This document shows positions 1-53,681 of a stretch of 53,681 nucleotides of DNA, one piece after another (positions within the stretch are counted from its first letter, which is position 1; each line of letters opens with the position of its first letter). Under the pieces are notes generated by a model that worked only from the letters and a program-made list of their open reading frames with translations, searched no databases and had not been told where the DNA came from. Source of the stretch: a virus. Position numbers and translations under genes: made by a program. The stretch is taken from the IMG/VR virus record IMGVR_UViG_3300025645_000098, positions 1-53,681 of that record. The stretch is one strand, 5' to 3'.

Positions 1-13
1 AAAGACTTTAAAT

Positions 14-86
14 GGGGATATGGTGAAACTGGCTATCATCGTTGACTTGCACTCAGCAGTTCCGAGTTCGAACCTCGGTATCTCCA
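14..86 (+). tRNA. tRNA-Ala (anticodon TGC)
   Basis: Full cloverleaf: acceptor GGGGATA pairs with TATCTCC and contains the G3:T70 wobble pair that identifies alanine tRNAs. The anticodon stem GTTGA/TCAGC carries the loop CTTGCAC, and the T arm is CCGAG/CTCGG with a TTCGAAC loop. The 3' CCA is not encoded (CAT follows). Confidence 0.93.
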
Positions 87-89
87 CAT

Positions 90-120
90 TTGGTGTTTAC
101 ATATATTTTTAGTATATTTG
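90..120 (+). promoter_or_regulatory. Bacteroidota-type promoter
   Basis: TTG at 90-92 and TATATTTG at 113-120, spaced by 20 nt, match the TTG/TAnnTTTG promoter seen throughout the window. It lies 14 nt upstream of the small nuclease remnant. Confidence 0.7.
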
Positions 121-134
121 TAAAAAAATAAATT

Positions 135-251
135 ATGAATAAAAAATATCATTATGTTTATCTAATTGAAAGGATTGAAAAAGAAATTAAGAAATGTATT
201 GTAGTGTGTTCTAATTGTCATAGAAAAATACATTATAAAAATACATTATAA
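135..251 (+). pseudogene. Remnant of a homing nuclease (GIY-YIG start joined to HNH end)
   Basis: A 38-codon reading frame. Its first residues, KKYHYVYLI, resemble the opening strand of GIY-YIG nucleases. The rest, EIKKCIVVCSNCHRKIHY, is the C-terminal zinc/HNH end seen in the intact HNH gene at 23326. The whole catalytic middle is missing, so this looks like an internal deletion, or a fusion of two nucleases, left beside a truncated tRNA. Function is unlikely. Confidence 0.6.
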
Positions 252-260
252 AAATAAATT

Positions 261-291
261 GTTGGTGTGGGTTTGAATCCCATCAGCAATA
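261..291 (+). pseudogene. Orphan 3' half of a tRNA
   Basis: A T arm (GTGGG, loop TTTGAAT, CCCAT) is followed by an acceptor-like CAGCAAT, but no matching 5' half lies upstream. It sits directly after the nuclease remnant, mirroring the split tRNA-Gln/HNH arrangement near 23.7 kb. It is probably the stump of a tRNA destroyed by nuclease insertion and deletion. Confidence 0.5.
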
Positions 292-414
292 CAAACGATT
301 GATAATGTTGTTATTATCTTGTAACCACACTGGGCGGTTGAGCCAGATGGAAGGGCAAGGTAGACGTTTGAGATTGGGGTTATCATCTTACAACCAGCTC
401 TGATAACCTAATAT
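292..414 (+). other. Structured RNA spacer in the tRNA island
   Basis: There is no reading frame worth calling. Paired segments include GATAAT/ATTATC around 299-318 and a 7-bp GGTTATC/GATAACC stem around 378-408. It could be a degenerate tRNA or a processed spacer; I cannot assign an anticodon. Confidence 0.3.
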
Positions 415-489
415 GCTCCAGTCGTCTAATTGGCTTAGGACACCACTTTTTCAAAGTGGGCAATGTGGGTTCGAATCCCATCTGGAGTA
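415..489 (+). tRNA. tRNA-Glu (anticodon TTC)
   Basis: Acceptor GCTCCAG pairs with CTGGAGT. Anticodon stem CCACT/AGTGG carries the loop TTTTCAA, and the T arm GTGGG/CCCAT has a TTCGAAT loop. No CCA is encoded. Confidence 0.93.
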
Positions 490-522
490 CTAAGTTTGCA
501 AACTGAGGTTTTTAATTACCTA

Positions 523-589
523 GGGTATATCGTCTAATTAGGTTAGGATAGCTCTGAGCAAGATATAGGTTCGATTCCTATTGTATTCT
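523..589 (+). pseudogene. Degenerate Glu/Gln/Asp-like tRNA with shortened anticodon arm
   Basis: The acceptor pairs GGGTATA with TGTATTC (several wobbles), the D region is like the tRNA-Glu next door, and the T arm ATAGG/CCTAT with TTCGATT is canonical. The anticodon arm is reduced to about GCTCTGAGC, too short for a normal 7-nt loop, so I call no anticodon. Confidence 0.5.
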
Positions 590-601
590 AAAAATTAAAT
601 T

Positions 602-672
602 GGTTTATAGTCTAAAGTTAAGATACCATCCGTATCGGGGTGGAGATGTAAGGTCGGGTCTTACAAAAACCG
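602..672 (+). tRNA. Atypical tRNA or tRNA-like element, anticodon uncertain
   Basis: An acceptor GGTTTAT/AAAAACC (one mismatch), a D arm GTCT/AGAT and a T stem GTAAG/CTTAC are present. The T loop is GTCGGGT instead of TTCRANY and the D loop lacks the GG pair. The anticodon arm CCATC/GGTGG encloses an 8-nt loop, so the anticodon cannot be read with confidence. Confidence 0.45.
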
Positions 673-755
673 CTTACTGTAATGAGGTTTGACTGCTGTC
701 AAAGGATAGCTTCCTCACGTTAAACAAAAAAATGCTTATAGAAGTATAGGCGCCA
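673..755 (+). other. Structured spacer RNA
   Basis: It contains a nested hairpin, TGAGG/CCTCA enclosing TTTGAC-TGCT-GTCAAA, and no reading frame. It lies between two tRNA-like units and is presumably co-transcribed with them. Confidence 0.3.
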
Positions 756-822
756 GGGATTGTATAGCAACGTGCAGAGGCGTTGAAATGGTTATGAGAG
801 ATTCGAGTTCTCTTCAATTCCA
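756..822 (+). ncRNA. tRNA-like element: acceptor, one hairpin, T arm
   Basis: Acceptor GGGATTG pairs with CAATTCC, and the T arm AGAGA/TCTCT has a canonical TTCGAGT loop. Between them there is a single hairpin CAACG/CGTTG with an 8-nt loop instead of separate D and anticodon arms. At 67 nt it is short for a tRNA, and no anticodon is assigned. Confidence 0.5.
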
Positions 823-828
823 CAAAAT

Positions 829-948
829 TGGTTAGTCGTATAAGTGGTTAATATATTCGGGATAGGGTTGTCGGTGGTTCGAATCCACTATTAAAATGGT
901 GACGTAATGCCGTACCGAGGGATGTTGGTTCGAATCCAACCTAACCAC
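829..948 (+). ncRNA. tRNA with an insertion carrying a second T arm
   Basis: The outer unit has acceptor TGGTTAG/CTAACCA and T arm GTTGG/CCAAC with TTCGAAT, and an anticodon-stem candidate TTCGG/CCGAG. About 50 extra nt lie inside that stem, including a second complete T-arm hairpin GTGG-TTCGAAT-CCAC. It could be an intron-like insertion in the anticodon loop, or two collapsed tandem tRNAs. No group I core was recognised. Confidence 0.5.
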
Positions 949-1070
949 TAAAATTAATATGTTATGAGCTTGGGAGCCACAAAAAGTTAGAAAGAATTGA
1001 ATCCACTAAAAAGAGGGTTGGTTCACGTAATGACAGGAAACTTAAAAAGTATTCTGAGAAGTTTAATAAA

Positions 1071-1502
1071 ATGTTTAATTTCTATCTATCGGTGCATCGA
1101 AGTGGATTGATTACTTTTTGTGGTGTAAAGGTTCAAGTTAATTTTGATGTTGATGGTTCGGATGGTAAATTTGGGTTTAGGGAATATGACAATGGTAGGT
1201 TTAAAGGTAAAACTCCAGTCTCTAGACATCCAAACATTTTAAGGAGTGTAATCATTGGAAAGAAAGGTTGGGGCTTATTAGTTAGTGAATGGTCAAGTGG
1301 AATTGGTTCTGGGTTATTCACAAAATATGAGTTCTTTGAATTATTTAAAAAATGTGATATTGAAATTCCAGATTCTTTATTGAATGAATTTAATAACTCT
1401 GTTTGGCGTGAACGATTTAAACGTGAAGATGAACAAAAATTACATAATGAGTTTTTAATTAAATTATATAAAACGAATTATGGCTTGAATGATGGACTTT
1501 AG
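1071..1502 (+). CDS. Hypothetical protein, possibly N-terminally truncated
   Basis: 143 aa, no recognised domain. The region around residues 68-118 (KKGWGLLVSEWSSGIGSG, then a charged helix with CDIEIPDSLLNEF) resembles the translated fragment at 2680-2862, so the two are paralogues. The same frame stays open about 110 nt upstream of the ATG with coding-like Lys/Arg-rich content but no ATG. The true start may therefore have been lost when the RNA island was rearranged, or a non-ATG start is used. Confidence 0.6.
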   Translation: MFNFYLSVHRSGLITFCGVKVQVNFDVDGSDGKFGFREYDNGRFKGKTPVSRHPNILRSVIIGKKGWGLLVSEWSSGIGSGLFTKYEFFELFKKCDIEIPDSLLNEFNNSVWRERFKREDEQKLHNEFLIKLYKTNYGLNDGL

Positions 1503-1525
1503 TAAATTTCTACATATTTATTAAT

Positions 1526-2215
1526 ATGAGAAAGATTACAGTTTATACTTTAAGTGACCCAAGAGATGGGTTAGTAAAATATGTTGGAATAACTAGTAGA
1601 CCAAAAAGAAGAGCTTACGAGCATATTAGAGATGATGAGAATAATCTCAAAAGTGCTTGGATTAAGAGGCTTAAATCATTAGGGTTAAAACCGATATTTG
1701 AAAAGATTGATGTTACCGATGTAGATAATTTTGTATGGGTAGAACAGTATTGGATATCACAATTTAGAACTTGGGGTTTCCCACTTAAAAATATGACTAA
1801 TGGTGGTGATGGTTCATATGGATTTACACCTTGGAATAAAGGGTTAAAGGGTGTTTTTAAACATTCTGAAGAGTCTAAAAAGAAAATGAGTGAGTATCGT
1901 AAGAAACACACAATTGGTGAAGACAATGGTTTTTATGGTAAAAAACATTCTGATGAAAACAAAAAACGTTGGTCTGAACAACGTAAAGGGTCTAAATGGA
2001 ATGAAATTCAACGACAAAAATTAGGTGGTAAAAATAATCCAAATAGAAAAGCAGTATATTGTTTTAATTTAGATGGTGAATTAATAAAAAAATATGATGC
2101 TGCTATAGATGCTAAAGATGATGGGTTTGATGCTAATATGATATCTAAAGTGTGTAGGGGTGTTAGAAAGACGTATAAACAACATTTTTTCTCTTTTAAT
2201 AAATATATTTATTAG
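1526..2215 (+). CDS. GIY-YIG homing endonuclease with NUMOD DNA-binding repeats
   Basis: 229 aa. The N-terminal GIY-YIG nuclease domain shows YTL (about residue 7) and KYVGIT (about residue 18). It is followed by NUMOD3-type repeats (WNKGLKG, then GEDNGFYGKKHSDENKK) and a NUMOD1-like C-terminus (residues about 175-229, ending in ISKVCRGVRKTYKQHFF). Such free-standing nucleases cut unoccupied alleles and copy themselves in. It sits between paralogous fragments of another gene (1071-1502 and 2680-2862), suggesting it helped reshuffle this locus. Stop is TAG, one base before the next start. Confidence 0.9.
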   Translation: MRKITVYTLSDPRDGLVKYVGITSRPKRRAYEHIRDDENNLKSAWIKRLKSLGLKPIFEKIDVTDVDNFVWVEQYWISQFRTWGFPLKNMTNGGDGSYGFTPWNKGLKGVFKHSEESKKKMSEYRKKHTIGEDNGFYGKKHSDENKKRWSEQRKGSKWNEIQRQKLGGKNNPNRKAVYCFNLDGELIKKYDAAIDAKDDGFDANMISKVCRGVRKTYKQHFFSFNKYIY

Positions 2216-2216
2216 T

Positions 2217-2717
2217 ATGAAAGAAATAATTAAGAAATTACTTAGAGAAAATTTAAAATCTAATGTAGTTTATCATGGCACACCAAATAAACATGATTTT
2301 GATGATAGAGGTGAAATCTATAATGGCACATTTTTTTCACCAAATGAAAATGAAGCTAAAAGCTACGGAAAATATATTTATAAAATTGAATTAAAACCAA
2401 ATTTAAATTTATTTAATTCAACTGAGTTATACCATACTAAAATATTATTTTCAGTTTTTAATGAATTATATGATGATTATTATAATGAAGATGAACTTGA
2501 ATATTATATAAAAACACCAGAACAATTAATGTATAGTTCAGATAATTGGAACCCAATAGAAAAAACTGATGGTGTTTTAGAATGGTTAGAAGATAAATAT
2601 GATGGTGTTATGATTACTGAAGGTGGAGTTTTAAATATTTTATTGTTTAATCCAATTAAAGAAAAAATAAAAACAATAAATTATTTGGGTAGACCAATGG
2701 AGTCAAGGTATAGTTGA
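2217..2717 (+). CDS. ADP-ribosyltransferase-like protein with possible capsid-targeting leader
   Basis: About 166 aa starting at ATG 2217; an upstream frame is open but overlaps the nuclease gene. After a short amphipathic leader (MKEIIKKLLRE) come VVYHGTPNKH and GTFFSPNENEAKSYG, a pattern typical of small phage/bacterial ADP-ribosyltransferase-fold proteins (Y-H-G-T, then FFS). The leader resembles leaders of two other genes here (38823 and 52006) and recalls the cleavable capsid-targeting peptides of T4 internal proteins such as the ART Alt. Fold assignment is by motif only; packaging is inference. Confidence 0.5.
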   Translation: MKEIIKKLLRENLKSNVVYHGTPNKHDFDDRGEIYNGTFFSPNENEAKSYGKYIYKIELKPNLNLFNSTELYHTKILFSVFNELYDDYYNEDELEYYIKTPEQLMYSSDNWNPIEKTDGVLEWLEDKYDGVMITEGGVLNILLFNPIKEKIKTINYLGRPMESRYS

Positions 2718-2862
2718 ATGGACATTTACTAAAGATGAAATCCTTCAAGAGTTTATCAAGAGGGATATTACCATTCCAGAACCGTTAATGAGAGAGTGGG
2801 ATAAGTTAATTCATAAGAAGAAAATGATTCGAAATGAGAAGTATTTAAAATTACTTAAATAA
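2680..2862 (+). pseudogene. C-terminal fragment paralogous to the gene at 1071
   Basis: An open frame without ATG encodes a segment whose VDQWSQG, TFTKDEILQEFI and DITIPEPLMREWD parallel VSEWSSG, LFTKYEFFELFK and DIEIPDSLLNEFN of the 1071 product. It overlaps the end of the ART-like gene in another frame. It is best read as a leftover of a duplicated gene cut by insertion of the nuclease/ART pair. Confidence 0.55.
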
Positions 2863-2910
2863 ACACCAACAGTTCTTTTTATGTAGTTCATCGAATATAT
2901 TAGAAATATA

Positions 2911-2941
2911 TTGTTTTTATTAAACATATTTAGTATATTTG
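2911..2941 (+). promoter_or_regulatory. Bacteroidota-type promoter
   Basis: TTG at 2911-2913 and TATATTTG at 2934-2941, 20-nt spacer, 24 nt upstream of the secreted protein gene. Confidence 0.75.
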
Positions 2942-2965
2942 CAATTAATAATAAAAACCAAATTT

Positions 2966-3493
2966 ATGAAAAAAGTATTAAGTACATTAATTTTATTTTT
3001 AAGTTTTGTTGCGATAGCGCAAGAAGATTTAACATTATCAGAAGATTTAACTGTGACTAATGGTCAAGAGTTATCTTACAACACACTTGATTTAAATGGA
3101 TTCGATTTAGAATTAAGAAATAACTCAAGTTTAACAGTCGTTAACTTATTAGGACCAGGTAACGTATCAACAATTTCAAACGGTAATACGGGTAATAACG
3201 CTCAACCAATATTGAATGTTACTGGATATCTTGATTGCGAAAATTTAACATTTGAAGGCCAACAAGCATATTCTTCTGATAGTCAATTTACACCTTGTGT
3301 CAGTCTTAGTATAAATCAACCAAATTTAGATATACGTGAATTACCAATGGGTCTATCTTATAAAGTAATTTCACTTTCAGGTCAAAAAAACATAAGTGGT
3401 ATTACTGATTTAAATACAATTAACCAATTGCCTAGAAATCAAATTTTTATATTAAAAGTTGAGGGGTTTAAAGCAGTTAAGGTCATATATTAA
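2966..3493 (+). CDS. Small secreted protein with type IX secretion tail
   Basis: About 175 aa. An N-terminal signal peptide (MKKVLSTLILFLSFVAIAQ) precedes a beta-rich, Asn/Ser/Thr-rich body. The last ~45 residues (SYKVISLSGQ, then LPRNQIFILKVEG, FKAVKVIY) match the layout of the Bacteroidota type IX C-terminal sorting domain. It should cross the inner membrane by Sec and be exported or surface-attached by the host T9SS. The start at 2966 is chosen because the signal peptide begins there; the upstream TTG frame overlaps the promoter. Monocistronic, followed by a terminator. Confidence 0.75.
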   Translation: MKKVLSTLILFLSFVAIAQEDLTLSEDLTVTNGQELSYNTLDLNGFDLELRNNSSLTVVNLLGPGNVSTISNGNTGNNAQPILNVTGYLDCENLTFEGQQAYSSDSQFTPCVSLSINQPNLDIRELPMGLSYKVISLSGQKNISGITDLNTINQLPRNQIFILKVEGFKAVKVIY

Positions 3494-3518
3494 TATAAAT
3501 TATTGCAATTATTTAAAA

Positions 3519-3564
3519 AAGACTATCATTTATTTGGTAGTCTTCTTTTTTTTGTATATATTTG
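3519..3564 (+). promoter_or_regulatory. Overlapping terminator and promoter
   Basis: Hairpin AAGACTA/TAGTCTT (3519-3525/3538-3544) followed by a T tract ends the upstream unit. The loop carries TTG (3534-3536), and TATATTTG (3557-3564) follows after exactly 20 nt, so the same element reads as a new promoter. Confidence 0.75.
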
Positions 3565-3579
3565 TATATGAAGATTGAT

Positions 3580-3984
3580 ATGGAAGAGAAGTATAGAGTA
3601 ATTATAGCTGGTGGTAGAGATTTTGACGATTTCAGATTACTTTGTAAGGTATGTATGCATATGTTACAAAATAAAACTAATGTTGAGATTGTTTCTGGTA
3701 CCGCTAATGGAGCTGATAAATTAGGTGAAAAGTTTGCTAAATTTATGGGTTATGAGATTAAACGATTCCCAGCAAATTGGGATGAATTTGGTAAAGCCTC
3801 TGGTCACATAAGGAATAGGGAAATGGCTGAATATGGTGACGCTCTAATTGCCTTTTGGGATGGAAAATCTAAAGGAACTGGTGGTATGATTGGAGAAGCT
3901 GAAAAGCGAAATTTAAAGGTTAAAGTCGAGATATATAAAATTGAAAAAGAAAGTGAGGAAGACAAGCCTTGGTACGAACAATAA
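3580..3984 (+). CDS. SLOG-family (DUF2493/YspA-like) nucleotide-binding protein
   Basis: About 135 aa. RVIIAGGRDFDD at the start, IVSGTANGADKLGE in the middle and GTGGMIGEA near the end are the phosphate-binding loops of the SLOG Rossmann-like fold. This family binds nucleotides or ADP-ribose-like ligands and is common in phages without a fixed function. The ATG at 3580 is preferred to 3568, because 3568 sits at the predicted transcription start of the overlapping promoter. First gene of a tight operon. Confidence 0.8.
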   Translation: MEEKYRVIIAGGRDFDDFRLLCKVCMHMLQNKTNVEIVSGTANGADKLGEKFAKFMGYEIKRFPANWDEFGKASGHIRNREMAEYGDALIAFWDGKSKGTGGMIGEAEKRNLKVKVEIYKIEKESEEDKPWYEQ

Positions 3985-3994
3985 TATAAAAATA

Positions 3995-4153
3995 ATGACT
4001 GATATTAATAAAATGGAATATGAAGCTAAACAACGAATCAAATGGTTTGTAGATGGCTATTTTATACATAATCTGGGTAACTTATTTTCTAAATTATCCA
4101 CAGAACGTATTTGTGAATTATATAATATTGAATTAACATATTTTAGACCATGA
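3995..4153 (+). CDS. Hypothetical small protein
   Basis: 52 aa from ATG 3995, acidic/aromatic, no known domain. It overlaps the next gene by 4 nt (ATGA), so the two are translationally coupled. Confidence 0.6.
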   Translation: MTDINKMEYEAKQRIKWFVDGYFIHNLGNLFSKLSTERICELYNIELTYFRP

Positions 4154-4509
4154 AAGAACAACTAATAACATTTGATACAGCTAAATTAGCTAAAGAGAAA
4201 GGGTTTGATTGGATACCTGAATTTAAAAATGTATATTCTGTATATAATTGTTGGGGTATCCACAGTTATGATTCTAAAATAAAAAACCTAATAAATTTAG
4301 ATAATAAAACTTTAGCACCAACACAATCATTACTTCAAAAATGGTTGAGAGATGTACATAAGATTGATGTTTGGTGTGAAAGATTTTCAACCGAAGAAAG
4401 ATGGATTTATCAGTGTCCAAAATTAAATATAGGAAGAATTAATTATTATTCTGACGTTTATGAAGAAGCATTAGAAGAAGGATTACAAGAAGCATTAAAA
4501 TTAATATAA
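4150..4509 (+). CDS. Conserved phage hypothetical protein
   Basis: 119 aa. It carries a stretch LAPTQSLLQKWLRDVHKI (about residues 56-73) that I associate with recurring small phage proteins of unknown role, preceded by an aromatic N-terminal half. It overlaps both neighbours by 1-4 nt. Confidence 0.7.
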   Translation: MKEQLITFDTAKLAKEKGFDWIPEFKNVYSVYNCWGIHSYDSKIKNLINLDNKTLAPTQSLLQKWLRDVHKIDVWCERFSTEERWIYQCPKLNIGRINYYSDVYEEALEEGLQEALKLI

Positions 4510-4766
4510 TGAAAGAACCAAGATATAATAAATGGTTACTATTTTCATTTAAAGAAGAACAGTGGACCAATGTTCATTATGAATTTGAATCAGCTGAAAG
4601 TGGTAGATGGCATATAGGTGGTGATGCCTATATGTATGACTTTTATGAAGAATGGTTTTGTATATTTGGATTTAAAATATGGAGAACAAAAATTATTACT
4701 AAAAATAGAGGTTTATATAACATCGAATTAGATGACCCAACACAAAGTATTTATGAGAATAACTAA
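4509..4766 (+). CDS. Hypothetical small protein
   Basis: 85 aa, unusually rich in Trp, Tyr and Phe (e.g. FYEEWFCIFGFKIWRTK). No recognised domain. Its stop codon is followed within the overlap by the Nudix gene. Confidence 0.6.
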   Translation: MKEPRYNKWLLFSFKEEQWTNVHYEFESAESGRWHIGGDAYMYDFYEEWFCIFGFKIWRTKIITKNRGLYNIELDDPTQSIYENN

Positions 4767-5208
4767 CGGAGCATACATAGTAGACAGTTTAGGTAAAATA
4801 TTAATAGGACATCCAACAAACCATGTATGGGATGTATGGTCAATACCTAAAGGACTTTTTGATGAGGGTGAAACGTCTTCAAAGGAAGCTGCAATACGTG
4901 AAACCTATGAGGAAACCAACCTTAATTTGGACCTATTCATTAATAAGACAACTTATTTAGATTTAGGTGAAGAAATGTATGGTCATAAGAAAAAGAAATT
5001 ATTAGCTCATTTATTTCATATTGACTTACCATTATCTGAAATGGATTTGAATGTGGTTTGTAAAAGTATGTTCATTTATGATGGTGAAGAATTACCAGAG
5101 TGTGATGTTACCAAATGGGTAACATTTGAGTTTGCAAGTGAAAACTTACACTACTCTCAAAAAAAAATATTAGAAAAAGTGAAAGAAATACTTGTTCATA
5201 AAAAATAA
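4753..5208 (+). CDS. Nudix hydrolase (MutT-like)
   Basis: About 151 aa. The Nudix box is clear: GLFDEGETSSKEAA followed by IRETYEETNL, with the catalytic REXXEE core; the final Gly of the consensus is Asn. WSIPKG just before it is the usual substrate-pocket lead-in. Nudix enzymes hydrolyse nucleoside diphosphates linked to another group; the substrate (oxidised dNTP, ADP-ribose, capped RNA) cannot be told from sequence. Start 4753 is chosen over 4732 to limit overlap with the upstream gene. Confidence 0.85.
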   Translation: MRITNGAYIVDSLGKILIGHPTNHVWDVWSIPKGLFDEGETSSKEAAIRETYEETNLNLDLFINKTTYLDLGEEMYGHKKKKLLAHLFHIDLPLSEMDLNVVCKSMFIYDGEELPECDVTKWVTFEFASENLHYSQKKILEKVKEILVHKK

Positions 5209-5222
5209 ATTAAGTATATTTG
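5192..5222 (+). promoter_or_regulatory. Bacteroidota-type promoter
   Basis: TTG 5192-5194, TATATTTG 5215-5222, 20-nt spacer; drives the genes from 5239. Confidence 0.75.
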
Positions 5223-5238
5223 ATTTAAATAAAAAAAG

Positions 5239-5445
5239 ATGGCAAATAAAAAAGTTAGATTCAGTAAACCCACAAAATCTTCAAGTGGGTTAAGTTATAA
5301 AGTTAGATTCAAATTCGAAGGTACAAAAGGTGGTTACTTCGTAGTAACAAACCGTAAGGGAAAAGTCTTAGATGGTAAACAATTCAATAGTCCAGAAAAA
5401 GCATTAGAATATGCTACTGAATTACACAACAAGAGCTTTGCATAA
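5239..5445 (+). CDS. Small basic hypothetical protein
   Basis: 68 aa, Lys-rich, with two similar beta segments (KKVRFSKPTK and YKVRFKFEGTKGG) followed by a short helix (SPEKALEYATELHN). Could be a small nucleic-acid-binding protein; not recognised. Confidence 0.65.
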   Translation: MANKKVRFSKPTKSSSGLSYKVRFKFEGTKGGYFVVTNRKGKVLDGKQFNSPEKALEYATELHNKSFA

Positions 5446-5533
5446 AAAATATATTCAGGAAGATAGAAAAGAAGGATTTGCACCACCAATCCTTAGAAAA
5501 ATAATTTTAGAAACTAGGAAAAATATAAAAGAT

Positions 5534-6826
5534 ATGAGTAATGATATAATAGAAGTAGATTCGTTTCATGAAGATGGGTTCTGGGATGAAGATGAATTTA
5601 CAATAAATGATTATAAGACTAAGATTCAGTTTTATACTGAAACTAATAAACCAGTCTTAGCTATATTCTTTGATTTTTTTAATAAATTAAATCATAAAAG
5701 AGCGCATGAAGATACACCAACAGTAGATGGTATTACCATTAAAGGTATTTTAGATAGTGATAATAGTTTCATGAATAATCTACCTGAATATCCACCAATT
5801 ACTTTTACTTATTCGGTGATATTAGATTTTAATGGAATTTTATTATCAATAGTAATGATGGCATTTAAAGAAAATGGGTCTATTCGTAATGTAATTAGAA
5901 TGACAAGTTTGAATGAAGAAATCGTTAAGTCTGGTGATATTTATGAAGCATTATTCAAATTAGCTGTAGATAACTCAAAATTAAAGGGGAGTTATATGAA
6001 AATTGAAGATGAAGCCTTGTTATGGCAGATTAGAAGTTTAAAAGATGTTACATTTGATGATGTGTATCTTCCAGAACGTATGACTGAAGACCTCTCAATG
6101 TATGTTAAACTATTTGAGAATAAGAAAATTCTACAACGTTATATGTTTAGTGGTGTACCAGGTACAGCTAAAACAGAATCGACTAGAGCAATTACAAACA
6201 TTCTTAATAAACAAGGTGTTACCATAATTAAAACAAATATTTGTAAAATCATCAAGCAAAAATTTGATTTAGCTAAAATATTAGCACCGTGTGTTGTAAT
6301 ATTAGATGATATTGATTTATATCTTGGTGATAGAAATTCAACTGGTGTAAGTCCATTATTAGGAGCTTTCTTAGATATTTTAGATGGTATTGATAAATTA
6401 CCTGATGATGTTGGTGTTATTGCTAGTACAAACGCACCACACTTGATTGATTTAGCGGCACAACGACCAGGTAGATTTAATAAAGTTTTATTCTTTGATG
6501 AATTAACTTCTGATAATATTGTGAATATTATTAAAAAATCATTAACTAGTATGAATGAGAAACATAATAATGTAAGTGAAAAAGATATTAAAATATTGAC
6601 CGATAGTAAATTGGTTGATTTCTTTAAAGAAAAGGGGTTAACTGGTGCATTTATATTCGAAGCTGTGCAAGACATTAAGCATAAATCAGAAACTTTAGAA
6701 AGGGAAATAGATTTAGTTAAAACAATCGCTGAAATATCACAAAGTAATGATACTTTAGATAAGAAATTGAAGATTATGACAATAGATAATAAATTAAAAA
6801 AGGTTGCTAATAGAATTGGATATTAA
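5534..6826 (+). CDS. AAA+ ATPase
   Basis: About 430 aa from ATG 5534; an upstream in-frame extension overlaps the preceding gene. Walker A is GVPGTAKT (about residue 205), Walker B VVILDDIDL with Asp-Asp in place of Asp-Glu, sensor ASTNAP, and an arginine-finger motif QRPGRFN, all in classical AAA order (BCS1/Cdc48-like subgroup). The N-terminal half is a family-specific region and the C-terminal lid is helical. Likely an unfoldase/remodelling motor; no protease partner is adjacent. Followed by a strong palindromic terminator. Confidence 0.85.
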   Translation: MSNDIIEVDSFHEDGFWDEDEFTINDYKTKIQFYTETNKPVLAIFFDFFNKLNHKRAHEDTPTVDGITIKGILDSDNSFMNNLPEYPPITFTYSVILDFNGILLSIVMMAFKENGSIRNVIRMTSLNEEIVKSGDIYEALFKLAVDNSKLKGSYMKIEDEALLWQIRSLKDVTFDDVYLPERMTEDLSMYVKLFENKKILQRYMFSGVPGTAKTESTRAITNILNKQGVTIIKTNICKIIKQKFDLAKILAPCVVILDDIDLYLGDRNSTGVSPLLGAFLDILDGIDKLPDDVGVIASTNAPHLIDLAAQRPGRFNKVLFFDELTSDNIVNIIKKSLTSMNEKHNNVSEKDIKILTDSKLVDFFKEKGLTGAFIFEAVQDIKHKSETLEREIDLVKTIAEISQSNDTLDKKLKIMTIDNKLKKVANRIGY

Positions 6827-6828
6827 AA

Positions 6829-6873
6829 AAACCACCAAATATTTGGTGGTTTCATTTTTTATTCATATATTTG
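6829..6873 (+). promoter_or_regulatory. Overlapping terminator and promoter
   Basis: A perfect 12-bp inverted repeat (829-840/841-852 of this kb) plus T tract terminates the ATPase transcript. TTG (6843-6845) lies in its 3' arm and TATATTTG (6866-6873) follows after 20 nt, promoting the ABC cassette. Confidence 0.75.
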
Positions 6874-6904
6874 TACTAATATTAATATTAATTAAAGAAA
6901 AATA

Positions 6905-7600
6905 ATGAGTTTATTTAAAAAAGCATTAAGTGCATTTGTCGATTTTGACAATAAAAAAGAGGTTTCTAAAGAAGTGAAACCCCAAGAAACGATTCCAACA
7001 AACAAAATACCAACACAATCATTTAACTTTGAATCTTCTAGTGTTCCAGAAGGGTTGGTTAATCAAGAACTTTCTGCATCTCAACAAGGTGCATTTAATC
7101 AAGAATTTTATAATCACTTGCAAGAAGAAATTGCAAAGAATAACCAAGATGGTGCTGATTACTATGAATTCCGTAAAACTTTTGAGGCATTAAAGAAAAG
7201 TATGCCAGAAATGGCGGCTTTATCTGCGGCCTACAATGCATTAAAAGCAACGTCACCAGAACTTTCAGTAACTAGATTACTAGAAACTGCTGATGTTTAC
7301 TTATCAGTTCTTGAACAAGAACAAGTTGATTTTGAAAATCAATACCAAGATGAGTACACAACTGGGGTAATTGGTAGAGATAATCAAATTGATGTTGAAA
7401 TGCAAAAACAAGCTGACCTTGAGGTACAACTTCAAGCATCAAAAGACGCTGTTAGAACTTTACAAGCTGAAAGAATAGCTGAGAACACAAAACTTCAAGG
7501 TGTGAAAGCTAATTGGGACATTACGTTGAAATTGGTTAAGACCAATATCGAAACTGATAAAAAGAATATTTCTGCTTATCTTGAAACCAACCCAGTATAA
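6905..7600 (+). CDS. Coiled-coil protein of the ABC-importer cassette
   Basis: 231 aa, no signal peptide or membrane segment. A disordered N-terminal third is followed by long helices rich in Gln/Glu (about residues 75-225, including VDVEMQKQADLEVQLQ-like heptads), predicting a cytoplasmic coiled coil. First gene after the promoter, 21 nt before the membrane coiled-coil gene, with the importer genes downstream. A scaffold or regulator of that cassette is plausible but unproven. Confidence 0.75.
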   Translation: MSLFKKALSAFVDFDNKKEVSKEVKPQETIPTNKIPTQSFNFESSSVPEGLVNQELSASQQGAFNQEFYNHLQEEIAKNNQDGADYYEFRKTFEALKKSMPEMAALSAAYNALKATSPELSVTRLLETADVYLSVLEQEQVDFENQYQDEYTTGVIGRDNQIDVEMQKQADLEVQLQASKDAVRTLQAERIAENTKLQGVKANWDITLKLVKTNIETDKKNISAYLETNPV

Positions 7601-7621
7601 ACATTTAAACATTTAAAAATT

Positions 7622-8692
7622 ATGCAAAATCAATTAAAACCAATTAAATCATTCTGGGAAAAGCCACAAGGTACAACTGGTATGGTTGGTGTCGGACTAT
7701 TAGTTTTCGGTGCTGGATATCTATTACTTAAAAATGCTGCATGGATTGCCGAAGCATTCTCAAACTTGACTTCAGCTGTATTCATGGGATTAGGTTTATT
7801 CACAATCTTCTGGTTGCTTAGTGATAAGAAATTTAGAACGTTATTGTGGTATTTCTATAAAGTGGGTATGGAAAAACTAACAAGCCTATTTATTGAGATT
7901 GACCCAATTGGAATCATGAAAGTTTATGTATCGTCATTAGTTGATAAAAGAGCTAATATGGATAAGCAATTAGGTAAACTTAAGCAAGAAAAGGGTAAGT
8001 TACAACGTAAGATAAGTGATGTAAATAAAGAAATACAAAAACTTATGTCTTTAGCATCTGCGGCCAAAAAACTAGGTACTCGAAAAGGTGATAGTCAAGT
8101 TGCTTTGAATACTAGAATGGCTGGTAGACGTGATGAAATGGTTAGAAAACTTCAAATATTACTTGTAAAAATCGAAGACCTTTATAAAAGAATGGATAAA
8201 ATGTATTTCTATTCTGGAATTATGATTCAAGATATTAAAGACCAAATTGAAACTATTGAATATGAAAGAAATGTAATTCATGCCTCTCACAGTGTAATGA
8301 AATCAGCACAAAGTATTATTGCTGGTAATAGTAGTGAAGCTGAGTTATTCGATAGAGCATTAGAATATGTTGCTGATGATTTAGGTGCTAAGGTAGGTGA
8401 AATGGAAAGATTCATAGACGTATCTCAAAACTTCATCGATGGGGTTGACCTAGAAAACGAAGTCTTCAAGGAAGATGGTCTTAAGATGTTAGAAGCATGG
8501 GAAGCTGGTAATAGTTTAGACTTCTTAAATGATAGTAGTACTGATTACTTACAAGTAATTAGAACTCAAATGTCTGGTACTGAAACTGTAGAAAAAGCTG
8601 AACCAGTTCTATTGAGTAGAACTTTTGAACAGGCTCCAGAAATTCCAAAAGGTAGAACTTTTGATTCTAACGAGAAAAACTTTTTCAAATAA
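7622..8692 (+). CDS. Membrane-anchored coiled-coil protein of the ABC-importer cassette
   Basis: 356 aa. Two N-terminal hydrophobic helices (about residues 18-36 and 45-66) are followed by an amphipathic stretch and a long coiled coil (about 100-260) with heptads such as GKLKQEKGKLQRKISDVNKE. Probably an inner-membrane protein with a large cytoplasmic rod. Position between the soluble coiled-coil gene and the binding protein suggests a structural partner of the transporter. Not a known transporter subunit. Confidence 0.75.
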   Translation: MQNQLKPIKSFWEKPQGTTGMVGVGLLVFGAGYLLLKNAAWIAEAFSNLTSAVFMGLGLFTIFWLLSDKKFRTLLWYFYKVGMEKLTSLFIEIDPIGIMKVYVSSLVDKRANMDKQLGKLKQEKGKLQRKISDVNKEIQKLMSLASAAKKLGTRKGDSQVALNTRMAGRRDEMVRKLQILLVKIEDLYKRMDKMYFYSGIMIQDIKDQIETIEYERNVIHASHSVMKSAQSIIAGNSSEAELFDRALEYVADDLGAKVGEMERFIDVSQNFIDGVDLENEVFKEDGLKMLEAWEAGNSLDFLNDSSTDYLQVIRTQMSGTETVEKAEPVLLSRTFEQAPEIPKGRTFDSNEKNFFK

Positions 8693-8695
8693 AAT

Positions 8696-8726
8696 TTGGA
8701 TATCACAAATATTATTCTTATATTTG
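8696..8726 (+). promoter_or_regulatory. Bacteroidota-type promoter
   Basis: TTG 8696-8698, TATATTTG 8719-8726, 20-nt spacer. Gives the binding-protein gene its own start, consistent with its need for high expression. Confidence 0.75.
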
Positions 8727-8765
8727 TAATCAATATAAACATTTAAAAACTTTAATTTAAAAATT

Positions 8766-10325
8766 ATGGCAAAATTAAAACCACAAGGTAAACTTGCAAT
8801 TGTAATTCTTATCGCTATTATAGCGGCTGGTGGATTGTATTTTACTGGAAATTTAGACTTCTCTACACTTATGCCAAGTGTAGATAATGTCGTTACCAAA
8901 GATGGTACAAAGAAAAAGGCAGTAAGAAAGTCAAATAGTGACGCTCTTACAATTAATGTTGGTGTTGTAACATGGGGTGGATATGCTGGTGGACAGTATT
9001 TCAACAACGGTTTTGACGCTAACGAATCTTCAAGATTCTATAAGGACTATGGGTTCTATGTGGAATTTAAAATCTTAGACGATTTCGATGCATCTCGTAA
9101 TGCATGGAAGAATGGTGATGTAGACTTACTATGGGCCACAACTGGTTCATTTAGTACAGAAGCACCTGGTCTAGCAGAATTTGAACCAGAAATTGTATTT
9201 CAATCAGATTGGTCACGAGGTGGTGATGCAGTAGTTGTACGAAAAGGAATTAATAAGGTTAATGACTTAAAAGGCAAATCTATCGCAGTTGCACCAATGA
9301 CACCATCACATACGTTCTTCTTGAACTTATTAGATGCTGGTAATCTTAATGCAAGTGACTTAACTGTAATTGAAGTGGCTAATGCAATTGATGCAGCCGC
9401 TATGTTCAAGAATGGTCAAGTAGATGCGGCAGTAGTATGGTCACCAGACGATATAAGTTGTGTTAAAACAGTAAATGGGTCTAAAGTACTTCAATCTACT
9501 AAACAAGCTTCTAACATTATTGCTGATGTATTCATCGCTAAGAAATCATTTATTGATTCTCATAATGCTGAATTATCTCAATTAGTTGAAGGTTGGATGA
9601 TTGGTGCATCAGAAATTAACACTAGTGCAAGTGCTAAAAATAAAGCAGTGACAATATTATCAGAAGGTCTTAATATCGCTCCAGATGAAGCATTAGGTGC
9701 GATTGACAATGTAAGATTAACTACATATGGTGATAATCTTAATTTCTTTGGACTTAACCCATCATTTGATGGTGTAACTGGTGAGAAGATTTATGGTAAG
9801 ATGTCAGAAAAATATAAATCAATTGGTTACTTACAAGGTAATACGTATTGGAGAACTGTTGCAAACCCTAATATTATAAGAAACATTACTTTAAATGGTT
9901 CTCAACATAATGCAGAAGGTATGGCTACATTCTCAGCTCCAACAGCTGTTATGGCAGATGTTAATATAACAAGTGCGGTGTCAACTAAACAAGTAACTGT
10001 ATCATTTCCAACTGGTAGTGCAACATTAACTGAAAATGCCAAGTACATTATCGATAAAGAATTCTTAGATATAGCTCAGAACTTTGCTAATACACGTATT
10101 AGAGTTGCTGGGAATAGTGATAACACTGGGAGTTATGGAAATAATATATCATTATCAAAACGTAGAGCACAAGCTGTTGCTACGTACTTATCTACTGAAC
10201 ATGGTTTCGATAGAAACAGATTTGTAGTAGTGGGTAATGGTCCTGACAATCCAGTAGCAAGTAATACTACTGCGGAAGGTAGAGCAAAAAATAGAAGAAC
10301 TGACTTTGAATTAATTTCACAGTAG
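8766..10325 (+). CDS. Periplasmic substrate-binding protein fused to an OmpA peptidoglycan-binding domain
   Basis: 519 aa. An N-terminal membrane anchor (about residues 10-27) is followed by a NitT/TauT (NMT1/SsuA-like) binding domain, about 55-330, with VVTWGGYAGG, DLKGKSIAV and QVDAAVVWSPD. The C-terminal ~110 residues are OmpA-like, including SLSKRRAQAVATYL and GRAKNRRTDF. The protein would sit at the inner membrane and bind peptidoglycan. The family imports nitrate, sulfonates, bicarbonate or pyrimidine precursors; the ligand is not predictable. Upstream of the matching permease and ATPase, separated by an attenuator-like hairpin. Confidence 0.88.
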   Translation: MAKLKPQGKLAIVILIAIIAAGGLYFTGNLDFSTLMPSVDNVVTKDGTKKKAVRKSNSDALTINVGVVTWGGYAGGQYFNNGFDANESSRFYKDYGFYVEFKILDDFDASRNAWKNGDVDLLWATTGSFSTEAPGLAEFEPEIVFQSDWSRGGDAVVVRKGINKVNDLKGKSIAVAPMTPSHTFFLNLLDAGNLNASDLTVIEVANAIDAAAMFKNGQVDAAVVWSPDDISCVKTVNGSKVLQSTKQASNIIADVFIAKKSFIDSHNAELSQLVEGWMIGASEINTSASAKNKAVTILSEGLNIAPDEALGAIDNVRLTTYGDNLNFFGLNPSFDGVTGEKIYGKMSEKYKSIGYLQGNTYWRTVANPNIIRNITLNGSQHNAEGMATFSAPTAVMADVNITSAVSTKQVTVSFPTGSATLTENAKYIIDKEFLDIAQNFANTRIRVAGNSDNTGSYGNNISLSKRRAQAVATYLSTEHGFDRNRFVVVGNGPDNPVASNTTAEGRAKNRRTDFELISQ

Positions 10326-10338
10326 TTAAAGAATTCAC

Positions 10339-10400
10339 AAAAGGAAGTCTAAGGAATACATAGCGATTAGCTGTCTACCCTACTTACACTTCCTTTTTTT
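10339..10400 (+). terminator. Attenuator/terminator between binding protein and permease
   Basis: A 10-bp stem AAAAGGAAGT/ACTTCCTTTT closes a ~40-nt loop and is followed by a T tract. It is expected to lower permease/ATPase expression relative to the binding protein, a common ratio in ABC importers. The long loop could also be a separately stable RNA. Confidence 0.6.
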
Positions 10401-10411
10401 AATAAAAACAC

Positions 10412-11206
10412 ATGAAAAATCTATTTAAATTAAGAGGTGAATTATCTAGAAAAACTGAGACCATAATTGGTTTAAGTGGTTTAGCTATCATCTTATTAAC
10501 TTGGTATGTGCTTACGAGTAGTGGTATGGTAGCAAAATCTATTTTACCAAATCCAATTGACGTTCTTAAATCTTTTAAAACATTACACTTTGATAAGTTT
10601 TTAGTTAAGAATACACTTTATTCATTAAAACTTAATTACTTAGGCTATATTGAAGCTGTTTTAATTGCAGTTCCATTAGGATTTACAATCGGTTTAATAC
10701 CGTTTTTTAGAGCGTTACTTTCTAAGTACGTAGATTCTAGTCGATTTATTCCATTAACCGCTCTAACGGGCTTATTTATAGCTTGGTTCGGTATATATGA
10801 TAATATGAAGGTGCAGTTTTTAGCATTTGGTATATTTGTTTACTTATTACCAATCGTTGTTCAAAGAATTAGCGAAGTTGATAAAGTATATGTACAAGCC
10901 GCTCAAACTTTAGGTGGTAGTAAATGGCAAATCATTAAGCATATATTTGTACCCGCAGTTCTTAGTAAACTATTTGATGATATTAAAGTTATTGTTGCTA
11001 TTTCTTGGACCTATATTATTATTGCAGAAATGCTTAATAGTACAGGTGGAATTGGTGCCATGATATTTAAATCAGCTAGACAAAGTAGAACTGAAGAAGT
11101 ATTTGCCTTGTTAATAGTAATTGTATTGATTGGTATAGTACAAGATAGGTTATTTACTTGGACTGATAAAATATTATTTCCACATAAACATTTAAAGAAA
11201 GCATAA
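10412..11206 (+). CDS. ABC importer permease (NitT/TauT family)
   Basis: 264 aa with about six hydrophobic helices. The EAA cytoplasmic loop that docks the ATPase reads AAQTLGGSKWQIIKHIFVPA (about residues 168-187). Overall size and layout match SsuC/TauC. It lies 1 nt before the ATPase gene, forming the membrane channel of the importer. Confidence 0.9.
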   Translation: MKNLFKLRGELSRKTETIIGLSGLAIILLTWYVLTSSGMVAKSILPNPIDVLKSFKTLHFDKFLVKNTLYSLKLNYLGYIEAVLIAVPLGFTIGLIPFFRALLSKYVDSSRFIPLTALTGLFIAWFGIYDNMKVQFLAFGIFVYLLPIVVQRISEVDKVYVQAAQTLGGSKWQIIKHIFVPAVLSKLFDDIKVIVAISWTYIIIAEMLNSTGGIGAMIFKSARQSRTEEVFALLIVIVLIGIVQDRLFTWTDKILFPHKHLKKA

Positions 11207-11207
11207 A

Positions 11208-12020
11208 ATGGAATTTATAAACGATTTGAGCAAACCTGACGTTATTGAATTAAAGGGAATTGAAAAATTTTACGGTGAAGGTGATGCCAAGAAAACAATA
11301 ATTAAAGATTTTAATTTTCTTCTTGAAAGAAATGAGAATATCGTTAATGGTAAACGATATGGCCAATTCAAAACTATTTTAGGACCTTCTGGTTGTGGAA
11401 AATCTACAGTTCTTAGAATGATAGCTGGCCTTACCGAACCTAGTGGTGGTAAAGTATTAATTGATGAAAAAGAAATCATCGGAAATCCTAATATTGGGAT
11501 GGTGTTTCAAAAGTACTCTAATTTTCCATGGTACACAGTTCTTGAAAATGTAGCACTAGGGTTAAAATTTAAAGGTATTGGAAAGAAAGAACGCAATGAG
11601 AAAGCCATGGAAATGATTAAGTTGGTTGGCCTTGATGGTCATGAGAATAAATTCGCTCAATACCCAACATTATCTGGTGGTCAATTACAACGTGTAGCAA
11701 TTGCTAGAAGTCTGGTATCAAGCCCTAATATACTATTAATGGATGAACCATTTGGAGCGTTAGATGTAAAAACTAGACTACAGATGCAAGATTTATTAGT
11801 TGAAATTTATGAAACAATTAACCCTACTATCATCTTTGTAACTCACGATATTCAAGAAGCTGTATATTTGTCTGATGATATTTATATAATGGGTAGAGCA
11901 CCTAGTAGATTCATTATGCACTATGATATAGATTTGCCATTTGAGAGAAAGGGGATTAAAAGAAATCCTATGTTTAACAAGATTGTCGAGCAAATCGAAG
12001 ATTATATGATGACAATTTAA
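11208..12020 (+). CDS. ABC importer ATPase (NitT/TauT family)
   Basis: 270 aa. Walker A GPSGCGKST, Q-loop GMVFQKYSNFPW, signature LSGGQLQRVAIARSL, Walker B ILLMDEPFGALD and switch His in THDIQEA are all intact, so it should be active. SsuB/TauB-like length. Completes a full importer with the fused binding protein and permease. Confidence 0.93.
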   Translation: MEFINDLSKPDVIELKGIEKFYGEGDAKKTIIKDFNFLLERNENIVNGKRYGQFKTILGPSGCGKSTVLRMIAGLTEPSGGKVLIDEKEIIGNPNIGMVFQKYSNFPWYTVLENVALGLKFKGIGKKERNEKAMEMIKLVGLDGHENKFAQYPTLSGGQLQRVAIARSLVSSPNILLMDEPFGALDVKTRLQMQDLLVEIYETINPTIIFVTHDIQEAVYLSDDIYIMGRAPSRFIMHYDIDLPFERKGIKRNPMFNKIVEQIEDYMMTI

Positions 12021-12032
12021 AATTTAAAAATT

Positions 12033-12317
12033 ATGTATAGTTTAATAACATTTTTAATTATTTGTACTGTTCAATATCTTTTCTTCATTTGGAAAAGGTC
12101 TGATATTAGAGATTATCAAGAAATGGGTAGTACAATTGCAGATGCAACAACATTATCAAGACGTGAAATTTATGGTAAGACCGTTATATTTTTAAGTAAT
12201 ATTTCTAATATTATGAAAAGGTATTTATGGCCAATATTGATATTCATATTATTCATTAACTCTATGTTAGCTATTATTATAGGAACCGTAACTCATTTCA
12301 TTCTAAATTTATTATAA
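12033..12317 (+). CDS. Small two-helix membrane protein
   Basis: 94 aa. Hydrophobic helices at about residues 3-18 and 66-92 flank a polar segment. It follows the ATPase gene by 13 nt and may be co-transcribed with the importer. No recognised family. Confidence 0.6.
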   Translation: MYSLITFLIICTVQYLFFIWKRSDIRDYQEMGSTIADATTLSRREIYGKTVIFLSNISNIMKRYLWPILIFILFINSMLAIIIGTVTHFILNLL

Positions 12318-12658
12318 TGGTAAAATTAACAAGAATTCCTTCAATGATTGAAAATAAAGATGGGGTTAAAATCCCCGTTTTCATTAAGTTAGGTATTACT
12401 GAAATGCGTTTTATAAAACATAATAATTTTTATTATCGTGATGGTGGACATTGGCACGTAAGTTACATTATTAAAGATGGTAAATTATATGCCGATTGCC
12501 CAACAATTCAACATATAGATGGTAAAGAATTAAATAAAATTACAAAAAAAGAATGGTTGAAAGGTAATGCCCAGAATATACCAAGTAATTCTAAAATTAA
12601 ATGCGATTTAGGTATTCAAGAAATATGTGAATGCTGTAATCAACCAATTATAAATTAA
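12317..12658 (+). CDS. Hypothetical protein with C-terminal Cys cluster
   Basis: 113 aa. The C-terminus ICECCNQPI, with an earlier Cys, could bind a metal. Its start overlaps the preceding stop by 1 nt. Function unknown. Confidence 0.6.
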   Translation: MVKLTRIPSMIENKDGVKIPVFIKLGITEMRFIKHNNFYYRDGGHWHVSYIIKDGKLYADCPTIQHIDGKELNKITKKEWLKGNAQNIPSNSKIKCDLGIQEICECCNQPIIN

Positions 12659-12673
12659 TTTAAAAATAAAAAA

Positions 12674-13312
12674 ATGAAAAGATTATTTATTACATTATTA
12701 TCATTATTTATCTCATTCTCAATGTCATCTCAGAATTATTCTTTTTTTGAAAATGATATTAGATTAGCTAATTCTGGAAATTCAGAGGGTAGTTCAATAG
12801 TAACATTAACTCATTTTGGATTTTTTCCAATAACTGAAAAATTTGGCTTTGCAGATTATGTGTCAATTGAAGGGAATGACCAGTATGAATATGGTCAAGT
12901 ATTATTAGGTGGGTATTATAACATTACTGATAAATTATCAACATATATAATGGTTGGTAAAGAAAGTGTTTCTAGTGAAGGTCGATTTGGTTATATGTTA
13001 TATTTTACCACTGGTGATAAAATTAGAACATATGCATTTTATCAAAGAAATAAAAATCCATTTTCACCTACAACACAAAATTCAGAATGGTACGACATAA
13101 TGTTTAGATACGCAATTAAATCTGAAATTAATAATTCGTTTTATTTAGGAGCTAGAGTAATGAAAGGTTATGGTACTGGTATACCTATAACCTTAAGACA
13201 AAGAATTAGTGATGGCGATAGTGTTTATTTATCCTACACCACATATTATGATGAAACATTATCTGATTTTCCTTGGAGGCATACATTAACCCTTGTATTT
13301 GAATTTTACTAA
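12674..13312 (+). CDS. Secreted outer-membrane-type beta protein
   Basis: 212 aa. Signal peptide (MKRLFITLLSLFISFSMSSQ), then alternating aromatic/polar beta strands and a C-terminal aromatic strand (LTLVFEFY), typical of small beta-barrels. Likely inserted in the host outer membrane. One of several phage-encoded envelope proteins here. Confidence 0.65.
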   Translation: MKRLFITLLSLFISFSMSSQNYSFFENDIRLANSGNSEGSSIVTLTHFGFFPITEKFGFADYVSIEGNDQYEYGQVLLGGYYNITDKLSTYIMVGKESVSSEGRFGYMLYFTTGDKIRTYAFYQRNKNPFSPTTQNSEWYDIMFRYAIKSEINNSFYLGARVMKGYGTGIPITLRQRISDGDSVYLSYTTYYDETLSDFPWRHTLTLVFEFY

Positions 13313-13378
13313 AATAATTAGGTGGATTAATTAATTTTTTGTATATTTGTAGAATAACATTTAAAAAATTATACGATT

Positions 13379-13960
13379 ATGAGAAATTATATATTAATGA
13401 TTTTACTATTAGTAGGGGTTTTTGGTCATTCACAAATTGGATTTGGAATCTATCAAGACCCTACCTTAGCCTTTTTTAAAGATGACCATGGTAATAGTCC
13501 CTTTACTTTAGATTTAAGAATTGAAGGTGATATGCAAGTGATTGGTAATGATTATGGTGGAATGCTTATTGGATTAACTTTTGAATATGCAGACCTATCT
13601 GAATTTAAATTCATTAGATACGGGCTTCAAGGGGGGTATACATTTCATTACATGCACGTTCCATTTACAGGTGAAAGGGAAACCTATGAGTTAACATTAT
13701 TAGTTGGTGGTGCTAAAATTATAAGAGGTAGTGATTCTACACAAGGTAATCTTAGTCTTGAATTAACCTCTCAAGTTGATTATTACCTTACAGATTGGTT
13801 AGCCGCTTCACTTAAAACTACATTAATGCAACGAGGTGATTTAGCTGAAAAATATGATGACCCATCTGGTTCATATAGACCTTGGGACTGGAAACCTAAT
13901 ATATATTTAGGGATTAAATTCAGAATACCAACATATTCACCCACAAAAACTGCTTATTAA
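13379..13960 (+). CDS. Secreted outer-membrane-type beta protein
   Basis: 193 aa. Signal peptide (MRNYILMILLLVGVFGHSQ) followed by Gly/aromatic-rich predicted strands (FTLDLRIEGD, YGLQGGYTFHY, IYLGIKFRIP). Similar in design to the gene before it but not clearly homologous. TATATTTG at 13342-13349 lies 30 nt upstream, though the -33 TTG is weak (TTAG). Confidence 0.65.
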   Translation: MRNYILMILLLVGVFGHSQIGFGIYQDPTLAFFKDDHGNSPFTLDLRIEGDMQVIGNDYGGMLIGLTFEYADLSEFKFIRYGLQGGYTFHYMHVPFTGERETYELTLLVGGAKIIRGSDSTQGNLSLELTSQVDYYLTDWLAASLKTTLMQRGDLAEKYDDPSGSYRPWDWKPNIYLGIKFRIPTYSPTKTAY

Positions 13961-13970
13961 AACATAAATT

Positions 13971-14147
13971 ATGGAAACTTTATTAACAATTATTTTAATA
14001 TATTTGATACAATGTTGTCTGTGTGCAATAATTCATATAATTAATGGTAGTAATAAAATACCCTTAAAAGGAGATTTTAAAAGTTACATTTTTAAATTAC
14101 TTAATATTTTTTGGGTATTTAAAAACCTTAAATATTTACGTAGTTAA
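13971..14147 (+). CDS. Small membrane protein
   Basis: 58 aa. One N-terminal hydrophobic helix with two adjacent Cys (QCCLCAIIHII), then a basic tail. It ends TAATG, overlapping the next start, so it is probably translated and coupled to the HNH gene. Confidence 0.55.
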   Translation: METLLTIILIYLIQCCLCAIIHIINGSNKIPLKGDFKSYIFKLLNIFWVFKNLKYLRS

Positions 14148-14878
14148 TGGCTGGACGTATATCATATAGAAACCCTTATGGTAATCATAAGATGTTCTCA
14201 ATTAAAGATAAATTCTTAGCACATGTAGATACTAAAAGAATGATTTGGTATTTAGATAGGGAATTGGCTGTAATGATAAATGAAAAAGATTTTAAACTCA
14301 CCTTTGTATCTAAAGGTGATAAAGATAGGGGTGAATATTATAAGTTAGAATTATTGAATTGTTGTGTAGTATGTGGTTCAGATGATGAATTAACAAAACA
14401 CCACGTAGTACCTTATCAATATAGAAAATACTTCCCAGATGAGTATAAATCTAAAAGTTCATTCGATGTTCTATGTCTTTGTAAGACATGTCATAATGAA
14501 TATGAATTAAAGGCTGATGAATTAAAAGATGAATTGCTAATTAAATATAACCTTTTTTCACATACTAAAGATATTCAAAGGGTTAAACGTTCAATACACG
14601 CACTTGAAAATTATAGTGAATGGATTGAATCTGAAAGAAAACAACGTATGGTATCAGAAATTGAAGATTTCTTTGACGATTCTTTAGATAATATATTAGA
14701 TGGTGATGAAACTAATTTCGAATTTGAATCAGCCACATCACTCCTAATGAAGAATATTAAAGATATTAAAGTGTTTATTATTATGTGGCGTAAACATTTT
14801 GTAAAACATACTAATGCTAAATTCTTACCACAAGAATGGTTAGATGAAATGGGAGAAGTAATAAAGTTTATTGGATAA
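14147..14878 (+). CDS. HNH nuclease-type protein
   Basis: 243 aa. The middle carries CCVVCGSDDELTKHHVVPY and CLCKTCHNEYE, giving the paired Cys and His-His of the HNH (beta-beta-alpha metal) fold. Flanking helical regions are unlike the short homing HNH genes at 16746 and 23326, and it sits within a gene series rather than in a tRNA. It could therefore be a resident phage nuclease rather than a selfish element. Confidence 0.8.
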   Translation: MAGRISYRNPYGNHKMFSIKDKFLAHVDTKRMIWYLDRELAVMINEKDFKLTFVSKGDKDRGEYYKLELLNCCVVCGSDDELTKHHVVPYQYRKYFPDEYKSKSSFDVLCLCKTCHNEYELKADELKDELLIKYNLFSHTKDIQRVKRSIHALENYSEWIESERKQRMVSEIEDFFDDSLDNILDGDETNFEFESATSLLMKNIKDIKVFIIMWRKHFVKHTNAKFLPQEWLDEMGEVIKFIG

Positions 14879-14881
14879 AGT

Positions 14882-14912
14882 TTGGTGATATCAAAATTTA
14901 TTTGTATATTTG
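14882..14912 (+). promoter_or_regulatory. Bacteroidota-type promoter
   Basis: TTG 14882-14884, TATATTTG 14905-14912, 20-nt spacer. Confidence 0.75.
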
Positions 14913-14949
14913 TAATCTAATAAATAAAGAATTAAAAATAACTTAAATT

Positions 14950-15234
14950 ATGAATAAAATATTAACAATAGTATTAACAATTTTATTAGTGATTTTCACT
15001 GCTACTAATCTTTATTTGGTTGTGCAATATAATAAATTACATAATCAAGTAGAAAATTATGCTAATGATGTAATCGGATTTAAAAATGATGTACTTAGTG
15101 TAGTTAGTTTTGAAGTAAGTGAAGCGTCTAACAAACTAGATAAAGAGGTAGACTCAATCAAAAATAAAGCATTTGAAATGGTGAAACATAAAATGTTGGA
15201 TAAATTCATAAAGAAAGACAATGAAAAAAAATAA
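14950..15234 (+). CDS. Membrane-anchored helical protein
   Basis: 94 aa. N-terminal membrane helix (about residues 5-25) and a charged coiled-coil-like tail (VENYANDVIGFKNDV, then SEASNKLDKEVDSIKNK). First gene of a four-gene membrane/lipoprotein run. Confidence 0.65.
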   Translation: MNKILTIVLTILLVIFTATNLYLVVQYNKLHNQVENYANDVIGFKNDVLSVVSFEVSEASNKLDKEVDSIKNKAFEMVKHKMLDKFIKKDNEKK

Positions 15235-15388
15235 GCAAATAAAAAAATTGCTAAAAGAAATTCCTTCTTATAGTTATAGAATGTGTTATAATAATACTGG
15301 AGAAGTTTTAAATCCAGATTTTACACCTTATGATATTTTTAATAATAAAAAAGAATTAATTAAAATATTAACACAAATTAAAAATTAA
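15221..15388 (+). CDS. Hypothetical small protein
   Basis: 55 aa, Lys/Asn/Tyr-rich, overlapping the previous gene by 14 nt and ending 2 nt before the lipoprotein start. Included because of the tight operon fit; no domain. Confidence 0.5.
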   Translation: MKKNKQIKKLLKEIPSYSYRMCYNNTGEVLNPDFTPYDIFNNKKELIKILTQIKN

Positions 15389-15390
15389 AT

Positions 15391-15660
15391 ATGAAAAAAA
15401 TATTAGTAATTTTACTCTTAACATTATTTTTAATATCTTGTACTCAAAATTCAAGAGCTAAAAGTTTTGGTGGTACTGCCGAAATTGATGCCCCTTGTGG
15501 GATGATGGTAGGTAATATCACATGGAAAGAAACCCAATTATGGTATAGTTATATACCAATGCCAGAAGGTTACGAACCAGTAACCCACACATTTCAAGAA
15601 GTATCATCTCTTGGTGTTATTCAAGGAAAGTATATTATTAAAGAATCTAAATGTAATTAA
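15391..15660 (+). CDS. Lipoprotein
   Basis: 89 aa. Signal II sequence with lipobox LISC (Cys about residue 17). The mature ~70 residues contain three Cys and TWKETQLWYSYIPMPEGY. Probably a host-envelope lipoprotein; superinfection-exclusion roles are known for phage lipoproteins but nothing here proves it. Confidence 0.7.
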   Translation: MKKILVILLLTLFLISCTQNSRAKSFGGTAEIDAPCGMMVGNITWKETQLWYSYIPMPEGYEPVTHTFQEVSSLGVIQGKYIIKESKCN

Positions 15661-15662
15661 TT

Positions 15663-16184
15663 ATGAGTGAATTAGTAAATAATTTTCCTGAATTCGTATT
15701 CATGGGTAGCGTATTAATGTTTTACGTTTTAACAATAGCATTTATAGTGACACTATTCATTTCAGAAGTTACTGAAAATGGATGGTTAGCATCAATATCA
15801 TTTGTGATATTTATCGTGGCAACTAAATTTTGGGGTAATTTTGAAATTACTGATTATATAACCCTTAAATTAATCGGGTTATATCTATTGATTGGTTTAG
15901 GCCATTCATTAATCAGGACCTATTTCTATGGTAGAAAAAGAGGTGTTCTTAAGAAAAAGTTATTAACACATCACAGTGAAGGTACCACCCCGATACAAAA
16001 TTTTAATGATTCAACTAAAGGTAAGTTAAAAGGTAACGTTTTTCGTTGGTGGTTTTTATTTCCAGTATCATTATTAACTTGGGTATTCTCAGATTTAATG
16101 AGAGATGTATGGAACTTTTTATATCAACAATTTAGAAAAGCATTTGAATATGTTTTAAATTTAGGTTTAAAATCTATAAAATAA
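15663..16184 (+). CDS. Integral membrane protein
   Basis: 173 aa with three or four hydrophobic helices (about 15-35, 43-60, 68-88, 122-140) and a basic loop RKRGVLKKKLL. Not recognised. Last gene before the RNA locus. Confidence 0.65.
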   Translation: MSELVNNFPEFVFMGSVLMFYVLTIAFIVTLFISEVTENGWLASISFVIFIVATKFWGNFEITDYITLKLIGLYLLIGLGHSLIRTYFYGRKRGVLKKKLLTHHSEGTTPIQNFNDSTKGKLKGNVFRWWFLFPVSLLTWVFSDLMRDVWNFLYQQFRKAFEYVLNLGLKSIK

Positions 16185-16192
16185 AATGGATT

Positions 16193-16367
16193 AAACTCTT
16201 TGATTGAAAATAAACAATGGTATATCCTAATAGTAATTAAATTAGGGCTACAATTGATTCACCATAAACCATTATCAGGTGGTTGTGTATAAGTGGTCTT
16301 GCATGGTGATTTAATTCATGGGCAGAAGTACCTACCATCCCATAGCTGAATTGGGCAAAGAGTTTTT
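16193..16367 (+). ncRNA. Structured RNA domain
   Basis: A 10-bp stem AAACTCTTTG/CAAAGAGTTT (16193-16202/16356-16365) closes a ~150-nt domain with internal helices such as CCTAAT/ATTAGG and CCCA/TGGG, and is followed by extra Ts. No reading frame. Probably the 5' part of the RNA locus that continues to 17635. Confidence 0.5.
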
Positions 16368-16374
16368 AATATAT

Positions 16375-16501
16375 GGGGTCAAAGACAAGACGGTAGAGTA
16401 GAGTGTACATTATAATCTACTTAGTCTAGAGTTGGTCTAGTTGAGTATAACAGAGTGGTGCAACACAAAGTTATATAGAGGTTCGAATCCTCTTGACCCC
16501 A
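16375..16501 (+). ncRNA. Oversized tRNA-like element
   Basis: Acceptor GGGGTCA/TGACCCC and T arm AGAGG/CCTCT with TTCGAAT are perfect, but the unit is 127 nt. The middle folds into about three hairpins (GTAGA/TCTAC, CTAG/CTAG, ATAAC/GTTAT) in place of D and anticodon arms. No anticodon can be read. It could be an intron-bearing tRNA or a tRNA-like domain of the surrounding RNA. Confidence 0.5.
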
Positions 16502-16509
16502 CTTTAATA

Positions 16510-16745
16510 TACTGGGTGTACTAGTAGATGTTGTGATACATTAAGAAGGTTAAACATTGAAACCTTTGTGAGTAAGAGAAGACACTAAATTGGAAAGATA
16601 CCTATGTCTTCGTGAGGTATATGCTTATTCACATAAAGATACTAATCCTGAATTGACAGGATGTTATTGTTAATTATAAGGCTTAGAGTCCTAACGGATA
16701 TAATGAAATCTCTAAGCACAATAACGGAGTAATCCTAGTAGCATG
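16510..16745 (+). ncRNA. Structured RNA with H-type pseudoknot
   Basis: A 10-bp stem TGTGAGTAAG/CTTATTCACA (16567-16576/16624-16633) encloses a pseudoknot. GAAGACA (16578-16584) pairs with TGTCTTC (16605-16611), which lies in the loop of ATACCT/AGGTAT (16598-16603/16615-16620). Further helices: ATCCTG/CAGGAT, GCTTAGAG/CTCTAAGC and GTTATTG/CAATAAC. Strongly suggests a folded functional RNA. Confidence 0.6.
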
Positions 16746-17117
16746 TTAGGATGAGTGGTGCTCTCTATGACAATTTGAGCATAGGAGCACACACTTATCT
16801 AATTCAGGTTTAAGTTTATCAAATGAAGTTTTATAGTTTGAATAATCTTTATCCTTTTGAGTAGGGTCTATATGATGAAACTCAAGTGCTGAATTACATT
16901 TATTGTAACCACAATTAGAGCATTTACCACCAAGATAATCAATAGCTTGTTGTTTAATAACTCTTCTTCTTTCAGCATTAGAATCAAGAATACAAGACTT
17001 ACAAAAGCCACTAACCTTAATTTCTTGTCCTTTTATAGGGTAGAAATCAAGCTTTCTGTCTTTAATTGTATTGCATTTAGGACATTTCTTATGGGTAATA
17101 CTATTATTTATATTCAT
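16746..17117 (-). CDS. HNH homing endonuclease (antisense in RNA locus)
   Basis: About 123 aa. Zinc-binding pairs CPKC and CKSC, then CSNCGY, ALEFHHIDP and LLCSNCHREHH form the HNH nuclease fold. The minus strand carries TTG-N20-TATATTTA whose -7 box overlaps the upstream MSYIYP codons, so the start at 17117 (MNINNSI) fits better than 17135. The gene interrupts structured RNA on the + strand, as expected of an invasive nuclease. Confidence 0.85.
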   Translation of the reverse strand: MNINNSITHKKCPKCNTIKDRKLDFYPIKGQEIKVSGFCKSCILDSNAERRRVIKQQAIDYLGGKCSNCGYNKCNSALEFHHIDPTQKDKDYSNYKTSFDKLKPELDKCVLLCSNCHREHHSS

Positions 17118-17169
17118 GGGGTAAATATACGACATTTATCTCTTAAAAACAAGTGGGCTAAACATTGAT

Positions 17170-17635
17170 ACCACTATAATCACTGATATTTCATAGTAAT
17201 ATGATAATGTGTTGTTCCCTTGAGAAAGGAAAAAGCGTTTAAATATAGAGAATAAAACGTCGTTCTCTACAACACAAATGAGTTCTCAGCAAAGTAGTTA
17301 TCGCATCGGGCTAGTACTGGAATCTAACTACAAGACCCTACTCTTATTAGTGGATTAGTAATCTTAAATGAATAGGATTCAGCTAATAAGAAAGAGGGTG
17401 CTAATAATGATTAACAAACATAGGTCAGGTAATAGCGTGGCAAAATAGTAGGATATTAAGAAGTCAAGTAAATAGTGGTAATCCTACCTCGCTAATAAAA
17501 TTCGTATTAATAATAAAACCTAATATCCTCGAAGTAGAGTGTTGACTAAACGAATATAGATACCAATCATTACCAAAAGGAATCATAAATCACCTGGTAT
17601 ACCAGCCGAAGAGAGAAACTTCAGATTCCTTTTAT
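17170..17635 (+). ncRNA. Structured RNA with intrinsic terminator
   Basis: No reading frame. Long helices include GTGTTGT/ACAACAC, AGAGAA/TTCTCT, GTAGTTA/TAACTAC, CTTATTAG/CTAATAAG and AGGATATTA/TAATATCCT. The 3' end is AAGGAATC/GATTCCTT (17577-17584/17624-17631), enclosing CTGG-TATA-CCAG and GAAG/CTTC, followed by Ts. Together with 16193-16745 it would form a ~1 kb RNA split by the HNH gene. Confidence 0.55.
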
Positions 17636-17640
17636 TGTAA
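17577..17640 (+). terminator. Branched intrinsic terminator
   Basis: Stem AAGGAATC/GATTCCTT with two inner hairpins, then TTTTATT. Ends the RNA locus upstream of the secreted dehydrogenase gene. Confidence 0.55.
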
Positions 17641-17736
17641 TACTTTTCTTATTTAATTCTGTAATTTATCGATAAAGTGTATAAAAAGCTGGACAACTTG
17701 TAAAAATGTATTATATTTATCTATAAATTTATAGAT

Positions 17737-19401
17737 ATGAAAAAAGTTATTATTACGATGTTTTTGTTGTGCACATCATTAATCTTCGCACAACTACCAG
17801 ATGGTTACGTTTCTGAACAATTAATTGACACTTATAACAGTCCAATGGACGTTGAATTTATTACTGGTAGACCTGATATGATGGTTATAGCTGAAAGAGC
17901 TGGTAAAATTTGGATAGCTGATTTAGTAAATGATAATTGGGTCAAGAGAGATAACCCAGTAATAGATATTACAAATCAAGTAACTACTTATTTTGAAAGA
18001 GGTATACAAAGTATCATTGTTGACAGACATTTTATTTATGTTTATTATACCGTTGAAGAGACTTATTTACTCCCAGGGTTAAATGAAGATGTAAATGATG
18101 ATTCAGCAACAATAAATAGGGTGTCTAGATGGGAAATATCATGGCCACAAAATATTGAGTTTGGTGAAGAAATATTAATTGGTAAAACACCATCTGATGG
18201 GATTCCATCTACAGCTGGAAATCATCAAGGTGGTGGTATGGCTTGGGGTGAGAATAACATGTTATTCGTTTCAACTGGCGATGGTGGAAGTGGTATTTTT
18301 AATCAACAAGCCATTGATAGAGGAATTATGAGAGCTGAATTAAATGTAAATGGGGGTAGTAAAAGTCAAATTATTAATTGTCTTAATGGAAAATTATTAA
18401 GAATTAATCCATGGAATGGTGATGGTGCTAACGGAAATCCATTTTATGATTCTAATAATAGACGAACACCAGAATCTAGGGTTTATGCTTTAGGGTTTAG
18501 AAATCCTTTTGATATAGTAGGTAAACCATATATGGGGGTTAATAATCAACCAACAACAATATACGTTGCTGATGTGGGTGAGGGTAATAAAGAAGAAGTT
18601 ACCCTAATAGATAAAGCTGGTTTAAATGCTGGGTGGGGGTTACGTGAAGGATTTAGTACTAGGACTTTATCTGGTAATAATCCAGATGAAGGCGTACCTT
18701 ATTCTGACCTTATGAGTGAAGCAACTTCATTTGTTGAAGTGTCTGACGATACACAAAGACGATTTACACATCATCCACCTGAATTAGATTATGGGCATAG
18801 TGGAAACCCATTAACTAGATTACCTAGATTTACTGATGGGGTATTAGACCCAATAATTGATGTAAACGCCATTGAAGGAAATTCAATTACTGGTGGTGCT
18901 TATATATCTGGTGATGGTTTTGGTGAAAATTATAACGGTGCTTATATATTTAGTGATTATTCTAGAGGTTGGTTGAATATTGGAATACCTTATGTAGACC
19001 AAAGTAATGATAGATATTTTGATTATATAGAAGAATTTGCACCAATTAATTCTTATCCAGTTACAATAGATATTACTCAAAACCCAATTGATGGGTCAAT
19101 ATATATAGTAACATTATTTGGAGATATTCATAGAATTTCTTTAAGTGAAACATTATCAATTCAAACTCCATCATTAAATGATGAAATTAAAATTATTTAT
19201 GATAATAATACTAATCTTAATTCTATTGTTGGTATTAATAATATGGCAACACTAAAAATATATGATTCATTAGGTAGATTTATATCTGAAGATACAATCT
19301 ATGATTACCATATTATTGATTATAAATTACAGAGTGGTATTTATATTGCTCATATTATAAATGATAGTAATATATTGGTAAAAAAATTCATTATTAAATA
19401 A
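17737..19401 (+). CDS. Secreted glucose/sorbosone dehydrogenase-like beta-propeller with type IX tail
   Basis: 554 aa. Signal peptide (about residues 1-19, ending FAQ), then a PQQ-sugar-dehydrogenase-family beta-propeller: NSPMDVEFI, GNHQGGGMAWG, LYA-type blade motifs, VYALGFRNPFD, YVADVGEGNKEEV, LNAGWGLREG. The last ~75 residues (ATLKIYDSLGRFI, LQSGIYIAHII, KKFIIK) are a classic type IX sorting domain. It should be exported to the cell surface by the host. Soluble PQQ dehydrogenases oxidise sugars; cofactor residues were not verified. Monocistronic between two RNA loci. Confidence 0.88.
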   Translation: MKKVIITMFLLCTSLIFAQLPDGYVSEQLIDTYNSPMDVEFITGRPDMMVIAERAGKIWIADLVNDNWVKRDNPVIDITNQVTTYFERGIQSIIVDRHFIYVYYTVEETYLLPGLNEDVNDDSATINRVSRWEISWPQNIEFGEEILIGKTPSDGIPSTAGNHQGGGMAWGENNMLFVSTGDGGSGIFNQQAIDRGIMRAELNVNGGSKSQIINCLNGKLLRINPWNGDGANGNPFYDSNNRRTPESRVYALGFRNPFDIVGKPYMGVNNQPTTIYVADVGEGNKEEVTLIDKAGLNAGWGLREGFSTRTLSGNNPDEGVPYSDLMSEATSFVEVSDDTQRRFTHHPPELDYGHSGNPLTRLPRFTDGVLDPIIDVNAIEGNSITGGAYISGDGFGENYNGAYIFSDYSRGWLNIGIPYVDQSNDRYFDYIEEFAPINSYPVTIDITQNPIDGSIYIVTLFGDIHRISLSETLSIQTPSLNDEIKIIYDNNTNLNSIVGINNMATLKIYDSLGRFISEDTIYDYHIIDYKLQSGIYIAHIINDSNILVKKFIIK

Positions 19402-19450
19402 TTGATTTACAATAGTTTAATATTTTTTTAAAAAAAAAACTATAAAAAAC

Positions 19451-19481
19451 TTGTTTTATTAGATATAATAACATATATTTG
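19451..19481 (+). promoter_or_regulatory. Upstream promoter of the large RNA locus
   Basis: TTG 19451-19453, TATATTTG 19474-19481, 20-nt spacer. First of two tandem promoters before the ornate RNA. Confidence 0.75.
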
Positions 19482-19486
19482 TAGTG

Positions 19487-19558
19487 TAATAAAAAAGTTG
19501 ATATTTTGATACGCAATTTGCGCTAAGAGGGAATCACTACCAAAATAAAAACTTTTTA
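19487..19558 (+). ncRNA. Possible ~70-nt small RNA
   Basis: AAAAAGTT (19492-19499) pairs with AACTTTTT (19550-19557). Inner pairs are ATTTTG/CAAAAT and CGCAA/TTGCG. It begins just after the first promoter and ends in Ts before the second, so it may be a discrete terminated RNA or leader. Confidence 0.45.
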
Positions 19559-19578
19559 AAAAAAAATGTAAAAAAAAC

Positions 19579-19608
19579 TTGTTTATTAAAAAATAAGTTG
19601 TATATTTG
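19579..19608 (+). promoter_or_regulatory. Proximal promoter of the large RNA
   Basis: TTG 19579-19581, TATATTTG 19601-19608, 19-nt spacer. Predicted start near 19614. Confidence 0.75.
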
Positions 19609-19613
19609 CAGAG

Positions 19614-20476
19614 TAGTTTAAAAGCTACCAAACGTTCTTAAAAATATTGAAAATAATGGGGTGCTTATGCTCCTGTCTCTTCGGAGACTAAGATAAATCC
19701 AGCAATGGTATTTAAAGTGATGTCTATACAAGGCATTGCGTTATTGAGACTTCGGTTTTAGTAATCTATGTAAGCATATTGACTACGGGAAAGCATCAAG
19801 GGTCGACTGACTTAGATGACAAACCCACTTCCTAGCTTCGGGAAGTTGAGATAGAAATATCAATAGATGGTTAATAGATTTTGGTTGAAACGTGTAAAAA
19901 GCGGATAGGCTGATTTCATCATAATTTGTTATGGAATGTTCAATGTGACACTTCTTTAAGCTCTACTGGAAACAGTACCTTAAAAAGTTAACTGAGGTAA
20001 ATCTAAGTAATGAAGAAATGACGTGACTGTAAAAAGTTACAACGGGGTGTTGTAAGCTACACTGGTCCAAAGCCAGCACGCTTGTCAATCGCAAGACGCA
20101 TCCTGTAAGAGAGAGCATCGCTATTCTATGGTTGGTTAATAGCCAACGTTTTTAATGTAATAAAAATCAGAAAAGTAAAAGTTCTTGCGACCATGGATAC
20201 AAAATTAAGTTATGCTGCTGTAATATGTAGCTAGTGAAAGCTCACAAGGCTGAAACTAAAACGAAAAATAGGTATCGTTAGTAAGAGGGTAGTGCCTTTT
20301 CATCCTCACAAGGGAGCTAGGTAGTGAAATTGGTTTATATCAGTTCATGGTAAAAGAGTTCGCAGTCACTATAAGACTGTCTTAATAATGTCTACCAGAA
20401 CGAAAGTCGAGGTGTGTGCGCTAGGGAAACCAGATGTAAAATGATATTAATAACGCCCAACACTCAAGCGTTAAAC
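19614..20476 (+). ncRNA. Large ornate structured RNA (~860 nt)
   Basis: No reading frame above about 30 codons on the + strand. Dense hairpins with stable loops: GTCTC-TTCG-GAGAC, ATTGAGAC-TTCG-GTTTTAGT, ACTTCC/GGGAAGT, TACTG-GAAA-CAGTA, TTACAAC/GTTGTAA, GTTGG/CCAAC, CAGTC/GACTG. It is preceded by tandem promoters and ends against tRNA-like elements. Size, phage setting and tRNA proximity recall GOLLD/ROOL-class RNAs, but I cannot confirm a family. It shares TGCTTATG, GACTACGGGAA and GGTTGAAACGT, in that order, with the RNA at 52803. Confidence 0.65.
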
Positions 20477-20544
20477 GGGGATATCGACTAACTTGAAGTC
20501 GCTGCTTTTGAAGTAGAAATGTAGTATCGAATCTACTATCCCCA
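20477..20544 (+). ncRNA. tRNA-like element at the 3' side of the large RNA
   Basis: Acceptor GGGGATA/TATCCCC and D arm GACT/AGTC are good. The anticodon arm CTGCT/AGTAG leaves only TTTGA in the loop (or TTTTGAA with 4 bp, which would read TTG, Gln). The T arm is GTAG/CTAC with an 8-nt loop. 68 nt. A degenerate tRNA-Gln or a tRNA-like 3' domain of the large RNA. Confidence 0.5.
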
Positions 20545-20648
20545 CTAAAATTTCATTATAAAATACCTATAACGTATGGTATTAAAGAATGTAACTGAAT
20601 ACAAGATTCGTAATCTACTTTTATATTCAAAATAATGATTTTTAAAAA
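20545..20648 (+). other. Spacer with hairpins
   Basis: Hairpins ATACC/GGTAT and AGATT/AATCT but no reading frame. It separates the large RNA from the first of three repeated tRNA-like units. Confidence 0.3.
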
Positions 20649-20728
20649 GGGGATGTAGTCGGACCTGTTGTGAAGGCAGTGATTCCGTAATCGTACTGAA
20701 AATGCAACTGTGAGTGTTGCCATTTCCA
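20649..20728 (+). ncRNA. tRNA-like repeat, copy 1
   Basis: Acceptor GGGGATG/CATTTCC. One compound hairpin (CGGA/TCCG outside, CTGTT/GGCAG inside). T stem GCAAC/GTTGC with loop TGTGAGT instead of TTCRANY. The linker ends in CTGAAAATG. Followed by CACT. Shares this architecture with copies 2 and 3; no anticodon. Confidence 0.6.
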
Positions 20729-20853
20729 CTAGAGGTTCTCATTTATCCAAAAATGTGTGGTGGAGCTACAAATGCCCAATGACCCAACCTTGAGTTGGTT
20801 GTTACGACAAGGAGCGTAATGTAAAACACTAGAGATTAGTCACTCTGGCGAAA
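20729..20853 (+). other. Structured spacer between tRNA-like copies
   Basis: Contains CCAAC-CTTGA-GTTGG, a 5-bp/5-nt hairpin like that in copy 2, but no clear acceptor or T arm. Possibly a decayed copy. Confidence 0.3.
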
Positions 20854-20930
20854 GGGGATGTAGCCAGACCAGCATTGAGCTGGTATCTGTAATCATGCTG
20901 AAAATGCTACTGTAAGTGTAGCCATCTCCA
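20854..20930 (+). ncRNA. tRNA-like repeat, copy 2
   Basis: Acceptor GGGGATG/CATCTCC. Compound hairpin CAGA-CCAGC-ATTGA-GCTGG-ta-TCTG. Linker with GCTGAAAATG, and T stem GCTAC/GTAGC with loop TGTAAGT. Base changes against copies 1 and 3 preserve pairing, which argues that the fold is selected. Confidence 0.6.
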
Positions 20931-21023
20931 CTAAAAATATTCATAGTTTAGTTACTATGTTAATTACCTAACCCAGTGAAATGCTGGTTTATCAAATAAA
21001 TGCAGAGGGTAAATATTTTAATC
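20931..21023 (+). other. Structured spacer between tRNA-like copies
   Basis: Hairpin CATAGT/ACTATG, and a TTACC/GGTAA pair enclosing an AACCCAG/CTGGTT hairpin. No reading frame. Confidence 0.3.
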
Positions 21024-21102
21024 GGGGGTATAACCAGACCAGTCATGCGACTGTGATTCTGTAACCAAGTTGAAAATGTTATTGTAAATGTAACTACCCC
21101 CA
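21024..21102 (+). ncRNA. tRNA-like repeat, copy 3
   Basis: Acceptor GGGGGTA/TACCCCC (changed relative to copies 1-2 but fully paired). Hairpin CAGA/TCTG with inner AGTC/GACT. Linker TTGAAAATG and T stem GTTAT/GTAAC with loop TGTAAAT. Confidence 0.6.
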
Positions 21103-21194
21103 CTAAAAATATTGAGTTTAATTTTGCGGTTCAGTTCTCAATTTAAAAAAAACTAGGTGGGGTGTTAAAACCCCATCGTAAACGCCCAAAAAAA

Positions 21195-21383
21195 ATGAAT
21201 GATTATCAATTAGTAAATGAAAATATTTCAATAACAAGAAATTGGAATTTAAACGATTGGAGAGATTTCAGAAGTAGATATGAGTATTGGGAAACCAAAG
21301 ATAGGCTCATGAAACAAAAACAATATTTTGCCTTTAAGAAGTTCAAAAACAACGCTTTAAAGGCTTATATTAGAAGAAAATAA
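21195..21383 (+). CDS. Small basic hypothetical protein
   Basis: 62 aa, Arg/Trp/Tyr-rich (NWNLNDWRDFRSRYEYWE, then a Lys-rich helix). Start at ATG 21195. A TGGGGT/ACCCCA hairpin lies ~20 nt upstream. Unknown function. Confidence 0.5.
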   Translation: MNDYQLVNENISITRNWNLNDWRDFRSRYEYWETKDRLMKQKQYFAFKKFKNNALKAYIRRK

Positions 21384-21402
21384 AAAAAAGATTAAAAAAA
21401 CA

Positions 21403-21433
21403 TTGTATTTTAAGATACTTTTATGTATCTTTG
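21403..21433 (+). promoter_or_regulatory. Bacteroidota-type promoter
   Basis: TTG 21403-21405, TATCTTTG 21426-21433, 20-nt spacer. It precedes a 33-codon frame. Confidence 0.75.
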
Positions 21434-21474
21434 AACTATATATTAATAACAGCGAAAGCTAACAATTAGAAATT

Positions 21475-21576
21475 ATGACAATTACAACGACATATACGAA
21501 ACAGTATCAACCGACAGGCGGGAAGCCTCAAGGTAAACTGGGTATGCGTTGTAACGAAGACCAAGAATTATGGTAA
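21475..21576 (+). CDS. Very small protein
   Basis: 33 aa, Thr-rich start (MTITTTYTKQYQPT) then GGKPQGKLGMRCNEDQ. It sits alone between a good promoter and a good terminator with an AAATT-ATG leader, which supports translation despite its size. Confidence 0.5.
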   Translation: MTITTTYTKQYQPTGGKPQGKLGMRCNEDQELW

Positions 21577-21604
21577 TATAATTCTAGTCGATAGACAATA
21601 TACA

Positions 21605-21643
21605 AAAACCCAGTTGATAAAACAATTTCAACTGGGTTTTTTG
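21605..21643 (+). terminator. Intrinsic terminator
   Basis: AAAACCCAGTTG pairs with CAACTGGGTTTT, loop ~12 nt, followed by TT. Ends the small transcription unit. Confidence 0.85.
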
Positions 21644-21699
21644 CGTTTAATAGTTTCCAAATCTATAAAATTGGGTTCTTTGAAATATTGTATTTTTAT

Positions 21700-21771
21700 C
21701 GGGAATGTGTTGTAAAGGTTGCATACCGCTTTTGGAAAGCGGAGGTCAGAGTTCGAATCTCTCATTCCCGA
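21700..21771 (+). tRNA. tRNA-Pro (anticodon TGG)
   Basis: Acceptor CGGGAAT/ATTCCCG, anticodon stem CCGCT/AGCGG with loop TTTGGAA, T arm with TTCGAAT. No encoded CCA. Confidence 0.92.
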
Positions 21772-21819
21772 AATAATCGAGTTAATCTACTTCCACGTAG
21801 TGATTATTGGAAACAGGTA

Positions 21820-21897
21820 ATGCTGGCTAAAAGATTAACAAAAAAATTCCATTATCATAATTTAGATATTGAAGAAATGAAAACTAACGGGAAGTGA
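21820..21897 (+). CDS. Doubtful 25-codon frame
   Basis: MLAKRLTKKFHYHNL and so on, basic and coding-like, ending inside the next tRNA-like element. Listed only because a similar small gene overlaps tRNA-Lys at 22665. Confidence 0.2.
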   Translation: MLAKRLTKKFHYHNLDIEEMKTNGK

Positions 21898-21970
21898 CCA
21901 AGGTAAAATGAAAAAAGGCTACGGGGCCTTGGATGCCTCAGTATGGTCGGTTCGATTCCGACCTTCCCGA
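21888..21970 (+). ncRNA. tRNA-like element, anticodon unclear
   Basis: Acceptor CGGGAAG/CTTCCCG and T arm GTCGG/CCGAC with TTCGATT are perfect. The 5' domain instead folds as CCAAGG/CCTTGG around a large loop, or AAGGC/GCCTT with a 6-nt loop containing CGG. There is no normal D arm. Possibly a decayed tRNA-Pro copy. Confidence 0.45.
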
Positions 21971-22030
21971 CGACCAGACTGTTATTAATTCATAGAAGGA
22001 GAAACGTATCCTAGCATAGAATTAAATTAT

Positions 22031-22103
22031 TGGGATGTGGTGTAATGGTAACACAGCTGGTTTTGAGCCAGCACGAGTGAGGGTTCGAATCCGTCCATCC
22101 CAT
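22031..22103 (+). tRNA. tRNA-Gln (anticodon TTG)
   Basis: Acceptor TGGGATG/CATCCCA, anticodon stem GCTGG/CCAGC with loop TTTTGAG, T arm GAGGG/CCGTC (one mismatch) with TTCGAAT. Confidence 0.9.
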
Positions 22104-22171
22104 CAATAGTGTTCATTTTAAATGAGTGTTCAGTGACAATGAACAGAGCAAAATAATGAACATTCAAAAAT

Positions 22172-22253
22172 GGGGTACCGCCAACGTTGGAGAGTTGGAC
22201 CAGTCTGTAAAACTGGTGCGTAAGCTGAGTAGGTTCGAATCCTATGTGCCCCA
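22172..22253 (+). tRNA. tRNA-Tyr (anticodon GTA)
   Basis: Acceptor GGGGTAC/GTGCCCC, anticodon stem CCAGT/ACTGG with loop CTGTAAA, a long variable arm (GC-GTAA-GC) as expected for bacterial Tyr, and T loop TTCGAAT. Confidence 0.9.
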
Positions 22254-22257
22254 CAAA

Positions 22258-22388
22258 AAGAGGATATTATTTGGTGAGTAACTTATTGAACCAGTTGTAC
22301 TGATATAAGTGAAGTGACAAGTAAGAAGATTGGATATGCCAATTGTACAACAACGCCTGACTTTAGCGAGTTTGGTAATCTTCCTCTT
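22258..22388 (+). ncRNA. Structured RNA closed by a 7-bp stem
   Basis: AAGAGGA (22258-22264) pairs with TCCTCTT (22382-22388). Inside are ACTTAT/ATAAGT with CAGT/ACTG, AAGATT/AATCTT, and ATTGG-ATATG-CCAAT. No TTCGAAT loop, so not a tRNA. No reading frame. Confidence 0.4.
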
Positions 22389-22393
22389 TAAAT

Positions 22394-22501
22394 GGCTGTA
22401 GTGAATAGGTCACCTTTCAATCATATTAATTTAGTTGAATGAGAATGGATATGTGAGCGTTACATCATATCGTCGGTTGGGTTCGAATCCCTTCGCAGCC
22501 G
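22394..22501 (+). ncRNA. Oversized tRNA-like element
   Basis: 108 nt. Acceptor GGCTGT/GCAGCC (6 bp), D arm GTGA/TCAC, and a T-arm region with TTCGAAT. The anticodon arm TTCAA/TTGAA has a 14-nt loop and the variable region forms a long hairpin GATATG/CATATC. An intron-containing or decaying class II tRNA; identity not assignable. Confidence 0.4.
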
Positions 22502-22515
22502 CTAAAATTTGAATT

Positions 22516-22674
22516 ATGAAAATGATAGAATTAAAACATTCAGGTGAGATATCACCAGAAGCAAAAGAAAAATTAAACAAGAGGATTTTCAACCGTAATA
22601 AACGTTTGAAAGAAATGAAAGAAGCGTATTTGAATGGTGAATATGATGAAATGTTTAATAAAATACCCTCGTAG
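22516..22674 (+). CDS. Small helical protein overlapping a tRNA
   Basis: 52 aa, basic helix (SPEAKEKLNKRIFNRNKRLK) and acidic tail. Leader GAATT-ATG is typical here. Its last 10 nt overlap the acceptor of tRNA-Lys. Unknown function. Confidence 0.5.
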   Translation: MKMIELKHSGEISPEAKEKLNKRIFNRNKRLKEMKEAYLNGEYDEMFNKIPS

Positions 22675-22737
22675 CAAACTGGTCGTAGGCAACTCCCTTT
22701 TAAGGAGTGGGGCTGGGTTCGACTCCCAGCGGGGGTA
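22665..22737 (+). tRNA. tRNA-Lys (anticodon TTT)
   Basis: Acceptor ACCCTCG/CGGGGGT, anticodon stem ACTCC/GGAGT with loop CTTTTAA, T arm CTGGG/CCCAG with TTCGACT. Confidence 0.88.
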
Positions 22738-22792
22738 CTGGAAGTAGATGTCTTTATTAATTTAGCATCTAGGAAGAATAGAAATTAAATTT

Positions 22793-22866
22793 GCTCTGTA
22801 CGCATAAAAGGTGGTGCACTAGATTTGTAACCTAGAATAGAATCGGTTCGATACCGATACAGAGCT
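22793..22866 (+). tRNA. tRNA-Thr (anticodon TGT)
   Basis: Acceptor GCTCTGT/ACAGAGC, anticodon loop TTTGTAA on stem CTAGA/CCTAG (last pair A-C mismatched), T arm ATCGG/CCGAT with TTCGATA. Confidence 0.85.
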
Positions 22867-22886
22867 CAGAATGTGGAAAAACATCG

Positions 22887-22924
22887 CTCCCGTAATGCCA
22901 CGGCTCATGCATGAGTAACGGGAG
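22887..22924 (+). other. Strong inverted repeat between tRNAs
   Basis: CTCCCGT/ACGGGAG (7 bp) encloses the palindrome CTCAT-GC-ATGAG. There is no T run, so not a normal terminator. Possibly a processing signal or nuclease target. Confidence 0.4.
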
Positions 22925-22931
22925 ACAAATT

Positions 22932-23021
22932 GGGTATGTATGCAAATTGGCTGAAGCGAGCAGACTGTAAATCTGTAGGTGTTGAAAGACCCCATTGGGA
23001 GTTCGAATCTCTCCATGCCCA
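22932..23021 (+). tRNA. Second tRNA-Tyr (anticodon GTA)
   Basis: Acceptor GGGTATG/CATGCCC, anticodon stem GCAGA/TCTGT with loop CTGTAAA, variable region of ~20 nt, T arm GGGAG/CTCTC with TTCGAAT. Class II layout fits Tyr. Confidence 0.85.
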
Positions 23022-23036
23022 CTATACATGTAGAAA

Positions 23037-23131
23037 GCAATTATTAATGTCTAGCTTCAGCTTCGTGGAGAGGTCAGGCTACAATCTGGTGATAAGATTA
23101 ATTACCTTAAGGCAGATACGTTAGGAATTGT
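23037..23131 (+). other. Structured spacer RNA
   Basis: CAATT/AATTG termini enclose CTTCA/TGGAG and ATCTG-GTGAT/ATTAC-CAGAT helices. No canonical tRNA arms. Confidence 0.3.
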
Positions 23132-23138
23132 GAAATAT

Positions 23139-23187
23139 TGGCCTATGGTGTAACTGGTTAACATATCGGCCTTTGACTCCGATGTGG
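23139..23187 (+). pseudogene. 5' half of an interrupted tRNA-Gln
   Basis: TGGCCTA acceptor, D arm and anticodon arm with loop CTTTGAC (TTG, Gln) are followed by GATGTGG and then foreign sequence. The matching 3' half (T arm GTGGG/CCCAC, acceptor TGGGCCA, 7 of 7 pairs) lies 550 nt downstream at 23734. The insertion point is the variable loop, with GTGTGG-like sequence at both edges. Confidence 0.75.
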
Positions 23188-23195
23188 TTATTTAT

Positions 23196-23269
23196 TGGGG
23201 TATCGTCTAGCGGTCTAAGACGCTTGGTTTTGAACCAAGAAAGCGTGAGTTCGAATCTCTCTACCCTAA
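23196..23269 (+). tRNA. tRNA-Gln (anticodon TTG) inside the split tRNA-Gln
   Basis: Acceptor TGGGGTA/TACCCTA, anticodon stem CTTGG/CCAAG with loop TTTTGAA, T arm with TTCGAAT. A complete tRNA-Gln brought in with the HNH gene; it could replace the tRNA that the insertion breaks. Confidence 0.9.
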
Positions 23270-23302
23270 CTTTGAATTTTTATTGAACTTCAAAGAGTTT
23301 TT
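23270..23302 (+). terminator. Probable intrinsic terminator
   Basis: CTTTGAA/TTCAAAG (7 bp) then AGTTTTT, between the inserted tRNA-Gln and the HNH gene. Confidence 0.5.
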
Positions 23303-23325
23303 AGATATTTATAATAAAAGATATC

Positions 23326-23733
23326 ATGAAAAAAATTTGTACTAAATGTAAAGTAGAAAAAAACACTACTGAGTTCAATAAAAAAAATAGAAATAAAGAT
23401 GGTTTATCTTCACAATGTCGTGAATGTAATAAATTAAATTTAAAAGCTCATTATAATAATAATAAAAAGTATTATAAAGAAAGGAATATTAATAAACGTA
23501 ATGAGTTAAAAGAATGGTTTTTAGAATATAAAAAGACATTGAAGTGTAGTGTTTGTTCAGAATCTAGATATTGGGTTTTAGACTTTCATCATAGAGACCC
23601 TAATAAAAAAGAGGGGGCGATAAGTTATCTATTAGGTAGATATGGTAAAAATAAAGCCTTAAAAGAAATTGAGAAATGTGATGTAGTATGCGCTAATTGT
23701 CATAGAGATATACACCATAAAATGGAAAATTAG
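23326..23733 (+). CDS. HNH homing endonuclease within a tRNA-Gln
   Basis: 135 aa. CTKCKVEKNTTEFNKK and CRECN zinc pairs, then CSVCSESRYWVLDFHHRDP and CDVVCANCHRDIHH form the HNH domain, close in design to the minus-strand gene at 16746. The stop TAG directly abuts the 3' half of the split tRNA. No intron core is recognisable, so it behaves as a free-standing invader. Confidence 0.88.
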   Translation: MKKICTKCKVEKNTTEFNKKNRNKDGLSSQCRECNKLNLKAHYNNNKKYYKERNINKRNELKEWFLEYKKTLKCSVCSESRYWVLDFHHRDPNKKEGAISYLLGRYGKNKALKEIEKCDVVCANCHRDIHHKMEN

Positions 23734-23759
23734 TGTGGGTTCGAGTCCCACTGGGCCAT
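23734..23759 (+). pseudogene. 3' half of the interrupted tRNA-Gln
   Basis: T arm GTGGG-TTCGAGT-CCCAC and acceptor TGGGCCA, complementary to TGGCCTA at 23139. It begins immediately after the HNH stop codon. Confidence 0.75.
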
Positions 23760-23803
23760 CAAAGAGGGAGGTGACACCAGACATCTTTAATAAATTGGTA
23801 TAA

Positions 23804-23892
23804 CCGAGAGTATCCGTAGCTAGGCGAACGGTCCAGCCTTTTAAGCTGATGAGTTAATGACTCCACCGTGGGTTCGATTCCCACCTCTCGGA
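23804..23892 (+). tRNA. tRNA with TTT anticodon and long variable arm
   Basis: Acceptor CCGAGAG/CTCTCGG, D stem CCG/CGG, anticodon loop CTTTTAA on CAGC/GCTG, variable arm GAGT-TAATG-ACTC, T loop TTCGATT. The anticodon reads Lys, but a long variable arm belongs to Leu/Ser/Tyr tRNAs, so charging identity is uncertain. Confidence 0.7.
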
Positions 23893-23902
23893 CAAATAAA
23901 AT

Positions 23903-23985
23903 CTCGTATAGGTGTAATGGAACATACTAGTTAAGCACGGTAGCTATAGGGTTACAGGAGGGGGGTTCGAATCCTTCATAGGAGA
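23903..23985 (+). ncRNA. tRNA-like element, single central hairpin
   Basis: Acceptor CTCGTAT/ATAGGAG (one mismatch) and T arm GGGGG/CCTTC with TTCGAAT. The centre forms one ATACTA/TAG-C-TAT hairpin with an 11-nt loop. No anticodon assigned. Confidence 0.45.
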
Positions 23986-23990
23986 CAAAT

Positions 23991-24076
23991 GCGGTGATAG
24001 TGTCAATTTGGAAAGTTCTAGAATAACACGCAGCCTTTCCACGGCTGAGATATAGGTTCGAGTCCTATTCACCGCT
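23991..24076 (+). tRNA. tRNA-Gly (anticodon TCC) with enlarged D loop
   Basis: Acceptor GCGGTGA/TCACCGC, D stem GTGT/ACAC with a ~22-nt loop, anticodon stem CAGCC/GGCTG with loop TTTCCAC, T arm ATAGG/CCTAT with TTCGAGT. Confidence 0.88.
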
Positions 24077-24091
24077 CTAAAATTTAATAAA

Positions 24092-24289
24092 ATGGATGAT
24101 TCAATGCAAATGGAATTATATCAATTCCTAATGAGAAACTTATCTATATCAGTTGATATGGGTACGGAATATGAAACTTATGGTGAGTATGCTACATGCA
24201 ACGTTACTTTAAGTTTAAGAAACCCAGAAACTGGTGAAATGGAAGTGATTGGAAACGCTTACGATTCAGTTTCAATAAATAGAGATTAA
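24092..24289 (+). CDS. Hypothetical small acidic protein
   Basis: 65 aa with a beta-strand-like centre (YATCNVTLSLRNPETGEM). Lies inside the tRNA island; leader AATAAA-ATG. No domain recognised. Confidence 0.6.
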   Translation: MDDSMQMELYQFLMRNLSISVDMGTEYETYGEYATCNVTLSLRNPETGEMEVIGNAYDSVSINRD

Positions 24290-24308
24290 TTACCGTTAAT
24301 TACCAGAT

Positions 24309-24382
24309 GCACCTGTAGTTTAATAGGTTTAAAATTCTTCTGTGGTATGGAAGAGACCCCAGTTCGATTCTGGGTGGGTGCT
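24309..24382 (+). tRNA. Probable tRNA-His (anticodon GTG)
   Basis: Acceptor GCACCTG/TGGGTGC and T arm CCCAG/CTGGG with TTCGATT. The anticodon loop is read as CTGTGGT on a stem with one mismatch (alternative: 6-bp stem reading GGT, Thr). The base before position 1 is T, so no G-1 is encoded; the Thg1-like enzyme at 36765 could add it. Confidence 0.65.
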
Positions 24383-24385
24383 CAA

Positions 24386-24455
24386 TGAGGAAAAAACAAA
24401 CCCAGCTTGAAGTACATAAGATACATTGGTTGAGAGCTGACTCAACCTTTCCTCA
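24386..24455 (+). ncRNA. tRNA-sized structured element without TTC loop
   Basis: TGAGGAAA/TTTCCTCA (8 bp) acts like an acceptor stem. GGTTGAG-AGCTGA-CTCAACC occupies the T-arm position. Sits exactly between two tRNAs. Confidence 0.4.
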
Positions 24456-24458
24456 AAC

Positions 24459-24532
24459 GCAGATGACGCATAAGTGGTGGTGCGCCAGCCTTCCAAGCTG
24501 GAATAGACTCGGTTCGATTCCGAGTATCTGCA
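24459..24532 (+). tRNA. tRNA-Gly (anticodon TCC)
   Basis: Acceptor GCAGATG/TATCTGC, D stem CGCA/TGCG, anticodon stem CCAGC/GCTGG with loop CTTCCAA, T arm CTCGG/CCGAG with TTCGATT. Confidence 0.92.
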
Positions 24533-24543
24533 CTTTAGAATAA

Positions 24544-24626
24544 GCGGGTATCGTATAACGGTAGCGAAAGCGATATTATATTGGTCTTCCAAATCAAAGA
24601 TGAGGGTTCGATTCCCTCTACCCGCC
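24544..24626 (+). tRNA. tRNA-Gly (anticodon TCC) with enlarged D region
   Basis: Acceptor GCGGGTA/TACCCGC, anticodon stem TTGGT/ATCAA with loop CTTCCAA, T loop TTCGATT. The D region contains an extra GC-GAAA-GC minihairpin. Third TCC-reading glycine tRNA in 650 nt. Confidence 0.88.
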
Positions 24627-24665
24627 AATTTTAAAAATAGAATATTAATTTAAAAATACAATATT

Positions 24666-24824
24666 ATGTGCTGTGATGCAAGTGATTATTCCGAAAATGA
24701 AATAGATGGAGAATGTCTCGATTGTGGTGGTCCAACAGTAGATGGAGATGCTTATGATTGTTGTGGTTATTCACCATTAGATTGTGAAACATGTGGTTCC
24801 AGACCATGTGACCTAAGTTGTTAA
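24666..24824 (+). CDS. Cys-rich small zinc-binding-type protein
   Basis: 52 aa with ten Cys (MCC, CLDCGG, YDCCGYSP, CETCGSRPCDLSC), probably two zinc sites. I associate this pattern with small phage proteins of unknown role. Followed directly by a terminator. Confidence 0.7.
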   Translation: MCCDASDYSENEIDGECLDCGGPTVDGDAYDCCGYSPLDCETCGSRPCDLSC

Positions 24825-24830
24825 AAAATT

Positions 24831-24876
24831 AACCCTATCATTTATTTGGTGGGGTTATTTTTTTTTAGTATCTTTG
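24831..24876 (+). promoter_or_regulatory. Overlapping terminator and promoter
   Basis: Stem AACCCTATC/GGTGGGGTT (24831-24839/24848-24856), loop ATTTATTT, T tract. TTG 24846-24848 and TATCTTTG 24869-24876 with a 20-nt spacer. The hairpin is base-for-base the same as the one at 28503. Confidence 0.8.
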
Positions 24877-24897
24877 TATAAATATTAAATATAATAT

Positions 24898-25776
24898 ATG
24901 AAAAATTTTGCAATCTCAAACGAGAGAATTACAAAAAGAGAAACACGTTCAATGAATTCATATTTTAATGAATTGAATAAAATACCTTTATTAACATCAG
25001 ACGAAGAAGTTGAATTGGCAACTCTTAGTAAAAATGGTGATGAAAATGCTAGACAGAAATTAGTTAAACATAATTTAAGATTTGTTGTTAGTATTGCTAA
25101 AAAATATACTACCCCAAATATTAAGATTGAAGATTTGATTAATGAAGGAAATATCGGTCTTATCATTGCCTCTCAAAAATTTGACCCAACAAGAGGATTC
25201 AAATTTATTTCTTATGCTGTATGGTGGATTAGGCAACAAATGTCGGCTTATATTTCTCAAACTTCAAAAATTATTAGGACTCCTGATAATAAAAATAATG
25301 AATTGTATGCAATAAAAAAGTGTGTTAGTTTACTAGAACAAGAATTAGAACGTAAGCCATCTTATGATGAAATAATAGAAGTATTAGAAAAATCTTATTC
25401 TGAAGCCAGTATTAATTTCTTTCTCAATAGAGATAGAATTTTTACTAAATCATTAGATGAACAATTCACTGAAAATTCAGATTCGGGTTCGTTAATTGAT
25501 TCAATTAGGGATTCAAATAGTAATAACCCAAGCAATACTTTAGATTCAACTCATTCAATATATAATATAAATACATTATTAAATAAATTAAATGAACGGG
25601 AATCGTTGGTTCTTCAATTATTATTTGGTTTTAATGGTTATGAACCTAAAACTCCGAAGGAAATTGCTATTGAATTAGGTGTTACATCAACTTTAATTTT
25701 AGTGATAAAACGTAAAGCACTTAAAAAATTAAAATATAAACTACAAGGTAATGCCAGTTGGATGATTGAAAATTAA
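24898..25776 (+). CDS. Sigma-70 family factor (first of two)
   Basis: 292 aa. Region 1.2 begins about residue 18 (SMNSYFNELNKIPLLTSDEE). Region 2 includes LVKHNLRFVVSIAKKY, DLINEGNIGLIIA and FISYAVWWIRQQM (core binding and -10 recognition), and region 4 lies in the last ~60 residues (LFGFNGYEPKTPKEIAIEL). Resembles the host Bacteroidota primary sigma in its N-terminal style. Paralogue at 50549, with an identical ~40-nt stretch in region 2. Likely redirects host polymerase to phage promoters; the glycine-rich genes follow. Confidence 0.92.
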   Translation: MKNFAISNERITKRETRSMNSYFNELNKIPLLTSDEEVELATLSKNGDENARQKLVKHNLRFVVSIAKKYTTPNIKIEDLINEGNIGLIIASQKFDPTRGFKFISYAVWWIRQQMSAYISQTSKIIRTPDNKNNELYAIKKCVSLLEQELERKPSYDEIIEVLEKSYSEASINFFLNRDRIFTKSLDEQFTENSDSGSLIDSIRDSNSNNPSNTLDSTHSIYNINTLLNKLNERESLVLQLLFGFNGYEPKTPKEIAIELGVTSTLILVIKRKALKKLKYKLQGNASWMIEN

Positions 25777-25785
25777 ACACTAAAT

Positions 25786-25917
25786 ATGAATATAAAGATT
25801 TCAAAAGGTGAGGGTTCTGGTTATGGTTCTGGTAATGGTAATGGTTCTGGTTTTGGTTTTGGTTCTTGTGGTTATGGTGATGGTAATGGTTGTGGTGATG
25901 GTTATGGTAGAGGTTAA
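25786..25917 (+). CDS. Glycine-rich protein 1 of 6
   Basis: 43 aa: MNIKISKG then alternating Gly-X dipeptides (X = E, S, Y, N, F, C, D, R). Codons are almost all GGT plus NNT/NNN. It shares start, leader and N-terminal octapeptide with the next five genes. Confidence 0.75.
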   Translation: MNIKISKGEGSGYGSGNGNGSGFGFGSCGYGDGNGCGDGYGRG

Positions 25918-25929
25918 AAAATAAAATAT

Positions 25930-26184
25930 ATGAATATAAAGATTTCAAAAGGTGATGGTGATGGTTATGGTAATGGTTATGGTAATGGTGATGGTGAGGG
26001 TAATGGTAATGGTTTTGGTGTAGGTGGTCATTCTGGTAATGGTTCTGGTTCTGGTAATGGTAATGGTGCTGGTGAGGGTTATGGTGTTGGTTATGGTGAG
26101 GGTTCTGGTTCTGGTTCTGGTTCTGGTAATGGTAGAGGTTCTGGTTATGGTGATGGTTGTGGTGATGGTTATGGTAGAGGTTAA
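25930..26184 (+). CDS. Glycine-rich protein 2 of 6
   Basis: 84 aa: MNIKISKG, then (GX)n with one interruption GVGGHSGN. Leader TAAAAAATAAAATAT-ATG is shared. No membrane or signal segment. Predicted disordered or fibrous. Confidence 0.75.
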   Translation: MNIKISKGDGDGYGNGYGNGDGEGNGNGFGVGGHSGNGSGSGNGNGAGEGYGVGYGEGSGSGSGSGNGRGSGYGDGCGDGYGRG

Positions 26185-26196
26185 AAAATAAAATAT

Positions 26197-26493
26197 ATGA
26201 ATATAAAGATTTCAAAAGGTGATGGTAATGGTTATGGTAATGGTGATGGTGAGGGTTATGGTTTTGGTGTAGGTGGTCATTCTGGTAATGGTTCTGGTTC
26301 TGGTAATGGTAATGGTGCTGGTGAGGGTTATGGTTGGGGTGATGGTTATGGTGATGGTTCTGGTTCTGGTACTGGTTCTGGTTCTGCTTCTGGTTCTGGT
26401 TCTGGTAGAGGTTCTGGTAATGGTAGAGGTTATGGTTCTGGTAATGGTTATGGTAGAGGTGCTGGTTATGGTAGAGGTTATGGTAATAGTTAA
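26197..26493 (+). CDS. Glycine-rich protein 3 of 6
   Basis: 98 aa, the longest copy. Shares the FGVGGHSGNGSGSGNGNG block with copy 2, so the two arose by duplication. Contains one Trp (YGWGDG). Other + frames give long V/M runs that are shadows of the repeat. Confidence 0.75.
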   Translation: MNIKISKGDGNGYGNGDGEGYGFGVGGHSGNGSGSGNGNGAGEGYGWGDGYGDGSGSGTGSGSASGSGSGRGSGNGRGYGSGNGYGRGAGYGRGYGNS

Positions 26494-26505
26494 AAAATAA
26501 AACAT

Positions 26506-26793
26506 ATGAATATAAAGATTTCAAAGGGTAATGGTGATGGTTCTGGTGATGGTTCTGGTAATGGTAATGGTATAGGTTCTTTTTGGGGTTATGGTTATGG
26601 TGATGGTTCTGGTGATGGTGAGGGTTCTGGTACTGCTGGCGGTTATGGTTATGGTTGTGGTTCTGGTGCTGGTGAGGGTTATGGTGTTGGTTCTGGTGAT
26701 GGTTCTGGTTTTGGTAATGGTTCTGGTCGTTATGGTTCTGGTGATGGTTATGGTTCTGGTTGTGGTGATGGTTATGGTAATGGTATAGGTTAA
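26506..26793 (+). CDS. Glycine-rich protein 4 of 6
   Basis: 95 aa: MNIKISKGNGDG start, GX repeats with IGSFWGYG and GTAGGYG interruptions. Ends GNGIG. Confidence 0.75.
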   Translation: MNIKISKGNGDGSGDGSGNGNGIGSFWGYGYGDGSGDGEGSGTAGGYGYGCGSGAGEGYGVGSGDGSGFGNGSGRYGSGDGYGSGCGDGYGNGIG

Positions 26794-26805
26794 AAAATGA
26801 AACAT

Positions 26806-26892
26806 ATGAATATAAAGATTTCAAAGGGTAATGGTGATGGTTATGGTTCTGGTTCTGGTTATGGTTATGGTAGAGGTCATGGTATAGGTTAA
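26806..26892 (+). CDS. Glycine-rich protein 5 of 6
   Basis: 28 aa: MNIKISKGNGDGYGSGSG then YGYGRGHGIG. Shortest copy; its retention of the full leader and N-terminus argues it is expressed. Confidence 0.65.
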   Translation: MNIKISKGNGDGYGSGSGYGYGRGHGIG

Positions 26893-26904
26893 AAAATGAA
26901 ACAT

Positions 26905-27105
26905 ATGAATATAAAGATTTCAAGAGGTTATGGTTCTGGTGCTGGTAATGGTTATGGTGGTTGGGGTGGTGGTAGTTCTGGTTCTGGTACTGCTTGTGGT
27001 TCTGGTTATGGTTCTGGCGAGGGTGATGGTTATGGTGATGGTTATGGTAGAGGTTCTGGTAGAGGTGTTGGTAGAGGTTCTGGTTATGGTTCTGGTTCTG
27101 GTTAA
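26905..27105 (+). CDS. Glycine-rich protein 6 of 6
   Basis: 67 aa: MNIKISRG start (Lys to Arg), GX repeats with GGWGGGSSG, Arg-rich end (RGSGRGVGRGSG). The start at 26905 matches the other copies; an upstream ATG (26896) adds MKH only. Confidence 0.75.
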   Translation: MNIKISRGYGSGAGNGYGGWGGGSSGSGTACGSGYGSGEGDGYGDGYGRGSGRGVGRGSGYGSGSG

Positions 27106-27133
27106 AAAATAAAATAAAAAAAAGCATAAAAAC

Positions 27134-27164
27134 TTGTTAGTTTAAAAAATAAGTTATATATTTG
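27134..27164 (+). promoter_or_regulatory. Bacteroidota-type promoter
   Basis: TTG 27134-27136, TATATTTG 27157-27164, 20-nt spacer. Confidence 0.75.
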
Positions 27165-27189
27165 CATTAATAATTAATAATAAAAAAAA

Positions 27190-27501
27190 ATGAAAAACGA
27201 TTTATTAGGAAAAGAAGTAATGATTAGAACTTATTCAGCTGGAGTTCACTATGGTAAACTAAGTAAAGCTAAAGCTATTAAAGGTGGTTATAGTGTTAAA
27301 TTAACTAATAGTACACGAGTTTATTCTTGGGCTGGTGCTTGCACTTTAAGTCAATTAGCAACTGAAGGTACCAAAAATACTGAAACTAAGTTATCTGTTA
27401 AAGTACCTAGTATTTATTTAAATGCTATTGAAATCATAGAAATGGATGATTTGGCTTCTAAAAGATTAAATGAAATCCCAACTTGGAAGATAAATAATTA
27501 A
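27190..27501 (+). CDS. Conserved phage protein (DUF6948-like)
   Basis: 103 aa. VMIRTYSAGVHYGKL near the start and RVYSWAGACTLSQLA in the middle are hallmarks of a small phage family of unknown function. One nt before the next gene. Confidence 0.7.
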   Translation: MKNDLLGKEVMIRTYSAGVHYGKLSKAKAIKGGYSVKLTNSTRVYSWAGACTLSQLATEGTKNTETKLSVKVPSIYLNAIEIIEMDDLASKRLNEIPTWKINN

Positions 27502-27502
27502 T

Positions 27503-28219
27503 ATGTTAGATATTGAAACATTAATGATTGATGGTGCTCCTTCTTATAAAGATGGAAGTAAATATTTGCGAAATAAATATAGGGATAATAAAAAAAGATT
27601 TATTTCTAGATTTATTGAACCAATAAAAATTAATTTACAGATGCATGATGTTGAAAATTATGAAGATATTTGTAATTTCTACATGAATTTATGGGATTCA
27701 ACAAAAGCTTTTACATATGAAGAAGCTTTTTCAATTATGGATGATGAATTTAGGGCGAAGGTTTTTTCAGTGATAGATGTGCCGCAAATGATTAATAATT
27801 TAGGTACAACTAGAATTAAAGTAAGCGGTATTGATTTAGTCAATAGAGTTTACAATAAATTTAAAAAAGAATTCATTGAAGAAGAATTCACTCAAATATA
27901 TGAACTTCATGAAGTTAATGGTGAAAAATTAAAGCTAACTGAAAAAATATACGCTATTAAATGTTGGTGTACTTCTACTAAAGATGAACATTGGTTATGG
28001 ATTGATAGTCAAATGGCTGAAAAAAATGACCCGTTAGAATGCATTGCGTCAACATGCAAGACATATAAATCTATGCTTGGGAACATTAAGCATATAATAA
28101 GACAGGGGGACGTATTTTTATTTGAAATGATAGATGATACTATCCTACCTAAAGAAAATGAGGAAGTAGTGCCATTAGATGCTACCACTTATTTTAAATT
28201 ACTTAAATCACAATCTTAA
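27503..28219 (+). CDS. Hypothetical protein
   Basis: 238 aa, mixed alpha/beta, no motif recognised. The C-terminal half carries KCWCTSTKDEHWLWIDSQ and a GDVFLFEM strand. Coupled to the gene before it. Confidence 0.65.
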   Translation: MLDIETLMIDGAPSYKDGSKYLRNKYRDNKKRFISRFIEPIKINLQMHDVENYEDICNFYMNLWDSTKAFTYEEAFSIMDDEFRAKVFSVIDVPQMINNLGTTRIKVSGIDLVNRVYNKFKKEFIEEEFTQIYELHEVNGEKLKLTEKIYAIKCWCTSTKDEHWLWIDSQMAEKNDPLECIASTCKTYKSMLGNIKHIIRQGDVFLFEMIDDTILPKENEEVVPLDATTYFKLLKSQS

Positions 28220-28233
28220 AAAAAACAAAAAAG

Positions 28234-28476
28234 ATGAGAAAAAAAACAATTTTAGAACCTTCCACTAACACACACATTACCACAAGTAATGTTGAAATAG
28301 TTGAAAAATTTAACAAAATGGGTACGATAGTTATCGATACCAAAAACGACAATATGATAGTTGAACATGGCCATCATAATACTGTTGCAACTGAAACTGA
28401 TACCAAAAGAGTTATTAAAATTACTCAACAAGAGTACAACCCAGTACTTCAAGCATTCCAGAATGCATTTGATTAA
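28234..28476 (+). CDS. Hypothetical small protein
   Basis: 80 aa, Thr/Asn/His-rich, including VEHGHHNTVATETDTKRV. Ends before a terminator. No domain. Confidence 0.6.
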   Translation: MRKKTILEPSTNTHITTSNVEIVEKFNKMGTIVIDTKNDNMIVEHGHHNTVATETDTKRVIKITQQEYNPVLQAFQNAFD

Positions 28477-28502
28477 TGTAAATCTTTTAAATTAGTAAAA
28501 AA

Positions 28503-28548
28503 AACCCTATCATTTATTTGGTGGGGTTATTTTTTTATTGTATATTTG
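28503..28548 (+). promoter_or_regulatory. Overlapping terminator and promoter
   Basis: Same hairpin as 24831 (AACCCTATC/GGTGGGGTT, loop ATTTATTT), T tract, TTG 28518-28520 and TATATTTG 28541-28548 with a 20-nt spacer. Confidence 0.8.
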
Positions 28549-28574
28549 TAATATAACATTATAAACTTAGTAAG

Positions 28575-28877
28575 ATGGTAAGAACTCATTGTGAAACAAT
28601 AAAAGGATATGATGAATTAGGTAGACCAATACTTAAAAATAAACTTAAATATAAGTCTCACGATAAGGCTGTTAAGGCTTGTAAAAATATGAACCTTAGA
28701 AAGGGTCAAGTTATAAAGTTAGTGACTTACAAGTGTACAGTTTGTTATGAATACCATATCGGAAGAAACGGTACTGAGATTACACCAAAATATCGAAATA
28801 AATTACTCAAAGAAGAAATAATAAAATTCGCACCAAAAAAAATATCTTTAAAAATAATCGGAAAAATAGACTTATAA
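28575..28877 (+). CDS. Small phage protein with CxxC/YH motif
   Basis: 100 aa, basic. YKSHDKAVKACKNMN and LVTYKCTVCYEYHIGRNG resemble a common phage zinc-finger-like small protein. Overlaps the next start by 1 nt. Confidence 0.65.
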   Translation: MVRTHCETIKGYDELGRPILKNKLKYKSHDKAVKACKNMNLRKGQVIKLVTYKCTVCYEYHIGRNGTEITPKYRNKLLKEEIIKFAPKKISLKIIGKIDL

Positions 28878-29458
28878 TGGTAAAGCAAACAAAAAAAGAA
28901 TTGAAAGCTCTTTTCAAAGAAAGAGAAAAAGACCTTAAATATTTAAATGAAGGGTATAAGGATGATGAAAAATATAAATTATTCCTTGAAAAAATATCTG
29001 AATTTAATAAAGAATTAAGGAGTATTAGAGCTGATTGGTGGCAAGAGCATAAAGAGGCTAGAGATGCTTGTTCAAATGAATTAAAAGCTATTAAAAAAGT
29101 TATCACATATAAAGGTGAGTTAGACCCTAAAGATTATGATAAAGATGTCCAAAAAGCTTATAATTTATTTTATAGAGGCACTTCAGAATACCAAAACAGA
29201 AAATTAATTTGGGTTTCTAATGACCAAAGATTTTGTGTTCTTAAAATGCCATCAACAACTGGTTATGTTGATAGAATGAGTGGTTCTAAATCATCACCAT
29301 CTGAATGGTTCTTAGTTGATGTTGAAATATTTAAAGGTGGTTGGTCTGGAAGTGATGAGGGTGTATTTTACCATCGAGAAGGTGGTCGTTGGTCTAAAAA
29401 GTTTGAAACCTTAATAAAAGAGGAAGTTCAAAAATACATATTTGAAAATTTATTATAA
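28877..29458 (+). CDS. Hypothetical protein with N-terminal coiled coil
   Basis: 193 aa. A charged helical N-terminal half (to about residue 80) is followed by a beta-rich domain with WVSNDQRFCVLKMPS and GGWSGSDEGVFYHREGG. Unknown. Confidence 0.65.
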   Translation: MVKQTKKELKALFKEREKDLKYLNEGYKDDEKYKLFLEKISEFNKELRSIRADWWQEHKEARDACSNELKAIKKVITYKGELDPKDYDKDVQKAYNLFYRGTSEYQNRKLIWVSNDQRFCVLKMPSTTGYVDRMSGSKSSPSEWFLVDVEIFKGGWSGSDEGVFYHREGGRWSKKFETLIKEEVQKYIFENLL

Positions 29459-29838
29459 TGGCAAAGAGAAAGAGTAAGAATTATTCTAAGTTTGCAAAAA
29501 CTGTTATCGGTAAATTAGAAAAAGAGGGTGTTGAGTGCTATTTGTGGCACGCTGCAACCACTGGTAGTGCTTATATAAGATTTAATGACAGCAGAATAGG
29601 TTCAGTAAGATTAGGTGACCATAAAGGTCGTTCTCAATATAGTTATAAATGGAATATTAGAAGTGATTTCCCAAATGGTCACAATAGATGGCATAAAGTT
29701 AATGGTACGTGGAGATATTATGTACATGCTGGTAATTGGGCTGACATCGTTCCTCATATCGTAGAACGAAAAAAGGAAGTTGAAAAGATGGGTCCTAGTA
29801 AATACGGTGGTTATTACATACCAGACCATAAAAAATAA
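29458..29838 (+). CDS. Hypothetical basic protein
   Basis: 126 aa, beta-rich and His/Trp/Tyr-rich (TGSAYIRFNDSRIGSVRLGDH, then YKWNIRSDFP). Small single-domain phage protein; not recognised. Confidence 0.65.
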   Translation: MAKRKSKNYSKFAKTVIGKLEKEGVECYLWHAATTGSAYIRFNDSRIGSVRLGDHKGRSQYSYKWNIRSDFPNGHNRWHKVNGTWRYYVHAGNWADIVPHIVERKKEVEKMGPSKYGGYYIPDHKK

Positions 29839-29862
29839 GGAAATAAAAAATAAATTATTAAT

Positions 29863-30234
29863 ATGAGCTACAAGGTAAGATTTAATCTAGGGAATGGGTC
29901 CAATTATATGAAATGGAAGATAGAAAATCTTGACACCAAGAAGTCACGTTATCTTGACCCTAACGAGGTTTCATTAACTTTAGTTAATTGTACCTTACAC
30001 AACAATAGAAACCGCTCAGAAGAGATATTTCTAGGCGCACACAAATCAGTGTGTTCTTGGGTATTATGTGAGAAGGTTCTTATAGATGCACCAAGAGAAG
30101 TTTCTGGTGAACAAGTTAGATACAATCCTAGAGTTGCACCACATTGGTCTCACAATGGTGAAGATGTTGATGGGAAAGAATATACTGAATTAAAAACTAA
30201 CGGTAAAAATTTATATTATGCAAAACAATGTTAA
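29863..30234 (+). CDS. Conserved phage hypothetical protein
   Basis: 123 aa. YKVRFNLGNGSNYMKWKI, LTLVNCTLHNNRN and GAHKSVCSWVLCE form a pattern I associate with large tailed phages; function unknown. Confidence 0.7.
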   Translation: MSYKVRFNLGNGSNYMKWKIENLDTKKSRYLDPNEVSLTLVNCTLHNNRNRSEEIFLGAHKSVCSWVLCEKVLIDAPREVSGEQVRYNPRVAPHWSHNGEDVDGKEYTELKTNGKNLYYAKQC

Positions 30235-30541
30235 GATAGATAGACAATTAACGGCTATACAAAAATTAGCTGTAATGGGCTTTTTATTTGGAGGTGATAA
30301 TTATGGTGAAGATGTTATCGATGTTCTAGATAATTTAGAATATGATGAAATCCAAGAAGGTTACTCTATTACTGTGATGTTAAGAGAAAGTCCTACACAT
30401 ACCAGCACTTCTGGAATTGGATTTTATTTAAGTGGGAATAATGTTATGGTATATTCATGTAGAGGTGTTTTGACTGTTGGATTAACACCTGAATTACTTA
30501 AAAATTTTAATAATGCTAAAAATAAAGGTTATGGAAAATAG
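30218..30541 (+). CDS. Hypothetical protein
   Basis: 107 aa. Central ESPTHTSTSGIGFYLSGNN between helices. Overlaps the preceding gene by 17 nt and the following by 11 nt. Confidence 0.6.
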   Translation: MQNNVKIDRQLTAIQKLAVMGFLFGGDNYGEDVIDVLDNLEYDEIQEGYSITVMLRESPTHTSTSGIGFYLSGNNVMVYSCRGVLTVGLTPELLKNFNNAKNKGYGK

Positions 30542-30803
30542 TGAAAAAATCAAAGAACTTAGGGCGAAAGCTGATGAGTTAGAAAAGTTAGATAAAGAAA
30601 ATAGTAAATTACCTGAAGAATATAGGTTGGCAAATATTATTCATTCAAAACAATGTCGTTGGAACCATAGTGATGGTTGTGGTTGGCATTATGAATCTTG
30701 GGATAAGATTGGAAATAGTAGACAAAGATATATTGATAAAGCTAAAGTGATTTTAGTTGAAGTGGATTTTGAAACCGCATATAAAGTAATATCATTAACT
30801 TAA
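30531..30803 (+). CDS. Hypothetical protein with N-terminal helix
   Basis: About 90 aa from ATG 30531. Charged helix (EKIKELRAKADELEKLDKE) then an aromatic/His segment CRWNHSDGCGWHYESW that might bind metal. Confidence 0.6.
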   Translation: MENSEKIKELRAKADELEKLDKENSKLPEEYRLANIIHSKQCRWNHSDGCGWHYESWDKIGNSRQRYIDKAKVILVEVDFETAYKVISLT

Positions 30804-30812
30804 AAATAAATA

Positions 30813-31253
30813 ATGAAAAACGTTAAGAACATTTATATTAGAAAAAATTTAGTAGCCCATACAGAATTGGATGAATTAGATTTTGAGTTACAGGACGAAT
30901 TTAAATTTGATTATGAAAAAGGTGATTTTATCGTGATTGATTCAATTACTGATAAAAAACTTAGAAAAGAATTGAGGTATGGTTATGTAGATGCCACAGA
31001 ATTATCAATCAGTAAGTTAGAGAAGTTAATTAAAAAATTTAAATCTAAAGGTGCTACACATATTCAAATGCTTCATGATGGAGACCATCATGGGTATCAA
31101 TTTTCAGCATTCAAGATTGAACTGGCTGATGATGAATTGATTCAAAGGTATAATGAGGAACAAGAAAAGAAAAAACAACTTCATAAGGAATGTGATAATT
31201 TGAGTCAAAAAATAGAAATAATTAAAAAAGACATCAGAAATTTAAAAGTTTAA
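30813..31253 (+). CDS. Hypothetical protein with C-terminal coiled coil
   Basis: 146 aa. MLHDGDHHGYQFSAFKIE in the middle and a Lys/Glu-rich coiled coil in the last 35 residues. Unknown. Confidence 0.6.
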   Translation: MKNVKNIYIRKNLVAHTELDELDFELQDEFKFDYEKGDFIVIDSITDKKLRKELRYGYVDATELSISKLEKLIKKFKSKGATHIQMLHDGDHHGYQFSAFKIELADDELIQRYNEEQEKKKQLHKECDNLSQKIEIIKKDIRNLKV

Positions 31254-31254
31254 T

Positions 31255-31285
31255 TTGTTTAAGTCAAACTTTTTTAGTATATTTG
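31255..31285 (+). promoter_or_regulatory. Bacteroidota-type promoter
   Basis: TTG 31255-31257, TATATTTG 31278-31285, 20-nt spacer, 4 nt before the next ATG (very short or absent leader). Confidence 0.7.
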
Positions 31286-31289
31286 TAAT

Positions 31290-31484
31290 ATGAAAAAATA
31301 TGTATTTGCTATTATAGACATTGATGGTCGTGATTGGGGTGCCATATTAAAGTGGGAACTCAAACCATGGCACTTAAGAATATTCACTAGATATAAATAT
31401 TTTTATAAAAAATTTGCATTATCTAATAATATTGAGTATATGCAAGAAATGTATAATGAACAATATTCACATATAAAAGTATGA
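31290..31484 (+). CDS. Hypothetical small protein
   Basis: 64 aa, Tyr/Trp-rich (WELKPWHLRIFTRYKYFYKK). The start lies at the promoter's expected transcription start, suggesting a near-leaderless mRNA. Confidence 0.55.
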   Translation: MKKYVFAIIDIDGRDWGAILKWELKPWHLRIFTRYKYFYKKFALSNNIEYMQEMYNEQYSHIKV

Positions 31485-31645
31485 AACATAAAGTGATAAT
31501 ATCGAAAAGTGTAAGTTCAGTTAATCGTGAATTAGATGATGGTTGGTTAGTTATAAGTGTAACCGCACAACATATCACTGGTAAAGGTGATTCTTCATTT
31601 ACTGAAGATGGTAAGTTATGTTTTGTATTACAAAAAGAAGAATAA
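31481..31645 (+). CDS. Hypothetical small protein
   Basis: 54 aa: KHKVIISKSVSSVNRELDDG then WLVISVTAQHIT, resembling very short phage proteins that begin with a beta-alpha unit and a GW motif. ATGA-type overlap with the gene before it. Confidence 0.6.
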   Translation: MKHKVIISKSVSSVNRELDDGWLVISVTAQHITGKGDSSFTEDGKLCFVLQKEE

Positions 31646-31651
31646 ATAATT

Positions 31652-31918
31652 ATGAAAAAATTAATGATTTTAATCTTGGTTGGTATTATGATGGCAAGTT
31701 GTAGAGAGAGACAATATAAACCAGAGTCAAACAATGAATCACCTAATGAAATTGTAGATGATGAGATATCAAACCCAATAAAACTTATTGAGCGAAGTGA
31801 GTTTATTAATAATATTGGTCGTGTTATGGTAGTAGAAATTCAAGAACATTATTATATAATATTGAGTGGTGATAGAGGTCACCCAATACATGCAGAATCA
31901 TGTCCTAAACTACATTAA
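31652..31918 (+). CDS. Lipoprotein
   Basis: 88 aa. Lipobox MMASC (Cys about residue 17), Glu/Asn-rich linker, then VVEIQEHYYIILSG and a C-terminal HAESCPKLH with a second Cys. Small surface lipoprotein; unknown role. Confidence 0.7.
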   Translation: MKKLMILILVGIMMASCRERQYKPESNNESPNEIVDDEISNPIKLIERSEFINNIGRVMVVEIQEHYYIILSGDRGHPIHAESCPKLH

Positions 31919-31919
31919 A

Positions 31920-32175
31920 AAATAAGTCAGAGAATCTAACGCTTGGGTATAACTTGATTATACCCAAGAGGAAGTTCAGGACATCTCTCTGAGATGTGGA
32001 AGTTGAGAGACGTTATACCACAGCAACATGGGATGCAACACAAATTTCTTAGCAAGAGACTCAGATTGCGATAATAGATTGGTAGTGGCACCAGCATGAA
32101 AAACTGGATGAATCATAAGGTTCATAGTTAAATGTTAGAATAGAACAAAATCTTGGCTAAGCTCAACTTATTTTT
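31920..32175 (+). ncRNA. rnpB: Candidate RNase P RNA
   Basis: P1-like AATAAGT/ACTTATT with GAG/CTC joins the ends; P2 TCTAAC/GTTAGA (31935-31940/32134-32139); P3 an 11-bp hairpin CTTGGGTATAA/TTATACCCAAG. Then GAGGAAGTTCAGGAC mirrors the universal GAGGAAAGTCCGGGC element. Its TCAGG pairs with CTTGG in AATCTTGGCTAAG, the counterpart of ACCCGGCTTA (P4). ATGCAACACAAA and TGGATGAATCAT match two further conserved segments (GTGCAACAGAAA; CTAGATGAATGA). About 250 nt, shorter than bacterial forms. Assigned by eye; would process the phage tRNA arrays. Confidence 0.62.
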
Positions 32176-32202
32176 AAAATATAAATAATATGAAAGGATA
32201 GA

Positions 32203-32976
32203 ATGAATAAATTATACGGAGCAATATTAGGTGACCTAGCGGGTATGCCTTATGAAAAGAAGTTCAATCTTAAGTTGGAAGATATTAAGATACACCCAGA
32301 CAATGCAGTTGTAACTGATGATACTATCATGACGTTAGCGGCAGCATCTAAGTTGGTTAAGAATACTAGCTACGATGTGGAATATAGAATCTGGGGTAAT
32401 GAATACTTCAGTGACTATTACGGTAAGTCATTTAAAGAGTGGCTTAAGGATGATGAAATGGTTGTAGATTCATATGGTAACGGTTGTTTAATGAGGATGT
32501 CACCAGTACCATATGCTTATAGAGGTGATAAGATTAATAGTTCAATAGAAGCTCTTAAAAGTACTGCATCATCACACACAAATCTACATTCTAGGTTTAG
32601 TAGTCAAGTATTGAATGATATATATCATATGATATTTGAAAACTATAAGAAAGAAGAAATTCATGATTGGATTGATTTTTATTATCCATTTCCACCTACC
32701 TTTCAACCATTTAAAGAGATTGATGCAACTGCACAAGGTACATTACCTTTTGTGTTATATGTATTTTTATCAACTGATTCAACCCATGAAGCAATATTAA
32801 AAGCCATTTCATTTGGTGGTGATACTGATACCAACGCATCTATTGTTGGTGAGTTATCTAATGCTTACTATAATGATTTAACTCAAGAAGATATTGAGTA
32901 TGTGGAATCACATTTGGACTTACGTCAATTGGAAATGTTACACGAATTTAATAAATATACGAAGGTAAAGGTATGA
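32203..32976 (+). CDS. ADP-ribosylglycohydrolase (DraG/ARH family)
   Basis: 257 aa. GAILGDLAGMPYE at the start, TDDTIMTLAAA (metal-binding Asp pair) near residue 46, and FGGDTDTNASIVG near residue 208 are the ARH catalytic motifs. Such enzymes remove ADP-ribose from Arg (or other) side chains. Start codon overlaps nothing, and the stop overlaps the NADAR gene by 4 nt, so two ADP-ribose-removing activities are coupled. Confidence 0.92.
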   Translation: MNKLYGAILGDLAGMPYEKKFNLKLEDIKIHPDNAVVTDDTIMTLAAASKLVKNTSYDVEYRIWGNEYFSDYYGKSFKEWLKDDEMVVDSYGNGCLMRMSPVPYAYRGDKINSSIEALKSTASSHTNLHSRFSSQVLNDIYHMIFENYKKEEIHDWIDFYYPFPPTFQPFKEIDATAQGTLPFVLYVFLSTDSTHEAILKAISFGGDTDTNASIVGELSNAYYNDLTQEDIEYVESHLDLRQLEMLHEFNKYTKVKV

Positions 32977-33404
32977 TTAATTTGTTTAAAGGTGAATATG
33001 CTTGGTTAAGTAACATGATATTGGTTAATGTGAAATACGATGGGATTGAATATCCATCAGTGGAACATGGTTATATGTCAGCCAAATCAGATGATATGGT
33101 TTGGAAAAGTAGATGTGCCGATAAACAAATACCACCAAAACAAATAAAAAAAGAATCTAAGGATATTGATTTAAGAGACGATTGGGATGATGTAAAAATT
33201 GATGTAATGCGAGAATGCCTTAAAGAAAAATTCAATCAAGAACCTTTTAAAACTTTATTAATTAACACTAAAAATCAAGACCTTATTGAAGGTAATTGGT
33301 GGAACGATACCTTTTGGGGTGTCGATATAGTTACAGGTGAAGGTGAGAATAATTTAGGTAAATTAATCATGCAAATAAGATATGAGAATAGAACAAAAGA
33401 ATAA
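32973..33404 (+). CDS. NADAR (YbiA-like) glycosidase
   Basis: 143 aa. FKGEYAWLSNM at the start, YPSVEHGYMSAKS, and FWGVDIVTGEGENNLGK with QIRYE at the end are NADAR-family signatures. Members cleave N-glycosidic bonds, and some remove ADP-ribose from guanine (antagonising DarT toxins). Directly coupled to the ARH gene, which supports a role in reversing ADP-ribosylation. Confidence 0.9.
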   Translation: MINLFKGEYAWLSNMILVNVKYDGIEYPSVEHGYMSAKSDDMVWKSRCADKQIPPKQIKKESKDIDLRDDWDDVKIDVMRECLKEKFNQEPFKTLLINTKNQDLIEGNWWNDTFWGVDIVTGEGENNLGKLIMQIRYENRTKE

Positions 33405-33789
33405 ATTAATTGCTGATTATATGGGGTTAGAACCCTATGAAGATAGTAGATATGGAACTTTATGGTCAAGTCCAGTAAAGGGGGAAACAGGTTCTAATTT
33501 TGTTTTAAAATTTAATACGTCTTGGGATTGGTTAATGCCAGTGGTTGAAAAAATTTGTGCTTTTAATTATTACATTATCATTGATGGCAAAGAATTTTAT
33601 GTTGAAATGTTTGTATTAAAACAAGGTCTAAGTACAGTATCTTTTAATGTTAGAGAAAGGTGGAGTGGTAAGATAGAGTTTACAACTAGCAGTAGGTTTA
33701 ATGAAGACATTAAAAGCGATTTAGAGGCACATTATTATTGTGTATTAGAATATATAAAATGGTATAATAAAAATGGAACAAAAGAATAA
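33382..33789 (+). CDS. Hypothetical protein, paralogue of the next gene
   Basis: 135 aa. EQKNKLIADYMGLEP start and SWDWLMPVVEKI are shared with the following gene, a tandem duplicate pair. I associate the WDWLMPVVEKI pattern with phage hypothetical proteins. Confidence 0.7.
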   Translation: MRIEQKNKLIADYMGLEPYEDSRYGTLWSSPVKGETGSNFVLKFNTSWDWLMPVVEKICAFNYYIIIDGKEFYVEMFVLKQGLSTVSFNVRERWSGKIEFTTSSRFNEDIKSDLEAHYYCVLEYIKWYNKNGTKE

Positions 33790-34168
33790 ATTAATTGTAG
33801 AGTTTTTAGAACTTGAACCTTGTGACAGATGTGTTAATTATGGTGGGTTTTATTGTTCACCACATGGCCAACCTACATCATCACACAGCATTATTAACAC
33901 ACCATCTGAAATGAAATATCATTTATGGTGGGATTGGCTAATGCCAGTGGTTGAAAAAATTGAATCAATCTACCATGAAGACCATGGTTATTTTGGGGTA
34001 TATATTTCATCTAATGGTTGCACAATTCAAGGTACCAAATTTAGACCTGATGCTAAAGTAGTTAAGGTTTATTATGATAACGTTGTGTTAAGCACAAAAA
34101 TAGAATCCACTTATGAATGTGTTATTAGATTTATTAAGTGGTATTTAAAAAACATAAAGAACAAATAA
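33773..34168 (+). CDS. Hypothetical protein, paralogue of the previous gene
   Basis: 131 aa. EQKNKLIVEFLELEPCDRC start with an added Cys pair, WWDWLMPVVEKIES in the middle and a similar C-terminus (IRFIKWYLKN). Overlaps both neighbours. Confidence 0.7.
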   Translation: MEQKNKLIVEFLELEPCDRCVNYGGFYCSPHGQPTSSHSIINTPSEMKYHLWWDWLMPVVEKIESIYHEDHGYFGVYISSNGCTIQGTKFRPDAKVVKVYYDNVVLSTKIESTYECVIRFIKWYLKNIKNK

Positions 34169-34422
34169 TGTTAGCAGAAATACTTGAACAATACTCTGAT
34201 GAAGAGTTATTATTAGCCGATGGTTTCGATGAAGCCGTAATCGGCATAATGAGTGATTTTTCTGAACCAAGATTAATCTATTCTGTTAAGAAATGTCTTG
34301 AAATATTAATGACTAGAGATGAGATGAGTGATATTGATGCTCTGGAATATTTCACTTATAATGTTTCTGGTGGATGGGTTGGTGAGAAGACACCAGTTTG
34401 GTGTTGGGATGATTTTGAGTAA
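34168..34422 (+). CDS. Hypothetical acidic protein
   Basis: 84 aa from ATG 34168 (TAATG overlap). Acidic helical, ending GWVGEKTPVWCWDDFE. Unknown; similar in feel to the acidic gene at 35576. Confidence 0.6.
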   Translation: MLAEILEQYSDEELLLADGFDEAVIGIMSDFSEPRLIYSVKKCLEILMTRDEMSDIDALEYFTYNVSGGWVGEKTPVWCWDDFE

Positions 34423-34429
34423 TAAAAAC

Positions 34430-34460
34430 TTGCTTTTATCAATTACTTTTCGTATCTTTG
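34430..34460 (+). promoter_or_regulatory. Bacteroidota-type promoter
   Basis: TTG 34430-34432, TATCTTTG 34453-34460, 20-nt spacer. Confidence 0.75.
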
Positions 34461-34485
34461 TGATATAACAATTAAAAATTGAGAG

Positions 34486-34692
34486 ATGAGTATTATTAAA
34501 ATTAATAGTTCCCAAGAACCAAGATTTATTTCAGAATGTTCAAAACATATTAGTGATGTACTAAATACCAAAGTAACCTTCAGTGAAGTAGCTGATGAAT
34601 TACTTTTATATAAATGGGGTTCACCACCAATAAACGAAGTTGTATCAAAATTTATGATAACTTTTTTGGAAGATGTTACAATTAATAAGTAA
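34486..34692 (+). CDS. Hypothetical small protein
   Basis: 68 aa, helical, no motif recognised. First gene after a clear promoter, 4 nt before the macrodomain gene. Confidence 0.6.
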   Translation: MSIIKINSSQEPRFISECSKHISDVLNTKVTFSEVADELLLYKWGSPPINEVVSKFMITFLEDVTINK

Positions 34693-34696
34693 AATT

Positions 34697-35338
34697 ATGT
34701 TAATACAATTAGTAGATAGAAATCAAGGTATGTGTGATGCATGGACTACAGAGTTCATGGATTGTGAAGATGTAATCATCTATTGTGATGATTTCTTTGC
34801 ACCTAAAACAGACTGTATCGTTTCTCCAGCAAACTCATTCGGATTTATGGATGGTGGATTGGATGGTGTTATCACAAGACGTTTGGGGAGACAAACCGAA
34901 ACCAATGTTAAGACTGCAATTGCTAATAGACCAATGAATGAGTTGTTGGTTGGTGAAGCGTTAGTTGTTGAAACTGGTAATAAGGAAATACCATATTGTA
35001 TTTCGGCACCAACGATGAGGGTGCCAATGATATTGAAAGGTACACCAAATGCTTATTTGGCCGCTAAAGCCACTTTTAATTTATTGAAAGATTTAAAAGA
35101 GAGTGAAGATTGGATAAATGGAATTAAAATTGAAAAAATAACTATTAGTGGTTTAGGCACTGGAGTGGGTCAAGTACCATATGAAGTATGTGCCAATCAA
35201 ATGAAAATGGCGTATGATGAAGTGTGGTTAGGTAAATTTGGGGCACCAAAGACTTGGTTTGATGCACAACAAAGACATCAAATGTTATATCATACTGATG
35301 TAAATAACACAAGAGATTTACAACATCCAGAAGAATGA
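34697..35338 (+). CDS. Macrodomain protein
   Basis: 213 aa from ATG 34697. CIVSPANSFGFMDGGLDGVI and ISGLGTGVGQVPYEVCA are the ADP-ribose-binding loops of macrodomains. The ~25 C-terminal residues are extra. Binds or hydrolyses ADP-ribose derivatives; fits the ARH/NADAR neighbourhood. Confidence 0.9.
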   Translation: MLIQLVDRNQGMCDAWTTEFMDCEDVIIYCDDFFAPKTDCIVSPANSFGFMDGGLDGVITRRLGRQTETNVKTAIANRPMNELLVGEALVVETGNKEIPYCISAPTMRVPMILKGTPNAYLAAKATFNLLKDLKESEDWINGIKIEKITISGLGTGVGQVPYEVCANQMKMAYDEVWLGKFGAPKTWFDAQQRHQMLYHTDVNNTRDLQHPEE

Positions 35339-35562
35339 ATATAAAACGATTTATCCATAAAAAATTTAAGCCATTAATTATAGAATATTATAAAATATTT
35401 CATTCTAATGATATAAGTGAATGTTTAAAAATATTCAGTGATTATGGGGAGGTTAATATAAATGTGGTAATAGATATTCTTAAAACCTATGATGGGTGGG
35501 ATGAAAAAAGAGCAATAAATGCCACAATGAAATGTCTTTATTGCGGTTTTATTACATTATAA
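35335..35562 (+). CDS. Hypothetical small protein
   Basis: 75 aa, N-terminal basic, ATGA overlap with the macrodomain gene; ends in CLYCGFITL. Unknown. Confidence 0.55.
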   Translation: MNIKRFIHKKFKPLIIEYYKIFHSNDISECLKIFSDYGEVNINVVIDILKTYDGWDEKRAINATMKCLYCGFITL

Positions 35563-35575
35563 AAAAAAATAAAAA

Positions 35576-35860
35576 ATGAACCCAAAAGAAGAAATAGAAA
35601 ATGATGAAAGATTAACCGCATTAATGAATGGGTTAAGAAGCACATGGGGATTCGGAGACGAATTCTTAGCCATTGTATTATGGCACACTGATGATTTTGA
35701 TTTAGCTAATGAAGTAATTGAACTATACATGATTAAAGATGAAGTTGATTTAGAAGAAGTTTTATTCCATTGTTTATCAAGGGATGAGTTTAAAGAGAAA
35801 TGCTTAGAGAGTGAATTTCTAAGTTATAAAAGATGTAAAGAATTATTAAATGATGAATAA
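35576..35860 (+). CDS. Hypothetical acidic protein
   Basis: 94 aa, strongly acidic and helical (TDDFDLANEVIELYMIKDEVDLEE split by short turns). Overlaps the next gene by 11 nt. Confidence 0.55.
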   Translation: MNPKEEIENDERLTALMNGLRSTWGFGDEFLAIVLWHTDDFDLANEVIELYMIKDEVDLEEVLFHCLSRDEFKEKCLESEFLSYKRCKELLNDE

Positions 35861-36035
35861 AAGTGTTTTAAAAATATTAGGTGGTGTCCTTGCAGCATTT
35901 GTGCTTGGTGGACACGTTAAAATGATGATAGAAGGATATGGCTCTGAAATTGAAATATATAGACCGATAATAATGGGATTTTTTATGGTATTTTTTACAT
36001 ATTTTGGAATTAAAGAATTAAAAAATGAAGAATAA
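35850..36035 (+). CDS. Small membrane protein
   Basis: 61 aa with two hydrophobic helices (about 7-24 and 39-54). A second ATG three nt downstream is an equally good start. Overlaps the Tpt1 gene by 11 nt. Confidence 0.6.
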   Translation: MMNKSVLKILGGVLAAFVLGGHVKMMIEGYGSEIEIYRPIIMGFFMVFFTYFGIKELKNEE

Positions 36036-36576
36036 TAGTAAATTTTTAAGTCTGGTATTAAGACATAAACCTGAAACTATAGGGTTAAAATTAGATAAGA
36101 ATGGTTGGGTTGCAATTGGTAGATTATTAGACCAAATGGAAATCCATGACCGTATGATAGATTATGAAGAGTTAATGGAAATTGTTGAAAACAATGATAA
36201 AAAACGATTTGAAATCAAAGAGCTTGATAGAGATAATGGATATTATAACCTTATTAGGGCCTCACAAGGTCATAGTGTTAAGGTTGACCTTGAATTGAAA
36301 GCTGAAAGACCCCCAATGAAATTATATCATGGTACTGTTGATAAATTTATCGATGTTATCATGAAAGATGGTCTTAAGAAAATGAATAGACATGCAGTTC
36401 ATTTAAGTGGAGATATTTCAACAGCTACCAAAGTTGGTAGTCGTAGAGGTAAAGCCATCATATTAGAAGTTAATTCAGGTGCTATGTATGCCGATAGAAT
36501 TAAGTTCTTTAAATCAAAGAATGGTGTTTGGTTAACAGATAGTGTTGACCCTAAATATATTAAAATCAAAAAGTAA
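36025..36576 (+). CDS. kptA: RNA 2'-phosphotransferase (Tpt1/KptA)
   Basis: 183 aa. N-terminal winged helix (SKFLSLVLRHKPETIGLKLDKNGWV) and RASQGHS, LYHGT and VHLSGDISTATKVGSRRGK give the NAD+-binding ADP-ribosyltransferase-fold of Tpt1. The conserved Arg-His-Arg-Arg set appears present. It transfers a 2'-phosphate from RNA to NAD+, repairing splice/ligation junctions, or can ADP-ribosylate RNA ends. Clustered with Thg1 and ADP-ribose enzymes. Confidence 0.92.
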   Translation: MKNNSKFLSLVLRHKPETIGLKLDKNGWVAIGRLLDQMEIHDRMIDYEELMEIVENNDKKRFEIKELDRDNGYYNLIRASQGHSVKVDLELKAERPPMKLYHGTVDKFIDVIMKDGLKKMNRHAVHLSGDISTATKVGSRRGKAIILEVNSGAMYADRIKFFKSKNGVWLTDSVDPKYIKIKK

Positions 36577-36761
36577 TGTTTAGTATTAAGCGAAAAACAA
36601 GATATGAAAATAGGTATCACCCAAATATGGGTAGACTTAAATGTAGGGTAACTAGAATATATAAAACTATATTTGGTATACCTTATAAAGAAGTTCATGC
36701 ATACCGAGAAACATATTACGGTGAAGTTAAAGAACTAGACGATTGTATATTAAAAAAATAA
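36576..36761 (+). CDS. Hypothetical small basic protein
   Basis: 61 aa, Arg/Tyr-rich, beta-like. One nt overlap with the Tpt1 stop, 3 nt before Thg1. Possibly RNA-binding; not recognised. Confidence 0.55.
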   Translation: MFSIKRKTRYENRYHPNMGRLKCRVTRIYKTIFGIPYKEVHAYRETYYGEVKELDDCILKK

Positions 36762-36764
36762 AAA

Positions 36765-37658
36765 ATGAAAGACGCATTAGGAAATAGAATGAAAGAATAT
36801 GAAGCTGTAACTAAGTATAAGTTGCTTCGTAGAGGTTACACCATGATTAGAATCGATGGTAAAGCCTTTCATACTTATACCAAGGGGCTTGAGAGACCGT
36901 TTGACCAAGGTTTGGTTGATGATATGGATGATACTGCAAAATATCTTTGTAAGAACATTCAAGGGGCTGTATGTGCGTTTGTACAATCTGATGAAATTAG
37001 CATATTAGTTACTGATTTCGAAAAAGTTGAAACCAGTGCTTGGTTTGATAATAATATTCAAAAGATGTGTAGCGTATCAGCTTCAATGGCAACAGCTAAA
37101 TTTAATCAATTAAGGGTTATACGGTCATTACAAAAAAATGCATCACCATCTAATTATGATGATTGGAAACAAGTTAGGGTTTTAAATCTAGCTATGTTCG
37201 ATTCCAGAGTATTTCAAGTTCCTAATAAAATGGAATGTACTAATGTATTAATTTGGAGACAACAAGATACGGTTAAGAATAGCATTTCAAGTGTTGCTCA
37301 ATCTATGTTTTCACACAAAGAATTGAATGGTAAGAATAGCAATCAGAAACAAGAAATGATGTTTCAAAAGGATGGTACTAATTGGAATGATTTCGACCCT
37401 AAATTAAAGAGAGGTAGAATGATTGTTAAAGAGACATATGAAAAAGAACCAGGTGTATTTAGAACACAATGGGTTAGTGTGGCTCCACCAACATTTACAC
37501 AAGAACGAGAGTATTTGATTAGTTTAATCCCTGATAGGGATATAGAGTTAACATCACCAATTAATTTTATACCAAAAGATTTAACAAAGGAAGAAATTGA
37601 AAATTTGATTAAATCATTAAAATCTCAAATGAAAAATACAAGTAATTTATTAACATGA
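36765..37658 (+). CDS. Thg1-family 3'-5' nucleotidyltransferase
   Basis: 297 aa. RIDGKAFHTYTKGLERPFD and AFVQSDEISILV are the two metal-binding Asp motifs of tRNA-His guanylyltransferase-like enzymes, followed by KMCSVSASMATAKFN. Members add G-1 to tRNA-His or repair truncated tRNA 5' ends. Lies between Tpt1 and an ApaH-like phosphatase, consistent with RNA-end repair. Confidence 0.9.
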   Translation: MKDALGNRMKEYEAVTKYKLLRRGYTMIRIDGKAFHTYTKGLERPFDQGLVDDMDDTAKYLCKNIQGAVCAFVQSDEISILVTDFEKVETSAWFDNNIQKMCSVSASMATAKFNQLRVIRSLQKNASPSNYDDWKQVRVLNLAMFDSRVFQVPNKMECTNVLIWRQQDTVKNSISSVAQSMFSHKELNGKNSNQKQEMMFQKDGTNWNDFDPKLKRGRMIVKETYEKEPGVFRTQWVSVAPPTFTQEREYLISLIPDRDIELTSPINFIPKDLTKEEIENLIKSLKSQMKNTSNLLT

Positions 37659-38425
37659 GAAGATTTTCTGTAGGTGATATTCATGGCGCACATAAGGCTT
37701 TAGTTCAAGTACTAGAGCGTTGTGACTTTGATTATGAAAATGACCAATTAATAACAATAGGTGATATTGTTGATGGGTGGCAAGATTCTTTTATGGTGGT
37801 TGAAGAACTACTTAAAATAAAGAATAGAATTGATATTATTGGAAATCATGATAATTGGTTAACTACCTTTATTGAGACTGGTATTCATGACCAAGCTTGG
37901 GCTATGGGTGGTTTATCCACGGCCAAATCTTATGCGAGGGCTATTGGGTTAGATTTACTAATTCAAGATGTTGGTAGTGGATTTATATTGAATCTTAATA
38001 GTGGTGATATTCCAGAAGAGCATCAAAGGTTCTTCAAGTGTCAACATAAGTATTATAAAGACCAAGATAATAATCTATTTGTTCATGGTGGGTTTAACCC
38101 CACACAACCAATAGGTAGTCAATTAGCTTATAATTTAATGTGGGATAGACATTTATGGTCGAAGCATTTGGGTATAAGAAATACTAGTATGAAAATTTTA
38201 TATGCTGAAGAGTATAATCATATTTTTATTGGTCATACATCTACTACATTTGCTGGTAGTTATGAACCACTTACCATTGATAAATTAACAAATTTAGATA
38301 CGGGTGCTGGTGGTGGTGGATATTTATCTATAATGGATGTTGATTCAAAAGAATTTTGGCAATCAGATTATGTGCCAGATTTATATCCTGATGATGAACA
38401 TCATATAAATAATTTTAAAGGATGA
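37655..38425 (+). CDS. ApaH/PP2A-like metallophosphatase
   Basis: 256 aa. GDIHG, GDIVDGW, GNHDNW and later IFIGHT give the calcineurin-like metal site. Similar phage enzymes act on phosphoproteins, Np4N nucleotides or RNA 2',3'-cyclic/5' ends; substrate not inferable. Overlaps Thg1 by 4 nt. Confidence 0.88.
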   Translation: MRRFSVGDIHGAHKALVQVLERCDFDYENDQLITIGDIVDGWQDSFMVVEELLKIKNRIDIIGNHDNWLTTFIETGIHDQAWAMGGLSTAKSYARAIGLDLLIQDVGSGFILNLNSGDIPEEHQRFFKCQHKYYKDQDNNLFVHGGFNPTQPIGSQLAYNLMWDRHLWSKHLGIRNTSMKILYAEEYNHIFIGHTSTTFAGSYEPLTIDKLTNLDTGAGGGGYLSIMDVDSKEFWQSDYVPDLYPDDEHHINNFKG

Positions 38426-38793
38426 AAAAAACAATTGAATATTTTTCGGAAGATGGATGTCTTGGTGGTAACCGTGGGTTGTCTTTCAACTTTAAAACAA
38501 ATATTATAACTAAATGGAATGGTGAGGAAGAACCACTATCTATGGATAATGTTGATGTTGTTAAATGGTGTATAGATATGAATATTAAGAAACTTAAAGA
38601 AAGGATTATTAACTTACAGTTAAAGTTAACTCAAAAGAAAAATAAAACTGTTAGAATTGAAGGTGGTTATAAAATGTCTGAAGTTCTAACTGAAGAAAGA
38701 AAAATTATCTTTAATAATAAATTATCTAATTTATTATTAAAACTTGAGTGGTTTGAATCCCTCCAAACAAAACCATTAATAACTAGTCTGTAA
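38422..38793 (+). CDS. Hypothetical protein
   Basis: 123 aa. Beta-rich start (FSEDGCLGGNRGLSFNFKTN) and a Lys-rich helical C-terminal half. ATGA overlap with the phosphatase. Unknown. Confidence 0.6.
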   Translation: MKKTIEYFSEDGCLGGNRGLSFNFKTNIITKWNGEEEPLSMDNVDVVKWCIDMNIKKLKERIINLQLKLTQKKNKTVRIEGGYKMSEVLTEERKIIFNNKLSNLLLKLEWFESLQTKPLITSL

Positions 38794-38822
38794 GTGGAAA
38801 ATAAGACACCACACAATATATT

Positions 38823-39395
38823 ATGAGTAAAAAAATAATTAAGGAAAATTTAAGAAAAATTTTATTAGAAAAAAAAGGTGATACACACGATTATGGTTGT
38901 GCTATGTTATTACTAAACATCCCAAAAACAGAATGGGATAAGCTTCAATCAATGATTGATGACGATGATATCTATACAGAAGAAGGTGATAGCAGTTATG
39001 GTAGAGAAGACGAACCTCACATTACCTTATTATATGGGTTAGATAGTGATATAGCAGATGAAGAAATAGAAAAAGTTTCAAAAAAACTGGAAAAATGTAC
39101 TGTTAATCTAAAAAAAATTAGTATCTTTGAGAATGAGAAGTTTGATGTACTTAAATTTGATATTATAGATGACACTAAAAAGGAGTTATCAAAGTTAAAT
39201 AAAGAATATGCTAAGTTTCCTCATACAACAGATTATCCTAATTATCACCCGCATGCAACTTTATGTTATCTTAAAGCTGGTACTGGTAAAAAGTATATCC
39301 AAACATTACCTAAAGATAAACAAATAACAATTGAGTGTGATACTGTAAAGTATAGTAAAGCTGATGGAAGTGCAATTAATTATAAATTAAAATAA
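38823..39395 (+). CDS. 2H phosphoesterase-like protein
   Basis: 190 aa. Two HxT motifs, PHITLLYGL (about residue 63) and HPHATLCYL (about residue 141), define the 2H family (LigT/CPDase-like). These hydrolyse 2',5' or cyclic phosphodiesters; the phage anti-CBASS enzyme Acb1 is one known use. An amphipathic N-terminal leader (KKIIKENLRKILLEK) resembles those at 2217 and 52006. Confidence 0.75.
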   Translation: MSKKIIKENLRKILLEKKGDTHDYGCAMLLLNIPKTEWDKLQSMIDDDDIYTEEGDSSYGREDEPHITLLYGLDSDIADEEIEKVSKKLEKCTVNLKKISIFENEKFDVLKFDIIDDTKKELSKLNKEYAKFPHTTDYPNYHPHATLCYLKAGTGKKYIQTLPKDKQITIECDTVKYSKADGSAINYKLK

Positions 39396-39396
39396 A

Positions 39397-39600
39397 ATGA
39401 GAAGAATATTAAATGGGTTAGTGATTCTAGCTTTAGTGACAGGGTTTATTGGTATTATATTTTTTTTATATGCTGATTATGGTTGGTGGGGTTTCATCCC
39501 AATTCCGATTATTATAACATCCTATGTAATTGGTAGTAAATTTGATATTATAACCTACATGGAAAATCTAGATAATAAAAATGAAGAGAAAACGAATTAA
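39397..39600 (+). CDS. Small two-helix membrane protein
   Basis: 67 aa, hydrophobic at about 7-25 and 30-48 with a Lys/Asn-rich tail. Overlaps the next small gene. Confidence 0.6.
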   Translation: MRRILNGLVILALVTGFIGIIFFLYADYGWWGFIPIPIIITSYVIGSKFDIITYMENLDNKNEEKTN

Positions 39601-39760
39601 TTATGGGGATTGTGAAGGTGATTATGTAAAAGTTGAATCCCTATCAGATGAATTAAGATTTGTCGAATGTATGAAACTATATAAATCACATAAGACACTT
39701 GAAGAAATAGAAAATGCATTAACTGCGGAAGCTAAAGAAAGAATCCGTTTAATTGATTAA
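39581..39760 (+). CDS. Hypothetical small charged protein
   Basis: 59 aa, begins KRKRINYGDCEGDYVKVE and has a helical C-terminus (TLEEIENALTAEAKERIR). Ends 3 nt before the YqeY-like gene. Unknown. Confidence 0.55.
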   Translation: MKRKRINYGDCEGDYVKVESLSDELRFVECMKLYKSHKTLEEIENALTAEAKERIRLID

Positions 39761-39763
39761 AAA

Positions 39764-40150
39764 ATGGTAGAACAAATTAAAAAAGACATGGTACAAGCCA
39801 TGAAAGATAGAAATACCCTTAAAAGAGATATTTTAAGGGTATTAATGGGTGAATTAGATAGAAGTTTCATAACTGAAGATGCTGATGTAATCAAAATCGT
39901 TAAAAAGATGGTTACTAATCTTAAGGAAATTGGTGAAGACCAAGCAGATATTGATATCTTAGAAGGTTATTTACCACAACAAATGTCAAAAGATGAGATT
40001 TCTGAAGAAGCTGCTAGTTTTATTGTTAGAGAAAAATTAGACTCACCTAGAGAAATGGGTAGAGTAATGTCCTATTTCAAACAAAATTTTGATGGGACTT
40101 ATGATGGAAAAGTTTTAAGTGATGTAGTTAAAATTTTATTAACAACATGA
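39764..40150 (+). CDS. YqeY/GatB-like protein
   Basis: 128 aa. Helical protein with LKRDILRVLMGELDR, DILEGYLPQQMS and MGRVMSYFKQNFDG, matching stand-alone YqeY proteins related to the tRNA-binding tail of GatB amidotransferase. Probably tRNA-binding; fits the tRNA-centred gene content. Confidence 0.85.
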   Translation: MVEQIKKDMVQAMKDRNTLKRDILRVLMGELDRSFITEDADVIKIVKKMVTNLKEIGEDQADIDILEGYLPQQMSKDEISEEAASFIVREKLDSPREMGRVMSYFKQNFDGTYDGKVLSDVVKILLTT

Positions 40151-40542
40151 TATATATTATATTGACTATATTATATATATTAACGACACACTTTGTTGCC
40201 GATTTTATTATGCAAACTGATGAAATGGCTAAAGGAAAGAGCACAAGCATAAAGTGGTTGACACTACATATACTTTCTTATTTTAAGGGATTAGTATGGT
40301 CAGCCCTTTTTTATTTTATGGTTGTTGGATATTTCTTTAGTATGGTTATTCCAGCATGGTCATTAATCGCTTATTGTTTACTTAACGCTGCATTACATTG
40401 GCTTACAGATTACTATACTTCAAAACAAACTGCAAAATTATGGGCTGAACAAAGGGTCCATGACTTTTTTGTTATGATTGGATTAGACCAATTGATACAT
40501 TCAACATGCCTAATAGTAACATTTTATTTTATTTTCCTTTAA
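40147..40542 (+). CDS. DUF3307 membrane protein
   Basis: 131 aa, four hydrophobic helices. HFVADFIMQTDEMAKGKS at the start and HWLTDYYTSK are DUF3307 hallmarks. Integral membrane, role unknown. Confidence 0.8.
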   Translation: MIYIILTILYILTTHFVADFIMQTDEMAKGKSTSIKWLTLHILSYFKGLVWSALFYFMVVGYFFSMVIPAWSLIAYCLLNAALHWLTDYYTSKQTAKLWAEQRVHDFFVMIGLDQLIHSTCLIVTFYFIFL

Positions 40543-40546
40543 AAAT

Positions 40547-40577
40547 TTGCACCTTAAGATATATTTTTGTATCTTTG
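40547..40577 (+). promoter_or_regulatory. Promoter of the NAD salvage genes
   Basis: TTG 40547-40549, TATCTTTG 40570-40577, 20-nt spacer, upstream of the small gene and NadM-Nudix. Confidence 0.75.
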
Positions 40578-40593
40578 TGTAAACAATAAAATT

Positions 40594-40746
40594 ATGGCAA
40601 CACATTCAGGAACAAAAGCGGTTTATGAAACCCTTAGAGAACATTTAGATAGTATTGATTTTGATGATGACCAGGTAATGGAAATATCGAGTGCAATCGC
40701 ATCAAATCTAGGTGTAGAATATCAATCATTCCCTAAGTGGGATTAA
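40594..40746 (+). CDS. Hypothetical small protein
   Basis: 50 aa, acidic helical (REHLDSIDFDDDQVMEISSAI). Leader AAATT-ATG; 10 nt before NadM-Nudix. Unknown. Confidence 0.6.
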   Translation: MATHSGTKAVYETLREHLDSIDFDDDQVMEISSAIASNLGVEYQSFPKWD

Positions 40747-40756
40747 AAAAAATAAA

Positions 40757-41791
40757 ATGGATATACAAAAAGTAATAAACCCAGAAGATTATAATTGTGG
40801 GGTAATTGTAGCACGTTTTCAAGTTAACAAACTTCACGACCAACAACGTAAGATGATTGACTTCATATTAGGTCATCACAGAAAAGTAATTATCTTTTTA
40901 GGTGTGTCAAGAACACAAGCAACTACTAGAAATCCATTAGATTTCCCAACAAGAAGAGCAATGATACAGAGACATTACCCAACTGCGGTAATCTTACCAT
41001 TAGCTGATAACCGTTCCGATGCTGAATGGTCCAAAACATTAGATAATAAAATTTCAGAGATATTTCCTAATTCTAAACCATTATTATATGGTAGTAGAGA
41101 TTCATTCATACCTTATTATCAAGGTAGATATATGACAACAGAGTTAGCTTCTGATTTCGTAGAGATTAGTGGTACTCAAATCAGAGAAGAAGTTTCAAGA
41201 GAAATCATTGAATCATCCAAATTCAGAGCTGGTGTAATTCATTCAGTTTATGCTAGATATGCCACAACTTTTCCAACTGTAGATGTATGTGCATACAATG
41301 ATGAAGGTCAAATATTATTAGCTAGGAAGCCTAATGAAGATAAATACCGATTCATTGGTGGGTTTGTTGATGCAACTGATATATCATTAGAGAGAGCGGC
41401 TTACAGAGAGTTTAGGGAAGAAGTTAGTGGTTCACATATCAGTGGATTGAAATATATCTTATCTCAAAAAGTTGAAGATTGGAGATATAGAAAAGAAAAA
41501 GATGGTATTATGACTACATTATTCTTAGGTAGATATGGTCATGGTCAAATAAAAGCTAGTGATGATATTGCTGAAGTACAATGGTTTGACGCATCAAAAT
41601 TAAGTGACCCTAGTTATATTCAACGTAATATCATGCCAGAACACCAAGGAATTATGGCAAAGCTTATTCAAACGGTTTATGAAGGTCAATTGATACCAAA
41701 TCTAGGTGAGTTCTTCAAGTTTAAGGAGACACCAAAAGACCCTGATATTAAACAAGCAAATGAATTTGAAATTAAATTAGAAGAATATTAA
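40757..41791 (+). CDS. NadM-type NMN adenylyltransferase/Nudix fusion with altered catalytic motif
   Basis: 344 aa. The N-terminal half is NadM-like (VIVARFQVNKLH; ISGTQIRE near residue 136). The C-terminal Nudix domain (GGFVDATDISLERAAY, REFREEVSG) resembles ADP-ribose pyrophosphatases. The adenylyltransferase HxGH signature reads HDQQ, losing the second catalytic His, so NAD synthesis by this domain is doubtful. It lies next to NAMPT, as in KVP40-type NAD salvage modules. Confidence 0.85.
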   Translation: MDIQKVINPEDYNCGVIVARFQVNKLHDQQRKMIDFILGHHRKVIIFLGVSRTQATTRNPLDFPTRRAMIQRHYPTAVILPLADNRSDAEWSKTLDNKISEIFPNSKPLLYGSRDSFIPYYQGRYMTTELASDFVEISGTQIREEVSREIIESSKFRAGVIHSVYARYATTFPTVDVCAYNDEGQILLARKPNEDKYRFIGGFVDATDISLERAAYREFREEVSGSHISGLKYILSQKVEDWRYRKEKDGIMTTLFLGRYGHGQIKASDDIAEVQWFDASKLSDPSYIQRNIMPEHQGIMAKLIQTVYEGQLIPNLGEFFKFKETPKDPDIKQANEFEIKLEEY

Positions 41792-41793
41792 TT

Positions 41794-41919
41794 ATGAAAA
41801 ATAAAGACACGCATTTTAATGCTAGAGGCGCATTTGAGAATGGTAAGGTGGTTGAAGCTTATGAGGTGATAGATGATAAATGGGAATCGATAGATTTAGA
41901 AACATTAAGGAAAGAATAA
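41794..41919 (+). CDS. Hypothetical small protein
   Basis: 41 aa, acidic (ENGKVVEAYEVIDDKWESID). TAATG overlap with the next gene. Unknown. Confidence 0.5.
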   Translation: MKNKDTHFNARGAFENGKVVEAYEVIDDKWESIDLETLRKE

Positions 41920-42119
41920 TGGCGTTAACGTGGACCCAAATACAAAATAAACTAAATGCTTTTGATAAGAAAGATGTGTTAATATATGATGATAAGCATG
42001 AAGATGGTAATCAATATATTAATATCATGTATAAGAATTCCTTTCAATTCAAGATACGCAGACCGTTTATGAACAAACTTAAAAAATTAGGATATAAAAT
42101 AGAAAAAAGAACTTTATGA
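41919..42119 (+). CDS. Hypothetical small basic protein
   Basis: 66 aa from ATG 41919, beta/alpha with a Lys-rich end. ATGA overlap with NAMPT. Unknown. Confidence 0.6.
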   Translation: MALTWTQIQNKLNAFDKKDVLIYDDKHEDGNQYINIMYKNSFQFKIRRPFMNKLKKLGYKIEKRTL

Positions 42120-43777
42120 AAAACGAAGTATTTACAAAACAAAACGATAAGGTGGTAACATTACCTAGAAAGAGGTTATTTAAAACACCAAGATTATTAA
42201 TGGCTGATGCCTATACAATTGGTTCAGATAAGTTTCAATCAAAAGAAGCTAAAGATAGGTCTGATTACTACGTAACATTCCGTAGAGATTTACATACAGT
42301 GAATCCTACATTATATCCTAAAGGTGATAATAGAATCGTATTTGAAGGATTATCAGATATATTAGAAGAGTTATTTTATGAGCCAGTAACTCATGAAGAA
42401 ATTGATGAAGCTAAAGCATTTTTAGCTACATTTAAAGCAACAACACAAGGTTTCAAGGAGTATCAATTCCCTGAAGAAATGTGGAGAACTGTTGTAGATG
42501 AATTTAATGGTAGACCACCAATTAGAATTAAGGCAATGCCAGCTGGGTCAATCGTTTATCCAAACGAACCAGTAATACAAATTACTTCAATGGTAAAAGG
42601 TATGGGTGAATTGGCCGCATGGTTTGAATCAAGCTTACTTAAAGTTTGGGCTGTATCTGAAAGAATTACACAAAACGAACACTGGTTAGAGAAAATGAAG
42701 AACATGGTCAGAAAAATTGACCCAACATTAGATGAAACATTAATTCATTTATATGGTTCTTTAATGCTAACTGACTTTGGATGTCGTGCTGGAATTACAA
42801 ATCATGAATCAGAAATATTAGGTAAAGCTCACTTATATACATTCGGTGGTACTGATACCGTTGCGGGTGCATACCAAGCTTGGAAGAACGCTAATAATGA
42901 AGTTGTGGGTAGCTCTGTGAACGCTTTAGCTCACAGAAATATACAAGCCTATGAAGCTGAAAATGAAGCATATGAGGCTATGTATAATTCCGCTGAAGAA
43001 GGTGAAATCCTTTCAATGGTAGCTGATTGTTATGATTTCTATTATTCAGTTGAAAATGACTTATTGCCATTAGCACTAAGAAGTGTTAAAGAAGGTAATG
43101 GTAAAGTAGTTGTAGCTAGACCTGACTCTGGTAATCCAAAAGAACAAGTTCTATGGGTTTGTAGATTAGCAGTAAGAAATGGCTTATTCGAGACCAAAGT
43201 GATTAATGGTGTTGAATGGAAGTTCGGTACAACTCTTAAGTTCATTGAGGGTGATGGTATGGATTATGAAACAATGTGGGATATTATTGAAGCATTGATG
43301 GAAGCTGGATTCGCACCATACGGATGGGGATTATTCGGAGTAGGTGGTGGATTACGTAATGGTCTTAAGAGAGATAATTTATCAGCTAAATATGCTTTAT
43401 CAGCTAAAGGTGAGTATAAGACTGGTGTTGTTAAATTCTCTGACACGTTAGGTAAAACGACATTACCTGGTCCATTTAAAGTATTAAGAGATGCAATCTC
43501 ATTAGAAAATAAACAAACTATTGTGTTTGATTGGGAAGATGGTGACGATGCTATGGTGGTTTACTTTGATGGTTCAAATATCAATAAACCATTTGGTGAG
43601 GGTATGAATGATTACTTCTTAGACATTAGAAGTAGAATTAGAGAACAATGGGATATTATGCCATTAGATTTAACCAATGCTGATAATAGATACCCAGCAA
43701 GTGAAGCTATTCTTAATGAGCGTATTAGATTATTAAAAATATATGCACCTAAGAAGAATGTAAATAACTATAAATAA
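42116..43777 (+). CDS. nadV: Nicotinamide phosphoribosyltransferase (NAMPT/NadV)
   Basis: 553 aa. LLMADAYTIGSDKFQ at the start, YGSLMLTDFGCRAG, VARPDSGNPKEQV and FGVGGGLRNGLKRDNL are NAMPT phosphate- and nicotinamide-binding motifs. It condenses nicotinamide with PRPP (or, in NARP1-type phage enzymes, with ADP-ribose pyrophosphate to give NAD+ directly). Expected partners here are the PRPP-synthetase-like gene at 46137 and NadM-Nudix at 40757. Confidence 0.94.
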   Translation: MKNEVFTKQNDKVVTLPRKRLFKTPRLLMADAYTIGSDKFQSKEAKDRSDYYVTFRRDLHTVNPTLYPKGDNRIVFEGLSDILEELFYEPVTHEEIDEAKAFLATFKATTQGFKEYQFPEEMWRTVVDEFNGRPPIRIKAMPAGSIVYPNEPVIQITSMVKGMGELAAWFESSLLKVWAVSERITQNEHWLEKMKNMVRKIDPTLDETLIHLYGSLMLTDFGCRAGITNHESEILGKAHLYTFGGTDTVAGAYQAWKNANNEVVGSSVNALAHRNIQAYEAENEAYEAMYNSAEEGEILSMVADCYDFYYSVENDLLPLALRSVKEGNGKVVVARPDSGNPKEQVLWVCRLAVRNGLFETKVINGVEWKFGTTLKFIEGDGMDYETMWDIIEALMEAGFAPYGWGLFGVGGGLRNGLKRDNLSAKYALSAKGEYKTGVVKFSDTLGKTTLPGPFKVLRDAISLENKQTIVFDWEDGDDAMVVYFDGSNINKPFGEGMNDYFLDIRSRIREQWDIMPLDLTNADNRYPASEAILNERIRLLKIYAPKKNVNNYK

Positions 43778-43778
43778 G

Positions 43779-44015
43779 ATGAGAAAAATATTAATATTAT
43801 TGGTAATTGGATTAATCTTTAGTTGTAGTGACAGTAAACAAGGAATTTTTTGGGAGGAAAATCGAGTAAATATTAATGTACTTGATAATAAATTACAAAT
43901 CTTAGAGCATGAAGGTTGTGAGTATTTGATATATACAGCATATGAACCATATGCTGGTTATGGGTTTGGAATGCATAAAGGTAATTGTAAAAATCCAATT
44001 CATGAATGTAATTAA
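43779..44015 (+). CDS. Lipoprotein
   Basis: 78 aa. Signal II lipobox IFSC (Cys about residue 16), then a compact domain with CEYLIYTAYEPYAG and C-terminal Cys. One nt after NAMPT. Unknown function. Confidence 0.65.
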   Translation: MRKILILLVIGLIFSCSDSKQGIFWEENRVNINVLDNKLQILEHEGCEYLIYTAYEPYAGYGFGMHKGNCKNPIHECN

Positions 44016-44172
44016 ACGATTTTTTCATTTTATTAGTGATATGGCCACACTTCATCATGAGATGGAGGTTGGTCGTTTATCATGCCCTAAATGTAAAGAA
44101 AATAAAATGAGAGTTGAAGAGAGAGGTGTTATACCAGTTGGGGTTTGTGGGAATTGTAACTTTAAATTATAA
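44002..44172 (+). CDS. Small zinc-ribbon protein
   Basis: 56 aa from ATG 44002. SCPKCKENKM and GVCGNCNFKL form a four-Cys zinc ribbon. Overlaps the lipoprotein by 14 nt. Confidence 0.65.
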   Translation: MNVIKRFFHFISDMATLHHEMEVGRLSCPKCKENKMRVEERGVIPVGVCGNCNFKL

Positions 44173-44174
44173 AT

Positions 44175-44702
44175 GTGGTGGTAACTTTATTAAGTATTTT
44201 TTATATAACAACAATATTAGTTTTTATAATAATAATTATAATTTTAATTAAATCATTAAGACGAACTAGGGAACCTGATATTCTAAAATCTATCAAGCGT
44301 GAAATCAGTAAGATGGATTCAAAAGAAGAATGGGATTGGATATACTTTTTCTTTGACTTACATGGTACTATAATTAAACCTAACTTTGAGGTTGGAAATA
44401 CTAATGTTGAGTATTATCCATTAGCAAAGGAAACTCTTCAACTTATATCAAATAGAGATGATTTAAGATTGTGTATATATACTTGTTCACATCCACATGA
44501 GATTGAAGAGTATGCTAAGAAGTTTGAAGAGGATGGGATTATCTTTAAGTACGTAAATGAAAATCCAGAGGTACCAACTTCTGGCTATGGTAATTATGAT
44601 AAGAAACCATACATGAATGTATTATTTGAAGATAAAAGCGGGTTCTTTGGAGAGACCGATTGGCCACCAGTATATGAGTATTTTAAAAAAAGATATGGAT
44701 AA
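44175..44702 (+). CDS. Membrane-anchored HAD-like protein
   Basis: 175 aa with a GTG start. N-terminal hydrophobic helix (about 5-27), then FFFDLHGTI, an HAD motif I with His replacing the second Asp (DxHGT), LCIYTCSHPHE and VLFEDKSGFFG. The substitution suggests altered chemistry or loss of phosphatase turnover. Other starts (e.g. ATG 44313) would remove the anchor. Confidence 0.6.
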   Translation: MVVTLLSIFYITTILVFIIIIIILIKSLRRTREPDILKSIKREISKMDSKEEWDWIYFFFDLHGTIIKPNFEVGNTNVEYYPLAKETLQLISNRDDLRLCIYTCSHPHEIEEYAKKFEEDGIIFKYVNENPEVPTSGYGNYDKKPYMNVLFEDKSGFFGETDWPPVYEYFKKRYG

Positions 44703-44733
44703 TGAGTGAGACAAAACATTATTAAAATAAATT

Positions 44734-44763
44734 TTGTTTAATGATTTATTTTTCGTATCTTTG
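44734..44763 (+). promoter_or_regulatory. Bacteroidota-type promoter
   Basis: TTG 44734-44736, TATCTTTG 44756-44763, 19-nt spacer. Now drives GluRS across a nuclease remnant. Confidence 0.7.
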
Positions 44764-44769
44764 TCGTAA

Positions 44770-44910
44770 GATAATGAATTAATTAACACATTTAATTCAT
44801 TACATGAAGCTGAAGAAAAAACAGGTAACTTAAGAAAACATATTAGTAGATGTTGTAGGGGATTAGCAAAAACATGTGGTAAACATATTTGGAAATTTAA
44901 AGATGAATAA
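44770..44910 (+). pseudogene. Homing-nuclease remnant (NUMOD1 tail)
   Basis: An open frame without start encodes SLHEAEEKTGN, ISRCCRGLAKTCGKHIWKF: a NUMOD1 DNA-binding tail as found at the end of HNH/GIY-YIG nucleases. The nuclease part is gone, and the frame ends overlapping the GluRS start. Confidence 0.65.
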
Positions 44911-45766
44911 TAAAAAACATATTGTAAGGGTTTGTCCTTCACCTACTGGAATGCTTCACATAGGTACATTACGTACCATGTACTTCAATTGGTTGATTGC
45001 TAATCAAAATGATGATAGCAAGCTCATATTACGTATAGACGATACCGATTTATCAAGGTCAATGGATTCAATGATTAGACCTATCTTTGATACTATCAGT
45101 GTTTATGGTTTACAGTATGACATTACATTTAAACAATCAGATAATTTTGCAATATACAAATCATTTGCTGATAAATTAGTTCTTGATGGTTATGCTGACT
45201 ATGATGATGGTGCAATTAGACTTTCTAATACTTACGGTTATAACATTAACATGAATTTAGATTGGAAAGATACAATTACTGGTGATAAGAAATGTACTCC
45301 AGATGTATTCGCTGCGGCCAGCACTCAAGTTATTATAAAGAGTGATGGTTCACCAACATATAATTTTGCTTCAGCAATTGATGATATGTGTTATGGTGTA
45401 ACATGGGTTGTTAGAGGAACTGACCACATTGTTAATACCTTTAAACAAGTTATCTTCTATAGGTTATTTGATAAACCATTACCATTATATTCTCATGTAG
45501 GACTTCTACTTGATATGTTTACTGGTAAAAAATATTCAAAGAGAGATAGTGACCTATTAGACTTATCTAATTATAACCCTGATGCAGTATTAAATTTCAT
45601 CTTAAGGTTAGGTTGGTCACCAAGTAAAGACGATAAGAGTAATAACATAATTCCAAGAGATAAAGCTATACAAATGTTTTTAACTGATGGTAAAATGAGA
45701 GCACCAAATTGTAAGGTTGACCTCGCTAAACTTGATTGGTATAATAAAAAATATAATAAGAGATAA
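44903..45766 (+). CDS. Truncated glutamyl-tRNA synthetase (catalytic domain)
   Basis: 287 aa from ATG 44903. Class I motifs CPSPTGMLHIGTLRT (HIGH-like) and KKYSKRDSD (KMSKS-like), plus ILRIDDTDLSRS and TDHIVNTFKQVIFY, are those of GluRS/GlnRS. The C-terminal anticodon-binding domain is absent, as in GluQ-RS, yet the sequence is closer in style to discriminating GluRS. Could charge tRNA-Glu/Gln-like phage tRNAs or modify a tRNA. Confidence 0.88.
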   Translation: MNNKKHIVRVCPSPTGMLHIGTLRTMYFNWLIANQNDDSKLILRIDDTDLSRSMDSMIRPIFDTISVYGLQYDITFKQSDNFAIYKSFADKLVLDGYADYDDGAIRLSNTYGYNINMNLDWKDTITGDKKCTPDVFAAASTQVIIKSDGSPTYNFASAIDDMCYGVTWVVRGTDHIVNTFKQVIFYRLFDKPLPLYSHVGLLLDMFTGKKYSKRDSDLLDLSNYNPDAVLNFILRLGWSPSKDDKSNNIIPRDKAIQMFLTDGKMRAPNCKVDLAKLDWYNKKYNKR

Positions 45767-46140
45767 TGGCATTAACAAAATTTGAACTTAAAAAAGAACA
45801 CCTAATCCTATTGAAATTTTTGGATTGGGAAATGATTAGCAAAGACCGTGTTGCTACACTAATACCAGAGGGTGCTGAAACACCTTTTGGTGGTATCGAT
45901 ATCATTGAAGATATTGGTACAATGATATTCGGAAAACCAGAGGGTGAATTTGACCCGACAAGCCCATCACCACCAAGATATTCAAAAGAACAAAAAGAGG
46001 AAATTAAGGTGTTATTGGATGAATTACCAATGGCATTGGAAGTTGTGTTATTCACACAATCTTTTGAGACTGGTGTTTATGCAAGGAAATGGAACCTTAA
46101 GAATTGGAAGAATATCGATTATAAAACCCCAAAATCATGA
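45766..46140 (+). CDS. Hypothetical protein
   Basis: 124 aa, mixed helix with a Pro-rich turn (FDPTSPSPPRY). Overlaps GluRS by 1 nt and the PRPP synthetase by 4 nt, so co-translated with both. Unknown. Confidence 0.65.
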   Translation: MALTKFELKKEHLILLKFLDWEMISKDRVATLIPEGAETPFGGIDIIEDIGTMIFGKPEGEFDPTSPSPPRYSKEQKEEIKVLLDELPMALEVVLFTQSFETGVYARKWNLKNWKNIDYKTPKS

Positions 46141-47099
46141 AAAGAGATTCAGTAATAGTAAATTTAAACAAAAGTGATAGTCTTATAAATAAGATATATG
46201 ATAAATTAGCTACTATGAGACACCATATACCATTGGGTAAAGCTAACATTCAAGTATTTTCTGATGGTGAGACATGTGTTGATTTCAAGACTTCTATGCG
46301 TGGTAAAAGAGTTTTCTTAATCACATCACCTAACACACCATTAAAGCGTGAACAACTATTCTTTGCAATTGATGCGGCCAGAAGAGCAAGTGCTATTGAG
46401 ATTATCCCAATTATACCATATTTTCCATATGCTAGACAAGATAAACGTGACCAAAGACGTGGACCAATAGGTGCAAGGGTATTTGCTGATATATTACAAG
46501 AAGCTGGCGCAACATCAATCATTACATTTGATTTACACTCTGACCAAATTGAAGGATTCTTCAAAATACCTGTGATTCATTTAAGAGGTAAGTATTTATT
46601 CTCTAAATATATACATGATACAAGCGATTCTAATACGGTATTATGTTCTCCTGATGCTGGTGGATTAAAACGTGTTAAAAAGATAAGAGACCGTATTTAT
46701 GAGAAGTACAACAACAAGCTACCATTTATTTCAATAGATAAAACTAGAACACAAGCTAATAAAACAGACAACGTTGAAATATTAGGTGATGTTAAAGGTA
46801 AAAATGTATTGATGATTGATGATATGTGTGATACTGGTGGGACTCTAATCAAAGGTGCTGACGCATTACTTGAAGCTGGCGCAACATCAGTTAGAGTATT
46901 GGTTACTCACGCTGTATTGAGTGGTGAAGCAAGTCTTAATATTGGTGCATCCAAAATTAGTGAATTTATATGTTCAGATTCATTAATTTATAAAGGTATT
47001 GGGTCTGACATGGATGGAAAATTAAATATAATATCAACTGCTTCTGACATAGCTGATGCTATTGTTAGTATCAATGTGGATGGAAGTATTCATAGATAA
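46137..47099 (+). CDS. prs: Ribose-phosphate pyrophosphokinase (PRPP synthetase-like)
   Basis: 320 aa. RQDKRDQRRGPIGARVFAD (ATP loop), FDLHSDQIEGFF, CSPDAGG and the PRPP loop VLMIDDMCDTGGTL are intact. Makes PRPP from ribose-5-phosphate and ATP; phage homologues in NARP1 instead pyrophosphorylate ADP-ribose. Pairing with NAMPT 2.4 kb upstream supports an NAD+ regeneration module. Confidence 0.93.
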   Translation: MKRDSVIVNLNKSDSLINKIYDKLATMRHHIPLGKANIQVFSDGETCVDFKTSMRGKRVFLITSPNTPLKREQLFFAIDAARRASAIEIIPIIPYFPYARQDKRDQRRGPIGARVFADILQEAGATSIITFDLHSDQIEGFFKIPVIHLRGKYLFSKYIHDTSDSNTVLCSPDAGGLKRVKKIRDRIYEKYNNKLPFISIDKTRTQANKTDNVEILGDVKGKNVLMIDDMCDTGGTLIKGADALLEAGATSVRVLVTHAVLSGEASLNIGASKISEFICSDSLIYKGIGSDMDGKLNIISTASDIADAIVSINVDGSIHR

Positions 47100-47104
47100 A
47101 ATTT

Positions 47105-47311
47105 ATGGCAATATATAAATTAAAGGTGTTATATAATACCGCTTTGAGAAGAGGTTTTAGTGATGATGGGCAATATTTTAAAGTAGATGTCGAGGCAAGT
47201 TATTATGAATTAGAACATAATTCCATAGTGTTTTATGATAAAGTAAATTATGTTAGAACACCAGTAGCTGTTTATCCAGCAAATAATACAATAATTGAAT
47301 CAATAGAATAA
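47105..47311 (+). CDS. Hypothetical small protein
   Basis: 68 aa, beta-rich (YKLKVLYNTALRRGFSDDGQ). Its stop overlaps the next start by one nt. Unknown. Confidence 0.6.
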   Translation: MAIYKLKVLYNTALRRGFSDDGQYFKVDVEASYYELEHNSIVFYDKVNYVRTPVAVYPANNTIIESIE

Positions 47312-48246
47312 TGAAATTAAATAACTTATATGGCGTTTCAGCCCAAATGAAAGTTGGCAAAGATTTAATAGGTGAAATGTTACTTTACATAACTGAAACG
47401 GTTGGACGAGGTGAAGAAGTATCGTTTGAAGGGTTTGAAAATTATTTACCATTTAACGCTACTTATGAGATTAAGAAATGTGCCGACAAACTTAAAGATT
47501 GTGTATGTTTGATATTGGGTTGCACCAGAGCACAACTTGAGGACCAAGACTTTAAGAATAAAGAATTGGGACCTGATTGGGTATTATATAGATTAAACAC
47601 AGTTTGGTTTCCAGAAACATTAGACTCTGAAAGAATGGATGAGAATAGGGAAAGTGTTATCTATGGTGCTTATGAAGAAGCCTTTTGTGACGGTGAACGT
47701 GAACGTACATATTTTACAGTTGACAAGCCAACGTTTGGTAATTCTTCGGAGTTAACTTATTCAATTGAAAAAGAGTTTTTAACACCTAGAAAAATATTAC
47801 AAATATTAGGTACTCAAGGTGGTAGAATGTTAATCCATCCCAACATATGGGTTAACGCATTATTTAGTGATTATAACCCAGAACACACTTGGGATGACTC
47901 TAAGTGGAATAATCCAATATCTAAATGGATAATTACAGATGTTAGATTTCCAGCCAATGAAGGACAAGCTGTTTTAAAAAGAGGTGGTCTTATGATTGGG
48001 GTTAGAAGACATTTCGCATTAAGATTTCCTGAATATGTACATTTAGTTAATGAAGAACAACCATATAGAATACCAGTACAATTAAGAGTTGAAAACCATG
48101 AATTATATAATAATCTAACACATGAATCAGAAAGTGAGATGGGTGACCATTCTTGGTGTGATGTGGTAATAGAAAATAATGGAACAATCGAAGAATTATT
48201 TAATAACGTTTTAAACGCAGTACAATGTCAAAAAGAATTATTATAA
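47311..48246 (+). CDS. Deoxynucleoside monophosphate kinase-like protein
   Basis: 311 aa. P-loop-like VSAQMKVGKDLIGE at residues 9-22. TPRKILQILGTQGGRMLIHPNIWVNAL and ITDVRFPANEGQAV match the dNMP-kinase (T4 gp1-like) layout. It supplies dNDPs for phage DNA synthesis. A ~60-residue insertion precedes the TPRK motif. Confidence 0.75.
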   Translation: MKLNNLYGVSAQMKVGKDLIGEMLLYITETVGRGEEVSFEGFENYLPFNATYEIKKCADKLKDCVCLILGCTRAQLEDQDFKNKELGPDWVLYRLNTVWFPETLDSERMDENRESVIYGAYEEAFCDGERERTYFTVDKPTFGNSSELTYSIEKEFLTPRKILQILGTQGGRMLIHPNIWVNALFSDYNPEHTWDDSKWNNPISKWIITDVRFPANEGQAVLKRGGLMIGVRRHFALRFPEYVHLVNEEQPYRIPVQLRVENHELYNNLTHESESEMGDHSWCDVVIENNGTIEELFNNVLNAVQCQKELL

Positions 48247-49433
48247 TTGGAGGTGGAACTTTTCAGGCGATTAGGAATCATTTAGCTCTAGCCGCACCAG
48301 CATTTGGTATTACAGCTAGACAAATACATAGTCATTTAGATGGGTCAGAATTACATTTAACTAAAATGTGTAATTGGACATCACCATTAGTTACAAATGA
48401 AGATGTTGAAAATTTCATTGACGAATTACTATTAGATAAAACAGTTGGAACAATAATTCTTAACGCTGCTTTATGTGATTATAAAGCTTTACCAATTGAT
48501 GATAATAATGGGTGGCATGGTAAACGTTTAAAGACTAGTGATGGTAATATTACCATCGAGTTAACCCCTACTGACAAAATCATAGGAAAGATTCGTAAAG
48601 CACGTCCTGATATCTTCCTTGTAGGTTTTAAAACCACTACAAATGAAACATCTGAAAATCAATTTTTAATTGCATTAAAGATGATGAAGAAAACTAAGTG
48701 TAATTTAGTATTAGCTAATGATACAGTTACTAGAAACAACATGATAATTACACCAGAAGAAACGATTTATGGTGAAACTATTCTTAGATATTCAGTTATC
48801 AAGGAGTTATGTGAAATGATATTAGATAGACATAGATTAACATATAAAGGGGGTGAGTTTATTGAAAATACAAGCGTTCCCTTTGATAATGCACCTAAAA
48901 GCTTTCAGGAGGTTATGAATTTCCTAATTGATAATGGTGGTTATATTGAAAATAATGGAAATGGATTTACTCCAGGTCATTTTGGTTATCGTCAAGAACC
49001 ATATAGCACTAATTTCGTGTCATCACAAAGAGGTGTGAATCATAATGAAGTTAGAGAAAATGGAATGACTGGTGTTTTTATAGATGAAGAGAGTGATAGT
49101 TTCGTTTATATGGGTGATAAAAAAGCTTCAGTAGGAGCTAGAAGTCAAGCGTTATTACTTAAAGAGAATCCTGAATATGATTTTATTATTCATACTCATA
49201 ATCCACTTAAAGAAGGTAGTTTAATCCCAACTACACCACAAAAACCATTTCAGTGTGGCTCAATGGAATGTGGTATTAATACATTGAATAACATGGGAAG
49301 TTTTGATAACGGTATGAAAGCTGTATTCTTAGAAAAGCATGGAATTAATTTATTATTCAAAACCACAACAAAATCAGAGGACGTTATTAACTTCCTTAAA
49401 GATAATATAGAATTAGGAATAAAAATAAGATAA
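48225..49433 (+). CDS. CoaB-like flavoprotein ligase fused to class II aldolase domain
   Basis: 402 aa. N-terminal ~200 residues: IIIIGGGTF, NAALCDYKAL, TPDKI-type LTPTDKIIGKIRK, FLVGFKTTT and NLVLANDTV follow phosphopantothenate-cysteine ligase (CoaB). C-terminal ~190: NFVSSQRGVNHNEV, SVGARSQALL, FIIHTHNPL (metal His pair) and VFLEKHGINLLF follow class II aldolase/adducin. The fusion is unusual; the substrate is unknown. Overlaps the kinase gene by 22 nt. Confidence 0.75.
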   Translation: MSKRIIIIGGGTFQAIRNHLALAAPAFGITARQIHSHLDGSELHLTKMCNWTSPLVTNEDVENFIDELLLDKTVGTIILNAALCDYKALPIDDNNGWHGKRLKTSDGNITIELTPTDKIIGKIRKARPDIFLVGFKTTTNETSENQFLIALKMMKKTKCNLVLANDTVTRNNMIITPEETIYGETILRYSVIKELCEMILDRHRLTYKGGEFIENTSVPFDNAPKSFQEVMNFLIDNGGYIENNGNGFTPGHFGYRQEPYSTNFVSSQRGVNHNEVRENGMTGVFIDEESDSFVYMGDKKASVGARSQALLLKENPEYDFIIHTHNPLKEGSLIPTTPQKPFQCGSMECGINTLNNMGSFDNGMKAVFLEKHGINLLFKTTTKSEDVINFLKDNIELGIKIR

Positions 49434-49473
49434 TGAGTTTATATATCAAATTTTAATAAGAAAATTGTTAGTA

Positions 49474-49500
49474 AAAAAGATGAATTTAACAGTCTTTTTA
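49474..49500 (+). terminator. Intrinsic terminator
   Basis: AAAAAGA (49474-49480) pairs with TCTTTTT (49493-49499), loop 12 nt; Ts follow the hairpin arm. Confidence 0.6.
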
Positions 49501-49559
49501 CTTATTTTTTGATATTTATAGTACACGCAATTAACAAAACAATTTAAACGTCTTAACCT

Positions 49560-49841
49560 ATGAAAATACTAGTAATAATGGGTGGTGATGGACACTTCCA
49601 TGCCGCTCATCCCACTGATAGACCAGCAGTTTTAACCCTAATTAAAAAAATCCATAATGGTGATTATTTTAATGATTTCATTAATGATAATAATCTCCAA
49701 ATTAAAAGTGATTTATCAGAATATTGCTGTAAAGATTGGAATAAATTAATTCAACAATTTATTCAAAGGGGTACATTAGAATATGTGACTTTGAGTGACA
49801 CAATTCCAACGGGTTGTCAATGTGTCACAAAAAATAATTGA
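49560..49841 (+). CDS. Hypothetical protein
   Basis: 93 aa. Begins VIMGGDGHFHAAHPTDRPAV and has a CC and a CxC near the end. A ~120-nt leader with an upstream terminator precedes it. Unknown. Confidence 0.6.
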   Translation: MKILVIMGGDGHFHAAHPTDRPAVLTLIKKIHNGDYFNDFINDNNLQIKSDLSEYCCKDWNKLIQQFIQRGTLEYVTLSDTIPTGCQCVTKNN

Positions 49842-49904
49842 TTAATGTTTATTAAATCAAATAAAAGGTGTATATTTGCACTTTAACCTAAATTAATTTT
49901 AAAT

Positions 49905-50426
49905 ATGAATATAGAATCGATAATAAAAGTTGTAGTTATAGATTTTGATGGAACTCTTATAGATACAACAATGCCTGAAGTTGGTAAAAAAATGTGGAAA
50001 GATGCTACTGGTGAAGATTTCCCACACAAAGGGTGGTGGGGTAAAAGAGAATCTTTAGATATTAATATTTTCCCTAACGAAACTTTTGGTGATATTGTCA
50101 GTGTATTTAATAAGGTCAAATCCGACCCAAATACCTTTGTTGCTTTATGCACGGGTAGAATTACGCCATTAGCTAATCAAGTTAATGCTATTTTAAATAA
50201 ACATAATTTAAAGTTTGACGATGTAGTATTAACTGGTGATAAAAGATTTAATAATGGTGCTAATAATACATTAACATTTAAAATAAATTATCTTAATTCA
50301 TTAAAAGACCAATTTCCTAATTTGAAAGAGGTTGAATTTTACGATGACCGTAGAGAGCATCATGATACTTTTGTACAGTGGGGTAAGCTCCAACCATTTA
50401 CTGTGAAAGTTCATTTAGTGCACTAA
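49905..50426 (+). CDS. HAD phosphatase, Swiss-Army-Knife RNA-repair-like
   Basis: 173 aa. VVVIDFDGTLIDT (motif I DxDGT), ALCTGRITP (motif II) and VEFYDDRREHHDTF (motif IV) are intact. The WWGKR segment and the DDRREHH ending match the HAD_SAK group linked to RNA repair. TATATTTG (49871) lies 34 nt upstream without a good TTG. Probably a nucleic-acid 3'/5'-phosphatase; substrate inferred. Confidence 0.8.
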   Translation: MNIESIIKVVVIDFDGTLIDTTMPEVGKKMWKDATGEDFPHKGWWGKRESLDINIFPNETFGDIVSVFNKVKSDPNTFVALCTGRITPLANQVNAILNKHNLKFDDVVLTGDKRFNNGANNTLTFKINYLNSLKDQFPNLKEVEFYDDRREHHDTFVQWGKLQPFTVKVHLVH

Positions 50427-50431
50427 ATATT

Positions 50432-50516
50432 TGTGACGTATATGGTAATAGCAAAACTGGCTAGAATACCCTGTAATAAGGTTCATATGTTGTAGGTTCG
50501 AATCCTACCGTCACAA
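50432..50516 (+). ncRNA. tRNA-like element, isolated
   Basis: Acceptor TGTGACG/CGTCACA and T arm GTAGG/CCTAC with TTCGAAT are perfect. A TAGC/GCTA hairpin sits unusually far (10 nt) from the acceptor, and the CTGTAAT loop region (would read GTA) has a poorly paired stem. 85 nt; amino acid not assigned. Confidence 0.55.
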
Positions 50517-50548
50517 CAATAACATTTATAAAAATTACTTAACCTACT

Positions 50549-51418
50549 ATGCGAAAATTAGAAACTACTTCAGAATCTATTACTGTAAAAAGTACACAAT
50601 CAATAAAAAAATACCTATATGATTTATCACAAATACCATTATTAACGCCAGACGAAGAATACGAATTATCAGTATTAGCATTTGAAAAAAATGATGAAGA
50701 AGCTAGACAGAAATTAGTTAAACATAATTTAAGATTTGTTGTTAGTGTTGCTAAACAATATAAGACCAAGGATATTGGCCTTGAAGATTTGATTAATGAA
50801 GGGAATATTGGACTTATTAGTGCCTCTCAAAAATTTGACCCATCAAGAGGATTCAAATTTATTTCTTATGCTGTATGGTGGATTAGAAGAAATATATTAG
50901 CATTTATTACAGAAAATTCTGAAACAGTTAGAATACCAAGCAATAGAAGTTCTACCAATTATAAAATTGGTCAAAAATGTAAAGAGTTAGAACAAAAATT
51001 ACAACACGAAGCAACATATCACGATATTCTAAATGAATATGGTAATATGTTTAAGAAAGAAGAGGTGGCTTTTTACTTTGAAACTGTAGGTTTTAGAACT
51101 ACATCATTGGATAATCCAATTGGTGAATCTACATCATCAGATACTTATGGTTCATTGATTGAAGATGAAAAGGTTTTAAAACCAACTCACTTCGTCAATC
51201 AACTTGATAGTATCTATAATCGTGAGGTAATTTTAAATATACTTAAAGATAATTTGGAACGTGAAGTGATTAAATTCTTATTTGGTCTTGATGGAAAAGA
51301 ACCATTATCTCTAAAACATACAGCCTTTATTCTCGGTCTTTCAAGTGAGAGAATTAGACAAATAAGAGATAAGGCATTTAGAAGACTTAAAATTACCTTA
51401 AAGGATAAAAATAACTAA
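50549..51418 (+). CDS. Sigma-70 family factor (second of two)
   Basis: 289 aa. Same plan as the 24898 gene: SIKKYLYDLSQIPLLTPDEE, LVKHNLRFVVSVAKQY, DLINEGNIGLISA, FISYAVWWIRRNI, and region 4 with LSLKHTAFILGLSSERIRQIR. Regions 2 are nearly identical between the two, but regions 3-4 differ, suggesting recognition of different -33 elements or timing. Confidence 0.92.
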   Translation: MRKLETTSESITVKSTQSIKKYLYDLSQIPLLTPDEEYELSVLAFEKNDEEARQKLVKHNLRFVVSVAKQYKTKDIGLEDLINEGNIGLISASQKFDPSRGFKFISYAVWWIRRNILAFITENSETVRIPSNRSSTNYKIGQKCKELEQKLQHEATYHDILNEYGNMFKKEEVAFYFETVGFRTTSLDNPIGESTSSDTYGSLIEDEKVLKPTHFVNQLDSIYNREVILNILKDNLEREVIKFLFGLDGKEPLSLKHTAFILGLSSERIRQIRDKAFRRLKITLKDKNN

Positions 51419-51460
51419 TAATTTTTTTATTCTAGATTTTTTTATTATCTTTGTCCCTAT

Positions 51461-51949
51461 ATGAAAGAACTACTTAAATATAGAAATAATTCTTATTTTA
51501 ATGCTACTGATTACTTTTTAATGTATGACTTAGCATTGAACAAATTCTTCTTGAACACTGCTGAACGTGGTGATAAAGGGGGTGCCTATTTCTCGAAATA
51601 TAGAAAAGAGATGAACTTCAAATACAAATTCTGGTATAATGAAGGACCATCACAATATAAAATGTCTTCAATACTTTGCGTTAATGCAAATGAATTAATA
51701 GGTAGGACTGTTCGATATCTACATCGAGGTAAATACGACTATCAACATAAAATCACCGATGGTGACAATACTAAATGGGTAGGCATAGAGCGAAATACTT
51801 TACGTCAAACTGATTTGTTCGGTATGATAACAAGTAACTTTGTTCTTAATGGTGTTGGAACGATACCTTTTAGTGGTCAAAGTGATAGTAAGAAAAAGTG
51901 GGGTTTCCCATATTATTTTCAAGACCCTAATTTATTGGAATTATTATAA
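51461..51949 (+). CDS. Hypothetical protein
   Basis: 162 aa, aromatic and basic, e.g. YFSKYRKEMNFKYKFWYNEG and LHRGKYDYQHKITDGDN. TATCTTTG at 51446 lies just upstream. Unknown. Confidence 0.65.
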   Translation: MKELLKYRNNSYFNATDYFLMYDLALNKFFLNTAERGDKGGAYFSKYRKEMNFKYKFWYNEGPSQYKMSSILCVNANELIGRTVRYLHRGKYDYQHKITDGDNTKWVGIERNTLRQTDLFGMITSNFVLNGVGTIPFSGQSDSKKKWGFPYYFQDPNLLELL

Positions 51950-52005
51950 TTTTTTAGGCTCTTTCCTTTATCCTCTTATATTTATAGTAAACAAAGTTAT
52001 TCAAA

Positions 52006-52386
52006 ATGAAAAAAGAAGATATTAAAAATATGCTTAGAGAAAATACCATAGAAGAATATGGTATTAAATCTCATCAATCCCCTATTCAAAAGGTAAAAAG
52101 TTCTGGTGATGCTGCAAAAGAAAATAAAACTGAGAAAATCACAAAGTTATTAGTGGGTAATGATGTTATAAATCATGCTGCGGTTGTACGTAAAATGACT
52201 GGTGAAGATTGGACTGGTAATAGTGAGGCTACTAATAGGTCTAAATTTAGAAAAAAATTAAATAAACTCACTAATGATGAAGGTGGTGCTTATTCATTTA
52301 ATGAGGATGAAGTTGGTCAAATTGAAAAGATTCTAATGGGTTTATCATCTACAATAACTAATACAATCGGTAGACAAGGGAAGTAA
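52006..52386 (+). CDS. Hypothetical protein with capsid-targeting-like leader
   Basis: 126 aa. Leader MKKEDIKNMLREN resembles those at 2217 and 38823. The body is helical and polar (KLLVGNDVINHAAVVRKMTG, GQIEKILMGLSSTI). Could be a packaged internal protein; inference from the leader only. Confidence 0.6.
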   Translation: MKKEDIKNMLRENTIEEYGIKSHQSPIQKVKSSGDAAKENKTEKITKLLVGNDVINHAAVVRKMTGEDWTGNSEATNRSKFRKKLNKLTNDEGGAYSFNEDEVGQIEKILMGLSSTITNTIGRQGK

Positions 52387-52387
52387 A

Positions 52388-52762
52388 TTGAATAGAAGGG
52401 ATAAAACTAAGGAAATCAAGGAAAAGATAGAACTAATACATAAAACCTTTGATGAACTTCAAGTATTAAAAGACAAGTCTAAAGAAGAATTATCAAGCAT
52501 AGATAGGGAATTATCAAATCATTATCACAATATTGAAGGTACTGAAATCGATTATATGTCAGAGTCACATATAATGATGATGAAACTAAAAGACATCTTA
52601 TATACCAGAAGGGAAGCAAAAGTTAACCATACGCTCTTAGAATCTTTCATTACTGCAATGGAAAGAAGTATGGAGAAAACCAAAAAACGATACGTTGAGA
52701 TTCTCAACAAACATGATGAAATAATTCAAGAGATTATTAATAGGTCAAAAGAAAAAAAATGA
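52388..52762 (+). CDS. Coiled-coil protein
   Basis: 124 aa with a TTG start one nt after the preceding stop. Almost entirely Lys/Glu-rich helix (DKTKEIKEKIELIHKTFDEL, AMERSMEKTKKRYVEILNK). Unknown; probably co-translated with the gene before it. Confidence 0.6.
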   Translation: MNRRDKTKEIKEKIELIHKTFDELQVLKDKSKEELSSIDRELSNHYHNIEGTEIDYMSESHIMMMKLKDILYTRREAKVNHTLLESFITAMERSMEKTKKRYVEILNKHDEIIQEIINRSKEKK

Positions 52763-52798
52763 AATCCTTGTGGGTTTCATTTTTTTTTTGTATATTTG
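52759..52798 (+). promoter_or_regulatory. Overlapping terminator and promoter
   Basis: ATGAAATCC/GGGTTTCAT (9 bp) with loop TTGT and a T tract. TTG 52768-52770 fills the loop and TATATTTG 52791-52798 follows after 20 nt. Confidence 0.8.
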
Positions 52799-52802
52799 TT
52801 AT

Positions 52803-53037
52803 TATAATTTTTGATTTGGTGATAAAAGAAGCACCAAATGGTTGCTTATGTTAGACCACATATACATTCGAGCGTATACAGACTACGGGAATAGTGGCTT
52901 TAAGTGGATGAAACTATAACTGCGGTTGAAACGTACCATTCACCAAATCATTAATTATAACGGTAAGTATAAGGTTAGTGCGCCTACCACAAACGATTGA
53001 ATTAAGCACCAACCTTCATTGGCGCATTAACTATATA
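52803..53037 (+). ncRNA. Structured RNA related to the large 19.6-kb RNA
   Basis: GATTTGGTGA/TCACCAAATC (10 bp) closes a ~130-nt domain with AAGCA/TGCTT, TATAC/GTATA and ACTA/TAGT. A second domain is closed by GTTAGTGCGCC/GGCGCATTAAC (11 bp). TGCTTATG, GACTACGGGAA and GGTTGAAACGT occur in the same order as in the RNA at 19614. Its own terminator-promoter element lies just upstream. Confidence 0.6.
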
Positions 53038-53066
53038 CAATGTTATGCACCGTAAATTTTAATATT

Positions 53067-53255
53067 ATGTTTGAAAAAATGACAGTAGAAGAAGCGATTG
53101 AGTATTGCTATAAACACGAAAATCAATTTAAAAGTGATATGTATAAAATTGGCGAAGATGGTGTTGAACAGTTTGGATGTCTTATAGCAATATTAGAGGG
53201 CGGAACTATCGAACCAAAAGAACTTCCTGATTACGGAATGGATTATGGTGCATAA
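53067..53255 (+). CDS. Hypothetical small acidic protein
   Basis: 62 aa from ATG 53067 (AATATT leader); MTVEEAIEYCYKHENQF then an acidic C-terminus. Directly after the structured RNA. Unknown. Confidence 0.6.
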   Translation: MFEKMTVEEAIEYCYKHENQFKSDMYKIGEDGVEQFGCLIAILEGGTIEPKELPDYGMDYGA

Positions 53256-53304
53256 CTCAGGGTATATGTGAAGTACCTTACCACAAAATTAAAAAATTAT
53301 TAAA

Positions 53305-53436
53305 ATGGAAATAACTTGGACTTACAACTTTTTAGAAACAATAGCCTTTATAGTATTGGTTATACTTGGAATATATGCACTGGTTAAATTATTAGCCTAT
53401 TTAGCTTTATGGATTTTTTGGGGCGGTGGTAGATAA
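53305..53436 (+). CDS. Tiny membrane protein
   Basis: 43 aa, one hydrophobic helix (about 10-38) and a GGGR tail. Leader TTATTAAA-ATG. Unknown. Confidence 0.5.
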   Translation: MEITWTYNFLETIAFIVLVILGIYALVKLLAYLALWIFWGGGR

Positions 53437-53530
53437 TGATTATAACTACGCTTTGTGGTTAGCAAAATACTCTAGCTCGAAAACCAAGACCAAACGAGCA
53501 GCACAATCTTTTATAGATAAGCTAAAGTAA
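53426..53530 (+). CDS. Doubtful small frame with GTG start
   Basis: 34 aa (DNDYNYALWLAKYSSSKTK, basic helical end). After its TAA the same frame continues coding-like (YYLQRSEYGEMF) to 53598 without an ATG, so this may be a gene broken by a stop or a decayed remnant. Confidence 0.3.
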   Translation: MVDNDYNYALWLAKYSSSKTKTKRAAQSFIDKLK

Positions 53531-53605
53531 ATTTATTACTTACAACGTTCTGAATATGGTGAAATGTTTTTATCAAACTTTAATAAAGACCATTAAACAA
53601 GTGAT

Positions 53606-53681
53606 ATGAAAAAAGAAAATTTAAATAAACACTTCACCGCACCTAAAAGAATATCACCTTTCTATTATGATATTAGAATAC
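53606..53681 (+). CDS. Partial gene at window end
   Basis: Starts MKKENLNKHFTAPKRISPFY and runs off the window. Too short to identify. Confidence 0.5.
   Translation, partial: MKKENLNKHFTAPKRISPFYYDIRI

Follow-up and report, generated by a model that had tools for sequence, protein, structure and literature searches.

A DUF6948 protein with a predicted Sm-like fold is paired in phages with hypervariable alternating-glycine mini-proteins

Glycine-rich repeats occur in phage adhesins, where the polyglycine II type forms domains of larger virion proteins, and some eukaryotic Sm proteins carry tails of glycine-rich dipeptides. The nearest model for the locus described here is Hfq: in E. coli its Sm core is modulated by a disordered tail (PMC5606850), and in Acinetobacter its C-terminus is glycine-rich and repetitive (PMC5663733). 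The phage module that we report, a DUF6948 gene accompanied by genes for proteins that are largely Gly-X repeats, resembles Hfq in combining an Sm-type core (predicted in the case of DUF6948) with a variable tail that is likewise predicted to be disordered, the glycine-rich repeat of Acinetobacter being the nearest match. It differs in that core and tail are separate genes, apart from one natural fusion, and lie in early operons, in that the Gly-X tail is strictly alternating and hypervariable, and in that the DUF6948 core lacks a significant sequence match to archaeal Sm proteins. The eukaryotic and archaeal Sm/LSm proteins share the predicted fold and account for the listed PDB matches, but DUF6948 has an extra helix between its predicted third and fourth strands, and the profile comparison is not significant. 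With the polyglycine II adhesins the Gly-X proteins have in common a glycine-rich repeat in a phage protein; they differ in being mini-proteins of early regions with strict alternation. Two family entries come closest: PF22253, to which the DUF6948 gene of our locus belongs, and phrog_18306, neither of which gives a function or annotates the Gly-X partner as such. The pair has apparently remained undescribed until now, overlooked because low-complexity filters hide its Gly-X half and because the other half is a DUF. Open-access literature yielded no paper on DUF6948 by name and no occurrence of the Gly-X motif strings tried; a tblastn search of isolate phages with a Gly-X protein gave no match, the low-complexity filter probably removing the query, and scans of PHROG, Pfam and NCBIfam returned compositional matches only, for example TrAA12.

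Our starting point was a 53.7-kb IMG/VR record (53,681 nt, here called the window), which is probably only part of a larger phage genome. Its host probably belongs to the Bacteroidota, since Bacteroidota-type promoters are enriched on the + strand, with 23 pattern matches there and 5 on the - strand against about 5.7 expected. One such promoter (TTG-N20-TAnnTTTG, 24846-24876, + strand, a consensus match only) lies 21 nt upstream of the ATG of an RNA polymerase sigma factor gene (24898-25776, + strand; Sigma70_r2 E 7.1e-18, phrog_351 E 1.8e-59), which probably heads a single operon with the six Gly-X genes that follow on the same strand. These encode 43 aa (gene 1, 25786-25917), 84 aa (gene 2, 25930-26184), 98 aa (gene 3, 26197-26493, sharing the block GVGGHSGNGSGSGNGNGAGEGYG with gene 2), 95 aa (gene 4, 26506-26793), 28 aa (gene 5, 26806-26892) and 66 aa (gene 6, 26905-27105). 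Genes 5 and 6 have a second in-frame ATG three codons upstream (MKHMNIKIS...), at 26797 and 26896, from which their products would measure 31 and 69 aa. The array, spanning 25786-27105, had been described in an earlier note, made from the sequence alone, as six tandem Gly-X mini-genes with a common MNIKIS(K/R)G start, and we find the reading frames and starts as described: all six begin with this octapeptide and continue into a Gly-X body. The same note had put one leader before all six genes. For genes 2-6 this holds, each being preceded by the 12-nt leader or spacer AAAATRAAAYAT; gene 1 departs from it, starting 9 nt after the stop of the sigma-factor gene and preceded by ...AATTAAACACTAAAT. 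Separate translation units that arose by repeated duplication of the whole unit, with a fixed N-terminus and a body free to vary, are likewise supported. The window contains two sigma-70-like genes, the one that heads the Gly-X operon and another at 50549-51418; the Pfam basis is for the first only.

In all but the first gene, the alternation itself goes well past what the residues would give by chance. When the residues of each gene were shuffled as a control, the body glycines falling in one alternating phase averaged 21.3 for gene 2, 23.8 for gene 3, 23.3 for gene 4, 6.5 for gene 5 and 16.5 for gene 6, against the observed 38/39, 43/44, 32/43, 11/11 and 27/30; gene 1, whose alternation has a phase slip, stands at 10/18 with a shuffled mean of 10.2. 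On the strength of this glycine phase we rejected chance ORFs as the source of the six genes. They share the features by which we define the Gly-X class as a whole: alternating glycine, a polar or aromatic X, and, behind a short start, a repeat that extends over almost the entire chain.

Directly after the array lies a gene for a 103-aa DUF6948 protein (27190-27501, + strand; PF22253 73.3 bits over a cut-off of 27, E 1.7e-20), with an ATG 26 nt downstream of a further Bacteroidota-type promoter (TTG-N20-TATATTTG, 27134-27164, + strand, again matched to the consensus only). Judged from these motifs, the Gly-X genes and the DUF6948 gene of the window appear to be under separate promoters. The adjacency extends well beyond the window. 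Clustering of neighbouring ORFs at Gly-X loci gave one dominant neighbour at distance zero, the DUF6948 protein, and a profile built from this neighbour placed it next to Gly-X in 65 of 94 Gly-X loci. The converse test used DUF6948 alone as bait, fetching viral loci with three divergent subfamilies and counting a Gly-X run of at least 12 residues: among the matches listed, such a run lay just downstream in 222 of 231 evaluable loci (96%), or 71/77, 76/77 and 75/77 by subfamily. As background, 72 of 1540 random stretches from the loci of the first subfamily contained a Gly-X run, with the Gly-X gene itself included. The window phage, whose Gly-X genes lie upstream, was excluded from these counts; its pair shares one strand in an order reversed from the usual one.

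Further signs of a tight association come from the junction between the two genes. The Gly-X start usually overlaps the DUF6948 stop, and in 53 of 77 loci of the first subfamily an ATG sits at one identical offset inside the DUF6948 3' end. In one contig (L154) the two parts form a natural fusion, a single ORF of 236 aa, and the single profile phrog_18306 matches both a Gly-X part and a DUF6948 part. Among isolates, the pair is present in Iodobacter phage PhiPLPE, where the Gly-X ORF is unannotated, in Pectobacterium phage Taid, Dickeya phage Setonix and Vibrio phage IKEMa6-1, in the Chlorobiaceae phage CV-1-33 (MT192033.1), where the Gly-X gene is annotated in the wrong frame (MAMAMAL...), and in a sixth phage genome, MW202898. 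DUF6948 and Gly-X are a widespread phage two-component module, of which the six genes of the window are one local array, and the pair is nearly restricted to viruses. Of 795 genomes sampled from two phyla, one, of the Bacteroidota group, contained PF22253; the prophage-like contig on which it lies encodes DUF6948 and Gly-X proteins identical in reading to those of CV-1-33. The pair also occurs in one Monoglobus record and one Neisseria gonorrhoeae record. In the latter (NZ_CP119142.1, 1151041-1154298) there are three DUF6948 places, one of which was read and has an overlapping 97-aa Gly-X ORF; the 2.17-Mb record is filed as a plasmid, its size suggesting a chromosome. One relative of the window DUF6948 has no Gly-X tract within its 53-kb fragment.

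Alternating-glycine scans of viral contigs, in which a composition filter removed the wrong-frame artefacts and simple AG/LG/VG/RG repeats that generic scans bring up, recovered at least 81 loci with closed, largely Gly-X ORFs, most of about 70-110 aa, carrying many unrelated N-termini and in several cases arranged in tandem. A single one of these loci came from a like scan of bacterial and archaeal genomes, which otherwise found mostly Gly-X tracts within larger proteins and this one stand-alone candidate. Long arrays occur in two large phages. In one (L545), about 20 Gly-X genes, most tagged ME(I/V)xSYGKNxD, surround a DUF6948 gene; in the other (L546), 14 genes tagged M(I/V)(D/N), with many 4-nt stop/start overlaps, include 13 that lie behind a DUF6948 gene. 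In the sequence data, many phages have either one Gly-X gene or an array with up to about 20 of them, so that the statement in the earlier note that no stand-alone multi-copy set was known is superseded. At seven loci we also noted Gly-X fused to small phage domains, either DUF7666 or domains recognisable by 'DGLxTLIDxVHGN', 'LHAT...GALKREI' or 'GACxDGV'.

What is conserved in these chains, as far as can be read from sequence, is alternation and composition (Y, S or N, and D), and not the exact sequence. Over 209 contigs of 23-73% GC, whose tracts were partly pre-selected for composition, the X position kept to Y 0.24-0.38, S 0.25-0.32 and D 0.17-0.25, while the G+C share at the third position of glycine codons went from 0.30 to 0.93. 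At DUF6948-anchored loci, which were not picked by Gly-X, the X alphabet differed between DUF6948 subfamilies at matched GC, being Y/S/D in one and Y/N/D in another (p = 6e-20, a value overstated by related sequences). The class is protein-coding on this evidence, because the X alphabet stays constant over 23-73% GC while codon third positions flip, and because it tracks the DUF6948 subfamily. Subfamilies also have features of their own: in one, P(V/I)G stands near the Gly-X start in 65/71 and a basic tail is present in 61/71, and in another an extra 'LHA(T)' domain occurs in 33/59. The earlier note had proposed that MNIKISKG is a targeting or nucleating tag; since start motifs track the DUF6948 subfamily, a tag role in general is plausible.

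Close relatives reveal how quickly the bodies turn over. The DUF6948 genes of eight Pectobacterium/Dickeya phages share 88-100% DNA identity, and the Gly-X N-terminus MSKLIKPE(K/R)YG is fixed among them, with rearranged bodies; the Gly-X proteins measure 53-89 aa and their length differences are always even numbers of residues. Ymer and Amona are each one DUF6948 codon off Taid, and the Gly-X bodies of all three differ. The random frame breaks in close relatives that the earlier note would have counted against its own reading occur in none of the eight, whose lengths change in 2-aa steps only. In the class as a whole, chains run to about 50-110 aa, with a body that changes quickly in two-residue steps behind a short N-terminal motif that is kept.

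Structure prediction and genomic setting bear on what the pair may do. AlphaFold models the window DUF6948, whose domain measures about 100 aa, with high confidence as a small barrel (pLDDT 94.7). Foldseek lists 50 PDB matches for this model, each of them an Sm/LSm protein or a complex that includes one; probabilities are near 1 and the best TM, normalised to the target, is 0.78, with E-values of only about 0.01. On the other hand, an hhalign comparison with 23 archaeal Sm proteins gave no significant match (probability 0.24%, E 0.25), its best alignment falling in the Sm1 register, and DUF6948 matches neither LSM in Pfam nor any PDB sequence. Because the profile comparison is not significant, we make the claim for the fold and not for the family: DUF6948 looks like an Sm protein in its model, and other small barrels are possible. 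For Gly-X gene 3 AlphaFold gives no structure (pLDDT 29), and the Gly-X chains are predicted to be disordered. Recurrent same-strand neighbours of DUF6948 are RecT, RecE/exonuclease VIII, SSB-like and DnaB-like genes; tail or capsid genes were absent from the recurrent neighbours checked, and in the Pectobacterium phages the pair lies on the strand opposite to the neighbouring tail genes. Since the recurrent neighbours are early recombination and replication genes, the module looks like an early one and not part of the virion.

Our preferred reading, to which we give a probability of roughly 0.4, is that DUF6948 forms a ring, Hfq- or Sm-like, that binds nucleic acid and receives its disordered tail in trans from Gly-X. 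Early in infection, the putative DUF6948 ring would bind nucleic acid, probably RNA, of phage or host origin; Gly-X would dock on the ring through the fixed Gly-X N-terminus and, as the disordered tail of the ring, could tune binding or bring the complexes together in condensates. The six genes of the sigma-factor operon would supply these tails in the window, with DUF6948 following behind its own putative promoter. Several observations sit uneasily with this: the Foldseek E-values and the non-significant profile comparison noted above, the DUF6948 relative without a Gly-X tract in its fragment, the many Gly-X genes per DUF6948 gene, odd for a simple stoichiometric tail, and, in the window, the reversed gene order with apparently separate promoters. 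A more ambitious version we consider rather unlikely: separately encoded, interchangeable disordered chains, hypervariable in sequence, would dock through a short N-terminal motif on a phage-specific Sm-like ring and concentrate RNA or DNA in condensates early in infection, the whole being one two-gene module across phages of several bacterial phyla in which selection acts on the composition and alternation of the chain instead of its sequence. Were the Sm-like reading true, phages would possess a counterpart of Hfq with a detachable tail, and a simple system for RNA control or condensates in infection. More generally, the Gly-X proteins amount to a naturally occurring library of disordered proteins in which the ends and a rule of composition are fixed and the sequence is free, so that one can ask what composition alone encodes. 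Hundreds of viral contigs contain the pair, and its presence in isolate phages of Pectobacterium, Iodobacter and Vibrio brings gene-deletion tests within reach.

The main rival to this reading is an anti-defence or host-takeover pair, in which DUF6948 and Gly-X would together inhibit a defence system or another host protein, and the hypervariable chain and its arrays would reflect an arms race, as decoy or sponge, instead of RNA handling. Anti-defence and takeover genes commonly sit beside early recombination genes, as this pair does, and the near restriction to viruses, the independent expansion of arrays and the very fast body turnover between phages one DUF6948 codon apart all fit such a role. 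A chain that escapes or hits a target would, however, not usually be held to so strict a composition and alternation over unrelated phages, and scanning Pfam, PHROG and NCBIfam gave no match to a known anti-defence family. We regard this explanation as possible though somewhat unlikely, and it is compatible with the Sm-like model.

A structural role as virion fibre, adhesin or silk-like protein, towards which the earlier note leaned, would agree with the glycine-rich repeats known from phage adhesins, and Gly-X alternation could give a beta-sheet with all glycines on one face. That suggestion had missed the constant partner DUF6948, whose same-strand neighbours are early recombination and replication genes with no tail or capsid gene among those checked, and AlphaFold gives the chain no structure. 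We rejected it on the early-gene neighbours and on the Pectobacterium pair running opposite to the neighbouring tail genes, and consider it very unlikely. About as unlikely is a RiPP-like modified peptide or secreted product, with Gly-X as the precursor and DUF6948 as a recognition or processing factor: a short conserved leader before a variable core rich in Ser, Tyr, Asn and Asp, a small partner protein encoded adjacently and arrays of paralogous cores all recall such systems, but the neighbours grouped in two clusterings did not include a recurring modifying enzyme, protease or transporter, the conserved start is a short one, and DUF6948 is a predicted small barrel without a recognised catalytic family. 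A DNA- or RNA-level repeat (a G-quadruplex tract or recombination hot spot) with the reading frames as a by-product is extremely improbable and was rejected, for although GGTNNT tracts could form two-tier G4s and fast length change is typical of simple repeats, amino-acid composition stays constant while third codon positions move with GC, the X alphabet follows the DUF6948 subfamily, lengths change in 6-nt multiples only and without frame breaks, and N-termini and start overlaps are conserved.

Returning to the window array, an exact-pattern search of viral contigs for the tag followed by Gly-X found the same cluster in two further IMG/VR contigs, L008 and L010. Another array, of five genes whose tag and spacer match those of the window but whose bodies differ, lies in contigs of 119 kb (L007) and 78 kb (L009), neither of which has a DUF6948 match. 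This second array is probably located elsewhere in the genome of the window phage, because L009 and L010 come from one common metagenome and because the tetranucleotide correlation between the second locus and the window is 0.988, compared with 0.84-0.91 for other AT-rich phage loci.

Other genes of the window deserve mention in their own right. Between 32203 and 47099 there is a dense set of NAD/ADP-ribose and RNA-repair genes, comprising an ADP-ribosylglycohydrolase, NADAR, a macro domain, Tpt1/KptA, Thg1, a NUDIX protein, a nicotinamide/nicotinate phosphoribosyltransferase and a PRPP synthetase, which we take to resemble phage NAD-salvage and anti-NADase functions. At 8766-12020 lies an ABC-transporter-like set, in which a substrate-binding protein fused to an OmpA domain (by Pfam) precedes a permease and then an ATPase, these two assigned by reading only. 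Finally, a glucose/sorbosone dehydrogenase-like protein is encoded at 17737-19401, phage-borne and with an apparent C-terminal sorting domain of Bacteroidota.
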